From positions 2,729,389 through 2,793,388 of the forward strand of contig NZ_CP044205.1 of assembly GCF_009498235.1 (NCBI RefSeq): a stretch of DNA of 64,000 nucleotides, in the 5' to 3' direction. The notes under the pieces are model-generated. The model saw only the letters and a list, made by a program, of their open reading frames with translations. It did no database searches and was not told the DNA's origin. The position numbers and the translations under genes were made by a program. This document shows, piece after piece, positions 1 through 64,000 of this stretch. This stretch comes from Candidatus Methylospira mobilis (GTDB lineage: Bacteria > Pseudomonadota > Gammaproteobacteria > Methylococcales > Methylococcaceae). Position 1 is the stretch's first letter, and the number at the start of each line of letters is the position of its first letter.

Positions 1-193
1 ACTTTTGACCGGTGCCGTTAAGTTAAGTCGTTCGTGGGCGTAGCGCCGCGAATGCGGCTGGAGAGCCTGTCGAACCATGAACGAATTAACTATCAAGACC
101 GCAGGATTTCGAAGGATTTTCCATTCATCCTTCGACAAGCTCAGGACGAACGGAAAATCGGATACTGAATAGTTACCAATCATCTAGAGGTCA
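1..193. repeat. Intergenic region with dispersed repeat sequence
   Basis: No gene is visible here. Positions 122-153 hold the motif CCTTCGACAAGCTCAGGACG, and a near-identical stretch recurs at about 39090-39118. The phrase around GTCGAACCATGA (about 69-80) also has a relative at 39078-39089. Positions 165-176 read CTGAATAGTTAC, matching 12 of the 13 bases at the right end of the inverted-repeat element at 39186-39482. The stretch may therefore be the right-hand remnant of a third copy, but its left part is unclear. Confidence 0.5.
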
Positions 194-196
194 GTG

Positions 197-3100
197 ATGT
201 CGGAAGAACTGGATGAAGTGTGGGGTCTCTTTGCAGCAGAAGGCAACAGCTCGCTTGATGAAGTAGAAGAGCGTCTGTTGCATTTGCGGGACCATATAGG
301 CGATGCCGACTCTATTGCCGCGCTATTCCGCGCCATGCACACCTTTAAAGGCAATGCGCGCGTAATGGGGCTGGCCAACATCGAAGCGGTTGCGCATGCT
401 GCGGAGGATCTGATAGGTCTGGTACGCGATGAAGGCGTAGCGCTTGACGAAGAACTTAATGATCTGATTCTCGAAACCGCGGATCATTTGCGTAAATTGC
501 ACGAACAAAGCGCCACGAGCCGCAGAGATGTCGATGCCGGGCAAAACGCGCATTTGCTGGAACGTCTGCACGCCCGATTCCGGCAGCCGCACACCGGCAG
601 CAATTCAGCACAGGCTGCCCAGCCGTCCGAACAAGCCATGGAGTTCCCGGCGCCCCCCCCTGAGTTCGAGCCGATGATCTTTGAGCCTATTCCGGAGGAA
701 ACGAACGGAACCGGGACACAAGCACTGAGCTTTGATTGGCCGGGACTGGAACCCGCTCGGACCAACGAAGAGCCGGAATCCATTATTTTCGACGGCGGAA
801 ACATGGACGGCAGCCTGTTCAGCGATCCGGTCTACCGTGAGGTTTTTAGCGGATTAGCGCAGGATACGCTGACCAATCTGCAGACGCTGAGCGAGCAAGA
901 CCCCGATCTGCCGGAAACGATACAAAGCTTCGCCGAAGAAGTGGAAAGCCTGCGGCATGCCGCGCAACAGATCGGCCTGGATTCGTGGCAAAGGATTTTA
1001 CAGAACTATCTCGATCTCCCCTACGCCGGCCCCGATGCACGAGCAGGCTTGCTGGCGAGCCTGAAAGCGCTGTTTCAACGCGACATATCGGAAGAGCCCC
1101 GGCCCCAGGGCGACCGTGAATTGACATCCGCTGTGGATTCCGTCGACAGGATTGAAGAAATGCGGCATGCAGCCGGGGACCCGGCCAGACGTTTCCTTGA
1201 CAGTCTGCGCGCACCGCTGGAAATTCTGGCGCGGCGCGGACAGCACGTTTTAGGCGGTATCGCCACCACTGCGGAAGAATTCAATCACGTCGTCGGCGAA
1301 ATAAGGCAAATGGCCGAAGCTGCGGGATTTGTAGGCGTTGCCGATGCGATGGAACGCCGCATGATGGACGGCAATGAGCCGGATACTTCCGAGAGTGCTG
1401 TCAATGCGCACTTTAATGAAATGGAGTACCGTCTTTATGAGGAACTCGCGGCGATCGCCGAAAGCGAGCTGCATGATCGCGAAGGTTTACAGCTGGATCC
1501 GCAAACCATACTGCGATTATGGTGCGCAGATCATGTGTTCGAATCCTTGCTGGATATCCGCGAACACCTGGAGTATCTGGGCAATCAGGATGATGTCGAA
1601 ACTCATTGCGAAGGCATCAAGTCCTGTTTACGCCGCGTTTATCACGCCTGCCATCATTATCACCTGGACACGGCGGCGCATTTGATCATGTCCATAGTCG
1701 ATCTGGTCGCGCGCGTGGAAACAGGCGAAATGCATGCGGATACGGTGCTGCTTTTCATCATAAAATCGTTCGTGCACGATATGGAGCTGATTCTGAATGC
1801 GGTAGAGCATGGCGAATACGCCGATCTTACGCAACTGGATCGCCTGCAGGAAGTCGCAACTGAGCTGCCGTTTATCAGCAGCGGCGCAGGCTCATCATCG
1901 CTGGTAGAGTCGCGGCTCAGTTTGCCCCGCGCATTTCACAAGGTGCTGACGCCGGAAAGCGTACATGACGCGCTCACCGATTTAAGCGCCGGTTACCGTT
2001 TTTATATCCTGCGCGCCGACCTGAACAGCGATGAAGCACTCAGCGAACGGCTGATAGCCTGGGTCAGCACCGGTAAGGCGCATTTAATCAGTAATGTAAC
2101 CGTTTTCATCGAAGATTACACTCTGTTCGATTTTTTACTGTCCACGCCTTTGCAGGAAGACGAAATACGCGAAACCATTGCCCGCCTCGACTCCAGCGGA
2201 AAACTGCTGACGCTCGAAGCGGTGCTGGTCGATCGTAAACCGCATGCCAGACACATTGAATCGCTGGCCGCGGAATCCGGCGCATCCGAATCCGCCGGAG
2301 AAAGAGGAAATCAAATTGCAGCGGATCAGTCTGTAAACAGCGAAAGCACCGAGAACGTGCAAGCGCTGCGTCTTATCGGCGAACTGGTCACCGGGCAGTC
2401 GCAACTGCAACATTTACTGGCGCGCCTGCAGGAAAGCGATCTGGGCCGAGATATCGATCAGATTATCACCCAGGCATCCGGCAACTGGACCGGCTCGCGC
2501 GACAGCATACACGTCCTGCTGGCCGAACACCAGATGGCGCTCGAGCATCTGGCGCAAATCCATATCCAGAATTCCACTCTGCTCACGCAGTTGCAGGAAG
2601 AAACATTAACGCAGCGGGTGCGTTCCGCAGCACTGCTGCTGCAACCGTTGCACGCTTATGTGGGCACGCTGTCGGGCCATTCGCACCGTAATGTCGAGCT
2701 GGAAATCAGCGGTGAAGAAGAAAACCTGGATTTCAGTTTATTCGACCGGCTCAAGCCGTTGATACGCCATTTGCTGGATTTCATCATCTGGCATAGCATT
2801 GAGCTTCCCGAGCAACGCAAAGCCGTCAACAAGCCGGAACACGGGCGTATCAAACTGACGCTGAGCACCCATGAGGGACATGTCAATCTGCAACTGGAGG
2901 ACGACGGCAAAGGCATAGATTTCAATGAAATTGCCGAGCGGACACAGAACAGCAAACCCACCCTCAATCTGGTTCTGAGTGAGAATTATGGTCGCATAGG
3001 CGACAACGACAACTATGAAGGCCATGATCTTGGCGCAACGCGTCTGGAATTAAGGCGTCAGGGAGGCGATTTACGCATCGCCGGCTCGCAGCTGGGCGGC

Positions 3101-3619
3101 TTGCGCTTCAATCTGACCTTGCCGCTGGCTACCGTTGTCCTGGACGGCATGGTGATACGCGTGGGAGAAGTCCGGTATATCGTCCCGATACAGGCGATAC
3201 AGCGCATCGTAAGAGCCGGTTCCAAGGAACTGACGCAGGTTTCCGCCAATGAGGGCGATTATCTGCTGTGCATGGAAAATGAGAAAGTCCTGCCTATCCA
3301 GTTTTTACGCCGTAACGGGCATGGTCAAAACGAGGATGGAAAGGTACAACTGACCGCGCTGCTGCATAACCGTGAGAAATCATCCGCGGACGAGTTGAAG
3401 TATTTGTTTGTGGTTGTCGGCGGACATGGCCAATCGACCGCGCTTGCCGTAGACGAGTTGATCGGACAGCAGCAGGTGCTGATTCGTCCGCTGGAAGGCT
3501 ATTTATCCAGCATACGCGGCGCTACCGGCTGCGCCTTGCTCGGCAGCGGCGATGTCGGCATCGTCCTGGACATGAGCCTGTTACTGGAACAGGCGACTGC
3601 AGCCATGGCGGAAGCTTGA
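197..3619 (+). CDS. CheA-like chemosensory protein with N-terminal Hpt and C-terminal CheW domain, degenerate kinase core
   Basis: A large cytoplasmic protein of about 1140 residues built like the Hpt/CheA hybrids of type IV pilus chemosensory systems (ChpA/PilL), but without a C-terminal receiver domain. The N-terminal Hpt domain has the motif HTFKGNARVMGL with the phospho-acceptor His at about residue 48. Two weaker Hpt-like segments follow near residues 250 and 390. A C-terminal CheW domain starts after the LPLATVVLDGMVIRVG segment at about residue 980. Between them, the ATPase region keeps a G1-like DDGKGID (about residue 900). The N-box reads LLDFIIWHSIE, where CheA has the conserved Asn and Asp, and no G2 box is recognisable. 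Autophosphorylation is therefore doubtful. The ATG at 197 is preferred over the GTG at 194 because AGAGG lies six bases upstream. Partner genes would be to the left of the window. Confidence 0.8.
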   Translation: MSEELDEVWGLFAAEGNSSLDEVEERLLHLRDHIGDADSIAALFRAMHTFKGNARVMGLANIEAVAHAAEDLIGLVRDEGVALDEELNDLILETADHLRKLHEQSATSRRDVDAGQNAHLLERLHARFRQPHTGSNSAQAAQPSEQAMEFPAPPPEFEPMIFEPIPEETNGTGTQALSFDWPGLEPARTNEEPESIIFDGGNMDGSLFSDPVYREVFSGLAQDTLTNLQTLSEQDPDLPETIQSFAEEVESLRHAAQQIGLDSWQRILQNYLDLPYAGPDARAGLLASLKALFQRDISEEPRPQGDRELTSAVDSVDRIEEMRHAAGDPARRFLDSLRAPLEILARRGQHVLGGIATTAEEFNHVVGEIRQMAEAAGFVGVADAMERRMMDGNEPDTSESAVNAHFNEMEYRLYEELAAIAESELHDREGLQLDPQTILRLWCADHVFESLLDIREHLEYLGNQDDVETHCEGIKSCLRRVYHACHHYHLDTAAHLIMSIVDLVARVETGEMHADTVLLFIIKSFVHDMELILNAVEHGEYADLTQLDRLQEVATELPFISSGAGSSSLVESRLSLPRAFHKVLTPESVHDALTDLSAGYRFYILRADLNSDEALSERLIAWVSTGKAHLISNVTVFIEDYTLFDFLLSTPLQEDEIRETIARLDSSGKLLTLEAVLVDRKPHARHIESLAAESGASESAGERGNQIAADQSVNSESTENVQALRLIGELVTGQSQLQHLLARLQESDLGRDIDQIITQASGNWTGSRDSIHVLLAEHQMALEHLAQIHIQNSTLLTQLQEETLTQRVRSAALLLQPLHAYVGTLSGHSHRNVELEISGEEENLDFSLFDRLKPLIRHLLDFIIWHSIELPEQRKAVNKPEHGRIKLTLSTHEGHVNLQLEDDGKGIDFNEIAERTQNSKPTLNLVLSENYGRIGDNDNYEGHDLGATRLELRRQGGDLRIAGSQLGGLRFNLTLPLATVVLDGMVIRVGEVRYIVPIQAIQRIVRAGSKELTQVSANEGDYLLCMENEKVLPIQFLRRNGHGQNEDGKVQLTALLHNREKSSADELKYLFVVVGGHGQSTALAVDELIGQQQVLIRPLEGYLSSIRGATGCALLGSGDVGIVLDMSLLLEQATAAMAEA

Positions 3620-3667
3620 TTCCTTTTGATTTCGTAACCCTATTCAGCTAGCATCGCCTATCCTCGC

Positions 3668-3723
3668 AGGAGCGGGGCTTCAGCCCGCGATCGGCCTGTT
3701 GTCCCGGGCTAAAGCCCGCTCCT
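3668..3723. repeat. REP-like palindromic intergenic repeat
   Basis: An imperfect palindrome. AGGAGCGGGGCTTCAGCCCG and its near reverse complement CGGGCTAAAGCCCGCTCCT flank a short loop. Related palindromes occur at 8507-8566 and, degenerate, at 54199-54250, all between genes. This one lies between the convergent chemosensory gene and dsrC/tusE, so it could also act as a bidirectional hairpin terminator. Confidence 0.75.
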
Positions 3724-3799
3724 AAAAAGACTTTCAAAAGCACATTGCGCGTATTTTTGGTAAACGGTTCCGGCGATCTGAATTGTCGCCATGATATCA

Positions 3800-4129
3800 T
3801 CAGATACAGCCTGGAGGTTTCGGTAGACCGGCAATCAGACACGCGGTTCTGACGGCGCTTTCGGGAAACAATCGATGCAGATAAACCGAATTGCCTTTTT
3901 CGTCTCCCATACATTTTTGCATCAATTTGACGAACATCCGTGCATTGGGTAAGTGGTTAAACTGGTCGTAATAAGCACGCAGATGATAAATGACTTCCCA
4001 ATGCGCAGCTTCCAGACGGATGCCGGCCTGTTGCGCCAATGTGCCGGCGACGCTCTCGTCCCATTGCGTCGCATCCAGTAAAAACCCGCTCGCAGTGGTC
4101 TCCAGATGTTTATCGTTTACCTGCAACAC
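3800..4129 (-). CDS. tusE: DsrC/TusE family sulfur-carrier protein with two C-terminal cysteines
   Basis: A 109-residue DsrC/TusE family protein that accepts sulfur from TusBCD, in 2-thiouridine synthesis (TusE) or sulfur oxidation/reduction (DsrC). The family C-terminus is clear: AGLPKPPGCI with the penultimate Cys108. A second cysteine, Cys97, lies eleven residues earlier. That is the spacing of the redox pair in true DsrC proteins; as I recall, E. coli TusE has Thr there. The gene follows tusD-tusC-tusB on the same strand but is separated from tusB by about 280 bases containing an inverted-repeat element. Family membership is certain. Whether it works as TusE, DsrC or both is inference; no dsrAB is in the window. 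Confidence 0.9.
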   Translation of the reverse strand: MLQVNDKHLETTASGFLLDATQWDESVAGTLAQQAGIRLEAAHWEVIYHLRAYYDQFNHLPNARMFVKLMQKCMGDEKGNSVYLHRLFPESAVRTACLIAGLPKPPGCI

Positions 4130-4146
4130 CGGTCTCTTCTCTCAAT

Positions 4147-4352
4147 GTAATTATTCAGCGTACCTGCTGGAGAGAAAGCGAGGTGAGTCAAGCGAGACCT
4201 TCTGCGCCCATGGACGGGCGCAGAGAGCTTCCATAATGAACGGACTTGCGGCGTGGTTAATATTATACCGACGCGCTTCCGCTTTTCTCGACTGGCTAGC
4301 CTCTCTTCCGACTGCTTCGGTCATGACTCAAAATCACTCACTGAATATTCAC
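4147..4352. mobile_element. MITE-like palindromic element, copy 1 (short)
   Basis: About 206 bases between tusB and dsrC/tusE that align with 39186-39482. The ends are GTAATTATTCAGC and ACTGAATATTCAC, degenerate versions of the 13-bp terminal inverted repeats of the second copy. Shared interior blocks include GTGAGTCAAGCGAGAC, TCTGCGCCCATGGACGGGCG, GCGGCGTGGTTAA and CTCTCTTCCGACTGCTTCGG. No reading frame of note is present. It interrupts an otherwise tight gene cluster. Confidence 0.7.
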
Positions 4353-4412
4353 CTCGCTGTAAGCATTACAGAAATCCGTATCCATCCTCGTCAATACTCG
4401 CTTCGATAACCA

Positions 4413-4694
4413 TCAAAACCAGGACAGACAACGCGACGCGGCGGCCGCCAGATCAACGAATGCTGCATAATCAATACACTGTAAGCTATGAGGAAGCCGC
4501 GCCTCGGTTATGCCATGCATTTCCAGCGCATCCCGCATCACTCTCCACTGCAGGTTTATTCTGGTGGCGCATTTTTCCGGATGGCGACAAACAAGCGCCC
4601 CTGCTCCCAGTATCAGGACAACATCGCCCTCCTCCGCTCGTGACAAACAGGCTTCAAGCGCTTGGGGTTGGCTCAGCAGATGTAGTGTACTCAT
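4413..4694 (-). CDS. tusB: TusB/DsrH sulfurtransferase subunit
   Basis: A 93-residue DsrH/TusB family protein, one of the three small subunits of the TusBCD (DsrEFH) complex that relays persulfide sulfur from TusA to TusE/DsrC. The typical N-terminus MSTLHLLSQP and the C-terminal IDYAAFVDLA segment ending in Trp-Phe are present. Its start is four bases after the tusC stop codon. Size and order (D, C, B) match the family. TusA is not in the window. Confidence 0.88.
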   Translation of the reverse strand: MSTLHLLSQPQALEACLSRAEEGDVVLILGAGALVCRHPEKCATRINLQWRVMRDALEMHGITEARLPHSLQCIDYAAFVDLAAAASRCLSWF

Positions 4695-4698
4695 AGTG

Positions 4699-5052
4699 TC
4701 AACCGGCCACCAGCACTTGCTGCCGAGCCAATAAGCGCGACAATTCGTCTTTATCGATAAAACGCACCGGAACGGGCAGGTCTGCCGCTGTGGCCCCGCG
4801 TGCGGACAAAGACTCGGTTTCCACCCAGGGCGGCGCGAGATCGTATAAATCGAACGCCGCTAGCATTTGCACGACATTGCTCCGACTATTGCGCCCTGGC
4901 AGCAGGTGCAATACACCCTCATCCATAAACACCACAGTGGCGATCTGATCGAATGCCGCCGTGGTCAGCGCCATATCCAGTAACTCGCCGGCGCGAAAGT
5001 CATCATCAGGCGCATGTCTTATTACAAAGCAGAATTGTTTTACGGCCGCCAT
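4699..5052 (-). CDS. tusC: TusC/DsrF sulfurtransferase subunit
   Basis: A 117-residue DsrF/TusC family protein with the usual alpha/beta DsrE fold. The segment following FCFVIRHAP and the conserved middle FDQIATVVFMDEGV are characteristic. It lies five bases downstream of tusD and four bases upstream of tusB, so the three are almost certainly co-transcribed and form a hexamer. It carries no catalytic cysteine of its own in the TusD position. Confidence 0.88.
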   Translation of the reverse strand: MAAVKQFCFVIRHAPDDDFRAGELLDMALTTAAFDQIATVVFMDEGVLHLLPGRNSRSNVVQMLAAFDLYDLAPPWVETESLSARGATAADLPVPVRFIDKDELSRLLARQQVLVAG

Positions 5053-5057
5053 GGCAA

Positions 5058-5411
5058 TCAGTCATCGAAAGCAATAAAACGATCCGCCTGCAGACAGGCA
5101 TCCATCCACATGCCCAAACCGCCGAGACGAAAGCCCTCCGGCAGAGATCGACCGGCAAGCGGGCCGTCCGCTTCATCGGTGTGGATCACTGCGCGCCGAT
5201 AGGCCGCAGACACGCAGACAACCAGATCGATCCGCTTTTCCAGCGCCAGGCGCGACCAATCATCAGGCGCGCTTGCGCAATATACGCCGTCGTGATAGAA
5301 AAACACGCGTGCTACCTCGTGTCCGGCCCGGAGCGCCGCTTCGACAAAACGCAGGGCCGACAAGCTCGCCGGACTATCAGGCCCCGCGTTGACTTGAATT
5401 GCGAACTTCAT
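5058..5411 (-). CDS. tusD: TusD/DsrE sulfurtransferase subunit with active-site Cys
   Basis: A 117-residue DsrE/TusD family protein, the catalytic member of the TusBCD relay. Cys66 in the motif LVVCVSAAYRR sits where TusD and DsrE carry the persulfide-forming cysteine. The C-terminus has the expected GFRLGGLGMWMDACLQADR stretch. It is first in the minus-strand cluster and is divergent from bepA, with only 47 bases between the two starts, so both promoters must lie in that short gap. Confidence 0.9.
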   Translation of the reverse strand: MKFAIQVNAGPDSPASLSALRFVEAALRAGHEVARVFFYHDGVYCASAPDDWSRLALEKRIDLVVCVSAAYRRAVIHTDEADGPLAGRSLPEGFRLGGLGMWMDACLQADRFIAFDD

Positions 5412-5458
5412 ACCCCCATATTTTTCCCGTGCCGTATCCCAAAGACAAATATTGCTAA

Positions 5459-7024
5459 ATGTCTACACGCTCTAAACTGACTGCAACCCTGTTGATAGTC
5501 GCCCAGTTGACTCTGTACGGTCAAACAACGGCGGCAGCCGTTAACCAGTACGTATCCCGCAACGCGCCGCTCGATCTGCGCAGCAGCGACATTACCGGGC
5601 AAGCATCGCCGGTAGAAAACAGGGCTGCCGACGATAATAGCAGGGAAATGCATCTACCGGAAATCGGCGACCCTTCGGGAACCCTTTTATCGACGCACGA
5701 GGAAATCGAGCTGGGCGCCGCTTTTTTCAGAAGCCTGCACGGACAGATACACATTAACGAAGACCCCGAAACCACGGATTATATCCAGCGCATAGGCCAA
5801 AAACTGTCTGCGAACAGCGCCGACCCGGAGCATGCCTACCACTTTTTCGTGGTCATGGAACCCAACATCAATGCTTTCGCCGGCCCAGGCGGCTATATCG
5901 GTGTCAATTCCGGTTTGATATTGACCACGGAGGCTGAAAGCGAGCTGGCCTCGGTACTGGCTCACGAAATAGCTCACGTCACCCAGCGTCATCTTTATCA
6001 GGCATATCAGGCCGCGTCACGCTTGTCCTTGCCTATGGCGGCGGCAATGCTGGCGGGTATTTTGATCGGAGCAAAGACCGGCAATGCGCAGGCCGGTGAA
6101 GCCGCCATTATCGCTGCGCAGGCGGCCAACCAGCAGTTTCAGATCAACTTCACGCGAGACAATGAAGCCGAGGCCGATCGCGTGGGCATGCAAAACCTGT
6201 CGAAATCCGAGTTCGACCCGCGCGCCATGCCCGTTTTCTTCGAACGCATGCAGCAAGCAACGCGTTTCGCAGGCAATGCGCTACCTGAATTCCTGATGAC
6301 TCACCCGGTTACCGTTTCGCGTATTTCAGACACACGCGGACGCGCAGAAAAATACGCCTATCGGCAATACGAAGATTCTTTTGTATATCAAATCATCAAA
6401 GCCAAATTACGGGTGCTGAGTGCGACGGACCCCTTCGAAGTGGAAAAATATTTCCGCACGACCAACAATCATGGCACGCTACAGCAGCAGGATGTGACTC
6501 GTTACGGTCTGGCATTATCCCTGCAGGCCCAAAAAAAATACGACGAGGCCCGTCCGTTACTGCAAAAACTGGTGATCCAGCATCCCGATCAACCCCATTT
6601 CGTTAACGCGCTGGCCAGACTCGAGACCGATGCGCATCGCTACCCGGAAGCCTTGAAGCATTACGATATGGCTCTGGAACGATTTCCGGAGAATCGCGGA
6701 ATTGTGTTCAATTATGTAAGGCTGCTGCTGTTGATGCAAAAACCTTTGGAAGCGAGAAACCTGCTGAATGCGCACAGCGCCACGCTCGCTCCGTCCACGG
6801 AGTTCTATGAACTGCTGGCGGAATGTTACGGCGAATTACACAATGACGCGGAATCGCACCGTTATCTCGCCGAATACTATTATCTTAACGGACAAACCCA
6901 TACCGCCATCAAGCAAATGAAACTGGCTCGGCAGCACGCAGGCAACAATTTCTACATCAATGCGGTGATAGACGAGCGCTTGCAGGCGCTGCAAAAAGAA
7001 GAGCAGGAAAGCAAGGAAAAATAA
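5459..7024 (+). CDS. bepA: BepA-like periplasmic M48 metalloprotease/chaperone with TPR region
   Basis: A 521-residue homologue of BepA (YfgC), which assists outer-membrane protein (LptD/Bam) assembly and degrades stalled substrates. An N-terminal signal peptide (about residues 1-26, ending TTAAAA) is followed by the M48 peptidase domain with the zinc motif HEIAHVTQRH near residue 166 and a downstream NEAEADRVG motif giving the third zinc ligand. The C-terminal half is TPR-like (repeats with KKYDEARPLLQKL and YPEALKHYDMAL). It is slightly longer than E. coli BepA. The start ATG at 5459 gives the signal peptide directly; the ribosome binding site is weak. Confidence 0.9.
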   Translation: MSTRSKLTATLLIVAQLTLYGQTTAAAVNQYVSRNAPLDLRSSDITGQASPVENRAADDNSREMHLPEIGDPSGTLLSTHEEIELGAAFFRSLHGQIHINEDPETTDYIQRIGQKLSANSADPEHAYHFFVVMEPNINAFAGPGGYIGVNSGLILTTEAESELASVLAHEIAHVTQRHLYQAYQAASRLSLPMAAAMLAGILIGAKTGNAQAGEAAIIAAQAANQQFQINFTRDNEAEADRVGMQNLSKSEFDPRAMPVFFERMQQATRFAGNALPEFLMTHPVTVSRISDTRGRAEKYAYRQYEDSFVYQIIKAKLRVLSATDPFEVEKYFRTTNNHGTLQQQDVTRYGLALSLQAQKKYDEARPLLQKLVIQHPDQPHFVNALARLETDAHRYPEALKHYDMALERFPENRGIVFNYVRLLLLMQKPLEARNLLNAHSATLAPSTEFYELLAECYGELHNDAESHRYLAEYYYLNGQTHTAIKQMKLARQHAGNNFYINAVIDERLQALQKEEQESKEK

Positions 7025-7031
7025 GGCGATG

Positions 7032-7275
7032 CTATATCAGTTCAAGACGGCGTTCAATGCGCTCGATTCTTGCGGATATCTTTGTCCAGTTCGTATTGCT
7101 GCCTGATATCGGTCTCTTCGCCTATAGCAACAACCTCCCTGCGCACCGGATTCATGCTGCTTTCGAGACTGGACATTCTCTATTTCAGATCAGTTACGTC
7201 ATCAGCCACTTGATCAAGTCGGCTGCGAATATGCCGCAAATGTTCAAGAACGAGCTTTTCAAGGCTTTCATACAT
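7032..7275 (-). pseudogene. Decayed small coiled-coil protein gene (in-frame TAG plus frameshift)
   Basis: On the minus strand an ATG at 7275 with a strong AGGAG seven bases upstream opens a frame reading MYESLEKLVLEHLRHIRSRL and continuing to DDVTDLK. It then hits a TAG at 7182-7180. Beyond it the same frame reads RMSSLESSMNPVRREVV and on to QQYELDKDI. A one-base slip is then needed to recover ARIERIERRLEL and the final TAG at 7032. Together this is a small (about 80 residues) heptad-rich protein of a family common in proteobacteria with no function known to me. The interval is 244 bases, one more than a multiple of three, in agreement with the frameshift. Confidence 0.7.
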
Positions 7276-7334
7276 GATAACTCCTAAAATATCGACTTTT
7301 CAATCATGTGGGTACGCTGCCGCTACTGTTCAAA

Positions 7335-7351
7335 GGTACGCATAGCGTACC
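7335..7351 (-). terminator. Possible hairpin terminator after sspB
   Basis: A perfect 7-bp stem with a 3-base loop (GGTACGC ATA GCGTACC), about 30 bases past the sspB stop codon. On the minus strand it is followed by TTTG only, so the U-tract is weak and the terminator call is tentative. Confidence 0.4.
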
Positions 7352-7378
7352 GTTCCGCCCTACGCCATGTAAAAGCGA

Positions 7379-7774
7379 CTACTTCACAACGCGCAGCTTG
7401 GGCCGGCCTCTGACCGGCGGCTCTGGCTCGGGCGGCGTCGGAGGCTGCTCGTTGTTACCGTTTTCCTCGACGTCAAATACCATACCCTGGCCGTTTTCAC
7501 TGGCGTAGATGGCCAGCACCGCATGCACGGGCGCCATGACATGCATCGGTTTACCGCCGAACCGGGCGTTAAACTCTATCCACTCATTGCCCAGACTCAA
7601 GCCCTGGGTTGCTTCCGTACGTAAATTCAGCACGATCCGGCCATCCTCAACATACTGTCGCGGCACTTCCACGCCTTCTACCGCTGCATTAACCAGTAAA
7701 TAGGGGGTGTGATCATTGTCCAGTATCCACTCATGGATAGCTCGAACCAAATAAGGTTTTAACGGTGTCATCAT
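7379..7774 (-). CDS. sspB: ClpXP specificity-enhancing factor SspB
   Basis: A 131-residue SspB protein that tethers ssrA-tagged and other substrates to ClpXP. The N-terminal dimerisation and tag-binding fold is clear from MTPLKPYLVRAIHEWILDN and the RIVLNLRTEATQGL strand. An acidic, proline-rich linker leads to the C-terminal ClpX-binding tail RGRPKLRVVK. It sits nine bases after sspA, the usual sspAB arrangement. Start is one of two adjacent ATG codons. Confidence 0.95.
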   Translation of the reverse strand: MMTPLKPYLVRAIHEWILDNDHTPYLLVNAAVEGVEVPRQYVEDGRIVLNLRTEATQGLSLGNEWIEFNARFGGKPMHVMAPVHAVLAIYASENGQGMVFDVEENGNNEQPPTPPEPEPPVRGRPKLRVVK

Positions 7775-7783
7775 TCAATCTAC

Positions 7784-8428
7784 TCAGCGAAGATAGCCCA
7801 ATACATCCATTTCGCGTTCCTGATCGCTTAATGATAACAGGAAAGACTCACGGCCGAATATACGCCGGGCATACCCGGCGATGGCGTCGGATACAACCGG
7901 CGCATTAATTCCCAACGCAGGAAGCCGCCACAGAAGCGGCGCCAATACGCAATCGACCAGCGAAAACTCGTCGCTGAGAAAAAAGGGATGCGCAGCAAAA
8001 AGCGGACCCGCCGCCAATAACTTTTCATTGAGCAGTTTGCGCGACTTTCCGGATTTCTTTTCATTTGCGCCATCAATCTCGCTCAGCAAGCCGTACCAGT
8101 CTCTGTCGATACGATAAATCAGCAGGCGCGCTTTCGCTCTCGCTACCGGGTCCATCGGGTTCAGCGGCGGGTGCGGGAAACGCTCATCCAGATATTCCAT
8201 CACTATGCGGGATTCGTACAACACTACGTCGCGATCCAGTAAAGTAGGCCAGATCAAGCCGGGATTCAATTCGCTCAGACCGGAGGGAGGATGGGCGGGG
8301 TCGACTAATTCGATATCCACATCGACATCCTTTTCACGCACGACAATACGCGCACCATGCCCGCGCACTTCTGTGGGCGGACACAACAACGTCATTCCCG
8401 ACTTGCGGCCTATCTCTGCCGTCACCAC
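7784..8428 (-). CDS. sspA: Stringent starvation protein A (GST-fold RNA polymerase-associated protein)
   Basis: About 213 residues with a glutathione S-transferase fold. SspA binds RNA polymerase under starvation and acid stress and acts as a transcription co-regulator. The thioredoxin-like N-domain holds MTLLCPPTEV; then come LNPGLIWPTLLDRDVVLYES and IVMEYLDERFPHPPL, and the helical C-domain contains FSLVDCVLAPLLWRLPALG. The start is one of two consecutive GTG codons at 8428 or 8425, or the internal ATG of MTLLC, so the N-terminus is uncertain by about ten residues. In many proteobacteria sspAB follows the cytochrome bc1 genes, as here. Confidence 0.92.
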   Translation of the reverse strand: MVTAEIGRKSGMTLLCPPTEVRGHGARIVVREKDVDVDIELVDPAHPPSGLSELNPGLIWPTLLDRDVVLYESRIVMEYLDERFPHPPLNPMDPVARAKARLLIYRIDRDWYGLLSEIDGANEKKSGKSRKLLNEKLLAAGPLFAAHPFFLSDEFSLVDCVLAPLLWRLPALGINAPVVSDAIAGYARRIFGRESFLLSLSDQEREMDVLGYLR

Positions 8429-8506
8429 CCTAACCCCATAGAAATAACAAGTCAGTGCCTTGTCTGCTAAAAACAGTAATTGTATGCCTGCGGCTGCGGT
8501 ATTTCA

Positions 8507-8566
8507 CAGGAGCGGCCTTCAGCGCTCGCGAATCGCAGACCGCACGCGGGCTAAAGGCCGCTCCTG
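8507..8566. repeat. REP-like palindromic intergenic repeat
   Basis: The outer arms CAGGAGCGGCC and GGCCGCTCCTG are perfect inverted repeats enclosing about 38 bases. It is the same family as the repeat at 3668-3723 (AGGAGCGG, CTTCAG and GGGCTAAAG cores). It fills the 205-base gap between petC and sspA and may separate the two transcripts. Confidence 0.75.
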
Positions 8567-8633
8567 CAAAGATAGGCAACGGCAACCGAATTGTTACAAA
8601 TAAACAACTATCGGAATAGAATAGCAAACCATG

Positions 8634-9389
8634 CTATTCGATACCTTTCCAATAAATTTTTTTCAGCTTATAGAATAACACAACAAATATCAGCAAACCG
8701 AACAGCACATACTTGCCGGTCCTGATACGCTGTAATTGCCCCGGTTCTGCGGCATAGACAAGGAAATTGACAATATCAGTCACCGCCTGATCGAATTGCG
8801 CTTCGGTCATTTTTCCTTGACTCGCAGGAACCAGATGATCTATCGCGTCCACTCCTGCTGTTTTCCGGTATACGGGTTTTTGCATGCCCTGCAGCTCCCA
8901 AAGAACATTAGGCATGCCGACATCGAAGAACACCAGATTATTCGAGCCTGTCGGACGCGAAGGATCCAGATAGAAACCCTTGAGATAAGTGTACAGCCAA
9001 TCCGCCCCACGCGCGCGCGCGATCAGGGAAAGATCGGGCGGCGCGACGCCAAACCAGACCTCACCGTCCCTGGAGCGCATCGCGGTCTGCATGGTGTCGT
9101 GCACTCTGGCATCCGCCATCATAATGGACTTGCTCATTTCCTGCTCGCTAAGCCCATAATCTCCGGCAAAACGGGAATAACGCAGATGCTTGACCGAATG
9201 GCATCCTATGCAATAACTTACATAATACTCGGCGCCTCTGCGTACCGAGTGAATATCGAATACGTCAACATCGGCATCCTGCAAATGCGCCGCACCGCCG
9301 GCACCTGCGGCCGCAGCCCAAAGCAGCATAGCGCAGAACAGGAGTTTTTTTTGTAAGTCCAGGTGATTTTTCAAAAATAACATACGCAC
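8634..9389 (-). CDS. petC: Ubiquinol-cytochrome c reductase cytochrome c1
   Basis: The cytochrome c1 subunit of the bc1 complex, 251 residues; it carries electrons from the Rieske protein to soluble cytochrome c on the periplasmic side. It has a signal peptide (hydrophobic residues about 15-33), the heme c site CIGCH near residue 60, the methionine-ligand region with GMPNVLWELQGMQKPVY, and a C-terminal membrane anchor (YVLFGLLIFVVLFYKL). It starts one base after the cytochrome b stop. Family and order are unambiguous. Confidence 0.95.
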   Translation of the reverse strand: MRMLFLKNHLDLQKKLLFCAMLLWAAAAGAGGAAHLQDADVDVFDIHSVRRGAEYYVSYCIGCHSVKHLRYSRFAGDYGLSEQEMSKSIMMADARVHDTMQTAMRSRDGEVWFGVAPPDLSLIARARGADWLYTYLKGFYLDPSRPTGSNNLVFFDVGMPNVLWELQGMQKPVYRKTAGVDAIDHLVPASQGKMTEAQFDQAVTDIVNFLVYAAEPGQLQRIRTGKYVLFGLLIFVVLFYKLKKIYWKGIE

Positions 9390-9390
9390 C

Positions 9391-10773
9391 TTAATCGCAG
9401 TACTTGCCGCAGGTTTTTTTTATGCTTTTATCGACAGGTTCGTAATACGAACTCAGTTTGCGCCAGAACTGTGTGGCGGCCAGCCAAGCCAATCCGGTTC
9501 TGACCCAATGCCAATGCAACCCTTCTCTTTGCGCCAACGGAATGATGGGTTCGCGCAAGCGATCCGGAAGCGCCAGTGTTTTTTCCCGCCCGGAAAAGAG
9601 CATCAGAAATACGAAAAAGCCAAAATAAACCGCAGTGAAAATCCGCGCCAACAAGGCGTTGACAGGCGAAACAGATAATGTGCCGAGTACCCCAAGCCCA
9701 AGAAAGCTGATTACAAACAATAACAGCAGCAATTTGAAAATACGGCTGCGATATCTGATCGACTTCACCGGACAACGATCTATCCACGGCATAGCAAACA
9801 GGATGCCTACAGCCGCCGCCATTGCTATCACGCCGCCCAGCTTGTCCGGCACTGCGCGCAAAATCGAATAAAACGGCGTGAAATACCAGACCGGAGCGAT
9901 ATGTTCCGGCGTCTTGATCGGGTTTGCAGGATCGAAATTAGGCGACTCGAGGAAATAGCCGCCGAATTCCGGCATATAAAATACGACGGCGGCGAAGATC
10001 AGTAAAAATACCGACACTGCAAACAGATCCTTGACCGTATAATACGGATGCAGCGGAATACCGTCTTTCGGAATGCCGTTATCATCCAGGTTTTTCTTGA
10101 TTTCCACGCCGTCCGGATTATTCGAACCCGTCGTGTGTAACGCCGCCAGATGCAAAACCACCAGGCCCAGCAACGCCAGCGGTATTGCGATCACATGAAA
10201 GGCAAAAAAGCGGTTAAGCGTTGCGTCGGATACAACAAAGTCTCCACGCAGCCATAGCGCGAGATCTTCGCCGACTACCGGAACCGCGCCGAACAGCGAA
10301 ATGATGACCTGCGCGCCCCAGTAGGACATCTGCCCCCACGGCAGCAGGTAGCCCATGAAAGCTTCCGCCATCAGCATAACGAAAATAACCATGCCGAACA
10401 GCCAGACCAGTTCCCTGGGCGACTTGAAGGACCCATAAAACAGCGCTCTGAACATGTGCAGGTAGATCACGATGAAAAATGCCGAAGCGCCGGTGGAATG
10501 CATGTAGCGTATCAGCCAGCCCCAGCTGACATCACGCATGATGTATTCGACCGAGTCGAAAGCCATGGCGGCATCGGGCTTGTAGTGCATGGTCAGAAAA
10601 ATACCGGTCACAATCTGATTGACCAGCATCAGCAGCGCCAATGATCCGAAAAAATAAAGGAAATTAAAATTCTTCGGAGCGTAATAACGCGCCATATGAT
10701 CGTTCCAGAAGGATACGATAGGCAGCCGTTCATCTACCCATTGCAGCAGACTTGCAGACATTTTTCCCATCAT
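9391..10773 (-). CDS. petB: Ubiquinol-cytochrome c reductase cytochrome b
   Basis: A full-length cytochrome b of about 460 residues with the eight-helix architecture, including the two histidine pairs that hold hemes bL and bH (segments GWLIRYMHSTGASAFFIVIY and FFAFHVIAIPLALLGLVVLH). The Qo-site PEWY-type motif reads PVWYFTPFYSIL here, i.e. P-V-W-Y. The C-terminus has an extra cytosolic tail. The ATG start at 10773 overlaps the Rieske stop by four bases, showing translational coupling. Confidence 0.95.
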   Translation of the reverse strand: MMGKMSASLLQWVDERLPIVSFWNDHMARYYAPKNFNFLYFFGSLALLMLVNQIVTGIFLTMHYKPDAAMAFDSVEYIMRDVSWGWLIRYMHSTGASAFFIVIYLHMFRALFYGSFKSPRELVWLFGMVIFVMLMAEAFMGYLLPWGQMSYWGAQVIISLFGAVPVVGEDLALWLRGDFVVSDATLNRFFAFHVIAIPLALLGLVVLHLAALHTTGSNNPDGVEIKKNLDDNGIPKDGIPLHPYYTVKDLFAVSVFLLIFAAVVFYMPEFGGYFLESPNFDPANPIKTPEHIAPVWYFTPFYSILRAVPDKLGGVIAMAAAVGILFAMPWIDRCPVKSIRYRSRIFKLLLLLFVISFLGLGVLGTLSVSPVNALLARIFTAVYFGFFVFLMLFSGREKTLALPDRLREPIIPLAQREGLHWHWVRTGLAWLAATQFWRKLSSYYEPVDKSIKKTCGKYCD

Positions 10774-11384
10774 GCGGCTTCTCCCTGATCGGAACCGATC
10801 AATAGTCGCGTTTCGCTCAGATAAACATGCGGTGGAATTTCAAGGTTGCGAGGCGCAGGAACGCCTTTATAGACGCGCCCGGCCAGATCAAAGCGTGAAC
10901 CGTGGCACGGGCAGAAAAAACCGCCCCGCCAGTCGGCGCCCAGATCGGCGGGAGCGACTTCCGGCCGGTAGTTGGGAGAGCACCCCAGATGCGTGCACAG
11001 GCCGACCGCAACGAAAACCTCGGGACGGATCGAACGAACTTCATTTGCGGCGTTCGCGGGCTGCTCGGATTCTTTTGACAAGGGGTCGAGGAGAATATCA
11101 GTAAACCCGTTTAATGTCTTGAGGTTTTCGTCCGTGCGTTTCAAAATCCAGACCGGCTTGCCGCGCCACATGACCCGTATCAATTGGCCGGGCTCCAATT
11201 TACTGATATCGACTTCCACCGGGGCCGCAGCTGCCTGAGCCCGCGCGCTGGGCGCCATGGAAGCCATAAAAGGGGTTACGGCCAGTCCTGCTCCGACTAT
11301 GCCGGCTACGCTCGCTACCTTGGTTAAAAACCAGCGCTTTTCTGCATCAAGCTCATCCGCTGCGGTCTGTTCCACTGATGCCAT
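10770..11384 (-). CDS. petA: Ubiquinol-cytochrome c reductase iron-sulfur (Rieske) subunit
   Basis: About 204 residues starting MASVEQTAADELDAEKRWFL; an upstream in-frame ATG at 11459 would add 25 residues without family support. An N-terminal membrane anchor, VASVAGIVGAGLAVTPFMAS, has the look of a Tat/uncleaved anchor, though without a clear twin-arginine. The Rieske [2Fe-2S] motifs are CTHLGCSPNY and CPCHGSRFD. First gene of the bc1 operon; the preceding 100 bases down to hisC are AT-rich and hold its promoter. Confidence 0.94.
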   Translation of the reverse strand: MASVEQTAADELDAEKRWFLTKVASVAGIVGAGLAVTPFMASMAPSARAQAAAAPVEVDISKLEPGQLIRVMWRGKPVWILKRTDENLKTLNGFTDILLDPLSKESEQPANAANEVRSIRPEVFVAVGLCTHLGCSPNYRPEVAPADLGADWRGGFFCPCHGSRFDLAGRVYKGVPAPRNLEIPPHVYLSETRLLIGSDQGEAA

Positions 11385-11492
11385 CAGTCTTTCACTCTTG
11401 TTATGTTGTTTGTAAATGGATTGTTTACCCATTTTAAACGCAAGCGGCCAACAAGACAATTGTATGATTATAAATACATAAAAAACAAATAG

Positions 11493-12581
11493 TTAAATAA
11501 TAACCCGATGTAGCTCATCGACGAATATCCGATTTTCTTCCGGCGTTCCCACGGTGACGCGCAGGCAGCCGCTGAGCAGTCCGCCCGCCGGGTCCAGATT
11601 CTTGATAAGAATGCCTGCATCCCTCAGTCCGTTAAATACGTCTATTGCGCTCATGGACAGTACGCGGAAAGTAATAAAATTGGCTTCACTGGGGTAAGTA
11701 CGAATCGACGCGATTTCATTCAGCCGCGCCAGCAACCACCGACGCTGCTCGCGGATAAGCCTGACTTGCGCATCGAAAACCGGCGCATGCGCCAATGCAA
11801 GTTCGGCGCTGGCTTGCGTCAGGATATTGATATTATAAGGAAGCCTCAGCTTGTTAAACTCGGCTATCAGACCTGGATCGCCCGCCATATAACCCAGACG
11901 CAACCCGGCCAGCCCCTGTTTGGATAGTGTCCGCATCACTAATAAATTAGGAAATTCCGGCAGGAGCGGCATGAAGCTGCTGTCGGTAAATGCCGCATAG
12001 GCTTCATCAACGACCACCAGCCCCGGCGACAACGCCAGAATTTGTTCAATTTCGTCCCGGCGAAACAAATTTCCGGTCGGGTTATTCGGATAAGCCAAAA
12101 AAATCACTGCCGGACGAAGCGTTTCAATTGCGGCGATCATAGCCGGCATATCCAGTGAAAAATCGTCCGATCGCAAAGGTACGCCCTCGAAACGCAGACC
12201 TAAACCGATTGCTATCTGCCGGTACATGACAAAGGTCGGTTCAGGCGCCAGGACAACTGCGTCCTGACCCGCTATCGCCATCAATATGATTTGTATCAGT
12301 TCGTCCGATCCGTTACCGAGCAATAACGCGCTTTCGGCCGGGATATTGAATGATGAAACCAGCGCTGCGCACAATGCCGCCGAGGACGGATCGGGGTAAC
12401 GATTGGGCTTGACTGTGCGCAAACGCTGCAGCCATTCGTTAACCAGCTCTTCCGGCCAATCGTACGGATTTTCCATAGCGTCGAGTTTGATAAAGTTCGT
12501 GGCGGGCGGCACATGGTAAACGGAAAGTTGTTGCAGTTCCGGTCTGAGCAGCGCTTTAACCCTGTCTGTTGCGTTATACAT
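11493..12581 (-). CDS. hisC: Histidinol-phosphate aminotransferase
   Basis: A pyridoxal-phosphate aminotransferase of 362 residues catalysing the imidazole-acetol phosphate to histidinol phosphate step. Visible motifs are NPYDWPEEL, LLGNGSDELIQ, the AYPNNPTGN loop and the PLP lysine in RTLSKQGLAGLRLGY. The start MYNATDRVKALLRPEL at 12581 is chosen because the longer frame would run 38 bases into hisD. It follows hisD by 52 bases. Confidence 0.93.
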   Translation of the reverse strand: MYNATDRVKALLRPELQQLSVYHVPPATNFIKLDAMENPYDWPEELVNEWLQRLRTVKPNRYPDPSSAALCAALVSSFNIPAESALLLGNGSDELIQIILMAIAGQDAVVLAPEPTFVMYRQIAIGLGLRFEGVPLRSDDFSLDMPAMIAAIETLRPAVIFLAYPNNPTGNLFRRDEIEQILALSPGLVVVDEAYAAFTDSSFMPLLPEFPNLLVMRTLSKQGLAGLRLGYMAGDPGLIAEFNKLRLPYNINILTQASAELALAHAPVFDAQVRLIREQRRWLLARLNEIASIRTYPSEANFITFRVLSMSAIDVFNGLRDAGILIKNLDPAGGLLSGCLRVTVGTPEENRIFVDELHRVII

Positions 12582-12633
12582 GCGGATTTGATGCCGTACG
12601 TTTTTTACTGATTGCAGGAGCGGGATCGGAGCG

Positions 12634-13944
12634 TTACGAATGTTGAATTCGAAATTCGGCGGAGCGCGCATGCGCTGTCAACCCTTCTCCACGCGCCAGC
12701 ACGGAAGCGGTTTTGCCTAAGACGTCCGCACCGGGGCCTGAACAAAAAATCAGACTGGAGCGTTTTTGAAAATCGTAAACGCCCAGCGGCGATGAGAATC
12801 TCGCCGTGCCTGAGGTCGGCAACACATGATTGGGGCCGGCGCAGTAATCGCCCAGCGCTTCTGCGGTATGCCGCCCCATGAAAATAGCGCCGGCATGGCG
12901 GATACCGCCCGACAGGCTTGCCGGATCGGCAACCGAAAGTTCCAGATGCTCAGGCGCAATGCGGTTGGCGACTTCTATCGCCTGATTCAGGTCCCGAACC
13001 TGTATCAATGCGCCGCGGCTGTTTAAAGACGCCGCAATGACCTCCTTACGCTCCATGCCTGACAGTAACTTTTCCATGCTGGCGGCCACCGCCTCCAGAT
13101 GCCCTGCGTCGGGACTCACCAGTATCGCCTGGGCGTCTTCATCGTGCTCGGCTTGCGAAAACAAATCCATCGCAACCCAGTCGGGATCGGTTTGACCGTC
13201 GCCAATTACCAGTATTTCCGAAGGGCCGGCAATCATATCAATGCCGCATTGACCAAAAACCAGTTTTTTGGCCGTCGCAACGTAAATATTACCGGGCCCG
13301 ACGATTTTATCCACGCGTGGCACCGTCGCCGTTCCATAGGCCAGAGCAGCGACTGCTTGAGCTCCCCCCACACGGAACACGCGGTCGACTCCGGCAAGGA
13401 ATGCCGCGGCAAGCACCAATTCATTGAGTTCGCCGTCCGGAGTGGGAACTACCATGATGATTTCGGGAACCCCGGCGACCTTGGCGGGAATCACATTCAT
13501 CAGCACCGAAGATGGATAAGCGGCTTTTCCTCCGGGTACATAGACGCCGACACGATCCAGCGGCGTCACCTGCTGACCCAGCACAGTCCCGTCCGCTTCG
13601 GTGTAACTCCAGCTTTCGGTTTTCTGATGCCCGGCATAAGCGCGTATACGCGCTGCGGCTGTTTCCAGCGCCTGCTGCTTCTGGCTATCCAAACCTTTCC
13701 AGGCCTGCTCCAGTTTATCGCGGCTTAGCTCAAGCTGATCCATGCGCTCAACCGCATAGCGATCAAAGCGGTGCGTATAATCCATGAGCGCGGCATCGCC
13801 CTCGTGTCTGACCCGCTCAATGATTTCCAGCACACGCTGATGTATTGCGCTATCGCTCGCTTCATTCCACGACAACAACGCATCCATCTGGCGTGCGAAA
13901 TCGGCATCCAGCGCGTTCAACCGGCGAATTTTCAGTTCAGACAT
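12634..13944 (-). CDS. hisD: Histidinol dehydrogenase
   Basis: A 436-residue zinc enzyme catalysing the last two steps of histidine synthesis (histidinol to histidine, two NAD). Family blocks seen: [27 protein letters not shown], the zinc/catalytic stretch [13 protein letters not shown] and APEHLELSV. Length is normal. It follows hisG by 257 bases. Confidence 0.96.
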
Positions 13945-14201
13945 AAGAGACCTATATAAAACTCAAAAAACCTCAACAATACGGAGTGGAAACTGCAATG
14001 CCGCTGATTTTACAAAACCATACAGCAATACCGGGCGCGATTCATGATGAGGGTCAGCGGGTTAGATTGTCGAGACTGGCCGGGATGGATTCACGGCATG
14101 GATGGTATGGACCGGTACGTTTCCGCATGGTTCGTTCTACCGCCGCATCATACCGAGAGCGGAACAGTCTGGATTTACCCTGTGATCAAGCATCTTCCCC
14201 G

Positions 14202-14831
14202 CTATACGCGCGCAGCAACGATCTGCTCCATCCTGCGTAGAAAATCGCTTACCACCTGATGCTTGGTTTTCATTGCCGCCTTATTGACAACCAGGCGGCT
14301 GGAAATCGCCATGATTTCCTCACGCGCTTCGAGACCGTTGGCCTTGAGCGTATTCCCGGTATCGACCAGATCGACAATCACATCGGCCAAACCGACCAGA
14401 GGCGCCAGTTCCATGGAGCCGTACAGTTTGATGATTTCAGATTGTACGCCCTGTCCGGCGAAATAGCGCTGCGCCAGTTTGACATACTTGGTCGCTACGC
14501 GCAGACGCTGCCCGGACGGTACATAATCCCTGCGTGCAGCAGTCATCAAACGGCAACGCGCGATGCCCAGATCGATAGGTTCATAGAGTCCCTCATCGCC
14601 GTATTCGGCCAGCACATCCTTACCGGCGATGCCCATGTCGGCGGCGCCATATTCCACATAAGTCGGGACATCGGTGGCGCGAATCACCAGCAAGCGGATA
14701 TCAATGTGGTTAGTCGGCAATATCAATTTACGGCTTTTATCCGGATCTATGGTCGGCACGATCCCGGCCTCAGCCAGTAAAGGCAAGGCATCCTCGTAAA
14801 TTCTACCTTTGGAAACGGCCAGTGTCAGCAT
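14202..14831 (-). CDS. hisG: ATP phosphoribosyltransferase, short form
   Basis: A 209-residue protein of the short HisG class, catalysing the first step of histidine synthesis (ATP plus PRPP). It starts [19 protein letters not shown] and has the phosphate-binding stretch [19 protein letters not shown]. The C-terminal regulatory domain of the long form is absent. Short HisG proteins need the HisZ regulatory partner, which is not in this window. Start ATG at 14831. Confidence 0.95.
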
Positions 14832-14945
14832 CTGCGCGAAGCTCTAGGAGGGTAGCGCTGATTTATTGAAAATCAGCAGCTTTCCGGTTTCAAATATCAT
14901 ATGTTTGAAAGAAACAATGGAGAGGCGTTGCTCAATCGGCGCTCC

Positions 14946-16604
<1,659 letters not shown>

Positions 16605-16618
<14 letters not shown>

Positions 16619-17222
16619 TTTTCCGGGTTTCGCGCGGCGCTGCGGACACTACACCGGCTTTAACCGGCGTAGCCGCGATTTTTTTAGCCATAGCAGGTGG
16701 TTTTGGTTTTTCGGCGCTATGCGCCGCAGGAGCCGGTTCAGCCTGTTGTTTATTAGACCCTTCCTCCGCCTTGGAAAACAGGAAACGACTGATGAGCTGC
16801 TCCAGTATCATGGCCGACTGCGTCATTTCTATTTTATCACCATCCGTGAGCGGCTCATCCAGCGCACCAGGCGTTAATCCGATGTACTGTTCGCCGAGCA
16901 GACCCTGAGTCAGAATACTGGCGCTGGTATCGCTGGGTATCGTATTGAAATACGGATCTATCTTCATTTCCACAACCGCTTCGAAGGATTTCTTGTCAAA
17001 ACGGATCGCACTGACTCTGCCGACACGCACACCCGACATTGAAACCGGCGCGCGCACTTTCAAACTGCCGACATTGGAAAACCGGGCGGTAACGGTATAG
17101 CTGTTGTCTTCAAACTTCAGCGCGCCCAGGTTGCTAACCTGCATGGCCAGAAAAAACAGTCCCAGCAGACCCAACGCAACGAATACGCCGACCCATGTTT
17201 CCATAACCCTCGATTGCAGCAT
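16605..17222 (-). CDS. mlaD: MlaD, substrate-binding MCE-domain protein
   Basis: A 205-residue inner-membrane-anchored MCE protein of the Mla lipid transport system. One N-terminal membrane helix (VGVFVALGLLGLFFLAMQV) precedes the MCE domain (YTVTARFSNVGSLKVRAPV through LTQGLLGEQYIGLTPG). The C-terminal 60 residues are a low-complexity Ala/Pro/Lys tail, longer than usual. It begins three bases after mlaE. Confidence 0.93.
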
Positions 17223-17225
17223 TAT

Positions 17226-18005
17226 TCAATCTCCAAACATCAGCGCAGTCAGAACGAAATCGCAACTCAGCACAGCAAATGCCGAACTGACAACCGAACG
17301 CGTAGTCGCACGACTGACACCCTCGGAAGTAGGTACCGCATCGTCGCCTTCAAAAACTGCTATCCAGGTAACTACGGCGCCAAAAACCATGCTTTTGATG
17401 ACGCCATTCAGAATATCATCGTAAAAGTCGATCTGGGCGCGCATTTGCGACCAGAAAGCGCCCTCATCGACGCCCAACAGACCGACACCGACAAAATAGC
17501 CTCCCACCACACCCACCATGCTGAACAGCGAGGCCAGCAGCGGCATGGAAATCAGGCCGGCAAAAAAGCGCGGCGCAATAATGCGCTTGATCGGATCCAC
17601 CGCCATCATTTCCATGCCGGAAAGCTGTTCGGTCGCCTTCATCAAACCTATTTCCGCGGTAAGGGAAGAACCGGCCCGCCCCGAAAACAGCAGCGCGGTA
17701 ACAACCGGCCCGAGCTCCCTTACCAGCGAGGTCGCCACCATGACTCCCAGCGCCTGCTCGGCGGCGAAATCGGACAGTACATAATATCCCTGCAGTCCAA
17801 GCACCATGCCGACAAACAGCCCCGACACCAGTATGATCATCAGACTCAATACCCCGACTGAATACATCTGGGTCACCAGTAAACCCGGGCGGCGTAGAAT
17901 GAGCGGCAGGCCGGATAAAACATGCAGCATGAACAGGCTGGCCCTGCCCAGTTTCGCCACTCTGAGCAATGTATTTCTGCCCAATGTCCGCAACAGGATC
18001 TCCAT
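17226..18005 (-). CDS. mlaE: MlaE, phospholipid ABC transporter permease
   Basis: A 259-residue permease of the MlaE family with several transmembrane helices and conserved blocks LVRELGPVVTALLFSGRAGS and EIGLMKATEQLSGMEMMAV. It forms the membrane core of MlaFEDB, which maintains outer-membrane lipid asymmetry. It starts three bases after the mlaF stop. Confidence 0.94.
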   Translation of the reverse strand: MEILLRTLGRNTLLRVAKLGRASLFMLHVLSGLPLILRRPGLLVTQMYSVGVLSLMIILVSGLFVGMVLGLQGYYVLSDFAAEQALGVMVATSLVRELGPVVTALLFSGRAGSSLTAEIGLMKATEQLSGMEMMAVDPIKRIIAPRFFAGLISMPLLASLFSMVGVVGGYFVGVGLLGVDEGAFWSQMRAQIDFYDDILNGVIKSMVFGAVVTWIAVFEGDDAVPTSEGVSRATTRSVVSSAFAVLSCDFVLTALMFGD

Positions 18006-18008
18006 CGC

Positions 18009-18827
18009 TTAGTTCAACTCCATCAGGTCTTCGGCATAATCCCGAGCAGGGTAATGAAATGCGACCGGGCCGTCAGCCAAACCGTCCATGAATTGCCTGA
18101 CCCAGGGCGACTCCGAGCGACGGATATCATCCGGCGTGCCCTGCCCGGCAACTTTTCCGTCGGAAATCAGATAAACATAATCGGCAATACTAGCCGTTTC
18201 GCGCACGTCATGGGAAACCACTACGCTGGTCAGACCCATCTCGCGGTTTAAATCGCGTATCAATTTGACCAGAATGCCCATGGAGATCGGGTCCTGGCCG
18301 GTAAAAGGCTCGTCGTACATCACCATCAACGGGTCCAATACGATAGCACGCGCCAGTGCAACGCGCCGAGCCATGCCGCCGGAAAGCTGGGCCGGCATCA
18401 GATCCCGCGCACCGCGCAGTCCGACGGCCTGCAGCTTGATCAGCACCAGCGTGCGAATCACCGTTTCGGGCAAGCCGCTATGCTCGCGCAGAGGGAATGC
18501 GACGTTATCGAACACGGATAAGTCGGTCAGCAAGGCGCCGCTCTGAAACAGCATGCCCATGCGCTTGCGTAACCGGTAAAGCGCATCGGGACGCTGCTCG
18601 TGCACCGTAACGCCGTCAAAGACGACGGTTCCCGCGGATGGTTTGAGCTGTCCGCCGATCAATTTAAGCAGCGTTGTTTTCCCCGTGCCGCTGGGTCCCA
18701 TAATGGCAGTAACCTTACCCTTGGGAATATCGAGGCATACACCGTCGAAAATTTTCCGTTCGTCTCGGAAAAAGCTCAGGTCGCGAATGGAAACAAGAAT
18801 ATTTTCCGGGGAGCAAACGCCTGTCAT
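18009..18827 (-). CDS. mlaF: MlaF, phospholipid ABC transporter ATP-binding protein
   Basis: An ABC ATPase of 272 residues with Walker A GPSGTGKTT, signature LSGGMARRVALARA, Walker B LMVMYDEPF followed by the TGQDP loop, and the switch histidine in VVSHDV. The start MTGVCSPENILVSI at 18827 is chosen; the in-frame extension to 18926 lacks family similarity. It heads the minus-strand mla-murA-his group and is divergent from kdsD. Confidence 0.93.
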   Translation of the reverse strand: MTGVCSPENILVSIRDLSFFRDERKIFDGVCLDIPKGKVTAIMGPSGTGKTTLLKLIGGQLKPSAGTVVFDGVTVHEQRPDALYRLRKRMGMLFQSGALLTDLSVFDNVAFPLREHSGLPETVIRTLVLIKLQAVGLRGARDLMPAQLSGGMARRVALARAIVLDPLMVMYDEPFTGQDPISMGILVKLIRDLNREMGLTSVVVSHDVRETASIADYVYLISDGKVAGQGTPDDIRRSESPWVRQFMDGLADGPVAFHYPARDYAEDLMELN

Positions 18828-18980
18828 GCGATAACTTTGCAGCCATATGTGTTCTGTAAGCTGGCTATTGTCCCTGACTGACAAGTTAACCGTCAACTTT
18901 AACTGATCAAAACCTTGCGTCAACATGTGAAACCTTGGCCTTGTTCATGACATAATGGCGGCTTGAAGTTACAGAATCCT

Positions 18981-20015
18981 ATGCATCCGAACAATTCAAA
19001 CAACCCGCCACTCAACAGGCCCGACCATTGCGACAGCCGATTAGACCGGCGCTCCGACTTGCTGCGTCTGGGCGCCAGAGTGATCGAAGTTGAAATTCAG
19101 GCGCTTTCAGGCCTGATACCGCGATTGGATCACGGTTTTGCCGATGCATGCGAACTGATGATGGCCTGCAACGGAAGAGTCGTTGTAACAGGCATGGGGA
19201 AGTCGGGGCATATTGCCGGAAAAATTGCCTCAACGCTGGCCAGCACCGGAACTCCCGCCTTCTACGTCCACCCCGGCGAGGCCAGTCATGGCGATTTGGG
19301 CATGATTACCGGACAGGATATCATCCTGGCCTTTTGCAACTCGGGAGAAACATCCGAATTATTGACGATATTGCCGTTTATCAAGCGCATCGGCGCGCCG
19401 CTGATAGCGATTACCGGCAACAGCGGCTCCACCCTGGCGCGTCAGGCCGACATACATCTTGATATTGGCGCGCCCGACGAAGCCTGCCCGTTGGGACTGG
19501 CGCCGACTTCCAGCACAACTGCGTCACTGTCCCTGGGCGATGCGCTTGCCGTCACGCTGCTGCAGGCCAAGGGCTTCACACGCGAGGACTTTGCTTTCTC
19601 CCACCCCGGCGGCAACCTGGGAAAACGTTTGTTTTTACGCGTGAAGGATATCATGCACACCGGAGACGCCATTCCCTGCGTCGAACAGAATGCGCGCATC
19701 AGCGAAGCCTTATTGGAAATGACCGCAAAGAAGCTGGGCATGACCGCCATAATTGACGAAAATAAACGGGCCACCGGCATCTTTACCGACGGCGACTTGC
19801 GGCGCCTGCTGGAGCGCTCGACCGATATCCACGCCACTCCCATAAGCGCAGCCATGACTCGCACTTTTACCGGCATAGCCCAGGACCGTCTGGCAACGGA
19901 GGCGCTATGCGTAATGGAAGACAAACGCATCAGCGCGCTGCTGGTAACCGACGAACAGGCGCGACTCGTAGGAGCAATCAATATGCACGATTTACTGGAA
20001 TCAGGGATTTTTTAA
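18981..20015 (+). CDS. kdsD: D-arabinose 5-phosphate isomerase
   Basis: A 344-residue SIS plus tandem CBS protein converting ribulose 5-phosphate to arabinose 5-phosphate, the precursor of Kdo in lipopolysaccharide. The SIS domain shows VVTGMGKSGHIAGKIAST and the HPGEASHGDLGMI loop; the CBS pair follows VKDIMHTGDAIPC. ATG at 18981 is preferred to a TTG at 18963. The stop codon overlaps the kdsC start (TAATG). Confidence 0.94.
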   Translation: MHPNNSNNPPLNRPDHCDSRLDRRSDLLRLGARVIEVEIQALSGLIPRLDHGFADACELMMACNGRVVVTGMGKSGHIAGKIASTLASTGTPAFYVHPGEASHGDLGMITGQDIILAFCNSGETSELLTILPFIKRIGAPLIAITGNSGSTLARQADIHLDIGAPDEACPLGLAPTSSTTASLSLGDALAVTLLQAKGFTREDFAFSHPGGNLGKRLFLRVKDIMHTGDAIPCVEQNARISEALLEMTAKKLGMTAIIDENKRATGIFTDGDLRRLLERSTDIHATPISAAMTRTFTGIAQDRLATEALCVMEDKRISALLVTDEQARLVGAINMHDLLESGIF

Positions 20016-20542
20016 TGGTCGAAATTTACAAACGCGCCGCCGCAATTAAACTCGTCATTTTCGATGTCGACGGCGTATTAACCGATGGGCGCCTGTTTTT
20101 CGACGAGCAGGGCCGCGAATATAAAAGCTTCCACGCCAGAGACGGGCTCGGCATCAAACTGCTGCAGCAAACCGGCGTCAAGGTCGCCATCATTTCCGGC
20201 AGAAAGGCGCCATCGGTTTCCGCGCGCATGCAAGGATTGGGTATCGCTCCCGAACTCATATTCCTTGGCGAGGACAACAAACTCGAAGCCTTCGAAAAAC
20301 TGATGGCGGCGCTGAAATTGACCGATATGCAAATCGCCCATGTGGGAGACGATCTGCTCGACCTCCCGCTGTTGCGACGGGTAGGCCTGGCAATCACCGT
20401 TGCAGACGCGCACCGATCCGTTATACCGCACACGCACTGGCAGACACGCAATCCCGGCGGTTGCGGCGCCGCCCGTGAAGTCTGTGATTTGATCATGGAT
20501 GCTCAAGGCACTCTGGACCAGATAATACACAGGCACTCATAA
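20015..20542 (+). CDS. kdsC: 3-deoxy-manno-octulosonate-8-phosphatase
   Basis: A 175-residue HAD phosphatase releasing Kdo from Kdo 8-phosphate. Motif I is IFDVDGVLTDG, motif II IISGRKAPSV and motif III/IV HVGDDLLDLPLL. It is the compact, capless KdsC type that works as a tetramer. The start ATG overlaps the kdsD stop by one base, so the two are translationally coupled. Confidence 0.95.
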   Translation: MVEIYKRAAAIKLVIFDVDGVLTDGRLFFDEQGREYKSFHARDGLGIKLLQQTGVKVAIISGRKAPSVSARMQGLGIAPELIFLGEDNKLEAFEKLMAALKLTDMQIAHVGDDLLDLPLLRRVGLAITVADAHRSVIPHTHWQTRNPGGCGAAREVCDLIMDAQGTLDQIIHRHS

Positions 20543-20574
20543 ACCATCGAACATTAAAATACGATACCGAGCCT

Positions 20575-21144
20575 GTGAAAATATCGATTTCAACCAATGT
20601 CCTCGGCCATACCTTCTGGTTGCTGCTGGTCGCCGGAACCTGGTGGCTGGCCAACTACATAAAAATTATCGAACCCACGTCCAAACGTGAAAGCGGTCAG
20701 GTCGATTACTATACGACAAATCTGATACGCACCGTGATGAACGCCGAAGGAATTCCCAAAGAAACGCTTATAGCCGAAAGGATGACGCACTACAAGAACG
20801 ACGACCACAGTTTTCTGGTGAAACCGGTCATGACATTGTTCAAGGAAGGGAAAAAACCTTGGATCATACACTCCGATACCGCGACCTTACTGGAAGGAGG
20901 CAAGACCATACTGATGCACGACGACGTACTGGCGACAAAGGAGCTGGACGAGGGAGGTCAAACCGAGATTACCACCCGCAATGTTACCTATATACCGGAT
21001 AAAAATTATGCCGAAACCGCGGAAGACGCCCAGATGATTGCGCCTCATGACAAAGTTACCGGACACGGCGCGCAAATCTATTTCGAACCGGACCTTCTAA
21101 TCACGCTGTTGAGCCAGGTAAGGAGACGGCATGAAGTACAATAA
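20575..21144 (+). CDS. lptC: LptC, LPS export bitopic membrane protein
   Basis: A 189-residue protein with one N-terminal membrane helix (FWLLLVAGTWWLANYI) and a periplasmic OstA-like beta-jellyroll. It links the LptBFG ABC transporter to the LptA bridge. It starts with GTG at 20575 and its end overlaps lptA by 14 bases. Sequence conservation in this family is low, so the call rests on topology, size and the kdsC-lptC-lptA-lptB context. Confidence 0.9.
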   Translation: MKISISTNVLGHTFWLLLVAGTWWLANYIKIIEPTSKRESGQVDYYTTNLIRTVMNAEGIPKETLIAERMTHYKNDDHSFLVKPVMTLFKEGKKPWIIHSDTATLLEGGKTILMHDDVLATKELDEGGQTEITTRNVTYIPDKNYAETAEDAQMIAPHDKVTGHGAQIYFEPDLLITLLSQVRRRHEVQ

Positions 21145-21676
21145 ATATTTGAGTATTTCAGGGTTGACCCTGGCCTTATGCGCGGTGAACTGCTTCGCGC
21201 TGGAAACGGACGGCAAACAGCCGATCTATATCGAGGCGGATAACGCTGTTTATGACGAAAAAAAGGAACTGACCATCTACACGGGAAACGTTCATTATCA
21301 GCAGGGCAGCATTGAAAGCTGGTCGGACCGCATGGAAGTTTTTCAGAAAGACGGAAAAACCGATAAAGTAATCAACTTCGGCAACCCTACCCGTCTGAAG
21401 CAAACGCCGGAACCCGACAAAGCGGACTGGCATGGCCTGGGTTTGCGCTCGGAGTATTATCCGGAAACACGCATATTGATACTGTTCGACAAAGCCCTGG
21501 CCTGGCAAGGCGTTACACCGGAGAAAAGCGACCGCGTAACCAGCGACCGCATCGAATATGACATTGAGCACTCGATCATGAAGGCCGGCGTCACGACTAA
21601 AAGCGGAGAAGCTCCGCCCAGCTCCCAGCGCGTACATGTCACTCTGGAGCCGTCCGAAGTCAAGGAAGCAAAATGA
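21131..21676 (+). CDS. lptA: LptA, periplasmic LPS transport protein
   Basis: A 181-residue periplasmic protein with signal peptide (about residues 1-23, ending NCFA) and the OstA domain opening [20 protein letters not shown]. It forms the bridge that carries LPS across the periplasm to LptD. The stop overlaps the lptB start by four bases. Confidence 0.94.
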
Positions 21677-22407
21677 CAAGACACAGCACGCTTTCGGCAT
21701 CGCACATCAGTAAAACCTACAATAAGCGCAAGGTGGTTAACGATGTTTCCATCAGCATGCACAATGGGGAAATCGTCGGGCTGCTCGGACCCAACGGCGC
21801 CGGGAAAACCACCAGCTTCTACATGATAGTCGGATTGATCCGCCCGGACAGCGGCAGCATACACCTGGACAATCAAGCCATTACCTACATGCCCATGCAT
21901 GCGCGCGCGCGCAAGGGTATCGGCTATCTGCCTCAGGAAGCCTCCATTTTCAAAAAACTGAGCGTAGCGGATAACCTGCGCGCTGTGCTGGAATTACGCC
22001 CTGAATTGACGCGCGGGCAGCGCGAAATCCGAATCGAAGAGCTGCTGGAAGAGCTCAGCGTGTCGCATCTGCGCAACCAGCCGGCCATGGGCTTGTCCGG
22101 CGGCGAAAGACGCCGTGTAGAGATTGCGCGCGCTTTGGCCTGCGAACCCCGGTTCATGCTGCTCGACGAGCCGTTTGCCGGCGTAGACCCCATATCCATC
22201 ATCGATATCAAAAAAATTATCGAACACCTCCGAGAGCGCGGCATCGGCATATTGATCACCGAACATAACGTCAGGGAAACGCTGGGAATCTGCGATCGCG
22301 CCTATATACTCAACAGTGGAAGCGTGATAGCGGCGGGCAGCGCCGCCGAGGTAGTCAACAATCAGGAAGTCCGCGATGTCTATCTAGGCGAGCATTTTTC
22401 GCTTTAG
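21673..22407 (+). CDS. lptB: LptB, LPS export ABC transporter ATP-binding protein
   Basis: A 244-residue ABC ATPase powering LPS extraction with LptFG. Walker A is [11 protein letters not shown], signature [15 protein letters not shown], Walker [15 protein letters not shown], and the switch region is [11 protein letters not shown]. Immediately coupled to lptA. lptF and lptG are not in the window, as usual. Confidence 0.97.
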
Positions 22408-22451
22408 AATTTCAGGAATCCATCCCTCAATCGAATGTTTACTCTGGCCCG

Positions 22452-22485
22452 CACACCTCCGGACTGCGTTGCATGAAGTCCGGCT
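22452..22485. other. Small hairpin in the lptB-rpoN gap
   Basis: The 220-base gap between lptB and rpoN contains a 7-bp stem, CCGGACT with AGTCCGG around an 11-base loop, not followed by a T-run. It could attenuate transcription between the LPS genes and rpoN. Nothing else is recognised in the gap. Confidence 0.3.
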
Positions 22486-22627
22486 ACGGCGGCGCGAATC
22501 CCCGCCTATGCGCCAATGGAGAAGAAAGCCGCTGTTTTCCTTTGCAGTCCCGCGCAAGCTCGATTAATATATCCAAGTTATCCATGCAATAAACAGACCA
22601 TCAAGGCAAAAGGCTCGCTTCAACATC

Positions 22628-24076
22628 ATGAAACAATCTCTGCATCTCCGGCTTGGGCAACAATTGGCCATGACTCCCCAATTACAGCAAGCAATCAAGT
22701 TGCTGCAATTGTCTACACTGGACCTGCAACTGGAAATACAGCAAGCGCTGGATTCCAATATGATGCTGGAATTGGCTGAAGAGGAAAACAGTGTCGCCGA
22801 ACAAATCGAGACGCCGCGGGAGGAAGCGGAATACGCCGAACTATCCAACTTCAACACGGCTTCAGAGATTCCGGTCGAACTCGGAACGGATTCATCATGG
22901 GACGATGTCTACGGCAATTCCCAGAGTTATACCGCTTCCGCCGCTGAATACGATAATGACGATTATCTGCAACAATACCGGCCGACGCAAACACTGGAAG
23001 AGCATTTAATCTGGCAGATGGAGCTGACGCCTTTCAGCGACCAGGATAAAGCCATAGCGACAGCCATCATTGATGCGATCAACGAAGACGGCTATTTGAC
23101 AACATCCATTGATGAGATACATCAAGGCCTGCTGAGCCAGATGGAAGAGCTTGACCTCAGCGAGCTGGTAGCCGTGCTTCACAGAATACAACAATTCGAC
23201 CCACCCGGCGTCGCCGCCGCCGATCTTGCGGACTGCCTCAGCATACAACTGCGGCAACTGGCCGACGACACGCCATGGAAGGCGAAAGCGCTCGAACTGA
23301 CCGCTCATCATCTTGCGCTTCTAGGTTCCAGAGATCTGACGAAACTGCGCCGCGTGCTGGATATGAGCGAAGACGAACTGGCCGAGGTGGTTGCGCTGAT
23401 ACGAACTCTGGAACCCAAACCCGGCAGCCGCATCCAGCTTGATGAACCGCAATACATCGTTCCCGATGTATTTATCAGCCGCAAGGGAGGGGACTGGATC
23501 GTGTCCATCAATCCGGACACCTCTCCGGCTTTACGCGTAAACCCATATTATTCCAACCTGATTAAACGCGCGGACAACAGCTCCGACAATATCAGCATGA
23601 AAACGCATTTACAGGAAGCGCGCTGGTTTATCAAAAGCCTGCAAAGCCGCAATGAAACCTTGCTCAAGGTGGCGCGCTCCATCGTCGATCACCAGCGCGA
23701 CTTTTTCGAATTCGGAGCACGCGCGATGAAACCGCTGGTGCTGCGCGAAGTAGCGGAAGAGGTCGGCATGCACGAATCCACCATTTCACGCGTAACCAAC
23801 CAAAAATACATGCATACCCCCAATGGCGTGTACGAGTTCAAATATTTCTTTTCCAGTCATGTGGGAACCGAAGGCGGCGGCGAATGTTCCGCCATCGCGA
23901 TCAAGGCTTTCATCAAGGAACTGATAGAAAACGAAGATCCCAATAAACCGTTAAGCGATCACAGCCTATCCGAAGCCATGAACAAAACCGGCATACATGT
24001 TGCACGCAGAACCGTCGCGAAATATCGCGAGGCAATGAATATACTGCCGTCAAACGAAAGGAAACGGACCTTTTAA
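22628..24076 (+). CDS. rpoN: RNA polymerase sigma-54 factor
   Basis: A 482-residue sigma-54. The glutamine-rich N-terminal region I (QQLAMTPQLQQAIKLLQLST) binds activators; an acidic region II follows; the core-binding and HTH regions are normal; and the C-terminus has the RpoN box ARRTVAKYREAMNILPSNER that reads the -24 element. It is four bases upstream of rapZ. The hpf and ptsN genes that usually separate rpoN and rapZ are missing. Confidence 0.98.
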   Translation: MKQSLHLRLGQQLAMTPQLQQAIKLLQLSTLDLQLEIQQALDSNMMLELAEEENSVAEQIETPREEAEYAELSNFNTASEIPVELGTDSSWDDVYGNSQSYTASAAEYDNDDYLQQYRPTQTLEEHLIWQMELTPFSDQDKAIATAIIDAINEDGYLTTSIDEIHQGLLSQMEELDLSELVAVLHRIQQFDPPGVAAADLADCLSIQLRQLADDTPWKAKALELTAHHLALLGSRDLTKLRRVLDMSEDELAEVVALIRTLEPKPGSRIQLDEPQYIVPDVFISRKGGDWIVSINPDTSPALRVNPYYSNLIKRADNSSDNISMKTHLQEARWFIKSLQSRNETLLKVARSIVDHQRDFFEFGARAMKPLVLREVAEEVGMHESTISRVTNQKYMHTPNGVYEFKYFFSSHVGTEGGGECSAIAIKAFIKELIENEDPNKPLSDHSLSEAMNKTGIHVARRTVAKYREAMNILPSNERKRTF

Positions 24077-24079
24077 GCC

Positions 24080-24937
24080 ATGAAATTGATTATCGTCAGC
24101 GGATTGTCCGGCTCAGGCAAAAGTATTGCGCTGGAAACATTGGAAGATTGCGGCTATTACTGTATAGACAACCTGCCCATAGCCCTGCTGAACGGCTTCA
24201 TCAGTGAGGCAATGATCACCAATCGCGTCACTTTCCAGAAAACCGCCATAGGCATCGACGCGCGCAATCCAGGAGAAAGCCTCGAACACTTCCCATCGAC
24301 TCGGGCGATGATGCAGGATCATGGCATTGATTGCAGCGTGATTTTTTTACAAGCCGCACCTTCGACATTACTGAAGCGTTTCAGCGAAACGCGCCGCAAA
24401 CATCCGCTAACGGATGCCGCACATTCGCTGCCCGAGGCCATCGAGTGGGAAAGAGGCGTATTAGAGCCTATTTCCAGGGAAGCCGATCTGGTTATCGATA
24501 CGACTTATACCCATGTACACCAACTGAGGGAATTAATATTCGAGCGCGTAGGCATGCGTAACGAACATTTAATGTCCCTTTGCTTCCAGTCTTTCGGATT
24601 CAAGAACGGTTTGCCTCTGGACACCGACTTTTTATTCGATGCGCGCTGTCTGCCTAATCCGCATTGGGAACCCAACCTCAGAAGTAAAACGGGGAAAGAC
24701 AGGGAAGTAAACGATTTCCTGTCCGCTATCCCGGAAGTTATGAATTTTTTAGGCGATATCAACGCCTTCATGGAGCGTTGGCTGCCCCGCTTCGAAGCGG
24801 AGCGCCGCAGCTATCTGAACATATCGGTAGGCTGCACCGGCGGGCAGCACCGCTCGGTTTTTTTGATCGAAGCGCTCGCCCGGCATTTTCAGTCGTCGTC
24901 TTATGACATCCTGGTACGTCACAGGGATTTATCGTAA
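24080..24937 (+). CDS. rapZ: RapZ-family RNase adapter / nucleotide-binding protein
   Basis: A 285-residue RapZ (YvcJ) protein with Walker A GLSGSGKS at residues 8-15, a conserved EDCGYYCIDNLPIALL segment and a C-terminal domain with SVGCTGGQHRSVFLIEAL. In enterobacteria it senses glucosamine 6-phosphate and directs RNase E to GlmZ. Here only the family is sure, not that regulon. Close coupling with rpoN suggests co-expression. Confidence 0.95.
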   Translation: MKLIIVSGLSGSGKSIALETLEDCGYYCIDNLPIALLNGFISEAMITNRVTFQKTAIGIDARNPGESLEHFPSTRAMMQDHGIDCSVIFLQAAPSTLLKRFSETRRKHPLTDAAHSLPEAIEWERGVLEPISREADLVIDTTYTHVHQLRELIFERVGMRNEHLMSLCFQSFGFKNGLPLDTDFLFDARCLPNPHWEPNLRSKTGKDREVNDFLSAIPEVMNFLGDINAFMERWLPRFEAERRSYLNISVGCTGGQHRSVFLIEALARHFQSSSYDILVRHRDLS

Positions 24938-24982
24938 CCTTCCCTATTCTGCTTCTGGCTTCCAGGTTTGCACTTTTAATAG

Positions 24983-25372
24983 TTACATATTTTTAATGTA
25001 ACCGACGAGTTTTTTATCCTCTCTGGCGGTATGACTAACAAACCATTCAAATAAAAACTCAAATACGTCATGCGCTGAAATATCTCCGGAAATAAATGGA
25101 TTGTATTTCTCGTGAATTTCCTCCAGTAGCTTTTTGTGCATTTCCGCATGTCGTCTGTCGTCCGGATAATTATATTCTATCATTATATTTTCTTCGCTCA
25201 GAAAATGAAATTCAGCGTACTTGTTGATTTCCTTGAATACACGAATCAGCTTTTCCTTTGACTCGCCTTTTGTTTCCGTTTCATGAAAATCTATGATCAG
25301 ACTTAAAAACAAACGATGTTGCGAGTCGATCTTTTCATTACCAATTTCATACTTGCTTTCCCATTTCAGCAT
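24983..25372 (-). CDS. Bacteriohemerythrin
   Basis: A 129-residue single-domain hemerythrin, a non-heme di-iron oxygen-binding protein. All seven iron ligands can be placed: His19, His56, Glu60, His75, His79, His114 and Asp119, in the motifs HFLSE, HAEMH and HTARED. A strong AAGGAGG precedes the ATG. Such proteins are abundant in methanotrophs, where oxygen supply to methane monooxygenase has been proposed as a role; here that is inference. It stands alone, convergent with rapZ, and is richer in A+T than its neighbours. Confidence 0.93.
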   Translation of the reverse strand: MLKWESKYEIGNEKIDSQHRLFLSLIIDFHETETKGESKEKLIRVFKEINKYAEFHFLSEENIMIEYNYPDDRRHAEMHKKLLEEIHEKYNPFISGDISAHDVFEFLFEWFVSHTAREDKKLVGYIKNM

Positions 25373-26943
<1,571 letters not shown>

Positions 26944-26995
26944 GCGTATCACCGGCGACATCAAAAATACTACAACATGCAGGCGGGGTACCAAA

Positions 26996-28696
26996 ATGAG
27001 TCAAAAAACCCTCTACGACAAGCTATGGGACGAACATGTGGTTCAGACCGATCCCGATGGTTCCACACTGATCTATATCGATCGGCACCTGATCCATGAA
27101 GTAACCTCGCCCCAGGCGTTCGAGGGATTGAGTCTGGCCGGGCGGCAGCCCTGGCGCATAGACGCCAATCTGGCGGTGGCGGATCACAATGTACCGACCA
27201 CCGGGCGCGAACACGGAATTGCCGATCCCGTTTCCCGGCTGCAAGTAGAAACGCTGGATGCAAACTGCGCCAAATACGGCATCACCGAGTTCGGCATGAA
27301 TGATCCGCGCCAGGGCATCGTGCATGTCATCGGGCCGGAGCAAGGCGCTACGCTGCCGGGCATGACCATCGTATGCGGCGACTCGCACACATCAACGCAC
27401 GGCGCTTTCGGCGCGCTGGCTTTCGGCATCGGCACTTCCGAAGTCGAACATGTGCTGGCCACCCAGTGCCTGGTGCAGAAAAAAGCCAAAAACATGCGGG
27501 TGCGCATTGATGGCGTGGCGCCTGACGATGTGACCGCCAAAGACATCATACTTGCAGTCATCGGGCGACTCGGCACCGCCGGCGGCACCGGCTACACCAT
27601 AGAGTTTGCCGGAGACGCGATCAACGCGCTCAGCATGGAAGGCCGCATGACGGTATGCAACATGGCAATTGAGGCCGGAGCCAAGGCGGGACTTATCGCG
27701 GTTGACGACACGACGTTGGCTTACCTGAAGGAGCGCCCCTACGCGCCGAAGGGAGAACTGTTCGATCAGGCGGTTACTGCATGGAAACAGTTGCATAGCG
27801 ATGCCGATGCGCAATTCGATGCGGAAATCGTGGTGGATGCAGGCAAGCTGCAACCCCAGGTTACCTGGGGAACATCGCCGGAAATGGTTATCGCCATAGA
27901 CGCGCGCATTCCCGATCCGGCTGCGGAAGCGGATGGAGTCAAGCGCGAAGCCATGACCAGAGCACTGGAGTATATGAGCCTGCAACCGGGAACGCCTATT
28001 TCGGAGATTCGGATCGACCAGGCTTTTATCGGCTCCTGCACCAATGCGCGCATTGAGGATTTGCGCGCCGCAGCAGCCGTCGCCAAGGGCCGCCACAAAG
28101 ACTCGGGCGTTAAACAGGTGCTGGTATCACCCGGCTCGGGTCTGGTCAAACGTCAGGCTGAAGACGAAGGTCTGGACAAAATCTTCATTGAAGCGGGATT
28201 TGAATGGCGCGATCCCGGCTGCTCCATGTGTCTGGCGATGAATACCGACCGCCTGGAACCCGGCGAGCGCTGCGCGTCTACATCCAACCGCAACTTCGAG
28301 GGACGCCAGGGCTATATGAGCCGTACCCATCTGGTCAGCCCGGCGATGGCCGCGGCGGCAGCGATAGCTGGTCATTTTATCGATATCCGCGCCCTCGCAC
28401 CCGTGGCGAAAACGGAGCAAGCGGCAACGCTCGCCGACACTTCCCCGGAAACTATCCAAACCGGGACGGAAGTAAACAGCGCTGCTACGGCACACGACGC
28501 AGCGATAAGCAATGCCGAGAACGCGGAGCAATCAGAAGCAGCGCACCTCGAAGCATCCTCTTCTCATGTGCGGAACGAGGATAACGAAGCACAGACCTAT
28601 ACGCATGTGGCGCCACATCACGCGCCGTCCGCAGTGTCTGGCCCACGCAAAAAAAGCGCTCACAGCGACCGCAAACGCGCTAACAAATCGAGATGA
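26996..28696 (+). CDS. leuC: 3-isopropylmalate dehydratase large subunit with unusual C-terminal tail
   Basis: The LeuC subunit of isopropylmalate isomerase (leucine pathway), a [4Fe-4S] aconitase-family protein. Iron-sulfur cysteines are seen in [14 protein letters not shown] and [11 protein letters not shown]. The normal LeuC end (AGHFIDIR) falls near residue 465, but the frame runs on to residue 566. The extra 99 residues are low-complexity, rich in Ala, Glu, Ser and His, ending in the basic stretch [15 protein letters not shown]. No frameshift is needed and leuD starts 16 bases after the stop, so the tail appears genuine. Its role is unknown. Confidence 0.95.
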
Positions 28697-28712
28697 GAGG
28701 AGAAATACCACC

Positions 28713-29360
28713 ATGCAACCTTTCAGAAAAATCAATTCGCGCGTAGTCCCGCTGGATCGTCCCAACGTCGATACCGATGCGATTATCCCGAAGCAATTCC
28801 TGAAATCGATCAAACGCAGCGGTTTCGGACCTTACCTGTTCGATGAGTGGCGCTATCTGGACAGAGGCGAACCGGGCATGGATTGTACCCGCCGTCCGCT
28901 GAATCCTGAATTTATCCTGAACAAGCCGGTCTATTTCACCTCACGCATCCTGCTGGCGCGCGAAAATTTCGGTTGCGGCTCTTCGCGCGAGCATGCGCCC
29001 TGGGCGCTGGAAGATTACGGTTTCAAGGTCATTATCGCGCCCAGCTTTGGCGATATTTTTTACAATAATTGCTTCAAGAACGGCCTGCTGCCTATTATCT
29101 TGAGCAACGCCGAAATTGACAGCCTGTTCAAGCAATGCTCGGTAAGCTTTACCTTGACGGTCGATTTGTCCGAGCAAATCATAACAACCTCGTACGGCGA
29201 AGAAATACCGTTTATCATTGACCCTTCGCGTAAACATCGTTTGCTGAAAGGACTGGACGACATCGGCTTGACCTTGAAACATGCCAATGCCATCCGCGCT
29301 TATGAAGCCAAACGCGCTGTTGAAGCACCATGGCTGTTTCCCGCACAGAGCCACGCGTAA
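28713..29360 (+). CDS. leuD: 3-isopropylmalate dehydratase small subunit
   Basis: A 215-residue LeuD, the swivel-domain partner of LeuC. It starts [20 protein letters not shown] after GAGAGGAG; the longer frame overlapping leuC is a shadow. Family blocks: [14 protein letters not shown] and [20 protein letters not shown]. Complete, with the end [16 protein letters not shown]. Confidence 0.97.
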
Positions 29361-29439
29361 TCATTCATCTCCGTCTGGTAGAGCACTGCATATTTAAACC
29401 AAAGCCCTTATCAGCGATCTGCACAAGTCTGCAAGCGAA

Positions 29440-29575
29440 TGTTTTATCCCCTATCCCTCAGGGAGAGGGACAGGGGTGAGGGAGACATGAGCCGGATGCT
29501 TGCAGCAACATCATGGAAAGTCCATGAGTTTTTAGCCCTCACCCCAACCCTCTTCCGCAGGAGAGGGGCACCTGA
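29440..29575. repeat. Dispersed inverted repeat between leuD and leuB
   Basis: Two arms, CCCTCAGGGAGAGGGACAGG followed by GGTGAGGG at about 29455-29482, and CCCTCACCCCAACCCTCTTC at about 29538-29557, are inverted relative to each other, with the second followed by CGCAGGAGAGGG. This is the common proteobacterial 'CCCTCACCCC' intergenic repeat. It occupies most of the 250-base gap that breaks the leu operon, and could fold into a large hairpin. Confidence 0.7.
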
Positions 29576-29610
29576 CAAACGCACAAACACACTGCTCAAC
29601 ATTACCAACT

Positions 29611-30699
29611 ATGACCAAAAAAATCGCAATACTACCCGGTGACGGCATCGGCCCGGAAATTGTTAACGAAACCATAAAAGTACTCGACGCCCTGCGTAGC
29701 GGCTTCGGCCTGAATGTCGAAACCGAACAAGGCCTGATCGGCGGCGCTGCCTACGACGCCACCGGCACCCCGTTTCCTGAGGCCACGCTGAAACTGGCGC
29801 AGGATGCCGACGCGATACTGCTGGGCGCGGTAGGCGGTCCCAAGTGGGAACCACTCGACTATGCCCTGCGCCCGGAACGCGGCCTGCTCGGCCTGCGCGC
29901 CGGACTGGAGTTGTTCGCCAACCTGCGCCCTGCCCTGCTCTACCCGCAACTGCTGGATGCATCGACACTGAAAGCGGACGTCGTATCCAACCTCGACCTG
30001 ATGATTATTCGCGAACTGACCGGCGGCATCTATTTCGGCAAGCCGCGCGGACGCCGCATCAACGACAGCAACGAACGCGAAGGCTACAATACGCTGGTTT
30101 ACAGCGAATCGGAAATCAGCCGCATCGCGCATATCGGCTTCCAGATCGCGCGCAAGCGCCAGAAACGCCTGTGCTCCATCGACAAAGCCAACGTCCTCGA
30201 ATGCACCGAATTGTGGCGCGAGGTGGTGATCGAAGTCGGCAAGGAATACCCGGACGTCGCGCTAAGCCATATGTACGTCGACAATGCCGCCATGCAGCTG
30301 GTACGCAACCCGAAACAGTTCGACGTGATGCTGACCGACAACCTGTTCGGCGATATCCTTTCCGACTGCGCGGCGATGCTGACCGGCTCCATCGGCATGC
30401 TGCCGTCGGCTTCGCTCGATAAAAACGGCAAAGGCATGTACGAGCCGATACACGGCTCCGCGCCGGATATCGCCGGACGCAACGTCGCCAACCCGATTGC
30501 AACCGTCCTGTCGCTGGCGATGCTGCTGCGCTACAGCTTCGACGACGACGCCACGGCTACGCATATCGAACAGGCCATACAGGCTGCGCTGGATGCGGGT
30601 TGCCGTACCGCCGATATTTATTCGGAAGGCACGCGAAAAGTAAGCACGACGGAAATGGGCGACGCTATCGTCTCCGCGTTGCTGGCGAGGAAATCATGA
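29611..30699 (+). CDS. leuB: 3-isopropylmalate dehydrogenase
   Basis: A 362-residue NAD-dependent decarboxylating dehydrogenase of leucine synthesis. Typical blocks: [14 protein letters not shown], the [14 protein letters not shown] substrate loop, [16 protein letters not shown], and the [20 protein letters not shown] nucleotide region. Its stop codon overlaps the asd start (ATGA). Confidence 0.97.
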
Positions 30700-31721
30700 G
30701 CAGAAAAATTTATAACGTTGCCATACTCGGCGCTACCGGCGCGGTTGGCGAAACCATGCTCTCCATACTGGAGCAGCGTCATTTTCCGGTGGGTGAAGTG
30801 TTCGCGCTGGCCAGCGCGCGCTCGGCAGGCAATCGCGTGGAATTCAAGGGCGATACCCTGCTGGTGCAGGATGTCGCCGCTTTCAATTGGAGCCAGGCGC
30901 AAATCGGCCTGTTTTCCGCCGGCGCATCCGTGTCCGCGCAATGGGCTCCGGTTGCGGCGGAAGCCGGTTGCGTGGTCATCGACAATACCTCCTGCTTCCG
31001 CTACGACGACGACATCCCGCTGGTGGTGCCGGAAGTCAATCCGGGCGCAATAGGCGAGTATCGCAATCGCGGCATCATCGCCAATCCGAACTGTTCCACC
31101 ATCCAGATGCTGGTGGCGCTTAAACCAATCCACGACGCCGTGGGCATAGCGCGCATCAACGTCTGTACCTATCAGGCGGTTTCCGGCAAAGGCAAATCGG
31201 CAATAGACGAACTGGCCAGCCAGACCGCGGCCTTGCTGAACGGCAAGCCCGCGCGCTGCGAAGTTTTCCCGAAGCAGATCGCTTTCAACGTACTGCCGGA
31301 AATCGACGTATTCATGGACAACGGCTACACCAAGGAAGAAATGAAAATGGTCTGGGAAACGCGCAAGATCATCGGAGACGACAGCATACTGGTCAACCCG
31401 ACCGCCGTCCGCGTGCCGGTTTTCTACGGCCACTCGGAAGCCGTTCATATCGAAACGCACCAAAAAATCACCGCGCAGCACGCGCGCGAACTGCTGGAAG
31501 CCGCGCCGGGCGTGCGCGTAATCGATACGCACCAACCGGGCGGTTATCCGACAGCCGCCGGCGAATCCGCCGGTGAAGATCCGGTCTTCGTCGGGCGTAT
31601 CCGCGAGGATATTTCCCATCCGCTGGGGCTGAACCTATGGATCGTTTCCGACAACATCCGCAAGGGCGCGGCTTTGAACAGCGTACAAATCGCAGAACAA
31701 CTGATCGAACACTGGCTGTAA
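30696..31721 (+). CDS. asd: Aspartate-semialdehyde dehydrogenase
   Basis: A 341-residue NADP-dependent enzyme of lysine, threonine and methionine synthesis. [20 protein letters not shown] binds NADP, the catalytic Cys is in NPNCSTIQM, and [10 protein letters not shown]-type and HSEAVHIET blocks are present. The ATG overlaps the leuB stop by four bases. leuCDB-asd-fimV is a standard gammaproteobacterial order. Confidence 0.97.
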
Positions 31722-31727
31722 CCAAAA

Positions 31728-33467
31728 ATGACGAATGGAGTCGCCCCCCTGCACAAACGGCGCCCTGTTACGCTGTTACCAGCGCTTATCGCTCTTGCGC
31801 TGCCGCCAACCGGGGCGGTAGCGCTGAGCCTTGGCGAACCGAGCGTCCATTCGGCGCTGAATCAGCCGTTTAACGCCACGGTTCCGCTTACGCTGGACGC
31901 CGGCGAATCATTGGCGAACCTGCACATCAACGGCAAGCTTTCGGCAAACCCGGCAGGCAATAGCGAAGCGAATAGTCCGGCATTGCATTTAACGCTGGAG
32001 AGGAGCAGCGGCAACAATGAATTTACCGTTCACGTCATTTCGGATGAAACGGTGCAGGCCGCCGGCGTCAAGCTGAGACTAAGCCTCAGCGACGGACAAG
32101 GACAGACAGCGCGCGAATATTCGCTGTTGATAGACCCTCCCCGCTCGCTTACCGACCCGGTTTCCGCCGCAACAGAAAGCCGGACTCCGAACAGCGCGAG
32201 TGCAACCCGTTACGGGCCGGTAAAAGCCAATGAAACGCTCTGGTCCATCGCCGGCGCTATCAACCCCTATGCCGATATCAGTCAGGCGCAAATGACGCTG
32301 GCGCTGTATCAGGCCAACCCGCAAGCGTTCTACCAGCCGACGATCAATGCGCTGAAAAGCGGCGAATATCTCAGCATCCCCGCACATGAGGAAATTGCGC
32401 GTATCCCGGCCGGACAAGCCGGACTCGAGGTAAAAGCCGAACTGGCGCAACTGCGGGACGCGCGCAGCTTGCCGCAATCCGAAGCAGTACCGGCGCAGCA
32501 GCCCGCGGGCGCACCCGCTGGACAGACAGCATCCGAACCTGATGCCGTCCTGCCGACTGTCGATCAGTCGCGGATTCCGGCTCAACCGAAACCCGCTCCG
32601 GCAACGCCGGCGGCCGAAGCCAACAACAACGATCAGACCGCTTCCGACTCGCAGCAACCAGCCGCTGTCCCAACGGAAGAGGCTGCACCCACTGCACCGC
32701 CTACTTCGCCTGAAACATCCCTTCCTCCTCCCGTCGCCGATGTAACGGAAAAGACAGCAAGTGTCGCCGCCAGTATCGACGCTATTCCGGAAAAAACCCC
32801 GGAGCCGGCTGCAGATGCGGCAACATTCAGCAACATCCGGATGATCGGCGCGGCAGCGCTGGCGCTGCTGTTGTCGCTAACAATACGGGCATATCTGGCC
32901 CAACGCAGCCGTAAACAAACGCTCGAAGCCGAGCGTCAGGCCAGACAAGCCGAAGTAACGCGCCAGTTGTTAAAGGATAAAATGCTTGCGGACATTCGCT
33001 ATCCGCAAAAACAAACGGACCCTGATCCCGTCCGCGCAACAGAAACACCCGTCGCCGAACTGTCCGTGCCGGATATGCAGATTAATCCGCTACCGAACCA
33101 AACAGGCGCAGAACCGGCAATAGCCGCGACACCGGCACCAAGCTCCGGATTGTCGTTACTGCCGCTGGAAGAAACGCCCGACTCGAGCGGCGGCTACGCG
33201 CCCGTTCCGGCAGTCCCTCCGAGCGTAGCTGAAGAAACGACCATCGGCAGCCTGACTACTAACCCCGACGCAAACATCAGCGCGGTTATCTCCGACCTGA
33301 CCGACATGGACGAAAACGAAACCAAGCTCGACCTCGCGCTGACCTACGCCGCGATGGGCGACAGCAAAAGCGCCGGGGAGCTGCTGACTGAAATTATCGC
33401 GGACGGCAGCGGTAAGCAACGGGAGGAAGCGCGGTTGCAGTTGGCGAAACTGGATAAGGAAGAGTAG
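31728..33467 (+). CDS. fimV: FimV-type polar assembly protein
   Basis: A 579-residue FimV-family protein that organises the cell pole and type IV pilus/twitching. A signal peptide is followed by the FimV N-terminal domain (LSLGEPSVHSALNQPFNATV), a peptidoglycan-binding LysM (about residues 160-225, TLWSIAGAINPYADISQAQM), a long Pro/Ala/Glu linker, one membrane helix (MIGAAALALLLSLTIRAYLA), and a C-terminal FimV domain with DENETKLDLALTYAAMGD. It is shorter than P. aeruginosa FimV (about 920 residues). It starts six bases after asd. The chemosensory protein at the start of the window might act in the same pilus system (inference). Confidence 0.92.
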   Translation: MTNGVAPLHKRRPVTLLPALIALALPPTGAVALSLGEPSVHSALNQPFNATVPLTLDAGESLANLHINGKLSANPAGNSEANSPALHLTLERSSGNNEFTVHVISDETVQAAGVKLRLSLSDGQGQTAREYSLLIDPPRSLTDPVSAATESRTPNSASATRYGPVKANETLWSIAGAINPYADISQAQMTLALYQANPQAFYQPTINALKSGEYLSIPAHEEIARIPAGQAGLEVKAELAQLRDARSLPQSEAVPAQQPAGAPAGQTASEPDAVLPTVDQSRIPAQPKPAPATPAAEANNNDQTASDSQQPAAVPTEEAAPTAPPTSPETSLPPPVADVTEKTASVAASIDAIPEKTPEPAADAATFSNIRMIGAAALALLLSLTIRAYLAQRSRKQTLEAERQARQAEVTRQLLKDKMLADIRYPQKQTDPDPVRATETPVAELSVPDMQINPLPNQTGAEPAIAATPAPSSGLSLLPLEETPDSSGGYAPVPAVPPSVAEETTIGSLTTNPDANISAVISDLTDMDENETKLDLALTYAAMGDSKSAGELLTEIIADGSGKQREEARLQLAKLDKEE

Positions 33468-33555
33468 TGGTTTTCATAGCGTCACATCCATCGAAAATCG
33501 CTAAGTTCCGCTCACCAAACTTCGAAAACTGTCCGAACGTATATTGGTCCGGAAA

Positions 33556-33772
33556 CTATTCAGGTTCAACGCAGCCCGGCCTCTTGAAAGAAATCTCTTC
33601 GTCGAAAAACGCTCGGAATGTGATTACGTTTTTCTTGTTCTTGTAGCAAGTTTCGTTCGATCCTTTCAGTGACTCGGGGACAACCAGATGAATTCCCTGA
33701 TTGCCCATGTCGTCTATGGCAGTCGAAGATACACGGTCATCAACTGTTGCCAGAAACAGTGCGCTGCTGGAT
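33556..33772 (-). pseudogene. C-terminal remnant of a type II restriction endonuclease-like protein
   Basis: After a TGA at 33775 one minus-strand frame reads about 70 residues that look like real protein: FLATVDDRVSSTAIDDMGNQ, then GIHLVVPESLKGSNETCYKN, then KKNVITFRAFFDEEISFKRP, ending at a TAG. No start codon or N-terminal domain is visible. The LVVPxSL segment near the end recalls the C-terminus of EcoRII-like endonucleases; this is from memory. The position directly behind the other R-M genes supports a cognate endonuclease whose 5' part was lost. Confidence 0.5.
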
Positions 33773-33794
33773 CACTCGATTGCTTACGTTGAAA

Positions 33795-34268
33795 CTACAC
33801 GTACTGAAGTTCCCAACCTCCGTAATATATTCCATCATAGTAAATCATTTCTTGATACAAATATATGGGTGATGGGATATCGACATTGTACCCTTGCGTA
33901 TCTAATTCTTCGCCGTTTGCAAACCCGAGACCAATGACAGCAAGGTATGTGCAATGAAACCAATTGAGCGGGCCGATCCATGGGCCATTCAATCCTCCAT
34001 CTTCGACTTCTTCGTTAGCTACTGTACCCCCAAGCATCAGTTTGAGATACATTCCTGATTCTATAGGTTTTATATCGAGGGTGTGTCTCTTCAAAAGTTC
34101 AAAATTTGCTACGGCAGTAAGTATTAGATTTTGCGGGCGGAATTTCAAATGATTTTGAAATATAAATTCCAACCTCTCTTGTAGCCCCTTGCCTCCACTT
34201 AAAACAACCCTAGCCTGTTCTTTCGCAATACTTACCAGAGCATTTGAATAACTGACGTGATTAGTCAC
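33795..34268 (-). CDS. Unknown 157-residue protein in the R-M locus
   Basis: I do not recognise this protein. It begins MTNHVSYSNALVSIAKEQAR, contains a hydrophobic, aromatic C-terminal half with PWIGPLNWFHCTYLAVIGLG and YLYQEMIYYDGIYYGGWEL, and has no signal peptide or obvious catalytic motif. It starts 28 bases after the HNH endonuclease stop on the same strand, so it was probably co-transcribed with it. Base composition is more A+T-rich than that of the surrounding core genes, as expected for acquired DNA. Confidence 0.6.
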   Translation of the reverse strand: MTNHVSYSNALVSIAKEQARVVLSGGKGLQERLEFIFQNHLKFRPQNLILTAVANFELLKRHTLDIKPIESGMYLKLMLGGTVANEEVEDGGLNGPWIGPLNWFHCTYLAVIGLGFANGEELDTQGYNVDIPSPIYLYQEMIYYDGIYYGGWELQYV

Positions 34269-34296
34269 GCTCCCCCCATGTTTTTATAAAACCAAA

Positions 34297-35085
34297 TCAA
34301 ACAGCGGCATCAACAAATATTTTATTGCGGTGGTGTGAAATAAAAGCCAGGTTAGGAATAAATTTTTCCGGCATCTCAATTTTACGGCCTTCAACCGGAA
34401 GAAATATGTTAACAACAAAGACATCATCACTTCGCTTTAATTGTTCAGACAACATGACCTCATGGTCGTCAGAAAGTGTTATTAACCCTCGATCAAAAGC
34501 TTTGTCGTGGATAGCAGAAAGACAAAGGCCATTACTGGGGTTAAGCCGGTTTTTTTTATCGTAACTCCATGGCATTATGTGGCTCGCCATCAGCAAACGC
34601 GCATCTGAAAGTCCTGAAATACAACAGCGCCCCCGATAACTACTCAACACAGCACGCCGGAAGAAGTGTTGTTTAACTCGCTTTTCCGTCAAAACTCGTT
34701 TTGTCTCGCCAAAAAAGTCTTGGAGCTCGGCTAGCTCAGCTGAGTCCAATTCAGCAACTGACTCGGAATCTACTTCATTACGAAGCGTAGCGTTTAATAA
34801 TAAGCACTCGAGAGCGAGTTTTTCCCAATCGGCATGGAATTCTGCCCAAACTTCTTTGTCCAGCGCACTTGCATTGCCTAAGCCAGCACGCCCAGTGCTA
34901 GTGATTGCCGGGTCTAAACTGGCAAAATTTACTAGCTTCATAGCTACGGCACTAGGCGTTCGCCCAATCAATTGGGCAAGTTGAATAATTTCCGGGTTCC
35001 GGCTGTGCAACCTTCCGAAAGGAAGTTGACAATAAAGATGAAATGCAAGTTTGAGTTGTTCTTTCGTCCAGCGACTTGTGGTCAT
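34297..35085 (-). CDS. HNH endonuclease (putative restriction enzyme), in frame with methyltransferase remnant
   Basis: About 262 residues from the internal Met of MTTSRWTKEQLKLAFHLYCQ. The N-terminal part (LPFGRLHSRNPEIIQLAQLI, GRTPSAVAMKLVNFASLDPA) matches a family of predicted HNH restriction endonucleases. The C-terminal nuclease has SHIMPW, NPSNGLCLS and IHDKAFD, giving the H-N-H residues, preceded by a Cys-Cys pair in RGRCCISGL. The reading frame is continuous upstream to 35286 and there encodes the last 50 residues of a cytosine methyltransferase, so the enzyme may be made as a fusion or from an internal start. No clear ribosome site precedes 35085. It appears intact although the methyltransferase is destroyed. 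Confidence 0.75.
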   Translation of the reverse strand: MTTSRWTKEQLKLAFHLYCQLPFGRLHSRNPEIIQLAQLIGRTPSAVAMKLVNFASLDPAITSTGRAGLGNASALDKEVWAEFHADWEKLALECLLLNATLRNEVDSESVAELDSAELAELQDFFGETKRVLTEKRVKQHFFRRAVLSSYRGRCCISGLSDARLLMASHIMPWSYDKKNRLNPSNGLCLSAIHDKAFDRGLITLSDDHEVMLSEQLKRSDDVFVVNIFLPVEGRKIEMPEKFIPNLAFISHHRNKIFVDAAV

Positions 35086-35972
35086 GATATCTTGCGGCAC
35101 TTCGACAGCTTTCGCTTCCGATGCCTTCTCCTGTAAATTGAGTTGCAATGCTATCAGTTTAGCCGCATATTCAACCATTGGGACAACTGCCGCCTGAGAA
35201 CATAGCTTGTAAGCTTGCGTATCCGAAACAGGTATCCTGAACGAATCAGGATACCCCATCAGCCGCGCACATTCTCTGGGCGTCAATCGGCGCGAATTCT
35301 TGTTCTCGCCTTGATATACCAGTATTTCCGATCCGTCCTTGTTGTGCGGTGCAGAATGTCCTTGAGCGTATGTTCGCTCTTGGACGGCAAAGGCAAGGCA
35401 TCGAAATCGAATGCCACCGGTTCGCGGAAACCGGCAATCAGGATGCGCTCGCGGTGTTGCGGGACGAAATGCGCGCCGTCCATGACGCGATAATGGACAT
35501 GGTAGCCCAGCGTTTCGGTCAGGGTGCGGCGTATAACGTCGAAGGTGCGGCCCTTGTCATGCGAAACGAGGTTTTTGACGTTCTCCAGCAGAAAGGCGCG
35601 CGGGCGTTTTGCTTCGATAATGCGCGCCACGTCGAAAAACAGCGTGCCTTGCGTTTCGCAGGCAAAACCGTGCGCCTTGCCCAAAGCATTTTTTTCGATA
35701 CTCCGGCTATCGAGAAAGGCTGGCAGGGGAAACCGGCCAATAGTACGTCGTGGTCGGGAATGTCCGCAGCCGGCACCTGGGTGATATCTCCGGCAATAGG
35801 ATGTCCATCGCGAAAGTTCTCGGCATAGGTTTTCTGTGCATAGCTGTCCCACTCACTGGTAAATACGCAGCGTCCGCCGATTTGTTCGAATGTCTTGCGC
35901 AAGCCGCCTGTAATGGTTTAATGAACCCGGACACTTCCAAAGGCAGAATTTATACTGTCAGCAGAGGTGAGC

Positions 35973-36290
35973 ATGATGACAAACGAGAAAAAACACGAGC
36001 GCCCCAAATACAGTCTGGAATTTAAGCAAGATGCCGCCCAGCTGGTTCTTGAAAAAGGCTACAGCCTGAACCAGGCTGCGGACCATTTGGGCATATCATT
36101 AAGTGCCCTCGGGCGCTGGGTTCGTGCGGAACGCAAGCCTTCCGGCAATGAGTCTGCGACGAAAAAGCCAGGCTTGAATCTGGGGGATCACGATGAATTG
36201 ATTCGTTTGCGCAAGGAAATTGAACAATTACGCATGGAGCGTGAAATCTTAAAAAAGGCCGCAGTCTTCTTTGCGAAAGAAGCCGAATAA
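35973..36290 (+). CDS. IS3-family transposase OrfA
   Basis: About 105 residues. A transposase_8 helix-turn-helix domain (KYSLEFKQDAAQLVLEKGYS, ALGRWVRAE) is followed by a leucine zipper-like helix (LIRLRKEIEQLRMEREILKK) that mediates multimerisation. The end of the frame contains the AAAAAAG run (36251-36257) that in this family drives -1 frameshifting to produce the OrfAB transposase. Confidence 0.9.
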   Translation: MMTNEKKHERPKYSLEFKQDAAQLVLEKGYSLNQAADHLGISLSALGRWVRAERKPSGNESATKKPGLNLGDHDELIRLRKEIEQLRMEREILKKAAVFFAKEAE

Positions 36291-37155
36291 AGTACGGGTT
36301 TATTCAGGTGCAACAGAAGACGTATCCAGTGACCGTGCTCTGTCGAGTCAGGTGAGTACCAGTGCGTATTATGAGTGGTTAAAAGCCCGACAGGACAGCG
36401 ATAAGGATCAACAAGATCAAAAGCTTGCCGAGAAGGCGAGGCAGATTTTCATCGACAATAAACAGTGCTTTGGTTCGCGTCGTTTAGCGGATCGATTGCA
36501 AAAACAAGGTCATGCCGTTGGGCGTTTTAAAACGCGGCGCATCATGCGAGATTTAAAGTTGAAGGTTCGCTATCCCAGGCGAGTTAAGGTCACCACCGAT
36601 AGTAACCATAACGAGGCCATTTCGCCCAACCGCTTGGACCGGCAATTCCAGGTTGCCAAACCCAATCAAGTAGGGACGACAGATATTACCTACGTGTGGA
36701 CCCTACAAGGCTGGCTTTATGTCGCGGTGGTCATCGATCTGTTTTCCCGGCAAGTCGCGGGCTGGGCGATTGATGATCACATGCGGACCTCGCTGTGCGT
36801 CAAGGCCTTGCAAATGGCCTTCTGGCGCCGTAAGCCGCCACCCGGTCTGTTGCATCATCACTCGGATCGTGGCAGCCAGTATGCGAGCCGGGAATATCGC
36901 CGGCATTTAGAAGTGATGAAGATGGAACAGAGTATGAGCCGTAAAGGGAACTGTTGGGACAACTCGCCGACCGAACGCTTTTTTCGCAGCTTGAAGCATG
37001 AGCAGCTCAACTACGAAAAATTCAAGACCCAAGAGGCCGCAAAACTGAGTGTGATCGATTATTTGGCTTTTTATAATGGCCGCCGTTCACACTCAATATT
37101 GGGTTATCAGACCCCTCTCGAATTCGAGCGGGAATTTTATCGAAACGCTGCCTGA
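36257..37155 (+). pseudogene. IS3-family transposase OrfB with internal frameshift
   Basis: The natural -1 frame after the slippage run reads YGFIQVQQKTYPVTVLCRV and then meets TGA near 36352. The rest of OrfB continues in a different frame from VSTSAYYEWLKARQ to 37155. A loss of one or four bases at about 36350 explains both. Downstream, the DDE integrase core is complete: TTDITYVWT, HHSDRGSQYAS and the WDNSPTERFFRSLKHE block with the catalytic Glu. The copy is therefore probably unable to transpose itself. Confidence 0.8.
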
Positions 37156-37708
37156 ACAGGTGTCCGGTTTTTGTTGACCATTACAGCCAATGCCCGCGAA
37201 CAGGTCTATAAAATCAAAAGCGCCTTCAGCGCTGTCATCCCCGAATGGCAGCAATTGCTGCAAAGCGTGAGCCACATAGGCGGGAGGATGCGTTTCTCTC
37301 GCTTCCCACCGTCTGATAGTACGAACGTCAATCTCCAAATACTTGGCGATCGCCGCTTGCGTATGGTGCTTGCGGGCTTGATCCAGACAGGCAAGCGCCG
37401 CGTCCTGATCGCTGGTCAAGCAAGGTAAAAAAGGCGTTCATGATAATTTGTTCCGGGCATATTCTGGGAATTTTTGCGGACAATATGCCTTTTTTATCCC
37501 TAGTCAACCTTTTGTCCGGCAATAGCGGGTTAAGCCGGAATTGAAGCAGTTACGCCGGAAACGCCAGGAGCTTGGCCGATTATCGCACTGCCGATCTTTC
37601 AGAAATTACAGCACGCTTTCCGGCCAAACCTGTCAATTCTGACAGTTGCGCAAAAGACAGGAGGCCGATACAGTTTTTGTTTGCCACAAAAGCCGGGATA
37701 TAAAAACA

Positions 37709-38077
37709 ATGGCCGATGAACAGCTTTTTAAAACTCTGTACAACTGGTTTCTTGAAGAGAGGAACAGGCTTAGCCGTTCGATAATGTCTTATAAAAAAGA
37801 CCTCGATCTCGAACCTGACAGGAAAGATCTCAAGAAATCTATCGAAGAAAAAGAAAACCGTCTTGCCTTGATAACCGAAGAGGCGATACAGAAATATCAA
37901 GCCTTCTGGAACACCCTATTCCCGCATGAGCGACGCCCATGCCCCAGTTGTTTTACGCATGGCGAGGTTTCGGACCTGCTCCCCATGCCAGAAGATAACG
38001 GGGATGAGCGTGTAAGGTGTAAAACCTGCCAACGGAGTTTTTACTTCCCATCGAGTTCAACCGATACCCGACAGTAA
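37709..38077 (+). CDS. Small coiled-coil zinc-ribbon protein of unknown function
   Basis: A 122-residue protein starting MADEQLFKTLYNWFLEERNR. The first 75 residues are highly charged and helical (KKSIEEKENRLALITEEAI), probably a coiled coil. The C-terminal part has a CPSC and CKTC pair 34 residues apart, a likely zinc ribbon. I know no function. It lies in the accessory island between the methyltransferase start and a HAD gene, divergent from the former. An upstream start at 37646 is possible but has no ribosome site. Confidence 0.6.
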   Translation: MADEQLFKTLYNWFLEERNRLSRSIMSYKKDLDLEPDRKDLKKSIEEKENRLALITEEAIQKYQAFWNTLFPHERRPCPSCFTHGEVSDLLPMPEDNGDERVRCKTCQRSFYFPSSSTDTRQ

Positions 38078-38331
38078 TGGCGTAGACTTGCCGCAACCGG
38101 AAACATCGAAGCAACCCGGCTTTTTTGTGATGCGTCCAAACATCGGATAGCATTATTACCCCTCCATATGTGCTGCTTACTCAATAGCTCATGGCCACAT
38201 GACCATAACTGCTTTTATAAGAAGCCGCTCGACGGCCCAATGCGATAAAATTGCATGGAGACGGCGGCAGATCAAATCGCGCCGCATCGGGAAACATTTC
38301 GCCCACTACACAAGACGATCTTAATATAGCG

Positions 38332-39009
38332 ATGAAATATAAAGGGATAATATTCGATTTTAACGGTGTTTTACTTTGGGACGCGGACTTCCATTTTCAG
38401 GCATGGCAAGCGACCGCACTTCGGCTCAGAGGCTCGGAAATGAGCGGTGAGGAATTTGCAACCCATGTGCATGGACGCACCAACTCCCATATTTTGCGCT
38501 ATCTGACCGGACGCACGCTGCAAGGCCGCGAGCTCTTCGATCTCGCCCAGATCAAGGAATTAATGTATCAGAACTTGTGCCTGAAAAATCCCGACCGCTT
38601 CGCACTGTCTCCGGGCGCAACCGCGCTGCTCGATTTCGTTGTGGAAAACGGCATACCCAGAACCATTGCCACGGCTTCGGAGAAAAACAATGTCGATTTC
38701 TTCGCACAGCACCTCGATCTGGAAAAGTGGTTCGGTCTGCAGCATATCGTCTACGATGACGGTTTCCTTCCCGGCAAGCCTGCGCCCGACATGTATGCAA
38801 AGGCGGCGGCAAACCTCTACCTGCCGCCGGATGCCTGTATCGTTGTCGAAGATTCGTTTTCCGGTTTCAAGTCCGCGCATGCGGCAGGCATCGGGCATAT
38901 CGTCGGGCTGGGTCCGCGCGAAACGCACGACAAGCTGCTCGCCTGTGAAGGCGTGTCAACCGTGATCGAAAGCTTTGAGGAATTTCCTCGCGAGTTGCTG
39001 GAGGCATAG
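38332..39009 (+). CDS. HAD-superfamily hydrolase, beta-phosphoglucomutase-like, with DxN motif I
   Basis: A 225-residue subfamily IA HAD protein with a helical cap. Motif I is IIFDFNGVLLWD, motif II TIATASEKNN, motif III the Lys in PGKPAPDMY and motif IV IVVEDSFSGFKSA. The second Asp of DxD, the usual general acid/base of phosphatases, is Asn here, a known variant in some HAD groups that may mean altered chemistry. MKYKGIIFDF at 38332 is the natural start. No partner gene indicates the substrate. Confidence 0.85.
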   Translation: MKYKGIIFDFNGVLLWDADFHFQAWQATALRLRGSEMSGEEFATHVHGRTNSHILRYLTGRTLQGRELFDLAQIKELMYQNLCLKNPDRFALSPGATALLDFVVENGIPRTIATASEKNNVDFFAQHLDLEKWFGLQHIVYDDGFLPGKPAPDMYAKAAANLYLPPDACIVVEDSFSGFKSAHAAGIGHIVGLGPRETHDKLLACEGVSTVIESFEEFPRELLEA

Positions 39010-39185
39010 GGTATGGTCGAGAATAACTTCCCCGTTCGTGGTTAGCCCTTCGACTACGCTCGCTCAGCAGAGCCTTTTCGAACCATGAGAACGGCCCTTC
39101 GACAAGCTCAGGGCTAACGGGTATATAGTCACCCGGGAAGTTATTTATCGCCGTATCCTTACCGAATAATTACTTACAACTATTC
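39010..39185. repeat. Intergenic repeats left of the palindromic element
   Basis: No gene. Two inverted or related copies of a CCCTTCGAC...CTCAG motif are present at about 39047-39070 and 39092-39110. The second, CCCTTCGACAAGCTCAGGGC, nearly matches 127-146 in the window. These are members of a widespread short dispersed repeat. Confidence 0.55.
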
Positions 39186-39482
39186 GTAACTATTCAGCCT
39201 ACCCGCAGGAGAAGATGTGAGTGAGTCAGGCGAGACATTCTGCGCCCTTGGATGGGCGCAGGGCGCTGCCCTGAGCGGCAGCCGAAGGACGGGGTTTGCG
39301 GCGTGGTTAACTACCGACACGCTTCCGCCTGGTTAATATCACCGACACGCTTCCGCGTGGTTAATATCACCGACACGCTTCCGCGTGGTTAATATCACCG
39401 ACACGCTTCCGCGTGTCTCGACGGGCCTGCCTCTCTTCCGGCTGCTTTGGTCATGCCCCAAAAGCACTCGCTGAATAGTTAC
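39186..39482. mobile_element. MITE-like palindromic element, copy 2, with internal 28-bp tandem repeats
   Basis: A 297-base non-coding element bounded by perfect 13-bp terminal inverted repeats, GTAACTATTCAGC (39186-39198) and GCTGAATAGTTAC (39470-39482). It matches 4147-4352 over several blocks but is longer because of an insertion near GGGCGCAGGGCG and tandem repeats. The repeats are three full copies and one shortened copy of a 28-bp unit, GGTTAATATCACCGACACGC followed by TTCCGCGT (about 39305-39415). Each unit contains the small palindrome CACGCTTCCGCGTG across its junction. No clear target duplication is seen. No frame encodes a transposase, so movement would depend on one elsewhere. Confidence 0.75.
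39305..39415. repeat. 28-bp tandem repeat array, about four units
   Basis: Units read GGTTAATATCACCGACACGC plus TTCCGCGT. The first is shortened and diverged (AACTACCGACACG). The units are adjacent with no spacers. Copy 1 of the parent element at 4147 has only one unit-like stretch, so repeat number varies between copies. Confidence 0.8.
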
Positions 39483-39532
39483 TAAAATACTGACCAATAA
39501 TCTATCGCTACGCTTTGAACGAGCGGGCCGCA

Positions 39533-41374
39533 TCACTGCTGATCGTTCTCCGCTTCCGCGATCACCTGCAAAAAGATATCCCCGTACTTCGCCAGTTTGG
39601 CCTGCCCAACGCCATTGAGCAGCCCCATCTCGCTCAGCATTTTCGGCTTGCGGTTGAGAATTTCCAGCAAGGTGCTGTCGTGGAAGATGACATAAGGCGG
39701 TACGCCTTGTTCGCGGGCCAGTTCGAGTCGCTTGGCCTTGAGCGCCGTCCATAACAGATCTTCGCCGGGTCCGACCAAGGCGGTACGCGCTTGCGTGCCG
39801 CGTTCGTCCTTACCGGCTTTAGGTTTGACCGGCGCGGCATCGCGCCGCAGCCGGACAGTCTGTTCGCTTCGTAATACCGGGCGCGCCGCTTCGCTCAGGC
39901 GCAGGCCTCCGTAGCCTTCCATATCCACGTCAAGCAAACCGGCGGCGACGAGCTGGCGGTAGACGCTGCTCCACTGCGGCTGGGTGAGCTGTTTGCCAAT
40001 GCCGTAGGTGCTGAGCTGCCCGTGCCGGAATTGCTCTATTTTCGCCGTTTCCTTGCCGAGCAGCACGTCGATCAAATGGCCGACGCCGAAACGCTGGCCG
40101 GTGCGATAGACGCAGGACAGCGCCATTTGCGCGGCTTGCGTCGCATCCCAGGTATCAACCGGTTCCAGGCAGTTGTCGCACTGACCGCAATCGCCGGGAT
40201 GTTCTTCGCCGAAATAACGCAAAATGGTCTGATGGCGGCAGGCGGTGGACTCGCAGAAGCCAAGCAGCGCATCGAGTTTTTGCATTTCCACGCGCTTGCG
40301 CTCCTCGGGCGCATCGCCGGACAGCAGCATCTGCCGCATCGACACCACGTCGCCCAGACCGTAAGCCATCCAGGCATTGGCGGGCAGGCCGTCGCGCCCG
40401 GCGCGTCCGGTTTCCTGATAATAGCCTTCCATGCTTTTCGGCAGATCGAGATGGGCGACGAAGCGCACGTTGGGCTTGTCGATACCCATGCCGAATGCGA
40501 CCGTGGCGACCATAACGACGCCTTCTTCGCGCAGGAAGCGGCGCTGATTGGCGCTGCGCTCCGTAGCACCAAGCCCGGCGTGATACGGCAGGGCGTCCCT
40601 GCCCTGCCCTTTGAGCCAGAGCGCGGTTTCCTCGACCTTTTTGCGCGACAGACAATATACGATACCGGCGTCGTCAGGATGCTCGCTATCCAGAAAGGAC
40701 AATAGCTGCTGCCGCGCATTGTTCTTCAACGCGACGCGGTAACGAATATTGGGCCGGTCGAAACTGGATACAAATTGTTGCGCCTGCTCCAGCGCCAGCC
40801 GCTCGACGATCTCGCGCCGCGTCGGCGCATCCGCCGTGGCGGTCAACGCGATACGCGGCACGTTGGGAAAGCGCTCGTGCAATATCGTTAACGCCCGGTA
40901 TTCGGGACGGAAATCATGGCCCCACTGCGAGACGCAGTGGGCTTCGTCGATGGCGAACAGCGCGATGCCGCCGTCTTGCTGCAAGCGTTCGAGCAGCCCC
41001 TGAAAACCTTCGGTCATCAAACGTTCCGGCGCGACATACAACAGTTTCAATTCGCCGCGCAACGCTTGTCGCCACACCTCGCGCGCGGCATCGGCCTCCA
41101 GACTGGAATTCAGAAAAGCAGCCTGCACGCCCAGCTGCTTGAGCGCATCCACCTGATCGTGCATCAATGCGATCAACGGCGACACCACGATGCCGACGCC
41201 CGGACGCAGCAGCGCCGGAATCTGATAGCATAGCGACTTGCCGCCGCCGGTCGGCATCAGCACCAGCGCATCGCCGCCGCCGGCCACATGCGCAACGATA
41301 GCCTGCTGCGCGCCGCGGAAGGCGTCATAGCCGAATACGTCGCGGAGGATTTGTTTTGCCTTATCTGAAATCAT
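39533..41374 (-). CDS. recQ: ATP-dependent DNA helicase RecQ
   Basis: A 613-residue 3'-5' helicase of recombination repair. Helicase motifs: [13 protein letters not shown] (Walker A), [18 protein letters not shown] and [12 protein letters not shown]. The RQC zinc site has four Cys in [12 protein letters not shown] and [11 protein letters not shown] winged helix and a C-terminal HRDC domain ([19 protein letters not shown]) are complete. It stands alone at the edge of the accessory island, 274 bases from truA. Confidence 0.97.
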
Positions 41375-41648
41375 GATTAAAAACTCCGCGTTCCAGCGGA
41401 CCCGCCTGGCTCACTGTTAAAATCGGATACTGAGACGCGACGGGAAAAGCCTGACATCTCACAAATAATGAGACAGTCTTGAGAGGAATTACAACTGATC
41501 GCGTATCTCTATAGCATCGCGGTCGCCGTCATCTTTGCCTCTTTAATATCGATCACCAATACCTAAAATTATAAAAGACGCCATTATATAAAAGCCATTA
41601 TTTCGCTGTTTCAAAACTTGAGCACCGTGGCTGCGAACTACGCTCTCA

Positions 41649-42467
41649 TCAGTTTTCCCCAGGACGATAGCGATCGACGCCGGGCGGCAACAGCTCGAAC
41701 ACCGGATGCCTGGGGATACCGAAGACTGCTGGGTAATAAACGCCGGCCAGATACAAACCGTCAGGAGGCGCGGTAACGCCGCCCTGATTACGGTCGCGGG
41801 CTATCAATACCTCTCTTGCCCAATCCGGCTCGCGCTGACCTGAGCCTATCGCCATCAATACGCCGGCTATATTTCTGACCATGTGATGCAGAAAGGCGTT
41901 GGCGGAAATATCGATTTCGATTTGACTGCCGACACGTGTAACCCGAATGAAATGCAGCATGCGCCGTGGACTTCTGGACTGGCAGCCCTGCGCGCGAAAC
42001 GAGGTAAAATCGTGATCGCCGATCAAATGATCGGCCCCGGCCTGCATGGCCGGCACATCCATGGGGCGATAACTCCAGGTAAGCTGATGCCGCAACAAAG
42101 CCGACCTTACCGGCCGGTCGAGTATTGCATAGCGGTAAAAACGCGCTATGGCGCTGGTGCGGGCATGAAACGACGCATCGACCGGGCGCACCCACAGCGC
42201 GCGTACATCGTCGGGCAGGTTGGCGTTGACGCCCATCAGCCAGGAACGCTGTTCGCGGAACAGGGGGGGATCGAAATGCACTACCTGCTCCAGCGCATGC
42301 ACGCCCGCATCGGTACGTCCGGCGCATACCACCGGAACCAGGTGCGCCGCCACGCGGCTGACCGCATGTTCCAGACAGCTCTGTACCGTGCGCTGTTGAT
42401 GCTGCGTCTGCCAGCCGGCGAAGGCATGACCGTCGTATTCAATCCCCATCGCGATACGCTGCGACAC
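41649..42467 (-). CDS. truA: tRNA pseudouridine(38-40) synthase
   Basis: About 272 residues modifying uridines in the tRNA anticodon arm. The catalytic Asp is in CAGRTDAGVHAL, and GVNANLPDDVRALW and AFLHHMVRNIAGVLM are conserved. The GTG at 42467 is the most likely start (VSQRIAMGIEYDG), twelve bases after the alr stop; the ATG at 42449 would remove part of the first strand, and 42518 would overlap alr. In many relatives truA follows asd-fimV directly. Here it ends the glyA block. Confidence 0.94.
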   Translation of the reverse strand: MSQRIAMGIEYDGHAFAGWQTQHQQRTVQSCLEHAVSRVAAHLVPVVCAGRTDAGVHALEQVVHFDPPLFREQRSWLMGVNANLPDDVRALWVRPVDASFHARTSAIARFYRYAILDRPVRSALLRHQLTWSYRPMDVPAMQAGADHLIGDHDFTSFRAQGCQSRSPRRMLHFIRVTRVGSQIEIDISANAFLHHMVRNIAGVLMAIGSGQREPDWAREVLIARDRNQGGVTAPPDGLYLAGVYYPAVFGIPRHPVFELLPPGVDRYRPGEN

Positions 42468-42478
42468 AAGCTTGCCCG

Positions 42479-43558
42479 CTAAATCTCGACAAAACGCACG
42501 CGTTGCGTCACGCCGCACAGCAACTCATATGGTATGGTCTGGGCGAAACGGGCAACTTCTTCCACCGGCAAGCCGTCGCCCCACAGCGTGACAGGATCGC
42601 CTACTTCCGCGCGCGGGCAGTCGGTCACATCGACACTGATCATATCCATCGACACGCGCCCGGCCAGCGGCGCGCGATGGCCATTGATCAGAACCGGCGT
42701 TCCCGACGGCGCATGGCGCGGATAACCGTCGCCATAACCGATAGCCGCAACGCCAAGACGTGTCGGACGCCGGCACACCCAATCGCCGCCGTAACCCACT
42801 GCGGCGCCGGTTTCCAGCAATTTAACCGCTATTAAACGCGTGCGCAACGCCATTGCAGGGCGTAGATCCATACTTGTTATGCTATCGGACGCGCCAAAAG
42901 GTGAAATGCCATAGAGCGCCAACCCAGGCCTGACCCATTCGGCCTGCGTGTTTTTCCAGCCCAGAACGCCGGCAGAGTTCGCAATGCTGCGTTCGGCCTG
43001 TACGCCATCCATCGCTATGCGGAAAAATCCGGTTTGCTGTTCGGTTACCGGATCATCCAGCACATCGGCATTGGCCAGATGCGTCATCAGCGCAAAAGGT
43101 TTACGCACTGCGGAACAATGCCGCAAACGCGCCAGAACCGGTGAAAAAGTTTCCCGGTCGAACCCGAGGCGATGCATGCCGGAATCGAGCTTGAGCCAGA
43201 TGGTAACCGGCTCGCTAAGCCGGATTTGCTCCAAACACTCGACCTGATGCAATGAATGCACTACCGGTTCCAGCTGGTAGTGCATCAACAAACGAAGCTC
43301 TTCGCCGCTGACAAATCCCTGCAACACGGCTATGCGTTGCGACACACCGGCCTTGCGCAGAGTCACACCCTCATCGGCGCGCGCTACCGCGAAAGCATCG
43401 GCCTGCGCCATGGCCTTTGCTACTCTCACCAGGCCATGACCGTAGGCGTTGGCCTTCACCACCGCCATGATTTTGGAATGCGGCGTGATGGCGCGCACCA
43501 CTTTCAGGTTATGTTGTAATGCCGTCCGGTCGACAACGGCATGCGCTGCCATCACCAT
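42479..43558 (-). CDS. alr: Alanine racemase
   Basis: A 359-residue PLP enzyme providing D-alanine for peptidoglycan. The PLP lysine is Lys35 in [10 protein letters not shown]; the second catalytic Tyr lies in [12 protein letters not shown], and [13 protein letters not shown] is conserved. The ATG at 43558 is one base after the dnaB stop, so the pair is translationally coupled. Confidence 0.96.
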
Positions 43559-43559
43559 G

Positions 43560-44948
43560 TCAGTATCCGTCGTTCGCGTAAGGATCGGAAACAAAGTTCT
43601 CGAAGCGGGTGTATTGTCCCAGAAAGGTCAGCCGCGTGGTGCCGATCGGGCCGTTACGCTGCTTGGCGATAATGATTTCCGCCGTACCCTTGTCCGGGCT
43701 ATCGGGGTTATACACTTCATCGCGGTAGATAAAGACGATCAGGTCGGCGTCCTGCTCGATGGAGCCGGATTCGCGCAGATCCGACGGCACCGGACGCTTG
43801 TTCGGGCGCTGTTCCAGATTGCGGTTAAGCTGCGAAAGCGCAATCACCGGGACATTGAGTTCTTTCGCCAGCGCTTTCAGCGACCGGGATATTTCCGAGA
43901 TTTCCGAGACGCGATTTTCCCCGCCGCCCGACCCTTGCATCAGTTGCAGGTAGTCCAGCACTACCAGTCCCAGTTGGCCATGTTCGCGCGCCAGACGGCG
44001 GCAGCGCGCGCGCACCTCGAGCGGCGACAGCGCAGCGGTATCGTCGATAAACATACGCGTTTCCGCCAGAATGCTGATCGCCGAAGTCATGCGTGGCCAT
44101 TCGTCGTCCTCCAGTTTGCCGGTGCGGACGCGATGCTGGTCGATACGGCCCAGCGAGGACATCATGCGCATCGCCAGCTGCTCGCCCGGCATTTCCATGC
44201 TGAATACCGCGACCGGCACCTGTTCCTTGATGGCTACATGTTCGGCGATATTCATCGCGAACGTGGTTTTGCCCATCGACGGACGGCCGGCAACGATGAC
44301 CAGATCGGACGGCTGCATGCCGGAAGTCATATCGTCGAAATCGTTAAACCCGGTGCTGACGCCGGTGATATGGCCTTCCTTGTGAAACAGCGTTTCGATG
44401 CGATCTATGGCGACGGCCAGCAGGTTTTTGATCGGCTTGAAGCCGGTGTCGCCCTTGCGGCGCTGATCGGCAATCTGGAATACGCGCTGCTCGGCCGCCT
44501 CCAGCAATTGCGGCAGCTCTTTGCCCTCGGGGAAATAAGCGGAGTCGGCTATTTCCGCGCCGACATGTATCAATTGCCGCAACACCGAACGCTCGCGCAC
44601 GATATCGGCATAAGCGGCGATATTGGCCGCGCTCGGCGTATCGCGCGCCATTGCCCCCAGATAGGCCAGCCCTCCGGCATCGTCCAGACTGCCGATTTTT
44701 TCCAGCACCTCGGCCAGCGTCACCACATCGAACGGCGATTGTCTTTCCGCCAGCGTGCTGATTGCACGGAAAATCAACTGATGATCGCGGCGATAAAAAT
44801 CCTGCTCGCCCACGCGATCGGCAACCGTATCCCAGGTCTGGTTATCGAGCATCAAGCCGCCCAATACCGACTGTTCGGCATGCACCGAATAGGGTGGAAC
44901 TTTCAGCCCGTCAAGCTGGGCGTCGTTGTAGCGGTTTTCGTCAACCAT
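43560..44948 (-). CDS. dnaB: Replicative DNA helicase
   Basis: A 462-residue hexameric helicase. The N-terminal domain ([16 protein letters not shown]) is followed by a linker and the RecA-like domain with Walker [29 protein letters not shown] and the [17 protein letters not shown] loop. The first eight bases overlap the pgpA end. No intein or insertion. Confidence 0.97.
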
Positions 44949-45456
44949 TAATCGATACGATACCTAGTGCAAACAATCCTTGCAAAACACACCACGCATA
45001 CAATCCAGCGATTACATCGTCGAACATTACGCCGAAACCGCCATGAACCTTACGGTCGAACCACGTTATCGGCCATGGTTTCAGGATATCGAATAGCCGG
45101 AAAAAGATAAAACCCAGAGCGATATTAAGCAGCGTCGGCTGAGTTGCGGTCATGGTGATGAAAAAACCGACGAACTCATCCCATACCATGCCGGAATGAT
45201 CCGAAACCCCCAGTTTTTTTTCGCAACGCCCGCACAGCCAGACACCGGCGGCAAACAGCAATGCGGTCGCTCCCAGGTAATACGGCACCGGCAGCGGCGC
45301 TGCCAGCAGAAACATAGGGATGGCGACCAGCGTACCCATCGTGCCGGGCCCCCAGGGACTCAAACCGGAACCGAAACCGAATGCCAGAAAGCAGGCCGGA
45401 CACCGTAACACTTGACTTGGCATCACTGGAATTCGTTTATTTTTTACCCTGCTCAT
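44941..45456 (-). CDS. pgpA: Phosphatidylglycerophosphatase A
   Basis: A 171-residue integral membrane enzyme removing phosphate from phosphatidylglycerophosphate. It has FGSGLSPWGPGTMGTL, the VWDEFVGF motif and FRLFDILKPWPITWFDR, all PgpA signatures, plus four hydrophobic helices. It overlaps thiL by four bases and dnaB by eight, in the usual nusB-thiL-pgpA order. Confidence 0.95.
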   Translation of the reverse strand: MSRVKNKRIPVMPSQVLRCPACFLAFGFGSGLSPWGPGTMGTLVAIPMFLLAAPLPVPYYLGATALLFAAGVWLCGRCEKKLGVSDHSGMVWDEFVGFFITMTATQPTLLNIALGFIFFRLFDILKPWPITWFDRKVHGGFGVMFDDVIAGLYAWCVLQGLFALGIVSING

Positions 45457-46421
45457 TTGCGGAAATGCTGGTAACCGCTAACCGGCAACTGCTGTAATTG
45501 GCCGTTGCGCAGCAATCTTAACCCCGGTTCGGATTCGATCATGCCGATACGCGTAAACCCGGTTCCGACAGCGGCCAGCGCCGCCGCTAATTGCGGCTCA
45601 TGTTGCGGCGGCATGGTGAAGCACAATTCATAATCATCGCCCGCAACCAAAGGCGGCAGCCAGTCGCCGGTTCGAGCAATGTATTGCCGCACCTCGTCGT
45701 GCAGCGGCAACGCCTCCCAATCCAGCGCCGCGCCGACTTTGCTTGCATCGAGAATATGACCCAAATCAGCGCTGAGGCCGTCGGACACATCGATACAGGC
45801 GTGCGCAAATCCCAGCAATTCACGTCCGGCCTGTACGCGCGCTTCCGGTTGCTCCAGTTGCTTTATCGCTTCAGACGCTACGCCGTCGTAGTACCCGAGT
45901 AACGATTTGAGTCCTACTCCCGCCAAGCCTACACTACCGGTTACATAAACCGCATCGCCTGCTTTGGCTCCGGAACGCCGCAACGCTTTGTCCGCTTCGA
46001 CATATCCCATGGCCTGCACCGTGATCGACAGCGGACCGCGCGTGGTATCGCCGCCGACCAACTCGACATCACTGCGCTTTGCCAACGCCAGAAACCCCGA
46101 GGAAAAAGCGGACAACCACGCCTCGTCGACATGTGGCAAAGTCAGCGCCAGCGTCACCCAGGCCGGTTGCGCGCCCATCGCCGCCAGATCGCTGAGATTA
46201 ACCGCCAACGCCTTGTGTCCCAGGCGTTCGGCATCGGTTCCCGCCAGAAAATGCACGCCTTCCACCAGCGTATCCACGGTTACCGCTAAATCGAATCCGG
46301 GTTGAGGCCTGAGGATGGCGCAGTCGTCTCCTATGCCCAACGAGGTTCTCGTGTGCCGGTGAGCGCCCGCTGTAAAATAGCGTCGAATCAAATCGAACTC
46401 GCCGAGCGCGGTATCGTTCAA
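45453..46421 (-). CDS. thiL: Thiamine-monophosphate kinase
   Basis: A 322-residue PurM-like ATPase making thiamine diphosphate. GIGDDCAILRP, VTVDTLVEGVHF, AVNLSDLAAMGA, LVGGDTTRGPLS and IDVSDGLSADLGHI are the metal/ATP-binding blocks. It overlaps nusB and pgpA by four bases each. Confidence 0.96.
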   Translation of the reverse strand: MNDTALGEFDLIRRYFTAGAHRHTRTSLGIGDDCAILRPQPGFDLAVTVDTLVEGVHFLAGTDAERLGHKALAVNLSDLAAMGAQPAWVTLALTLPHVDEAWLSAFSSGFLALAKRSDVELVGGDTTRGPLSITVQAMGYVEADKALRRSGAKAGDAVYVTGSVGLAGVGLKSLLGYYDGVASEAIKQLEQPEARVQAGRELLGFAHACIDVSDGLSADLGHILDASKVGAALDWEALPLHDEVRQYIARTGDWLPPLVAGDDYELCFTMPPQHEPQLAAALAAVGTGFTRIGMIESEPGLRLLRNGQLQQLPVSGYQHFRK

Positions 46422-46870
46422 GGCCGAAGGCTTCCGTTTTTTGCCGCCGCAATCTCGACGCTGCGATACTTATGGGCGATTTTATCGAGTATGCCGTTGA
46501 TAAATCTATGGCCCTGGCTGGCGCCGAACGACTTCGCCAGGTTAACGCCTTCGTTCAATACCACGCGATACGGTATCTCCGGCATAAACAGCAGTTCGTA
46601 GCCGGATACACGCAATATGGCGCGCTCGACCGGGTCGATTTCCTTCAGGGGTCTGTCGACAAATTCAGCCGCGCTGGCGTCGATTTCATCAACGCGTGCC
46701 GGAATACCGTGCAATAAAGTTTTAAAATACTCCACTTCCGCTTTGCCGAGACCGTGCTCCTCGACAAACTGCCTTTCTATTTCAACAAGATCGTAACCGG
46801 TCAACTGCCATTGATACATGGCCTGCAAGGCGCATTTGCGAGCGAGGGTACGCGCCTGCGCCTGGCTCAT
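46418..46870 (-). CDS. nusB: Transcription antitermination factor NusB
   Basis: A 150-residue all-helical protein binding boxA RNA with S10 (NusE) for rRNA antitermination. [35 protein letters not shown] and [17 protein letters not shown] are family blocks. It overlaps ribH by four bases. Confidence 0.96.
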
Positions 46871-47346
46871 GCCTTATCCAGCTCACGCAGCAAATTAACC
46901 ATTTCAACCGCTGTCAATGCCGCTTCGGCACCCTTGTTGCCGGCCTTGGTGCCGGCGCGCTCTATCGCCTGTTCCAGATTATCCACCGTCAATACGCCGA
47001 AGCTCACCGGAATCTGGTGCTTCAGCGAAAGACTGCTGATACCTTTGACGCATTCGCCGGCTACGTAATCGAAATGCGGGGTAGCGCCGCGTATGACCGC
47101 GCCCAGTGCAATAATGGCGTCATAGCGCTGTCCTGCAGCCACCTTCTGTACCGCCAGCGGCAATTCATAAGCGCCCGGCACGCGCACGATGCCGATATCC
47201 TCATCCTGCGCGCCATGGCGCTGCAGCGCGTCAATCGCGCCGCTTTCCAGATGATCGACAATAAAACTGTTAAAGCGCGCGACGACAAGACAAAACCGCG
47301 CGGAGGCGATCGTCATTCCGCCTTGATAAACCTTTATTTTCGACAT
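46867..47346 (-). CDS. ribH: 6,7-dimethyl-8-ribityllumazine synthase
   Basis: A 159-residue enzyme forming the riboflavin precursor lumazine. [33 protein letters not shown] and [16 protein letters not shown] contain the active-site residues, including the catalytic His in PHFDYV. The ATG directly follows the ribB stop codon. Confidence 0.97.
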
Positions 47347-48486
47347 TTATTGTTCTCCTTTTAGACCGTCACAGTGGACATACTCGACCACTTCCAGGTC
47401 GTACCCTGATAATCCCAAATATTTTTTCGGAGCTCCCGCGCCCAATATCCGCAGCTTGGTCACGCCCAGATCGGCCAATATCTGTGCGCCGGTGCCGGTA
47501 GTGCGCCAGTCGTCGCCGCCCTCCGTTTCCGTATCGACGTCGATACCTCGATCCTGCATGCTGTAGCGGTGGATGCGCTCAACCAGCGAATGCGCATCTT
47601 CGCTGTTACGAATAACCACCAGGACGCCACGGCCTTCTCTGGCGATTTTTTGCAGCGCCGTGCGCAAGGGCAACCCCACGGCGTCGCGCTGGGAGCCCAG
47701 CAGGTCGCTCAACAGGTTGCGTCCATGAACGCGCACCAGCACCGGCTCGCCGTCGCTGATCGCGCCCATGGTCAACGCCAGATGCAGCTTGTTTTCGATT
47801 TGATCCTGATAGGCATGCAGACGAAAACGCCCGAACTCGGTCGGGTAATCGCATGAACAGATACGCTCGACCGTTTTCTCATGCTGTGTGCGATAGTGGA
47901 TCAAATCGGCTATGGTCCCCATCTTCAGTCCATGCTGTTCGGCAAAGACCTCGAGGTCGGGCCGGCGCGCCATCGTGCCGTCGTCGTTCAGTATTTCAAC
48001 AATGACCGCCGCCGGTTCGAGACCGGCCAGACGCGCCAGGTCGCAACCGGCCTCGGTATGTCCGGCACGGTTCAGCACGCCGCCGGGCTGCGCCATCAGC
48101 GGGAACACATGGCCGGGCTGAACCAGATCGTCCGCTTTCGCCTGCTGCGCAACCGCCGCCTGTATGGTGCAGGCGCGGTCCGCGGCGGAAATGCCGGTGG
48201 TCACGCCGCTGGCTGCCTCTATGGATACCGTGAAGTTGGTCGAGTGCGGCGTTTTATTTTCGTTGACCATCAAAGGCAGGCGCAATTGTTGGCAACGCTC
48301 GCGAGTCAGCGTCAGACAGATCAGGCCGCGGCCATAGCGCGCCATGAAGTTAATATCTTCTGCGCGCGCATGCGTCGCGGCCATGACCAGATCGCCTTCG
48401 TTTTCTCTGCCCTCATCGTCCATGATGACCACCATTTTACCCTGGCGCAGGTCTCCGATAATTTCTTCTATAGTACTTAACGCCAT
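47347..48486 (-). CDS. ribB: 3,4-dihydroxy-2-butanone-4-phosphate synthase fused to a degenerate GTP cyclohydrolase II-like domain (RibBX)
   Basis: A 379-residue protein. The N-terminal RibB domain (about residues 1-205) is complete: MDDEGRENEGDLVMAA, RYGRGLICLTLT and GRPGHTEAG-type RAGHTEAGCDLARLAG. The C-terminal domain has a GTP cyclohydrolase II fold (FGRFRLHAYQD) but lacks its zinc site. Where RibA reads C-x-TGDxxGSxRCDC, this protein has NLLSDLLGSQRDAVGLPL, with no cysteine. It therefore probably makes only dihydroxybutanone phosphate, as described for RibBX proteins of some proteobacteria, and a separate RibA must exist elsewhere. It lies between ribE and ribH. Confidence 0.92.
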   Translation of the reverse strand: MALSTIEEIIGDLRQGKMVVIMDDEGRENEGDLVMAATHARAEDINFMARYGRGLICLTLTRERCQQLRLPLMVNENKTPHSTNFTVSIEAASGVTTGISAADRACTIQAAVAQQAKADDLVQPGHVFPLMAQPGGVLNRAGHTEAGCDLARLAGLEPAAVIVEILNDDGTMARRPDLEVFAEQHGLKMGTIADLIHYRTQHEKTVERICSCDYPTEFGRFRLHAYQDQIENKLHLALTMGAISDGEPVLVRVHGRNLLSDLLGSQRDAVGLPLRTALQKIAREGRGVLVVIRNSEDAHSLVERIHRYSMQDRGIDVDTETEGGDDWRTTGTGAQILADLGVTKLRILGAGAPKKYLGLSGYDLEVVEYVHCDGLKGEQ

Positions 48487-48495
48487 ATGCTTTAT

Positions 48496-49152
48496 CTATT
48501 CCTTGAATCCGGCTTCCGCCAGTAATGATTCTGTAATGCCGCTTTTCGGTATCGCAGCCTGCTCGCCCAAAACCAGACGTTCCAGATAACGCGCCAGCAG
48601 ATCGACTTCTAGATTGACGCGCTGTCCGGGCAGCAATGCTGCCAGCGTCGTCTCGGCCAGGGTATGCGGCACAATATTCAGCTCGAACCGGTTGCCGTTC
48701 ACGCCATTCACTGTGAGACTGACGCCATCCACGCAAATCGAACCCTTGGCGGCAAGGTAGCGCGCCAGCGATGCGGGCGCCGCCAGCACAAAACGCACCG
48801 AACGGGCATCGCTGCTGCGCGTCAGCACTTCGCCTACGCCGTCCACATGACCGCTGACGATATGACCGCCGAGTCGTGTCGACGGCGTCAACGCCAGTTC
48901 GAGATTAACCGCCTGCCCCGGCTTCCACTCGCCCAGCGTCGTACAGCTCAGCGTTTCGCGCGAGACATCGGCGGCGAAGTATTGCGCACCCAGCGCTACC
49001 GCCGTCAAACAGACGCCGTTTACCGCAATACTGTCGCCCAGCTTCGCATCGTTTAACGGCAACAAACCGGTTTCTATGGTCAGACGGCTATCGCCGCCTG
49101 TCGAATCCATTCCGGCGAGACGTCCGACAGCTTGAATAATACCTGTGAACAT
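48496..49152 (-). CDS. ribE: Riboflavin synthase alpha chain
   Basis: A 218-residue trimeric enzyme with two lumazine-binding domains, each with the MFTGIIQAVG / SIAVNGVCLTAV or HIVSGHVDGVG / SICVDGVSLTVNGV pattern. It dismutates lumazine to riboflavin. Eight bases after ribD. Complete and of normal length. Confidence 0.96.
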   Translation of the reverse strand: MFTGIIQAVGRLAGMDSTGGDSRLTIETGLLPLNDAKLGDSIAVNGVCLTAVALGAQYFAADVSRETLSCTTLGEWKPGQAVNLELALTPSTRLGGHIVSGHVDGVGEVLTRSSDARSVRFVLAAPASLARYLAAKGSICVDGVSLTVNGVNGNRFELNIVPHTLAETTLAALLPGQRVNLEVDLLARYLERLVLGEQAAIPKSGITESLLAEAGFKE

Positions 49153-49159
49153 GGTTTTG

Positions 49160-50266
49160 TTATTTCTCCGGCTGTAGTCTTAAGCGGATATCGGGGCCGA
49201 CAAAGCGAAAGTCGACAAATTTGAATTCAGGGCGCTCCGACATGCGGGCAAGTTCCGGTAAACTGAAAATGCCGCGCCCGCTGTCTCCCAGCGCGCAAGG
49301 AGCTTGATAAATAACCCATTCGTCTATTAATCCGGCCTGCAGCAACGCGCCGTTCAGGGTCGCGCCCGCTTCTATCATCACCTCGTTAAAACCGGCGCGG
49401 CCCAGTTCATCCGCGACAAAAGCCAAATCAAGGCGGCCCGAGCCGCTCAAAGGCAATGGAACCACGTCGGCTCCGGCCGCCTCCAGACTCCGCACTCGCG
49501 ACATATCGGCCTGCTCGCCCGTGTAAATCAGCGTGCGTCCCGGCAGCTTCAGCATTTGAGCATCAACCGGAAAACGCAACTGCGTATCGAGCACGACTCG
49601 ATCCGGCGCGCGGCTACGCTCCAGCAAACCGGGCAAACGCACCGTCAGCGCGGGATCGTCGGCCAGAACCGTATCGACGCCGGTCAATACGGCTGCGCAC
49701 GAGGCACGCAGCCGTTGCACGTCATGACGGGAAGCCTCGCTGCTGATCCATTTGCTCTCGCCGGAAGCCAGTGCGGTGCGTCCGTCCAGGCTCATTGCAA
49801 TTTTGCTGAATAGCCACGGACGACCGCTACGCATGCGTCTGCAATAACCGCGATTCAGGCGCTCGGCCTCCGCGCCGAGCAGGCCCAACGCCGTTTCGAT
49901 ACCGGCTTGCGCCAGCTTCCGCATCCCTTTTCCGGCAACCAGCGGGTTGGGGTCCTGCATCGCAGCGACCACGCGGCTCACGCCCGCAGCAATCAGCGCG
50001 TCGGCGCACGGCGGGGTCTTGCCATAATGACTGCAAGGTTCCAGCGTGACATAGGCGGTTGCACCTCGCGCCGCATTTCCAGCCTGCTTTAACGCGTAAA
50101 CCTCCGCATGCGGCCCGCCACCCGAACGCTGATGCCAGCCCTCTCCGACGAGAATGCCGTCACGCGCCAGCACGCAACCCACGCGCGGATTCGGGTGCGT
50201 CAGGTTCAGCGCCTGTTCCGCCAAACGCAGCGCGTGCGCCATGAAAACGGCATCCTGCTTATTCAA
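49160..50266 (-). CDS. ribD: Bifunctional pyrimidine deaminase/reductase RibD
   Basis: A 368-residue enzyme for the second and third steps of riboflavin synthesis. The N-terminal deaminase has the zinc site HAEVYALKQAG and PCSHYGKTPPC. The reductase domain follows (WLFSKIAMSLDGRTALASGE). It starts with ATG 26 bases after the nrdR stop. Confidence 0.95.
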   Translation of the reverse strand: MNKQDAVFMAHALRLAEQALNLTHPNPRVGCVLARDGILVGEGWHQRSGGGPHAEVYALKQAGNAARGATAYVTLEPCSHYGKTPPCADALIAAGVSRVVAAMQDPNPLVAGKGMRKLAQAGIETALGLLGAEAERLNRGYCRRMRSGRPWLFSKIAMSLDGRTALASGESKWISSEASRHDVQRLRASCAAVLTGVDTVLADDPALTVRLPGLLERSRAPDRVVLDTQLRFPVDAQMLKLPGRTLIYTGEQADMSRVRSLEAAGADVVPLPLSGSGRLDLAFVADELGRAGFNEVMIEAGATLNGALLQAGLIDEWVIYQAPCALGDSGRGIFSLPELARMSERPEFKFVDFRFVGPDIRLRLQPEK

Positions 50267-50292
50267 AATAAACCTGCCCCGATACTGGCTTG

Positions 50293-50793
50293 TTACGCGG
50301 AAAAATCATCCGTATCGATCTGCGGCTGCAATACATCGACCGGCTGTTTTTCGAGATTATCGATTACGGTGCGGAATTCGTTAACATCCTGAAAGCTTCT
50401 GTATACGGAAGCGAAGCGGACATAGGCGACATGATCAAGCCGGCTCAACTCTCTCATCACGCTCTCACCGACAAAGTGCGAAGGAATTTCGCGTTCTCCG
50501 CTGGTGCGCAGGCGCTTTTTGATACGATTGATGGCGGCCTCGATCTGGTCGCTTCCGACCGGGCGTTTTTCGAGCGCGCGCAGCATGCCGCCACGCAGTT
50601 TATCCTCACGGAAAGGCTCGCGATTGCCGTTGCTTTTAACAATGCGGGGCAGACTCAGCTCCGCGACCTCAAACGTGGTGAAGCGTTCGTTGCATTCGCT
50701 GCAGGCGCGGCGCCTGCGCACATTGTCGCCTTCCTGGGAAAGCCGGGAATCAACAACCCGGGTATCCTGAGCGCCGCAAAAGGGACATCGCAT
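50293..50793 (-). CDS. nrdR: Transcriptional repressor NrdR
   Basis: A 166-residue repressor of ribonucleotide reductase genes. Zinc ribbon [17 protein letters not shown] with CSEC, then an ATP-cone domain ([20 protein letters not shown]). The start MRCPFCG at 50793 is fixed by family; the frame extends upstream without support. No nrd gene is nearby. nrdR between glyA and ribD is the usual order. Confidence 0.96.
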
Positions 50794-50810
50794 GTCGAAG
50801 CGCCTTATCC

Positions 50811-52067
50811 TTATCCGGGATAAACCGGAAAACGGCGGCAAAGCTCTATTACATTATGCTTGACATGCGCAATCGACTCATCGTTCTCAGGGCTATCCAG
50901 CACATCGCAGATCCAGCCGCCAAGCTCAATACATTCGTCAATACCAAATCCGCGCGTCGTAACCGCCGGCGTGCCGATACGAATACCGCTGGTCACGAAC
51001 GGGGATTGCGGGTCGTTGGGCACGGCGTTCTTATTGACGGTGATATTTGCAAGGCCCAGCTTTTCGTCAGCCAGTTTTCCGGTTATGCCTTTATCTACCA
51101 AATCCAGTAAAAACAAATGATTATCCGTACCACCCGAAACTATTTTATAGCCGCGCGCAATAAGTGCGGAAGCCATTGCCCTGGCATTATCAACCACGCT
51201 CTGTTGATAATGCCTGAATTCAGGCTGCAAAGCTTCCAGTAGAGCCACGGCCTTTGCGGCAATCACATGCATCAGCGGGCCGCCTTGAATACCGGGAAAT
51301 ATTGTCGAACTCAGCTTCTTTTCCAGTTCCGGATCCGCTTTGGCGAGAATCAAACCGCCACGTGGACCGCGCAGGGTTTTATGAGTCGTCGTTGTGGTGA
51401 CGTCGGCGATCTGCACCGGGTTAGGATAAACTCCGGCAGCCACCAAACCGGCGACATGCGCCATATCTACCATCAGATATGCGCCTGCCTCGTCGGCAAT
51501 CTCGCGAAAACGCAGCCAATCGACTATACGCGAGTAAGCTGAAAAACCGGCGATTATCATTTTCGGACGATGCTCGCGCGCCAGCGCGGCTACTTGCTCG
51601 TAGTCGATCTCGCCGCTGTCTGGATTTAATCCGTATTGCACGGCGTTATAAATCTTGCCGGAGAAGTTGACCTTGGCGCCATGCGTCAAATGACCGCCGT
51701 GCGCCAGACTCATACCCAGCACGGTATCTCCCGGATTCAACAGCGCCATATAAACCGCAGCATTGGCCTGGGAACCGGAATGAGGCTGTACATTGGCATA
51801 ATCGGCGGAGAAAAGCGTTTTGGCGCGCGATATCGCCAGCTCCTCGACTACATCGACAAACTCGCAGCCGCCGTAATAGCGTTTTGAAGGGTAGCCTTCT
51901 GCGTATTTGTTGGTGAGTACCGAGCCTTGAGCCTGCAATACTCTCGGACTTGCGTAATTTTCCGAGGCAATCAGCTCCAGATGATCTTCCTGCCGCCTCT
52001 CTTCACCTTGAATCGCCGCCCACAATGCATCGTCGAAACCGGCAATTTCCATACCTTTGCTGAACAT
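50811..52067 (-). CDS. glyA: Serine hydroxymethyltransferase
   Basis: A 418-residue PLP enzyme linking serine/glycine to tetrahydrofolate one-carbon units. [38 protein letters not shown], and [14 protein letters not shown] with the PLP Lys. In type I methanotrophs the enzyme is part of one-carbon metabolism; that role is inference here. ATG at 52067 is preferred to the GTG at 52073. It is the first gene of the twelve-gene minus-strand block. Confidence 0.97.
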
Positions 52068-52331
52068 AGCCACCCAGAAAACTTTAAATAACGAAAGACC
52101 TCGGATTATAACCTAAATTCGGGTAGCGAACCCGCAAAATGAAAATGTGCGATATCCCCCATAATTCCGCGTTAAAACACACGTATCTCACCTTTTACCA
52201 CCCCAGAAAAAGGGTAATAACTTGATTTGCATGCGATAGAATAGTTGGCATATAACATGCTTAACTATCAGACATCCATAAGGATCAAGGGCATATCGCT
52301 ACCGTTTACCCCCATCACAGGAGTTATCACC

Positions 52332-52571
52332 ATGCCACAAGATAAAACTTTACCACCCCAATCCTCCGATTTCATCGAAATACAAAATCTTTTTCACACA
52401 CTCGAACAACCCTATGATCTCAAGGAAATCACTCGCTTCAACCAAACCTACGAGCGCAGCTATTGGAAACTGCGCAAGGAAGAAAAACAGCGCGCCGAAG
52501 CGCTTGTAGATAAACTGATTGCAGGATTAAAAACACCCAATCTGGCAAGCAGAATTTTCGGGGTGGTCTAA
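52332..52571 (+). CDS. Small protein of unknown function
   Basis: A 79-residue soluble, charged, helical protein starting MPQDKTLPPQSSDFIEIQNL, preceded by a strong AGGAG seven to eight bases upstream. Middle: NQTYERSYWKLRKEEKQRAE. No domain recognised. The good ribosome site and codon use support a real gene. It is divergent from glyA. Confidence 0.65.
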   Translation: MPQDKTLPPQSSDFIEIQNLFHTLEQPYDLKEITRFNQTYERSYWKLRKEEKQRAEALVDKLIAGLKTPNLASRIFGVV

Positions 52572-52926
52572 GCCCGACTCCCAATAAAGATAGCCAAAAC
52601 ACCGCCCCGGCCGATAACGCGCGCTTCGGCTTACGCCGCACAGAGTCCAGCCACCTGAACCGCCTTTCGATAAAGCCAACGCGGGCGCTATAACCGCCAA
52701 CGCAGCAAGCTTTCCCGACCCCGCCCCGCACAGTTTATATTCCATAAAGAACATTAAAGTTATTTTTTATAATTTAACAATATCAAACAGCATTAAAGTT
52801 TCACCCCCCGAAAGCCGATGTAACCATCAAGGGTTATTGAGATAAGCAGTGGGTGTAAGGGACCATGGAGTTGCAGCATGTGACCTGGACAACACACCCA
52901 AGCTTGAAAAACGGGAGGGATACATC
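52572..52926. other. Intergenic region with AT-rich direct repeat
   Basis: No gene recognised. 52741-52801 is very A+T-rich and has the 10-base direct repeat CATTAAAGTT at 52753-52762 and 52792-52801, a plausible promoter or operator for the downstream repeat protein. The frame from 52849 upstream of 52927 lacks a ribosome site and is probably leader. Confidence 0.4.
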
Positions 52927-53334
52927 ATGGTCGCCGCAGTCAATAGTTTCGCCGCAATCAACGGCGTGACACAAGCCAGTAGCTCACATGGCTCTGCGGG
53001 TCAGCAACGCAGCTTAAGCATGGGTACGCTATCGCAAGCCTTGTTATCGGGAAATCTGGCGGCAGCTCAAAAGGCATACGGTTCTCTTTCCGCAACCTAT
53101 CCGGGCGGAGCGATTACGAATGCGCCGAACAGCCCGCTTGCAAAAATAGGGCAAGCATTAAAAGCGGGCAACCTCGCTGCAGCACAGTCGGTCCTCCCAT
53201 CGCTGAACGGCGTAGGGCGGAGTTATGCAGCTACCAGCAGCAGCGCCAACACAACGGCGATTAATTCCGGCTTCGCGGCAACGCTGGCCGCTTTAAGCGG
53301 CAGCTCCAGCGGCGGTTTCAGCATAAAAGCATAA
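52927..53334 (+). CDS. Small Ala/Ser-rich protein with repeated 'SGNLAAAQ' motif
   Basis: A 135-residue protein starting MVAAVNSFAAINGVTQASSS after GGGAGGGATACATC. Two related repeats are visible: LSQALLSGNLAAAQKAYGSL and IGQALKAGNLAAAQSVLPSL. The rest is low-complexity Ser/Ala/Gly. No signal peptide or enzyme motif. Short proteins with such repeats occur in many proteobacteria; I know no function for them. Confidence 0.65.
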   Translation: MVAAVNSFAAINGVTQASSSHGSAGQQRSLSMGTLSQALLSGNLAAAQKAYGSLSATYPGGAITNAPNSPLAKIGQALKAGNLAAAQSVLPSLNGVGRSYAATSSSANTTAINSGFAATLAALSGSSSGGFSIKA

Positions 53335-53581
53335 AAAAATCAATCCGGCACAAGCCTGTTCGAATTAAGCTAATCGGAGTGTGCTGGTTACGCTTAAATA
53401 ATACAGTTTGCGCGGCAACTCCAAAGGGCAACCGGCATGAAGCTTGCTGAATAAGGGAAGAGCTGGGGCTGTTGCCACCGAGGCCTGCCATGAACACCTC
53501 CTTGACAGCTTCAGGGCGGACAGGGCTGGCGGACCGTATCCCGGAGCGAATAGTTACGTTCACTCCCCGAATAAACTCATT
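53335..53581. other. Intergenic region, unclassified
   Basis: About 250 bases between the convergent repeat protein and fdsD. A stretch reading GCGAATAGTTACGTTCAC (53546-53563) shares GAATAGTTAC with the inverted-repeat element ends at 165 and 39473. No hairpin terminator with a T-run is evident. Confidence 0.3.
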
Positions 53582-53791
53582 TCATGCCAAGCGATTAATT
53601 GCCTCTTTTGCCAAATCGCTCAACCCTTCCCCGCCTGCCTGATAATATAACTTGATCTGGTTACGCATACGCGGATCCCAAAATTTGCTTATATGATCAC
53701 GCACCCCGCCAACCGCCAACTCCCGATCAGGTTCGCTCTGGAAAAAAGCACTGATATCGTTGGCCATTTTGATCAAGTTTTCTATATACAT
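53582..53791 (-). CDS. fdsD: Formate dehydrogenase delta subunit
   Basis: A 69-residue FdsD protein starting MYIENLIKMANDISAFF; typical blocks are LAVGGVRDHISKFWDPRMRN and LSDLAKEAINRL. FdsD is the small last subunit of the soluble NAD-dependent molybdenum formate dehydrogenase. It is last in the operon but separated from fdhD by about 500 bases of degraded sequence, so it may have its own promoter. Confidence 0.88.
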   Translation of the reverse strand: MYIENLIKMANDISAFFQSEPDRELAVGGVRDHISKFWDPRMRNQIKLYYQAGGEGLSDLAKEAINRLA

Positions 53792-53959
53792 AAAACTGCC
53801 GCTTAACTTGTTGTTATTTAAAAACACCTTTTCAATGAAACCCGCGTGCGCCATGAAAAACGTGTCCGTTGACGAATTGATCGGCTGTATCGCCTAACCG
53901 ACCGTGGCGAAAACATCATCTCTTATCATGCTAGTTCGCGCCACGCCGCCCGCGCATGC

Positions 53960-54109
53960 TTACTCTTTCACCCAGCCCGTTCCGCTTGCCCCAAGGTCTG
54001 CGTTACAGCGCCGGGCGATGCGAACATGCTTCGCAAAATCCCGCCTGAGCTCCGGATGGGATGAGACCAGGTGTTCGCTATGCAATTTGTGTATGGTAAC
54101 TTTAAAAAA
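53960..54109 (-). pseudogene. Short conserved-looking fragment between fdhD and fdsD
   Basis: Minus-strand frame of about 50 codons after a TGA at 54112: VTIHKLHSEHLVSSHPELRR, DFAKHVRIARRCNADLGASG, TGWVKE and TAA. It has no ATG, and a TTG at the Leu of HKLHS is the only candidate start. The residue pattern looks coding but I do not recognise it. It may be a remnant or a very small gene. Confidence 0.35.
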
Positions 54110-54198
54110 TCAGCCACTATCCAGCTTTTAGCGCCTTCTGCGTAAAACGCATCATCAAAAATAGCTATATTGTAATCTTCGAATGAAGCTATTTTACA

Positions 54199-54250
54199 GA
54201 AGCGGGCCTTAACCAGCGATCAACCTCTATCGCGGGCTAACGCCTGCTCC
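54199..54250. repeat. Degenerate REP-like palindrome
   Basis: GAAGCGGGCCTTAACCAGCG and CGCGGGCTAACGCCTGCTCC are arms resembling the repeats at 3668 and 8507, more decayed. It lies just downstream of fdhD and upstream of fdsD. Confidence 0.6.
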
Positions 54251-54287
54251 CGTGTTGATATATAACGGTAGCTTAATAATTAAAAAA

Positions 54288-55178
54288 TCAAAGCAATCGC
54301 TGCGGATGAGCATAAACGATGTGACTTTTATCGCGTAAAAACCCCACCAGGGTAAAACCGGTTTCACGCGCAAGACGAATAGCCAGGCCGGTTGGCGCAG
54401 ACATGGCAGCCATCATACCGATGCCTACGGCAGCGCATTTCTGCACCATTTCGTAGCTTGCACGACTGGTCACCAGCGCATAGCCTTCATTTCTATTAGC
54501 GCCGGTTCTCGCCAGCACGCCGATCAGCTTATCCAGCGCATTATGCCGGCCCACATCCTCCCTGACATAAACAATACCTCGCCCCGGCACCAGCCATGCA
54601 GCCGCATGCACTGCACCGGTTTGCGTATTAAGCTTTTGCCAGCCGGAAATTTCCGCCAATCCGTCATGCAGATCTCGATGACTCACCTGAACGCCTCCCG
54701 CCGGCAACGGCTGCGGATGACGCACCGCTTGCTGCAACGTTGCCGAACCGCAGAGTCCGCAACCGGTACGCCCGGTCAAATTGCGTTCTTTACCGGGCAG
54801 CAAGGCAAAACGCTCTTCCGGAATCTTTACCCGTACGTCAATACCATCGGAACGATGATGCACCCGAATGGAATAAACTTCTGCAACGGCTTGCACAATA
54901 CCTTCGGTCAAGCTGAAGCCGAGCGCAAAATCCTCAATATCCAGTGGGGTTGCAAGCATTACCACATGCGACAGGCCGTTATAACTCAAAGCTACAGGAA
55001 CTTCTTCGGCGATTTCATCCGTTACAACCGGATCGCACCCCCGCCCCTGATGCCAGCGCTGCACCACATACTGCCCATGAGCAGGCCAACTGATGTTTTC
55101 GTTAGTCGTCGCGCATTGTAAAGGAGCCGGCTGGTAACCATACAACCCGGGAGCTACCGGAATTTCCCCCGGCTCCAT
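54288..55178 (-). CDS. fdhD: Formate dehydrogenase sulfurtransferase FdhD (FdsC)
   Basis: About 296 residues. FdhD/FdsC moves sulfur from a cysteine desulfurase to the Mo-bis-MGD cofactor of FdsA and protects it during insertion. The redox/sulfur Cys pair is in RTGCGLCGSATL; YVREDVGRHNALDKLIG is conserved. The start is uncertain: TTG at 55196 or ATG at 55178. It directly follows fdsA, in fdsGBACD order. Confidence 0.93.
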   Translation of the reverse strand: MEPGEIPVAPGLYGYQPAPLQCATTNENISWPAHGQYVVQRWHQGRGCDPVVTDEIAEEVPVALSYNGLSHVVMLATPLDIEDFALGFSLTEGIVQAVAEVYSIRVHHRSDGIDVRVKIPEERFALLPGKERNLTGRTGCGLCGSATLQQAVRHPQPLPAGGVQVSHRDLHDGLAEISGWQKLNTQTGAVHAAAWLVPGRGIVYVREDVGRHNALDKLIGVLARTGANRNEGYALVTSRASYEMVQKCAAVGIGMMAAMSAPTGLAIRLARETGFTLVGFLRDKSHIVYAHPQRLL

Positions 55179-55206
55179 ATTGCTTTTCGTGACCAATCAG
55201 CAGCAA

Positions 55207-58050
55207 CTAACCGGTCGTCGCGTTCTCCAGGAACGACAATTGTTGCTCGCTAAACTCTTGAAAGCCCTTCTGCCATTCGGAAGGCGCATTAACTTTCGTT
55301 ACCTGTACCGCCGTTACCTTATACTCCGGGCAGTTGGTTGCCCAGTCCGAATTATCGGTGGTAATAACATTGGCGCCCGACTCGGGAAAATGGAACGTGG
55401 TGTATACCACACCCGGCTGCACGCGCTCGCTCACCAAGGCATGCAATACAGTCTCTCCCGCCCGGCTTTTGATGCCTACCCAGTCGCCATCGTTGATACC
55501 ACGATCCTCGGCATCGTGCGGATGAATTTCCAGACGATCCTCGGAATGCCAGGCCGTATTTGCAGTACGGCGCGTCTGCGCGCCGACGTTGTACTGAGAA
55601 AGAATGCGTCCGGTAGTCAATATGAGCGGATACTTGCTGCTGACTCGCTCCTGCGTCGGTACGAACTCGGTCAGCATGAAGCGCCCCTTGCCGCGCACAA
55701 ACCCCTGCACATGCATGGTTGGCGTCCCCTCAGGCGTAGCGTCATTACAAGGCCATTGTATGCTGCCCTTTTCGTCGATCTTCTTGAAACTGACGCCTTT
55801 GAAGGTCGGGACCAGACTGGCAATTTCATCCATGACTTCAGAGGTGTTGGCGTAGTTCATCGGATATCCCAGCGCGTTGGACAGCAATTGAGTCACCTCC
55901 CAGTCCTCATAGCCGGCCAATGGCGGCATTACCCTGCGCACCGGAGAAATACGGCGTTCCGCATTGGTGAACGTTCCGGTCTTCTCCAAAAAGGATGCGC
56001 CCGGCAGGAAAACATGGGCAAATTTCGCAGTTTCGTTCAGAAAAATATCCTGAACCACGACACATTCCATCGATTTCAATGCCGCCATGACATGCTGGGT
56101 ATCCGGATCGGATTGCGCGATATCCTCTCCTTCGCAATACAAGCCCTTGAAACTGCCATCCAGCGCGGCGCCGAACATGTTCGGAATACGCAAACCCGGC
56201 TCTGGGTCCAGCTTAACACCCCAGGCGCTTTCAAACAGGCTGCGCGTAGCGGTATCGGATATATGGCGATAACCCGGCAACTCATGCGGAAAGGAGCCCA
56301 TATCGCACGAACCCTGCACATTGTTTTGACCGCGCAACGGATTTACGCCCACGCCTTCGCGGCCTATATTCCCGGTAGCCATCGCCAGGTTGGCGATGCC
56401 GATAACCATGGTCGAACCCTGGCTATGCTCGGTCACGCCCAGTCCGTAGTAAATCGCGCCATTCGGCACGGTGGCGTATAAACGCGCCGCCTCGCGCACT
56501 GTCTCCGCTGGTACGCCGGTAACGGACTCGCTGGCTTCCGGAGAATTACGCTGCTCGGAAACAAATGCCTTCCACTTCGCCCATGACTCCTGATCGCAAC
56601 GCTCGGCTACAAACTGTTCCTTTACCAAGCCCTCGGTCACAATCACATGAGCCAATGCATTCACTATCGCCACGTTGGTGCCGGGCTTGAGTTTAAGATG
56701 ATAGTCCGCCTTGATATGCGCCGATTTGACCAGATCCGTATCGCGAGGGTCCACGACGATCAGTTTGGCGCCCTGTCGCAAACGCTTCTTCATCAGCGAG
56801 CCGAATACAGGATGGCCGTCGGTAGGATTCACACCGATCACCATAATCGCATCGGATTGCATCACCGAATCGAAGGTCTGCGTTCCTGCCGACGTGCCGT
56901 AAGTCACGCTCAATCCGTAACCGGTCGGAGAGTGGCAAACGCGCGCGCAGGTATCGACATTATTGTTGCCGAACGCCGCGCGTATCAGCTTCTGCACCAG
57001 ATAGGCTTCTTCGTTGGTGCAGCGGCTGGAAGTCAGGCCGCCGACTGAATCCTTGCCGTATTTGGCCTGGATGCGTTTAAATTCGGAAGCGGCATAATTG
57101 ATGGCTTCTTCCCAGCTCACTTTCTGCCATGGGTCGCTGATGGACTTGCGTATCATCGGCGTGGTGATGCGATCCGGGTGGGTCGCGTAGCCGAATGCAA
57201 AACGTCCCTTTACGCAGGAATGACCGTGATTGGCCTGGCCGTTCTTATCGGGGACCATGCGCACCAGTTTCGCGCCCTGCATTTCCGCGCGGAACGAGCA
57301 ACCGACGCCGCAATAGGCGCAGGTGGTTATGATGCTGTGGTCGGCCTGCCCATGTTCAATCACGCTGTTTTCCATCAGGGTCGCTGTCGGGCAGGCCTGT
57401 ACGCAAGCGCCGCACGACACGCATTCAGAATCCATGAAATCCTGATGCTGCCCGGGTGAAATCGCCGAATCGAAGCCGCGTCCGTCTATGGTCAGCGCGA
57501 AGGTACCCTGCGTTTCTTCGCAGGCGCGCACGCAACGCGAACAAACGATGCACTTGCTCGGGTCGAAGGTGAAATAAGGATTACTGCGATCCTTATCGGA
57601 CTTCAGGTGATTCCTGCCTTCGTAGCCGTAACGCACATCGCGCAAGCCTACCGTACCCGCCATGGTCTGCAATTCGCAATTGCCATTGGCGGAGCATGTC
57701 AGACAATCCAGCGGATGATCGGAAATATAGAGTTCCATGATGCCGCGGCGAACCTGGGCCAGCTTGTCGTTCTGGGTCACGACCTTCATGCCTTCGTAAA
57801 CCGGCGTGGTGCAGGAAGCCGGATAACCGCGCCCGCCCTGAACCTGGACGACGCACAAACGGCATGACCCGAACGGATTCAGACTGTCGGTCGCGCAAAG
57901 CCTGGGGATATCAATACCGATACTGGACGCCGCTCGCATGACCGAAGTCCCTTCCGGGACGGTCACGTTGAAGCCGTCGATTTCCAGGCTCACCTTTTTT
58001 TCGGATGCGCTCGCCGGCGTACCGTAGTCTTTTTCGTGTTGTAGTGTCAT
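55207..58050 (-). CDS. fdsA: NAD-dependent formate dehydrogenase, molybdenum-containing alpha subunit
   Basis: A 947-residue catalytic subunit oxidising formate to CO2. The N-terminal NuoG-like part binds a [2Fe-2S] (CRLCVVQVQGG) and several [4Fe-4S] clusters (LDCLTCSANGNC, CIVCSRCVRAC, CVSCGACVQACP), then TCAYCGVGC starts the molybdopterin domain. The molybdenum-ligating Cys with its neighbouring His is in DTCARVCHSPTGYG, so this is the Cys, not selenocysteine, type. The C-terminal MopB domain is complete. It starts at 58050, 58 bases after fdsB. Confidence 0.96.
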   Translation of the reverse strand: MTLQHEKDYGTPASASEKKVSLEIDGFNVTVPEGTSVMRAASSIGIDIPRLCATDSLNPFGSCRLCVVQVQGGRGYPASCTTPVYEGMKVVTQNDKLAQVRRGIMELYISDHPLDCLTCSANGNCELQTMAGTVGLRDVRYGYEGRNHLKSDKDRSNPYFTFDPSKCIVCSRCVRACEETQGTFALTIDGRGFDSAISPGQHQDFMDSECVSCGACVQACPTATLMENSVIEHGQADHSIITTCAYCGVGCSFRAEMQGAKLVRMVPDKNGQANHGHSCVKGRFAFGYATHPDRITTPMIRKSISDPWQKVSWEEAINYAASEFKRIQAKYGKDSVGGLTSSRCTNEEAYLVQKLIRAAFGNNNVDTCARVCHSPTGYGLSVTYGTSAGTQTFDSVMQSDAIMVIGVNPTDGHPVFGSLMKKRLRQGAKLIVVDPRDTDLVKSAHIKADYHLKLKPGTNVAIVNALAHVIVTEGLVKEQFVAERCDQESWAKWKAFVSEQRNSPEASESVTGVPAETVREAARLYATVPNGAIYYGLGVTEHSQGSTMVIGIANLAMATGNIGREGVGVNPLRGQNNVQGSCDMGSFPHELPGYRHISDTATRSLFESAWGVKLDPEPGLRIPNMFGAALDGSFKGLYCEGEDIAQSDPDTQHVMAALKSMECVVVQDIFLNETAKFAHVFLPGASFLEKTGTFTNAERRISPVRRVMPPLAGYEDWEVTQLLSNALGYPMNYANTSEVMDEIASLVPTFKGVSFKKIDEKGSIQWPCNDATPEGTPTMHVQGFVRGKGRFMLTEFVPTQERVSSKYPLILTTGRILSQYNVGAQTRRTANTAWHSEDRLEIHPHDAEDRGINDGDWVGIKSRAGETVLHALVSERVQPGVVYTTFHFPESGANVITTDNSDWATNCPEYKVTAVQVTKVNAPSEWQKGFQEFSEQQLSFLENATTG

Positions 58051-58108
58051 AGTGTTACCTCGTGTGCTGGTTGCAGGCCTGCCGTTCATCCGTGGATGAA
58101 TGTTTAGA

Positions 58109-59662
58109 TTACTTCGATTTTTCGCCGCCAACTACCCCAAAATCTTCCGGGAAATGGTTCAGCGAACTCAAAACCGGATAGGGAGTCATGCCTCCCAGCG
58201 CGCAAAGGGAAGCATTCAGCATCGTGTCGCTCAGATCGCGCAGCAACGCGACCGTCTGATCCGTGTTTTCGCCTGCAATAATATGATCCATCACCTCGAC
58301 GCCGCGTGTGGAGCCAATACGGCAAGGCGTGCATTTACCGCAAGACTCTTCCGCGCAGAACTCCAGTGCGTAACGAGCCATCTGCGCCATATCAACCGTA
58401 TCGTCGAACACGACAACCCCGCCATGCCCGAGCACCGCCCAGATCGCTGCGAAAGCCTCGTAATCCAGCGGCGTATCGAACTGCGATTCCGGCATGAATG
58501 AACCCAATGGTCCACCCACCTGCACCGCGCGGATCGGACGCCCGGATGCCGAACCGCCGCCGTAATCGTACAGCAGCTCGCGCAAGGTAATGCCAAATGC
58601 CTTCTCGATCAAACCGGCTCGCTTGATATTGCCGGCCAGTTGTATCGGCAGGGTTCCGCGCGAACGGCCCATGCCGAAATCGCGGTAATAATCGCCGCCC
58701 TTATCCAGAATAATAGGTACCGACGCCAGCGAAATAACATTGTTGATAACTGTCGGCTTGCCGAAGAGCCCCTGGATGGCGGGCAACGGCGGCTTGAAAC
58801 GCACCAGTCCGCGTTTACCCTCTATACTTTCCATCAGAGCGGTTTCTTCACCGCAAACATAAGCGCCCGCGCCTATGCGCACTTCGAGGCCGAACGACTT
58901 ACCGCTGCCGCAAATGTCCTTACCCAAATAACCGGCGGCATAGGCAGCGGCAATGGCTGCATTCAGGTTTTTAGCGGCATGCGGATATTCGACGCGCAAA
59001 TAAATATAACCCTGGGTCGCACCAACCGCCAGCCCGGCGATGGTCATGCCTTCGATCAATACAAAGGGATCGCCCTCCATGATCATGCGATCGGAAAATG
59101 TCCCGGAATCGCCTTCGTCGGCGTTGCAAACCACGTACTTCTGATTAGACTCGGCATTGAGCACGGTGTTCCACTTGATGCCGGTCGGAAATGCCGCGCC
59201 GCCTCTTCCACGCAATCCGGAATCGGTCACCTGCTTGACGATCTCCGCCGGAGACAACGCCAGTGCATTTTTCAGTCCGCGATAGCCGTCATGCGCCAGA
59301 AAATCCTCCAGACTGACCGGATCGGTAATTCCGACGCGAGCGTTGGTCAAACGCTCCTGGTTTTTCAGATAAGGGATTTCATCAGTCAGGCCGCGAGCCA
59401 AATCATGCGCGCCGCCGCGTAGGAAAGCGGCATCGAAAAGACCGGCGACATCGGCGGTGCTGACCGGGCCATAAGCCATACGGCCCTGAGGCGTCACCAC
59501 CTCAACCAAAGGCTCCAGCCAAAACAGGCCGCGCGAGCCGTTGCGCACCAGTTTGATGTCTTGACCGCGCGCCTGCGCTTCGCTCTCAATCGCCTTTGCT
59601 ACTTTCTCCGCACCCAGCGACAGCGCACTGGAATCAAACGGTACATAAATGGTTGTCGTCAT
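58109..59662 (-). CDS. fdsB: NAD-dependent formate dehydrogenase beta subunit (NuoF-like)
   Basis: A 517-residue flavoprotein that passes electrons to NAD. An N-terminal thioredoxin-like domain precedes the NuoF core: FMN/NADH site [38 protein letters not shown], and the [4Fe-4S] motif [16 protein letters not shown]. The ATG overlaps the fdsG stop by four bases. Confidence 0.96.
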
Positions 59663-60135
59663 GCCTGCGTCCTCACGTCAGCGACTATTTCGTCAAACCG
59701 CGCCGCGCTTACACGGCCATAAACCTCGCCGTCAATCGCAATCGCCGGCGAACAGGCGCAATTACCCAGACAATAAACCGGCTCCAGACTGATAGCGCCA
59801 TCTGCCGTAGTTTCATGAAAATCGATACCCAGCTCCGCTTTCGCGTGTGACTGCAACGCGACGCCGCCCATGGACTGGCAGGATTCGGCACGGCAGATAT
59901 GCAGCGTATGCTTGCCCGGCGGCGTTTCCCTGAAATAGTGATAGAAGGTAATGACGCCGTGGACTTCCGCACGGGACAAATTGAGCGCTTTCGCAATCAA
60001 CGGCACGCTCTCGGATGGAATATATCCCAGAGCGTCCTGTATACCGTGCAATATCGGCAACAACGCGCCAGGCTTGTCCTTCAAACCGTCAATAACGGCT
60101 GAAACCGTACTCTTGTCCCAGTCCAGGTGATTCAT
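59659..60135 (-). CDS. fdsG: NAD-dependent formate dehydrogenase gamma subunit (NuoE-like)
   Basis: A 158-residue [2Fe-2S] thioredoxin-fold subunit. Cluster cysteines are in [11 protein letters not shown] and [27 protein letters not shown] at 60135 is chosen, with GAGAG upstream; starts at 60153 and 60174 are also possible. It is the first gene of the fds operon. Confidence 0.93.
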
Positions 60136-60504
60136 TTTGCTCTCGTTCAACATTGATTTTTCATACCCAATCACGCGGAACGTCCCTTTGCCCGATTCCC
60201 ACGCATAGAGACCAAAGGCACGCGCATGCTTTTATTATATTTTAACTCATCGCAACAAAAAACGCGCTGTCCTGTAACAATTTTGCTATCGGTTTATCTA
60301 GCTATATCGAGACCGGTTTACTCTACCTGCATTGCAACTCGCCGCCGCTGTCTCCGAGCCCCGGGACGCGAGTATTGAAAACCACCCAAGCATTTGGTTC
60401 CAGGCTCAATATAGGTTTCAGGGTCTTGAAGACCCGTTTTTTAAAGGGAAAAATGGTCTGAGCGGGAACAAGAAGGTAAGATACGGGTTATTTTTCATAA
60501 CAGA
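60136..60504. promoter_or_regulatory. fds operon upstream region with candidate -10 box
   Basis: A minus-strand TATAAT lies at 60239-60234, about 100 bases upstream of fdsG, in an A+T-rich tract; a good -35 is not evident. Further right, 60280-60500 holds no gene, only sequence leading into a transposase fragment. The promoter call is tentative. Confidence 0.35.
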
Positions 60505-60712
60505 TTGAAACTATTGATGATCGTAAATATTAAAGCACTAATCAACGACGCCTCTGGCTACGAAAAAATTCGAGAATTACGTTGGCCTAATGGCGTTTGT
60601 TGCCCCCAATGTGGATCGGCAGATGCCATCAAGCGAGACAGGGATGATAAGCAAAAAGAACGCCAGAGCTATGCATGCAAAGCGTGCAGTAGCCGATTCG
60701 CCTATCGCGGTC
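60505..60712 (+). pseudogene. IS1595-family transposase N-terminal fragment
   Basis: The first 65 residues look like the zinc-ribbon N-terminus of IS1595 transposases: NIKALINDASGYEKIRELRW, GVCCPQCGSADAIKRDRDDK, YACKACSSRF. After residue 65 the similarity stops abruptly; the rest of the open frame is the antisense of other coding-like sequence. The DDE domain is missing, so the gene is a truncated remnant. Confidence 0.7.
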
Positions 60713-60892
60713 CCTGCGGCCAGTACGCCGAAAATACGTCCGCGGTATTCCGGGATGAACTGAATCACGCGCCAGATATTCTTCAGGAACTCAGCTTTTT
60801 TGGCCGTACACGACGGAAAACCTGCGTGATCAGGATAAACCCGATACCCTCCTCCAGAAACCGGGTGGCAAATCTATCGGCGACGCGCCCAT
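60707..60892 (-). pseudogene. Fragment of an unidentified gene, frameshifted and truncated by the IS1595 remnant
   Basis: On the minus strand, VADRFATRFLEEGIGFILIT and QVFRRVRPKK are followed, after a one-base slip in a run of six A, by AEFLKNIWRVIQFIPEYRGR and IFGVLAAGTAIGE. The second part resembles the start of an ABC exporter membrane domain, but this is only an impression. It ends where the IS1595 fragment begins. Confidence 0.4.
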
Positions 60893-60913
60893 GCGCCAGA
60901 CTGGATTGCACCG

Positions 60914-61144
60914 CTACGACATTCTTCCATGCCGTTTGCAAATGCGCTGCGACAGATGCAGAAAATTGCCCGGCTCGCCCAGCCACTGAAGGTCATGCGT
61001 GGCGGCAACGCCCAGCAGTACCCCTGCAACCGGGGTAGGGACAGTAAGCAGGATGTGTTTGGAGAAAAACGGAAAGATCGGCGGAGTATATTCATGAATT
61101 TTGGATGCCGTACAAACTCTGTAGACGCGCAATTTTTGGCTCAT
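60914..61144 (-). pseudogene. N-terminal fragment of a TDT-like (tellurite-resistance/dicarboxylate) transporter
   Basis: A frame of about 75 residues beginning MSQKLRVYRVCTASKIHEYT, then PPIFPFFSKHILLTVPTPVA and GVLLGVAATHDLQWLGE. The VPTPVAGVLLGVAA-type helix followed by an LQ..GE turn recalls the first helices of TDT transporters. It is far shorter than the roughly 330 residues expected. Confidence 0.45.
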
Positions 61145-61695
61145 CGTCAACGACTAATATGGAATGATCCATCATGAGATGTATGCCATGGCCTTAGAGA
61201 CTGTTCATAATCTATTCAGTAATAACATCAGGAAGTCCGAATGGACGAACGGCCAAGGGATGTCGAGTTCAAGCTCGCAGTTTTTCCTGAACACCGACAC
61301 TTATGCAGCCAGACGACGTAAGAGAGCTCCGCTATCCACCGATGGGGTCATCACCGCAAGTATGCAGCTCGTTGCGCTTGGCCGCCTACACCTTTGCCTC
61401 AACTTCTCTTTGACCGCTAGAGTAAAGGGTTGTCCATTGTAACTTCCATATTCAATACGTTGCGCAATCTGCCGCAGGTTCGAGGGACAACAATCGAAAA
61501 CCGGGCGGCATGCGCCGCTGGCAGCTCGTTTTCAGCTGATACCATACCGATCGGAATACTTGGCACTAATCGAAAGTACGCGGTTTCGTTCGTTTACGCA
61601 CACTTTCCAGGAGCGCTTGGAGACTTGTTCAAACGCCTCTTTACTGAGATATCGCGCGGGTATTTCTTTCTCATGCCGCCATTTTACAATTTTCC
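61145..61695. other. Degraded intergenic region
   Basis: No intact gene. A minus-strand frame at about 61690-61530 reads MRKKYPRDIS and, after a slip, RYLSKEAFEQVSKRSWKVCV, which could be a transposase or other remnant. Open frames on the plus strand here are low-complexity and unsupported. The region separates the transporter fragment from the sensor kinase gene. Confidence 0.4.
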
Positions 61696-63150
61696 TCAAA
61701 AATCATGAACAGCCCCAAAGAATGTTTGAGTAGAAGCAAGAACGGGCAAACGCACTTCCACTTTCAGGCCGCCCAAGGCCGATGCGCTTACCGCGATGCT
61801 GCCGCCATGCGCCTCCGTGATGTTCTGGCAAATGGCAAGCCCCAGCCCGGAACCACCATGATCTCGACTACGCGAAGCTTCAACACGGTACAAACGCTCG
61901 AACAGGCGCGGCAGCGCCTCATCGGGAACACCGGGAGCCGAATCCTGTACAATAATCAGAGCCTGACGGCCGTCGCACTCAATACTAATCTGAATCAAAC
62001 CCTGCGCATCGGTATAGCGCGCACTATTTTCCATCAGGTTAACGAATAGTTGCGCCAGACGATCCGCATCCGCCGACACCTCTATTGCCTTCGCAGGCGA
62101 CTCCACCTCCAGCGTGAGCTGCTGTCGGGCAAGACGCACGCTAAATGAATCGGCCACATCCTGTACCAGCTCAACCACATTGACGGTATATTTTCGATAG
62201 TTAAGCGCCCCCTGATCCGTCAAGGCCAGCTGATAAAGGTCGTCAACGAGCTTTCTCAGCCGTTGTACCTCTGCCACCAAAGACAAGAGCGTCGATTCGT
62301 CGAAAGGCCTCACCCCATCTTCCAGAGCCTGTAATTCTCCGTACAGAATTGTCAACGGCGTGCGTAACTCATGAGAAATATCCGCAAACCAGCGCTGCCG
62401 CGCATCGCGGCTTTTACTCAACGCATCAGCAAGCGCGTTGAAGTCCGTGGCCAGCTCACCCAATTCATCCCCGGTTGTTACCGGAATTCGCATATCGTAG
62501 TAGCCATCAGCAAGCTGCCTGGCAATTTCCGCCATTTTTCTAAAAAAACGGGTACGGTTGCGAGCAACGACCAGTGCGGCCAGCAAGGCCAATGTCAACA
62601 CCAGAGCGACTATCAAAAACCAGGCCTGATTTTGGCGTTCTACAAAACGCAGATCGACACGATCCGTGATTTCGATCATGGGCATGATGCCAAGATAACC
62701 CACAGTCATCTCCGCATATTGAACGGGTTCCATCTTTTTAATATTAGTCAAAGCTTCCGGATTACCGGCTACAAAACGGCGATTTGCATCAAACAAACCG
62801 ATGCGCGGCCCAATTCTAAGTGTATCGGGAGGAGGAACGTCTCTCTCTGAAAATGGCGCTGGAGGCGGCGGAAACCCGTCAGGTCCGGGCGGCGGCCGCC
62901 CAGACCCTGGACGCAAAATCCGTAACCAGGCTCCAGGGTTATCAACCAGGTTGCCCCAGCCGCTGTCCGGATCGTAGGCTTGCGCAACGCGCCTGGCCAT
63001 CCCAGTTAAGTGCGTACGCTCCATGTCATTGAGATAATCCAAAAAACCCTGTCGAAAACTCCAGTGCATCAAGCCGGCAGTCAATCCCAGCACCACTAGT
63101 GCGAGCAATACAAAGACAATAAATAATTTATGCCAGATTTTTAAATGCAT
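61696..63150 (-). CDS. BaeS-type sensor histidine kinase with proline-rich periplasmic loop
   Basis: A 484-residue inner-membrane kinase. Two membrane helices (about residues 8-28 and 178-197) flank a periplasmic sensor of about 150 residues, containing a proline-rich stretch at residues 81-108 (GRPPPGPDGFPPPPAPF). HAMP follows, then the dimerisation domain with phospho-acceptor His260 in FADISHELRTPL, N-box LFVNLMENSARYTD, G1 DSAPGVP and G2 GGSGLGLAI. It resembles BaeS/CpxA-class stress sensors. No response regulator is adjacent in the window. Confidence 0.9.
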   Translation of the reverse strand: MHLKIWHKLFIVFVLLALVVLGLTAGLMHWSFRQGFLDYLNDMERTHLTGMARRVAQAYDPDSGWGNLVDNPGAWLRILRPGSGRPPPGPDGFPPPPAPFSERDVPPPDTLRIGPRIGLFDANRRFVAGNPEALTNIKKMEPVQYAEMTVGYLGIMPMIEITDRVDLRFVERQNQAWFLIVALVLTLALLAALVVARNRTRFFRKMAEIARQLADGYYDMRIPVTTGDELGELATDFNALADALSKSRDARQRWFADISHELRTPLTILYGELQALEDGVRPFDESTLLSLVAEVQRLRKLVDDLYQLALTDQGALNYRKYTVNVVELVQDVADSFSVRLARQQLTLEVESPAKAIEVSADADRLAQLFVNLMENSARYTDAQGLIQISIECDGRQALIIVQDSAPGVPDEALPRLFERLYRVEASRSRDHGGSGLGLAICQNITEAHGGSIAVSASALGGLKVEVRLPVLASTQTFFGAVHDF

Positions 63151-63254
63151 GGCTTCATTTCTTCACCCGTAAACCCGCGACAATACCATCAGGACAGCGG
63201 ATTTTTGCCGGAATATCCCTTCCGCCCTCACAAGATGAAGTTTCGCAGGCGCCA

Positions 63255-64000
63255 TCAATGATGCGGCAGCAAAGCGCCTGCGCCATTGCCGCTCCCCCCA
63301 GCTTGCGGGGCGGCGTGATCGGGTATAGCGGTGCTGCTCTGTGTTGCTACTACGCCATAATAGGTAGGTCCCAAAAAGTAGGGGAATACACCCTTGCCGT
63401 TCGCATCTACAGTCGTAAAATAAGCATAAGTGCCGTTTGGATAGTCAGGCGTTACCGTAAACCGTCCATTATGCTCATCCAGATGACCTGAATCTTTCAC
63501 ATAAACGTAATCTTCCGCATAGGAACCAAGCGCAACGGATGCAATGGATGGCCCATCTTCAGAAGCAGGCAGCACAGTGCCATCGGCCAAGCTAGTCCGA
63601 TCATTCATATTACGTAAACTGTAACTGGACTTAATACGCACGAGACCGCCACTGCCATTGGGATTGGCGTAGCCGTAAGGCCCGTAAATCGGATAACCGT
63701 CCACAGCGAACCCCAATATCGGCGAGTGATGAGTACCGTCATCGCCCAGCTCTTCACGCAAGGAAGTCGGACTCTGATGATGGTGATATTCTCCCGGAAG
63801 ATAGCCGCTCACTGCGGTGGTCGCATTGCGTAGCGGCGCAGGGTGACCGGGCGCGGTGTCAAAGCTTTGCCCTTCAAAAACATTAGCGTCCTGATGCCAA
63901 ACCCCCTGATTCTGGTAGCTGAAGGCATCCGCATAACTGAAAATCGCAACCCCATTGACAAAAACGCCGATCGCACCCAAACCGACTTCAGTTAAGGTAT
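63255..64000 (-). CDS. YHYH-domain protein, partial (C-terminal part)
   Basis: The frame is open to the right edge, so the N-terminus is missing. The visible 248 residues are a YHYH-domain protein: GVFVNGVAIFSYADAFSYQN, GQSFDTAPGHPAP, GEYHHHQSPTSL (the YHYH motif reads YHHH), and HHSPILGFAVDGYPIYGPYG. Such proteins are usually exported and of unknown function; the His-rich motif could bind metal. The C-terminus is Gly/Ala-rich and ends GALLPHH. It is 104 bases upstream of the sensor kinase on the same strand. Confidence 0.8.
   Translation of the reverse strand, partial: TLTEVGLGAIGVFVNGVAIFSYADAFSYQNQGVWHQDANVFEGQSFDTAPGHPAPLRNATTAVSGYLPGEYHHHQSPTSLREELGDDGTHHSPILGFAVDGYPIYGPYGYANPNGSGGLVRIKSSYSLRNMNDRTSLADGTVLPASEDGPSIASVALGSYAEDYVYVKDSGHLDEHNGRFTVTPDYPNGTYAYFTTVDANGKGVFPYFLGPTYYGVVATQSSTAIPDHAAPQAGGSGNGAGALLPHH

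Follow-up and report, generated by a model that had tools for sequence, protein, structure and literature searches.

The described elements closest to the one studied here are the autonomous insertion sequences of the ISBst12 group, within the IS66 family, and two MITEs of other parentage, MITEPsy1 and MITECca01. Ends which start with GTAA, together with 8-bp target duplications, are a pointer to IS66. ISGst1 and ISGka4, both of the ISBst12 group, are approximately 1.6 kb long, contain one DDE transposase and have a 12–13 bp terminus (GTAACTATTCAGC) and an 8-bp target duplication. MITEPsy1 and MITECca01 are short, non-coding and multi-copy, have ends of the parent type and depend on a helper in trans; the parent of MITEPsy1 is ISPsy2/IS5-like and makes a 4-bp duplication (PMC3189936), and that of MITECca01 is IS982, still intact in its host (PMC9769881). 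The element at positions 39186–39482 of the window (the whole stretch of 64,000 nucleotides of the Candidatus Methylospira mobilis genome that was analysed) has these MITE traits, with a helper that would likewise act in trans, but neither an ISPsy2/IS5-like nor an IS982 parentage; judged by their sequence, its ends are those of the ISBst12 group. It shares with this group the terminus and the duplication, whereas it is only 297 bp long and non-coding, and the ends alone are common to both. We consider it very likely that the element is a MITE mobilised in trans by ISBst12-group transposases. It is thus a known kind of element of a known family, and the set appears undescribed in the literature searched (ISfinder and subscription journals lay outside this scope), in which a text search for the 13-bp end gave only unrelated papers, none printing it for a transposon, and no paper joining ISBst12 with a MITE was found. 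The initial annotation, which knew of no described family with these ends, was mistaken on this point.

The window element is complete, lies on the forward strand and is the longest copy found of its subfamily, here termed A (297 bp, four 28-bp units). Its left terminal inverted repeat, GTAACTATTCAGC (39186–39198, forward strand), is identical to the ends of L177, an autonomous IS66/ISBst12-type element; the right one, GCTGAATAGTTAC (39470–39482, reverse strand), is its exact reverse complement, so the 13-bp perfect terminal repeats reported initially are confirmed. The reading frames inspected contain no plausible gene, and because a PF03050 transposase frame is absent from the 297 bp, the element is not itself an IS66 insertion sequence. 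A degenerate sequence resembling a right end (39161–39173, reverse strand, 3 mismatches) is located 12 bp to the left and is possibly the remnant of a neighbouring element.

Concerning autonomous elements, the same 13-bp ends are found in 56 of 151 genomes and 23 of 44 genera of the host's order, also with 8-bp duplications. A PF03050 search of 16 genomes of the order which carry the end gave elements of 1664–1743 bp with nearly the same ends; L175, L176 and L165 are autonomous elements with such near-identical ends. In L165 (genome G044) the transposase frame ends inside the element's own terminal repeat, the stop codon TAG lying within CTGAATAGTTAC. Searching 311 genomes with one protein of these elements led to L177, which is 1739 bp long, has GTAACTATTCAGC exactly at both ends, is flanked by the perfectly duplicated GATTTATA and contains a single intact ORF of 480 amino acids; its genome has five matches of equal score, one of which was inspected. 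The L177 protein is an IS66 family transposase (NCBIfam NF033517, 6e-86; Pfam PF03050, 7e-45). A transposase gene between these 13-bp ends, which the initial annotation proposed to look for, is therefore present in other genomes of the order, but not in the host genome.

Plasmid records extend the comparison: in both ISGst1 (1613 bp, perfect duplication AAAAGAAC) and ISGka4 (1635 bp, perfect duplication AACTCGTC) one end is identical to GTAACTATTCAGC throughout, and the second differs at one of the 12 bases compared. On plasmid pHTA426, the replicon of L323, an ISBst12-group IS66 element has been reported (PMC8024623); we name L323 ISGka4 after its RefSeq record, and the name stands on another row in that paper. 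The autonomous elements whose ends match the window element are L177, L180, ISGst1 and ISGka4; the window element's end has the GTAA start of the ISBst12-group terminus and agrees at 13 of 13 bases with both ends of L177 and with one end each of ISGst1 and ISGka4. From the same 12–13 bp ends and 8-bp duplications in L177, ISGst1 and ISGka4 we infer a MITE of the IS66/ISBst12 type. In the mechanism proposed, an ISBst12-type transposase would recognise GTAACTATTCAGC at both termini and insert the element into AT-rich DNA, with duplication of 8 bp; transposases of this type would have moved the MITEs. Beyond 13–16 bp at the ends, nothing convincing is shared between the interior and the autonomous elements found, so that an origin from one of them through internal deletion would be only a hypothesis, and the actual parent may have been lost or may lie outside the genomes sampled.

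The host genome (G000; 4.70 Mb, single contig) contains no evident helper. The L177 protein finds nothing there better than E = 0.02, and PF03050 detects five intact classical IS66 copies (at 2665780, 2827375, 3224530, 3506998 and 4138399) and one remnant of the same type. The classical copies resemble the MITE in that their end starts with GTAA, and the PF03050 transposase in the genome is theirs; their end, GTAAGCGCGTAACGCC, however, does not match the MITE end, and they were rejected as probably not the helper. Also rejected was the decayed remnant at 2160422, which is 56–70% identical to the classical host IS66 and does not match ISBst12-type proteins. No transposase was recognised by eye in the ORFs neighbouring unpaired host ends. 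Pairs of host ends 1.6–2.7 kb apart with 3 mismatches have no duplication and were treated as chance. The host genome thus lacks a cognate transposase, and its MITE copies, with their mean pairwise identity of 81%, look stranded; we infer that the helper which dispersed them has since disappeared. In four other genomes (G050, G092, G077 and G132) 21–80 exact end sites are seen, often with only fragments of an IS66-type transposase or none; it is as if the MITEs outlive their helper.

The lack of an ISBst12-type transposase in the host, and MITE interiors unrelated to the autonomous elements, would also fit a transposase of another family which likewise duplicates 8 bp, happens to share the end and moves the element. 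We regard this as improbable, since all the autonomous elements found with these ends, from the host's order to Geobacillus, carry an IS66-type transposase; the search for them ran through IS66 transposases, other families being covered by inspection by eye of the ORFs beside unpaired ends. Mobilisation by ISBst12-group transposases remains the preferred reading, and it assigns an abundant small-repeat class of the methane-oxidising Methylococcales to a known transposase group.

In the host genome BLAST of the element returns 66 pieces, and at least 27 relatives (164–229 bp) were extracted and aligned, with a mean pairwise identity of 81%. With at most 1 mismatch allowed, the 13-bp end occurs 164 times, vs 2 for a reversed-pattern control, in agreement with the initial description of a dispersed, MITE-like element; a single genomic copy or inconsistent ends, named there as grounds against it, are excluded by these counts. 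Many of the 164 sites are the ends of elements that differ in their interior, and therefore several host subfamilies have one set of ends in common. In the window, the end was found 6 times at up to 2 mismatches (0.83 expected). The relative noted earlier at 4147 is real: it is a second subfamily A copy of 206 bp (4147–4352, forward strand) that holds a single 28-bp unit; its two ends have 1 and 3 mismatches, and it shows no clear duplication (5/8). Two further end-like motifs had been listed. The one at 165–176 is the right end of a 197-bp element (genome 2729368–2729564, forward strand) that extends 21 bp beyond the left edge of the window and has its right-hand part at window 1–176; its interior is different, its ends are the same, and its 8-bp duplication, CAATCATC at 177–184, is perfect. 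The other, GCGAATAGTTAC (53546–53557, reverse strand), is weak: its inner three bases depart from the consensus, a scan of the window allowing 2 mismatches does not pick it up, and inspection by eye revealed no partner.

For lengths from 3 to 15 bp, the two flanks of 55 paired host elements were checked against each other. Their identity averages 0.725 for 8 bp, where the control gives 0.32, and 0.28–0.38 for all other lengths; the 8-bp flanks are perfect in 13 pairs and match at 7 or more positions in 22, compared with 0.6% of mismatched controls. This peak marks the host family as one spread by transposition with 8-bp duplication. Most relatives have a matching duplication, but the window copy does not: its flanks, AACTATTC and TAAAATAC, match at only 4 of 8 bases, so that a flank has presumably been lost or exchanged. 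Also, the window element lies between convergent gene ends, of a HAD-type hydrolase (38251–39009) and a recQ-like helicase (39533–41374), both named by eye from translations, and its interior holds palindromic GC-rich stretches. Such a setting and interior would suit a repeat kept for a cell function, e.g. transcription termination or RNA structure, with its spread being incidental; however, transposition is recognised by exact ends, by 8-bp duplications and by the same ends enclosing unrelated interiors, and the copies have diverged to 81% mean identity, which makes this explanation even less probable than a transposase of another family.

Five neighbouring pairs of elements in the host genome have outward-facing ends exactly 7 bp apart, a right end being followed by the next left end (1529991/1530011, L059; 1787220/1787240, L066; 1999524/1999544, L070; 2143335/2143355, L074; 2304977/2304997, L078). 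This spacing suggests that insertion may be favoured directly beside an existing end, the duplication overlapping the terminal base of that end. Targeting beside ends has been described in other families, e.g. IS911 and IS30.

The distribution of the ends was also examined in 84,980 species genomes, scanned for two exact ends 130–160 bp apart. At least 118 stretches were found, vs about 0.002 expected by chance for 26 fixed bases (our own estimate). Short elements with both exact ends are hosted by Bacteroidota, Bacillota, Desulfobacterota, Acidobacteriota, KSB1, Mariprofundia, Gammaproteobacteria and Methanosarcinales; among the matches listed are Desulfogranum, Prevotella, Lachnospiraceae, Blautia, Sedimenticola, Mariprofundaceae, KSB1, Acidobacteria and Methanosarcinales, several of these hosts being isolates and many being metagenome bins, which may be assigned to the wrong host. 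Both flanks are available for 116 of the matches listed, and 77 of these have perfect duplications and 92 match at 7 or more of 8 positions (controls 0.4%); the perfect duplications among them are 76% A+T. The interiors of the listed matches and the host elements form 57 clusters and are mostly unrelated, and prevalence is modest, as an end pair of that length is present in 5 of the 398 genomes sampled from the host's phylum, one of the five being the host itself. The 13-bp ends are unexpectedly widely conserved, from Bacteroidota to methanogenic archaea. Chance repeats or an assembly artefact, which have the missing duplication of the window copy and nothing else in their favour, are already refuted by the 164 host sites vs 2 in the control and by a paired pattern of 26 fixed bases in many unrelated genomes, where chance would give practically none, and we give them a negligible probability.

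A further proposal, which we make tentatively and hold to be somewhat doubtful, is that the MITEs of unrelated hosts, archaea included, form one cross-compatible set, such that a helper arriving from one phylum could mobilise the MITEs of another, and that the transposase may in addition favour sites beside existing ends, as in the five 7-bp pairs. If one transposase serves all of them, any ISBst12-type element that arrives would find in these MITEs a set of targets already in place. In one genome of the host's order (G050) the interior of one MITE matches one from a contig named Methylobacter. Five elements from distant hosts (L204, L207, L225, L253 and L275) contain an internal copy of the end, similar to GTAACTGTTCAG, some 30–50 bp inside the terminus.

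The sole tandem array of the window is that of the element itself (39301–39415, forward strand; period 28, 4.2 copies, 94% matches in Tandem Repeats Finder). It consists of about four units of GCGTGGTTAATATCACCGACACGCTTCC, the last three identical, and each unit starts and ends at a GCGTG direct repeat, between which it would grow or shrink by slippage or short-repeat recombination. The aligned host copies have 0, 1, 2 or 4 units, four being found in the window copy only. Copies without a unit are 164–176 bp long, those with one mostly 199–229 bp and those with two 226–228 bp; the unit numbers were read by eye from the alignment, and the length bands overlap due to other indels in some copies. 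Because many copies are without it, the unit is probably not needed for transposition. On the element tree, which is poorly resolved, unit number requires 11 changes vs a shuffled mean of 11.6, and 45% of shuffles are as low. This supports a unit number which does not follow the phylogeny of the elements, and it fits repeated gain and loss by either process. The variation ascribed to slippage after dispersal in the initial annotation is therefore upheld as regards the variable unit number, but the timing may hold only in part: three two-unit copies have a diagnostic 27-bp second unit in common, and for this reason the two-unit form may have been copied as such and in part predate dispersal.

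A second dispersed repeat (39014–39160), unrelated to the MITE, adjoins the window element on its left. Its ends are close to ATAACTTCCC and GGGAAGTTAT; it contains the motif CCTTCGACAAGCTCAGG and is represented by 21 genomic pieces in the host. The element at window positions 1–176 contains the motif CCTTCGACAAGCTCAGGACGAACGG, much of which is also present in this unrelated repeat.
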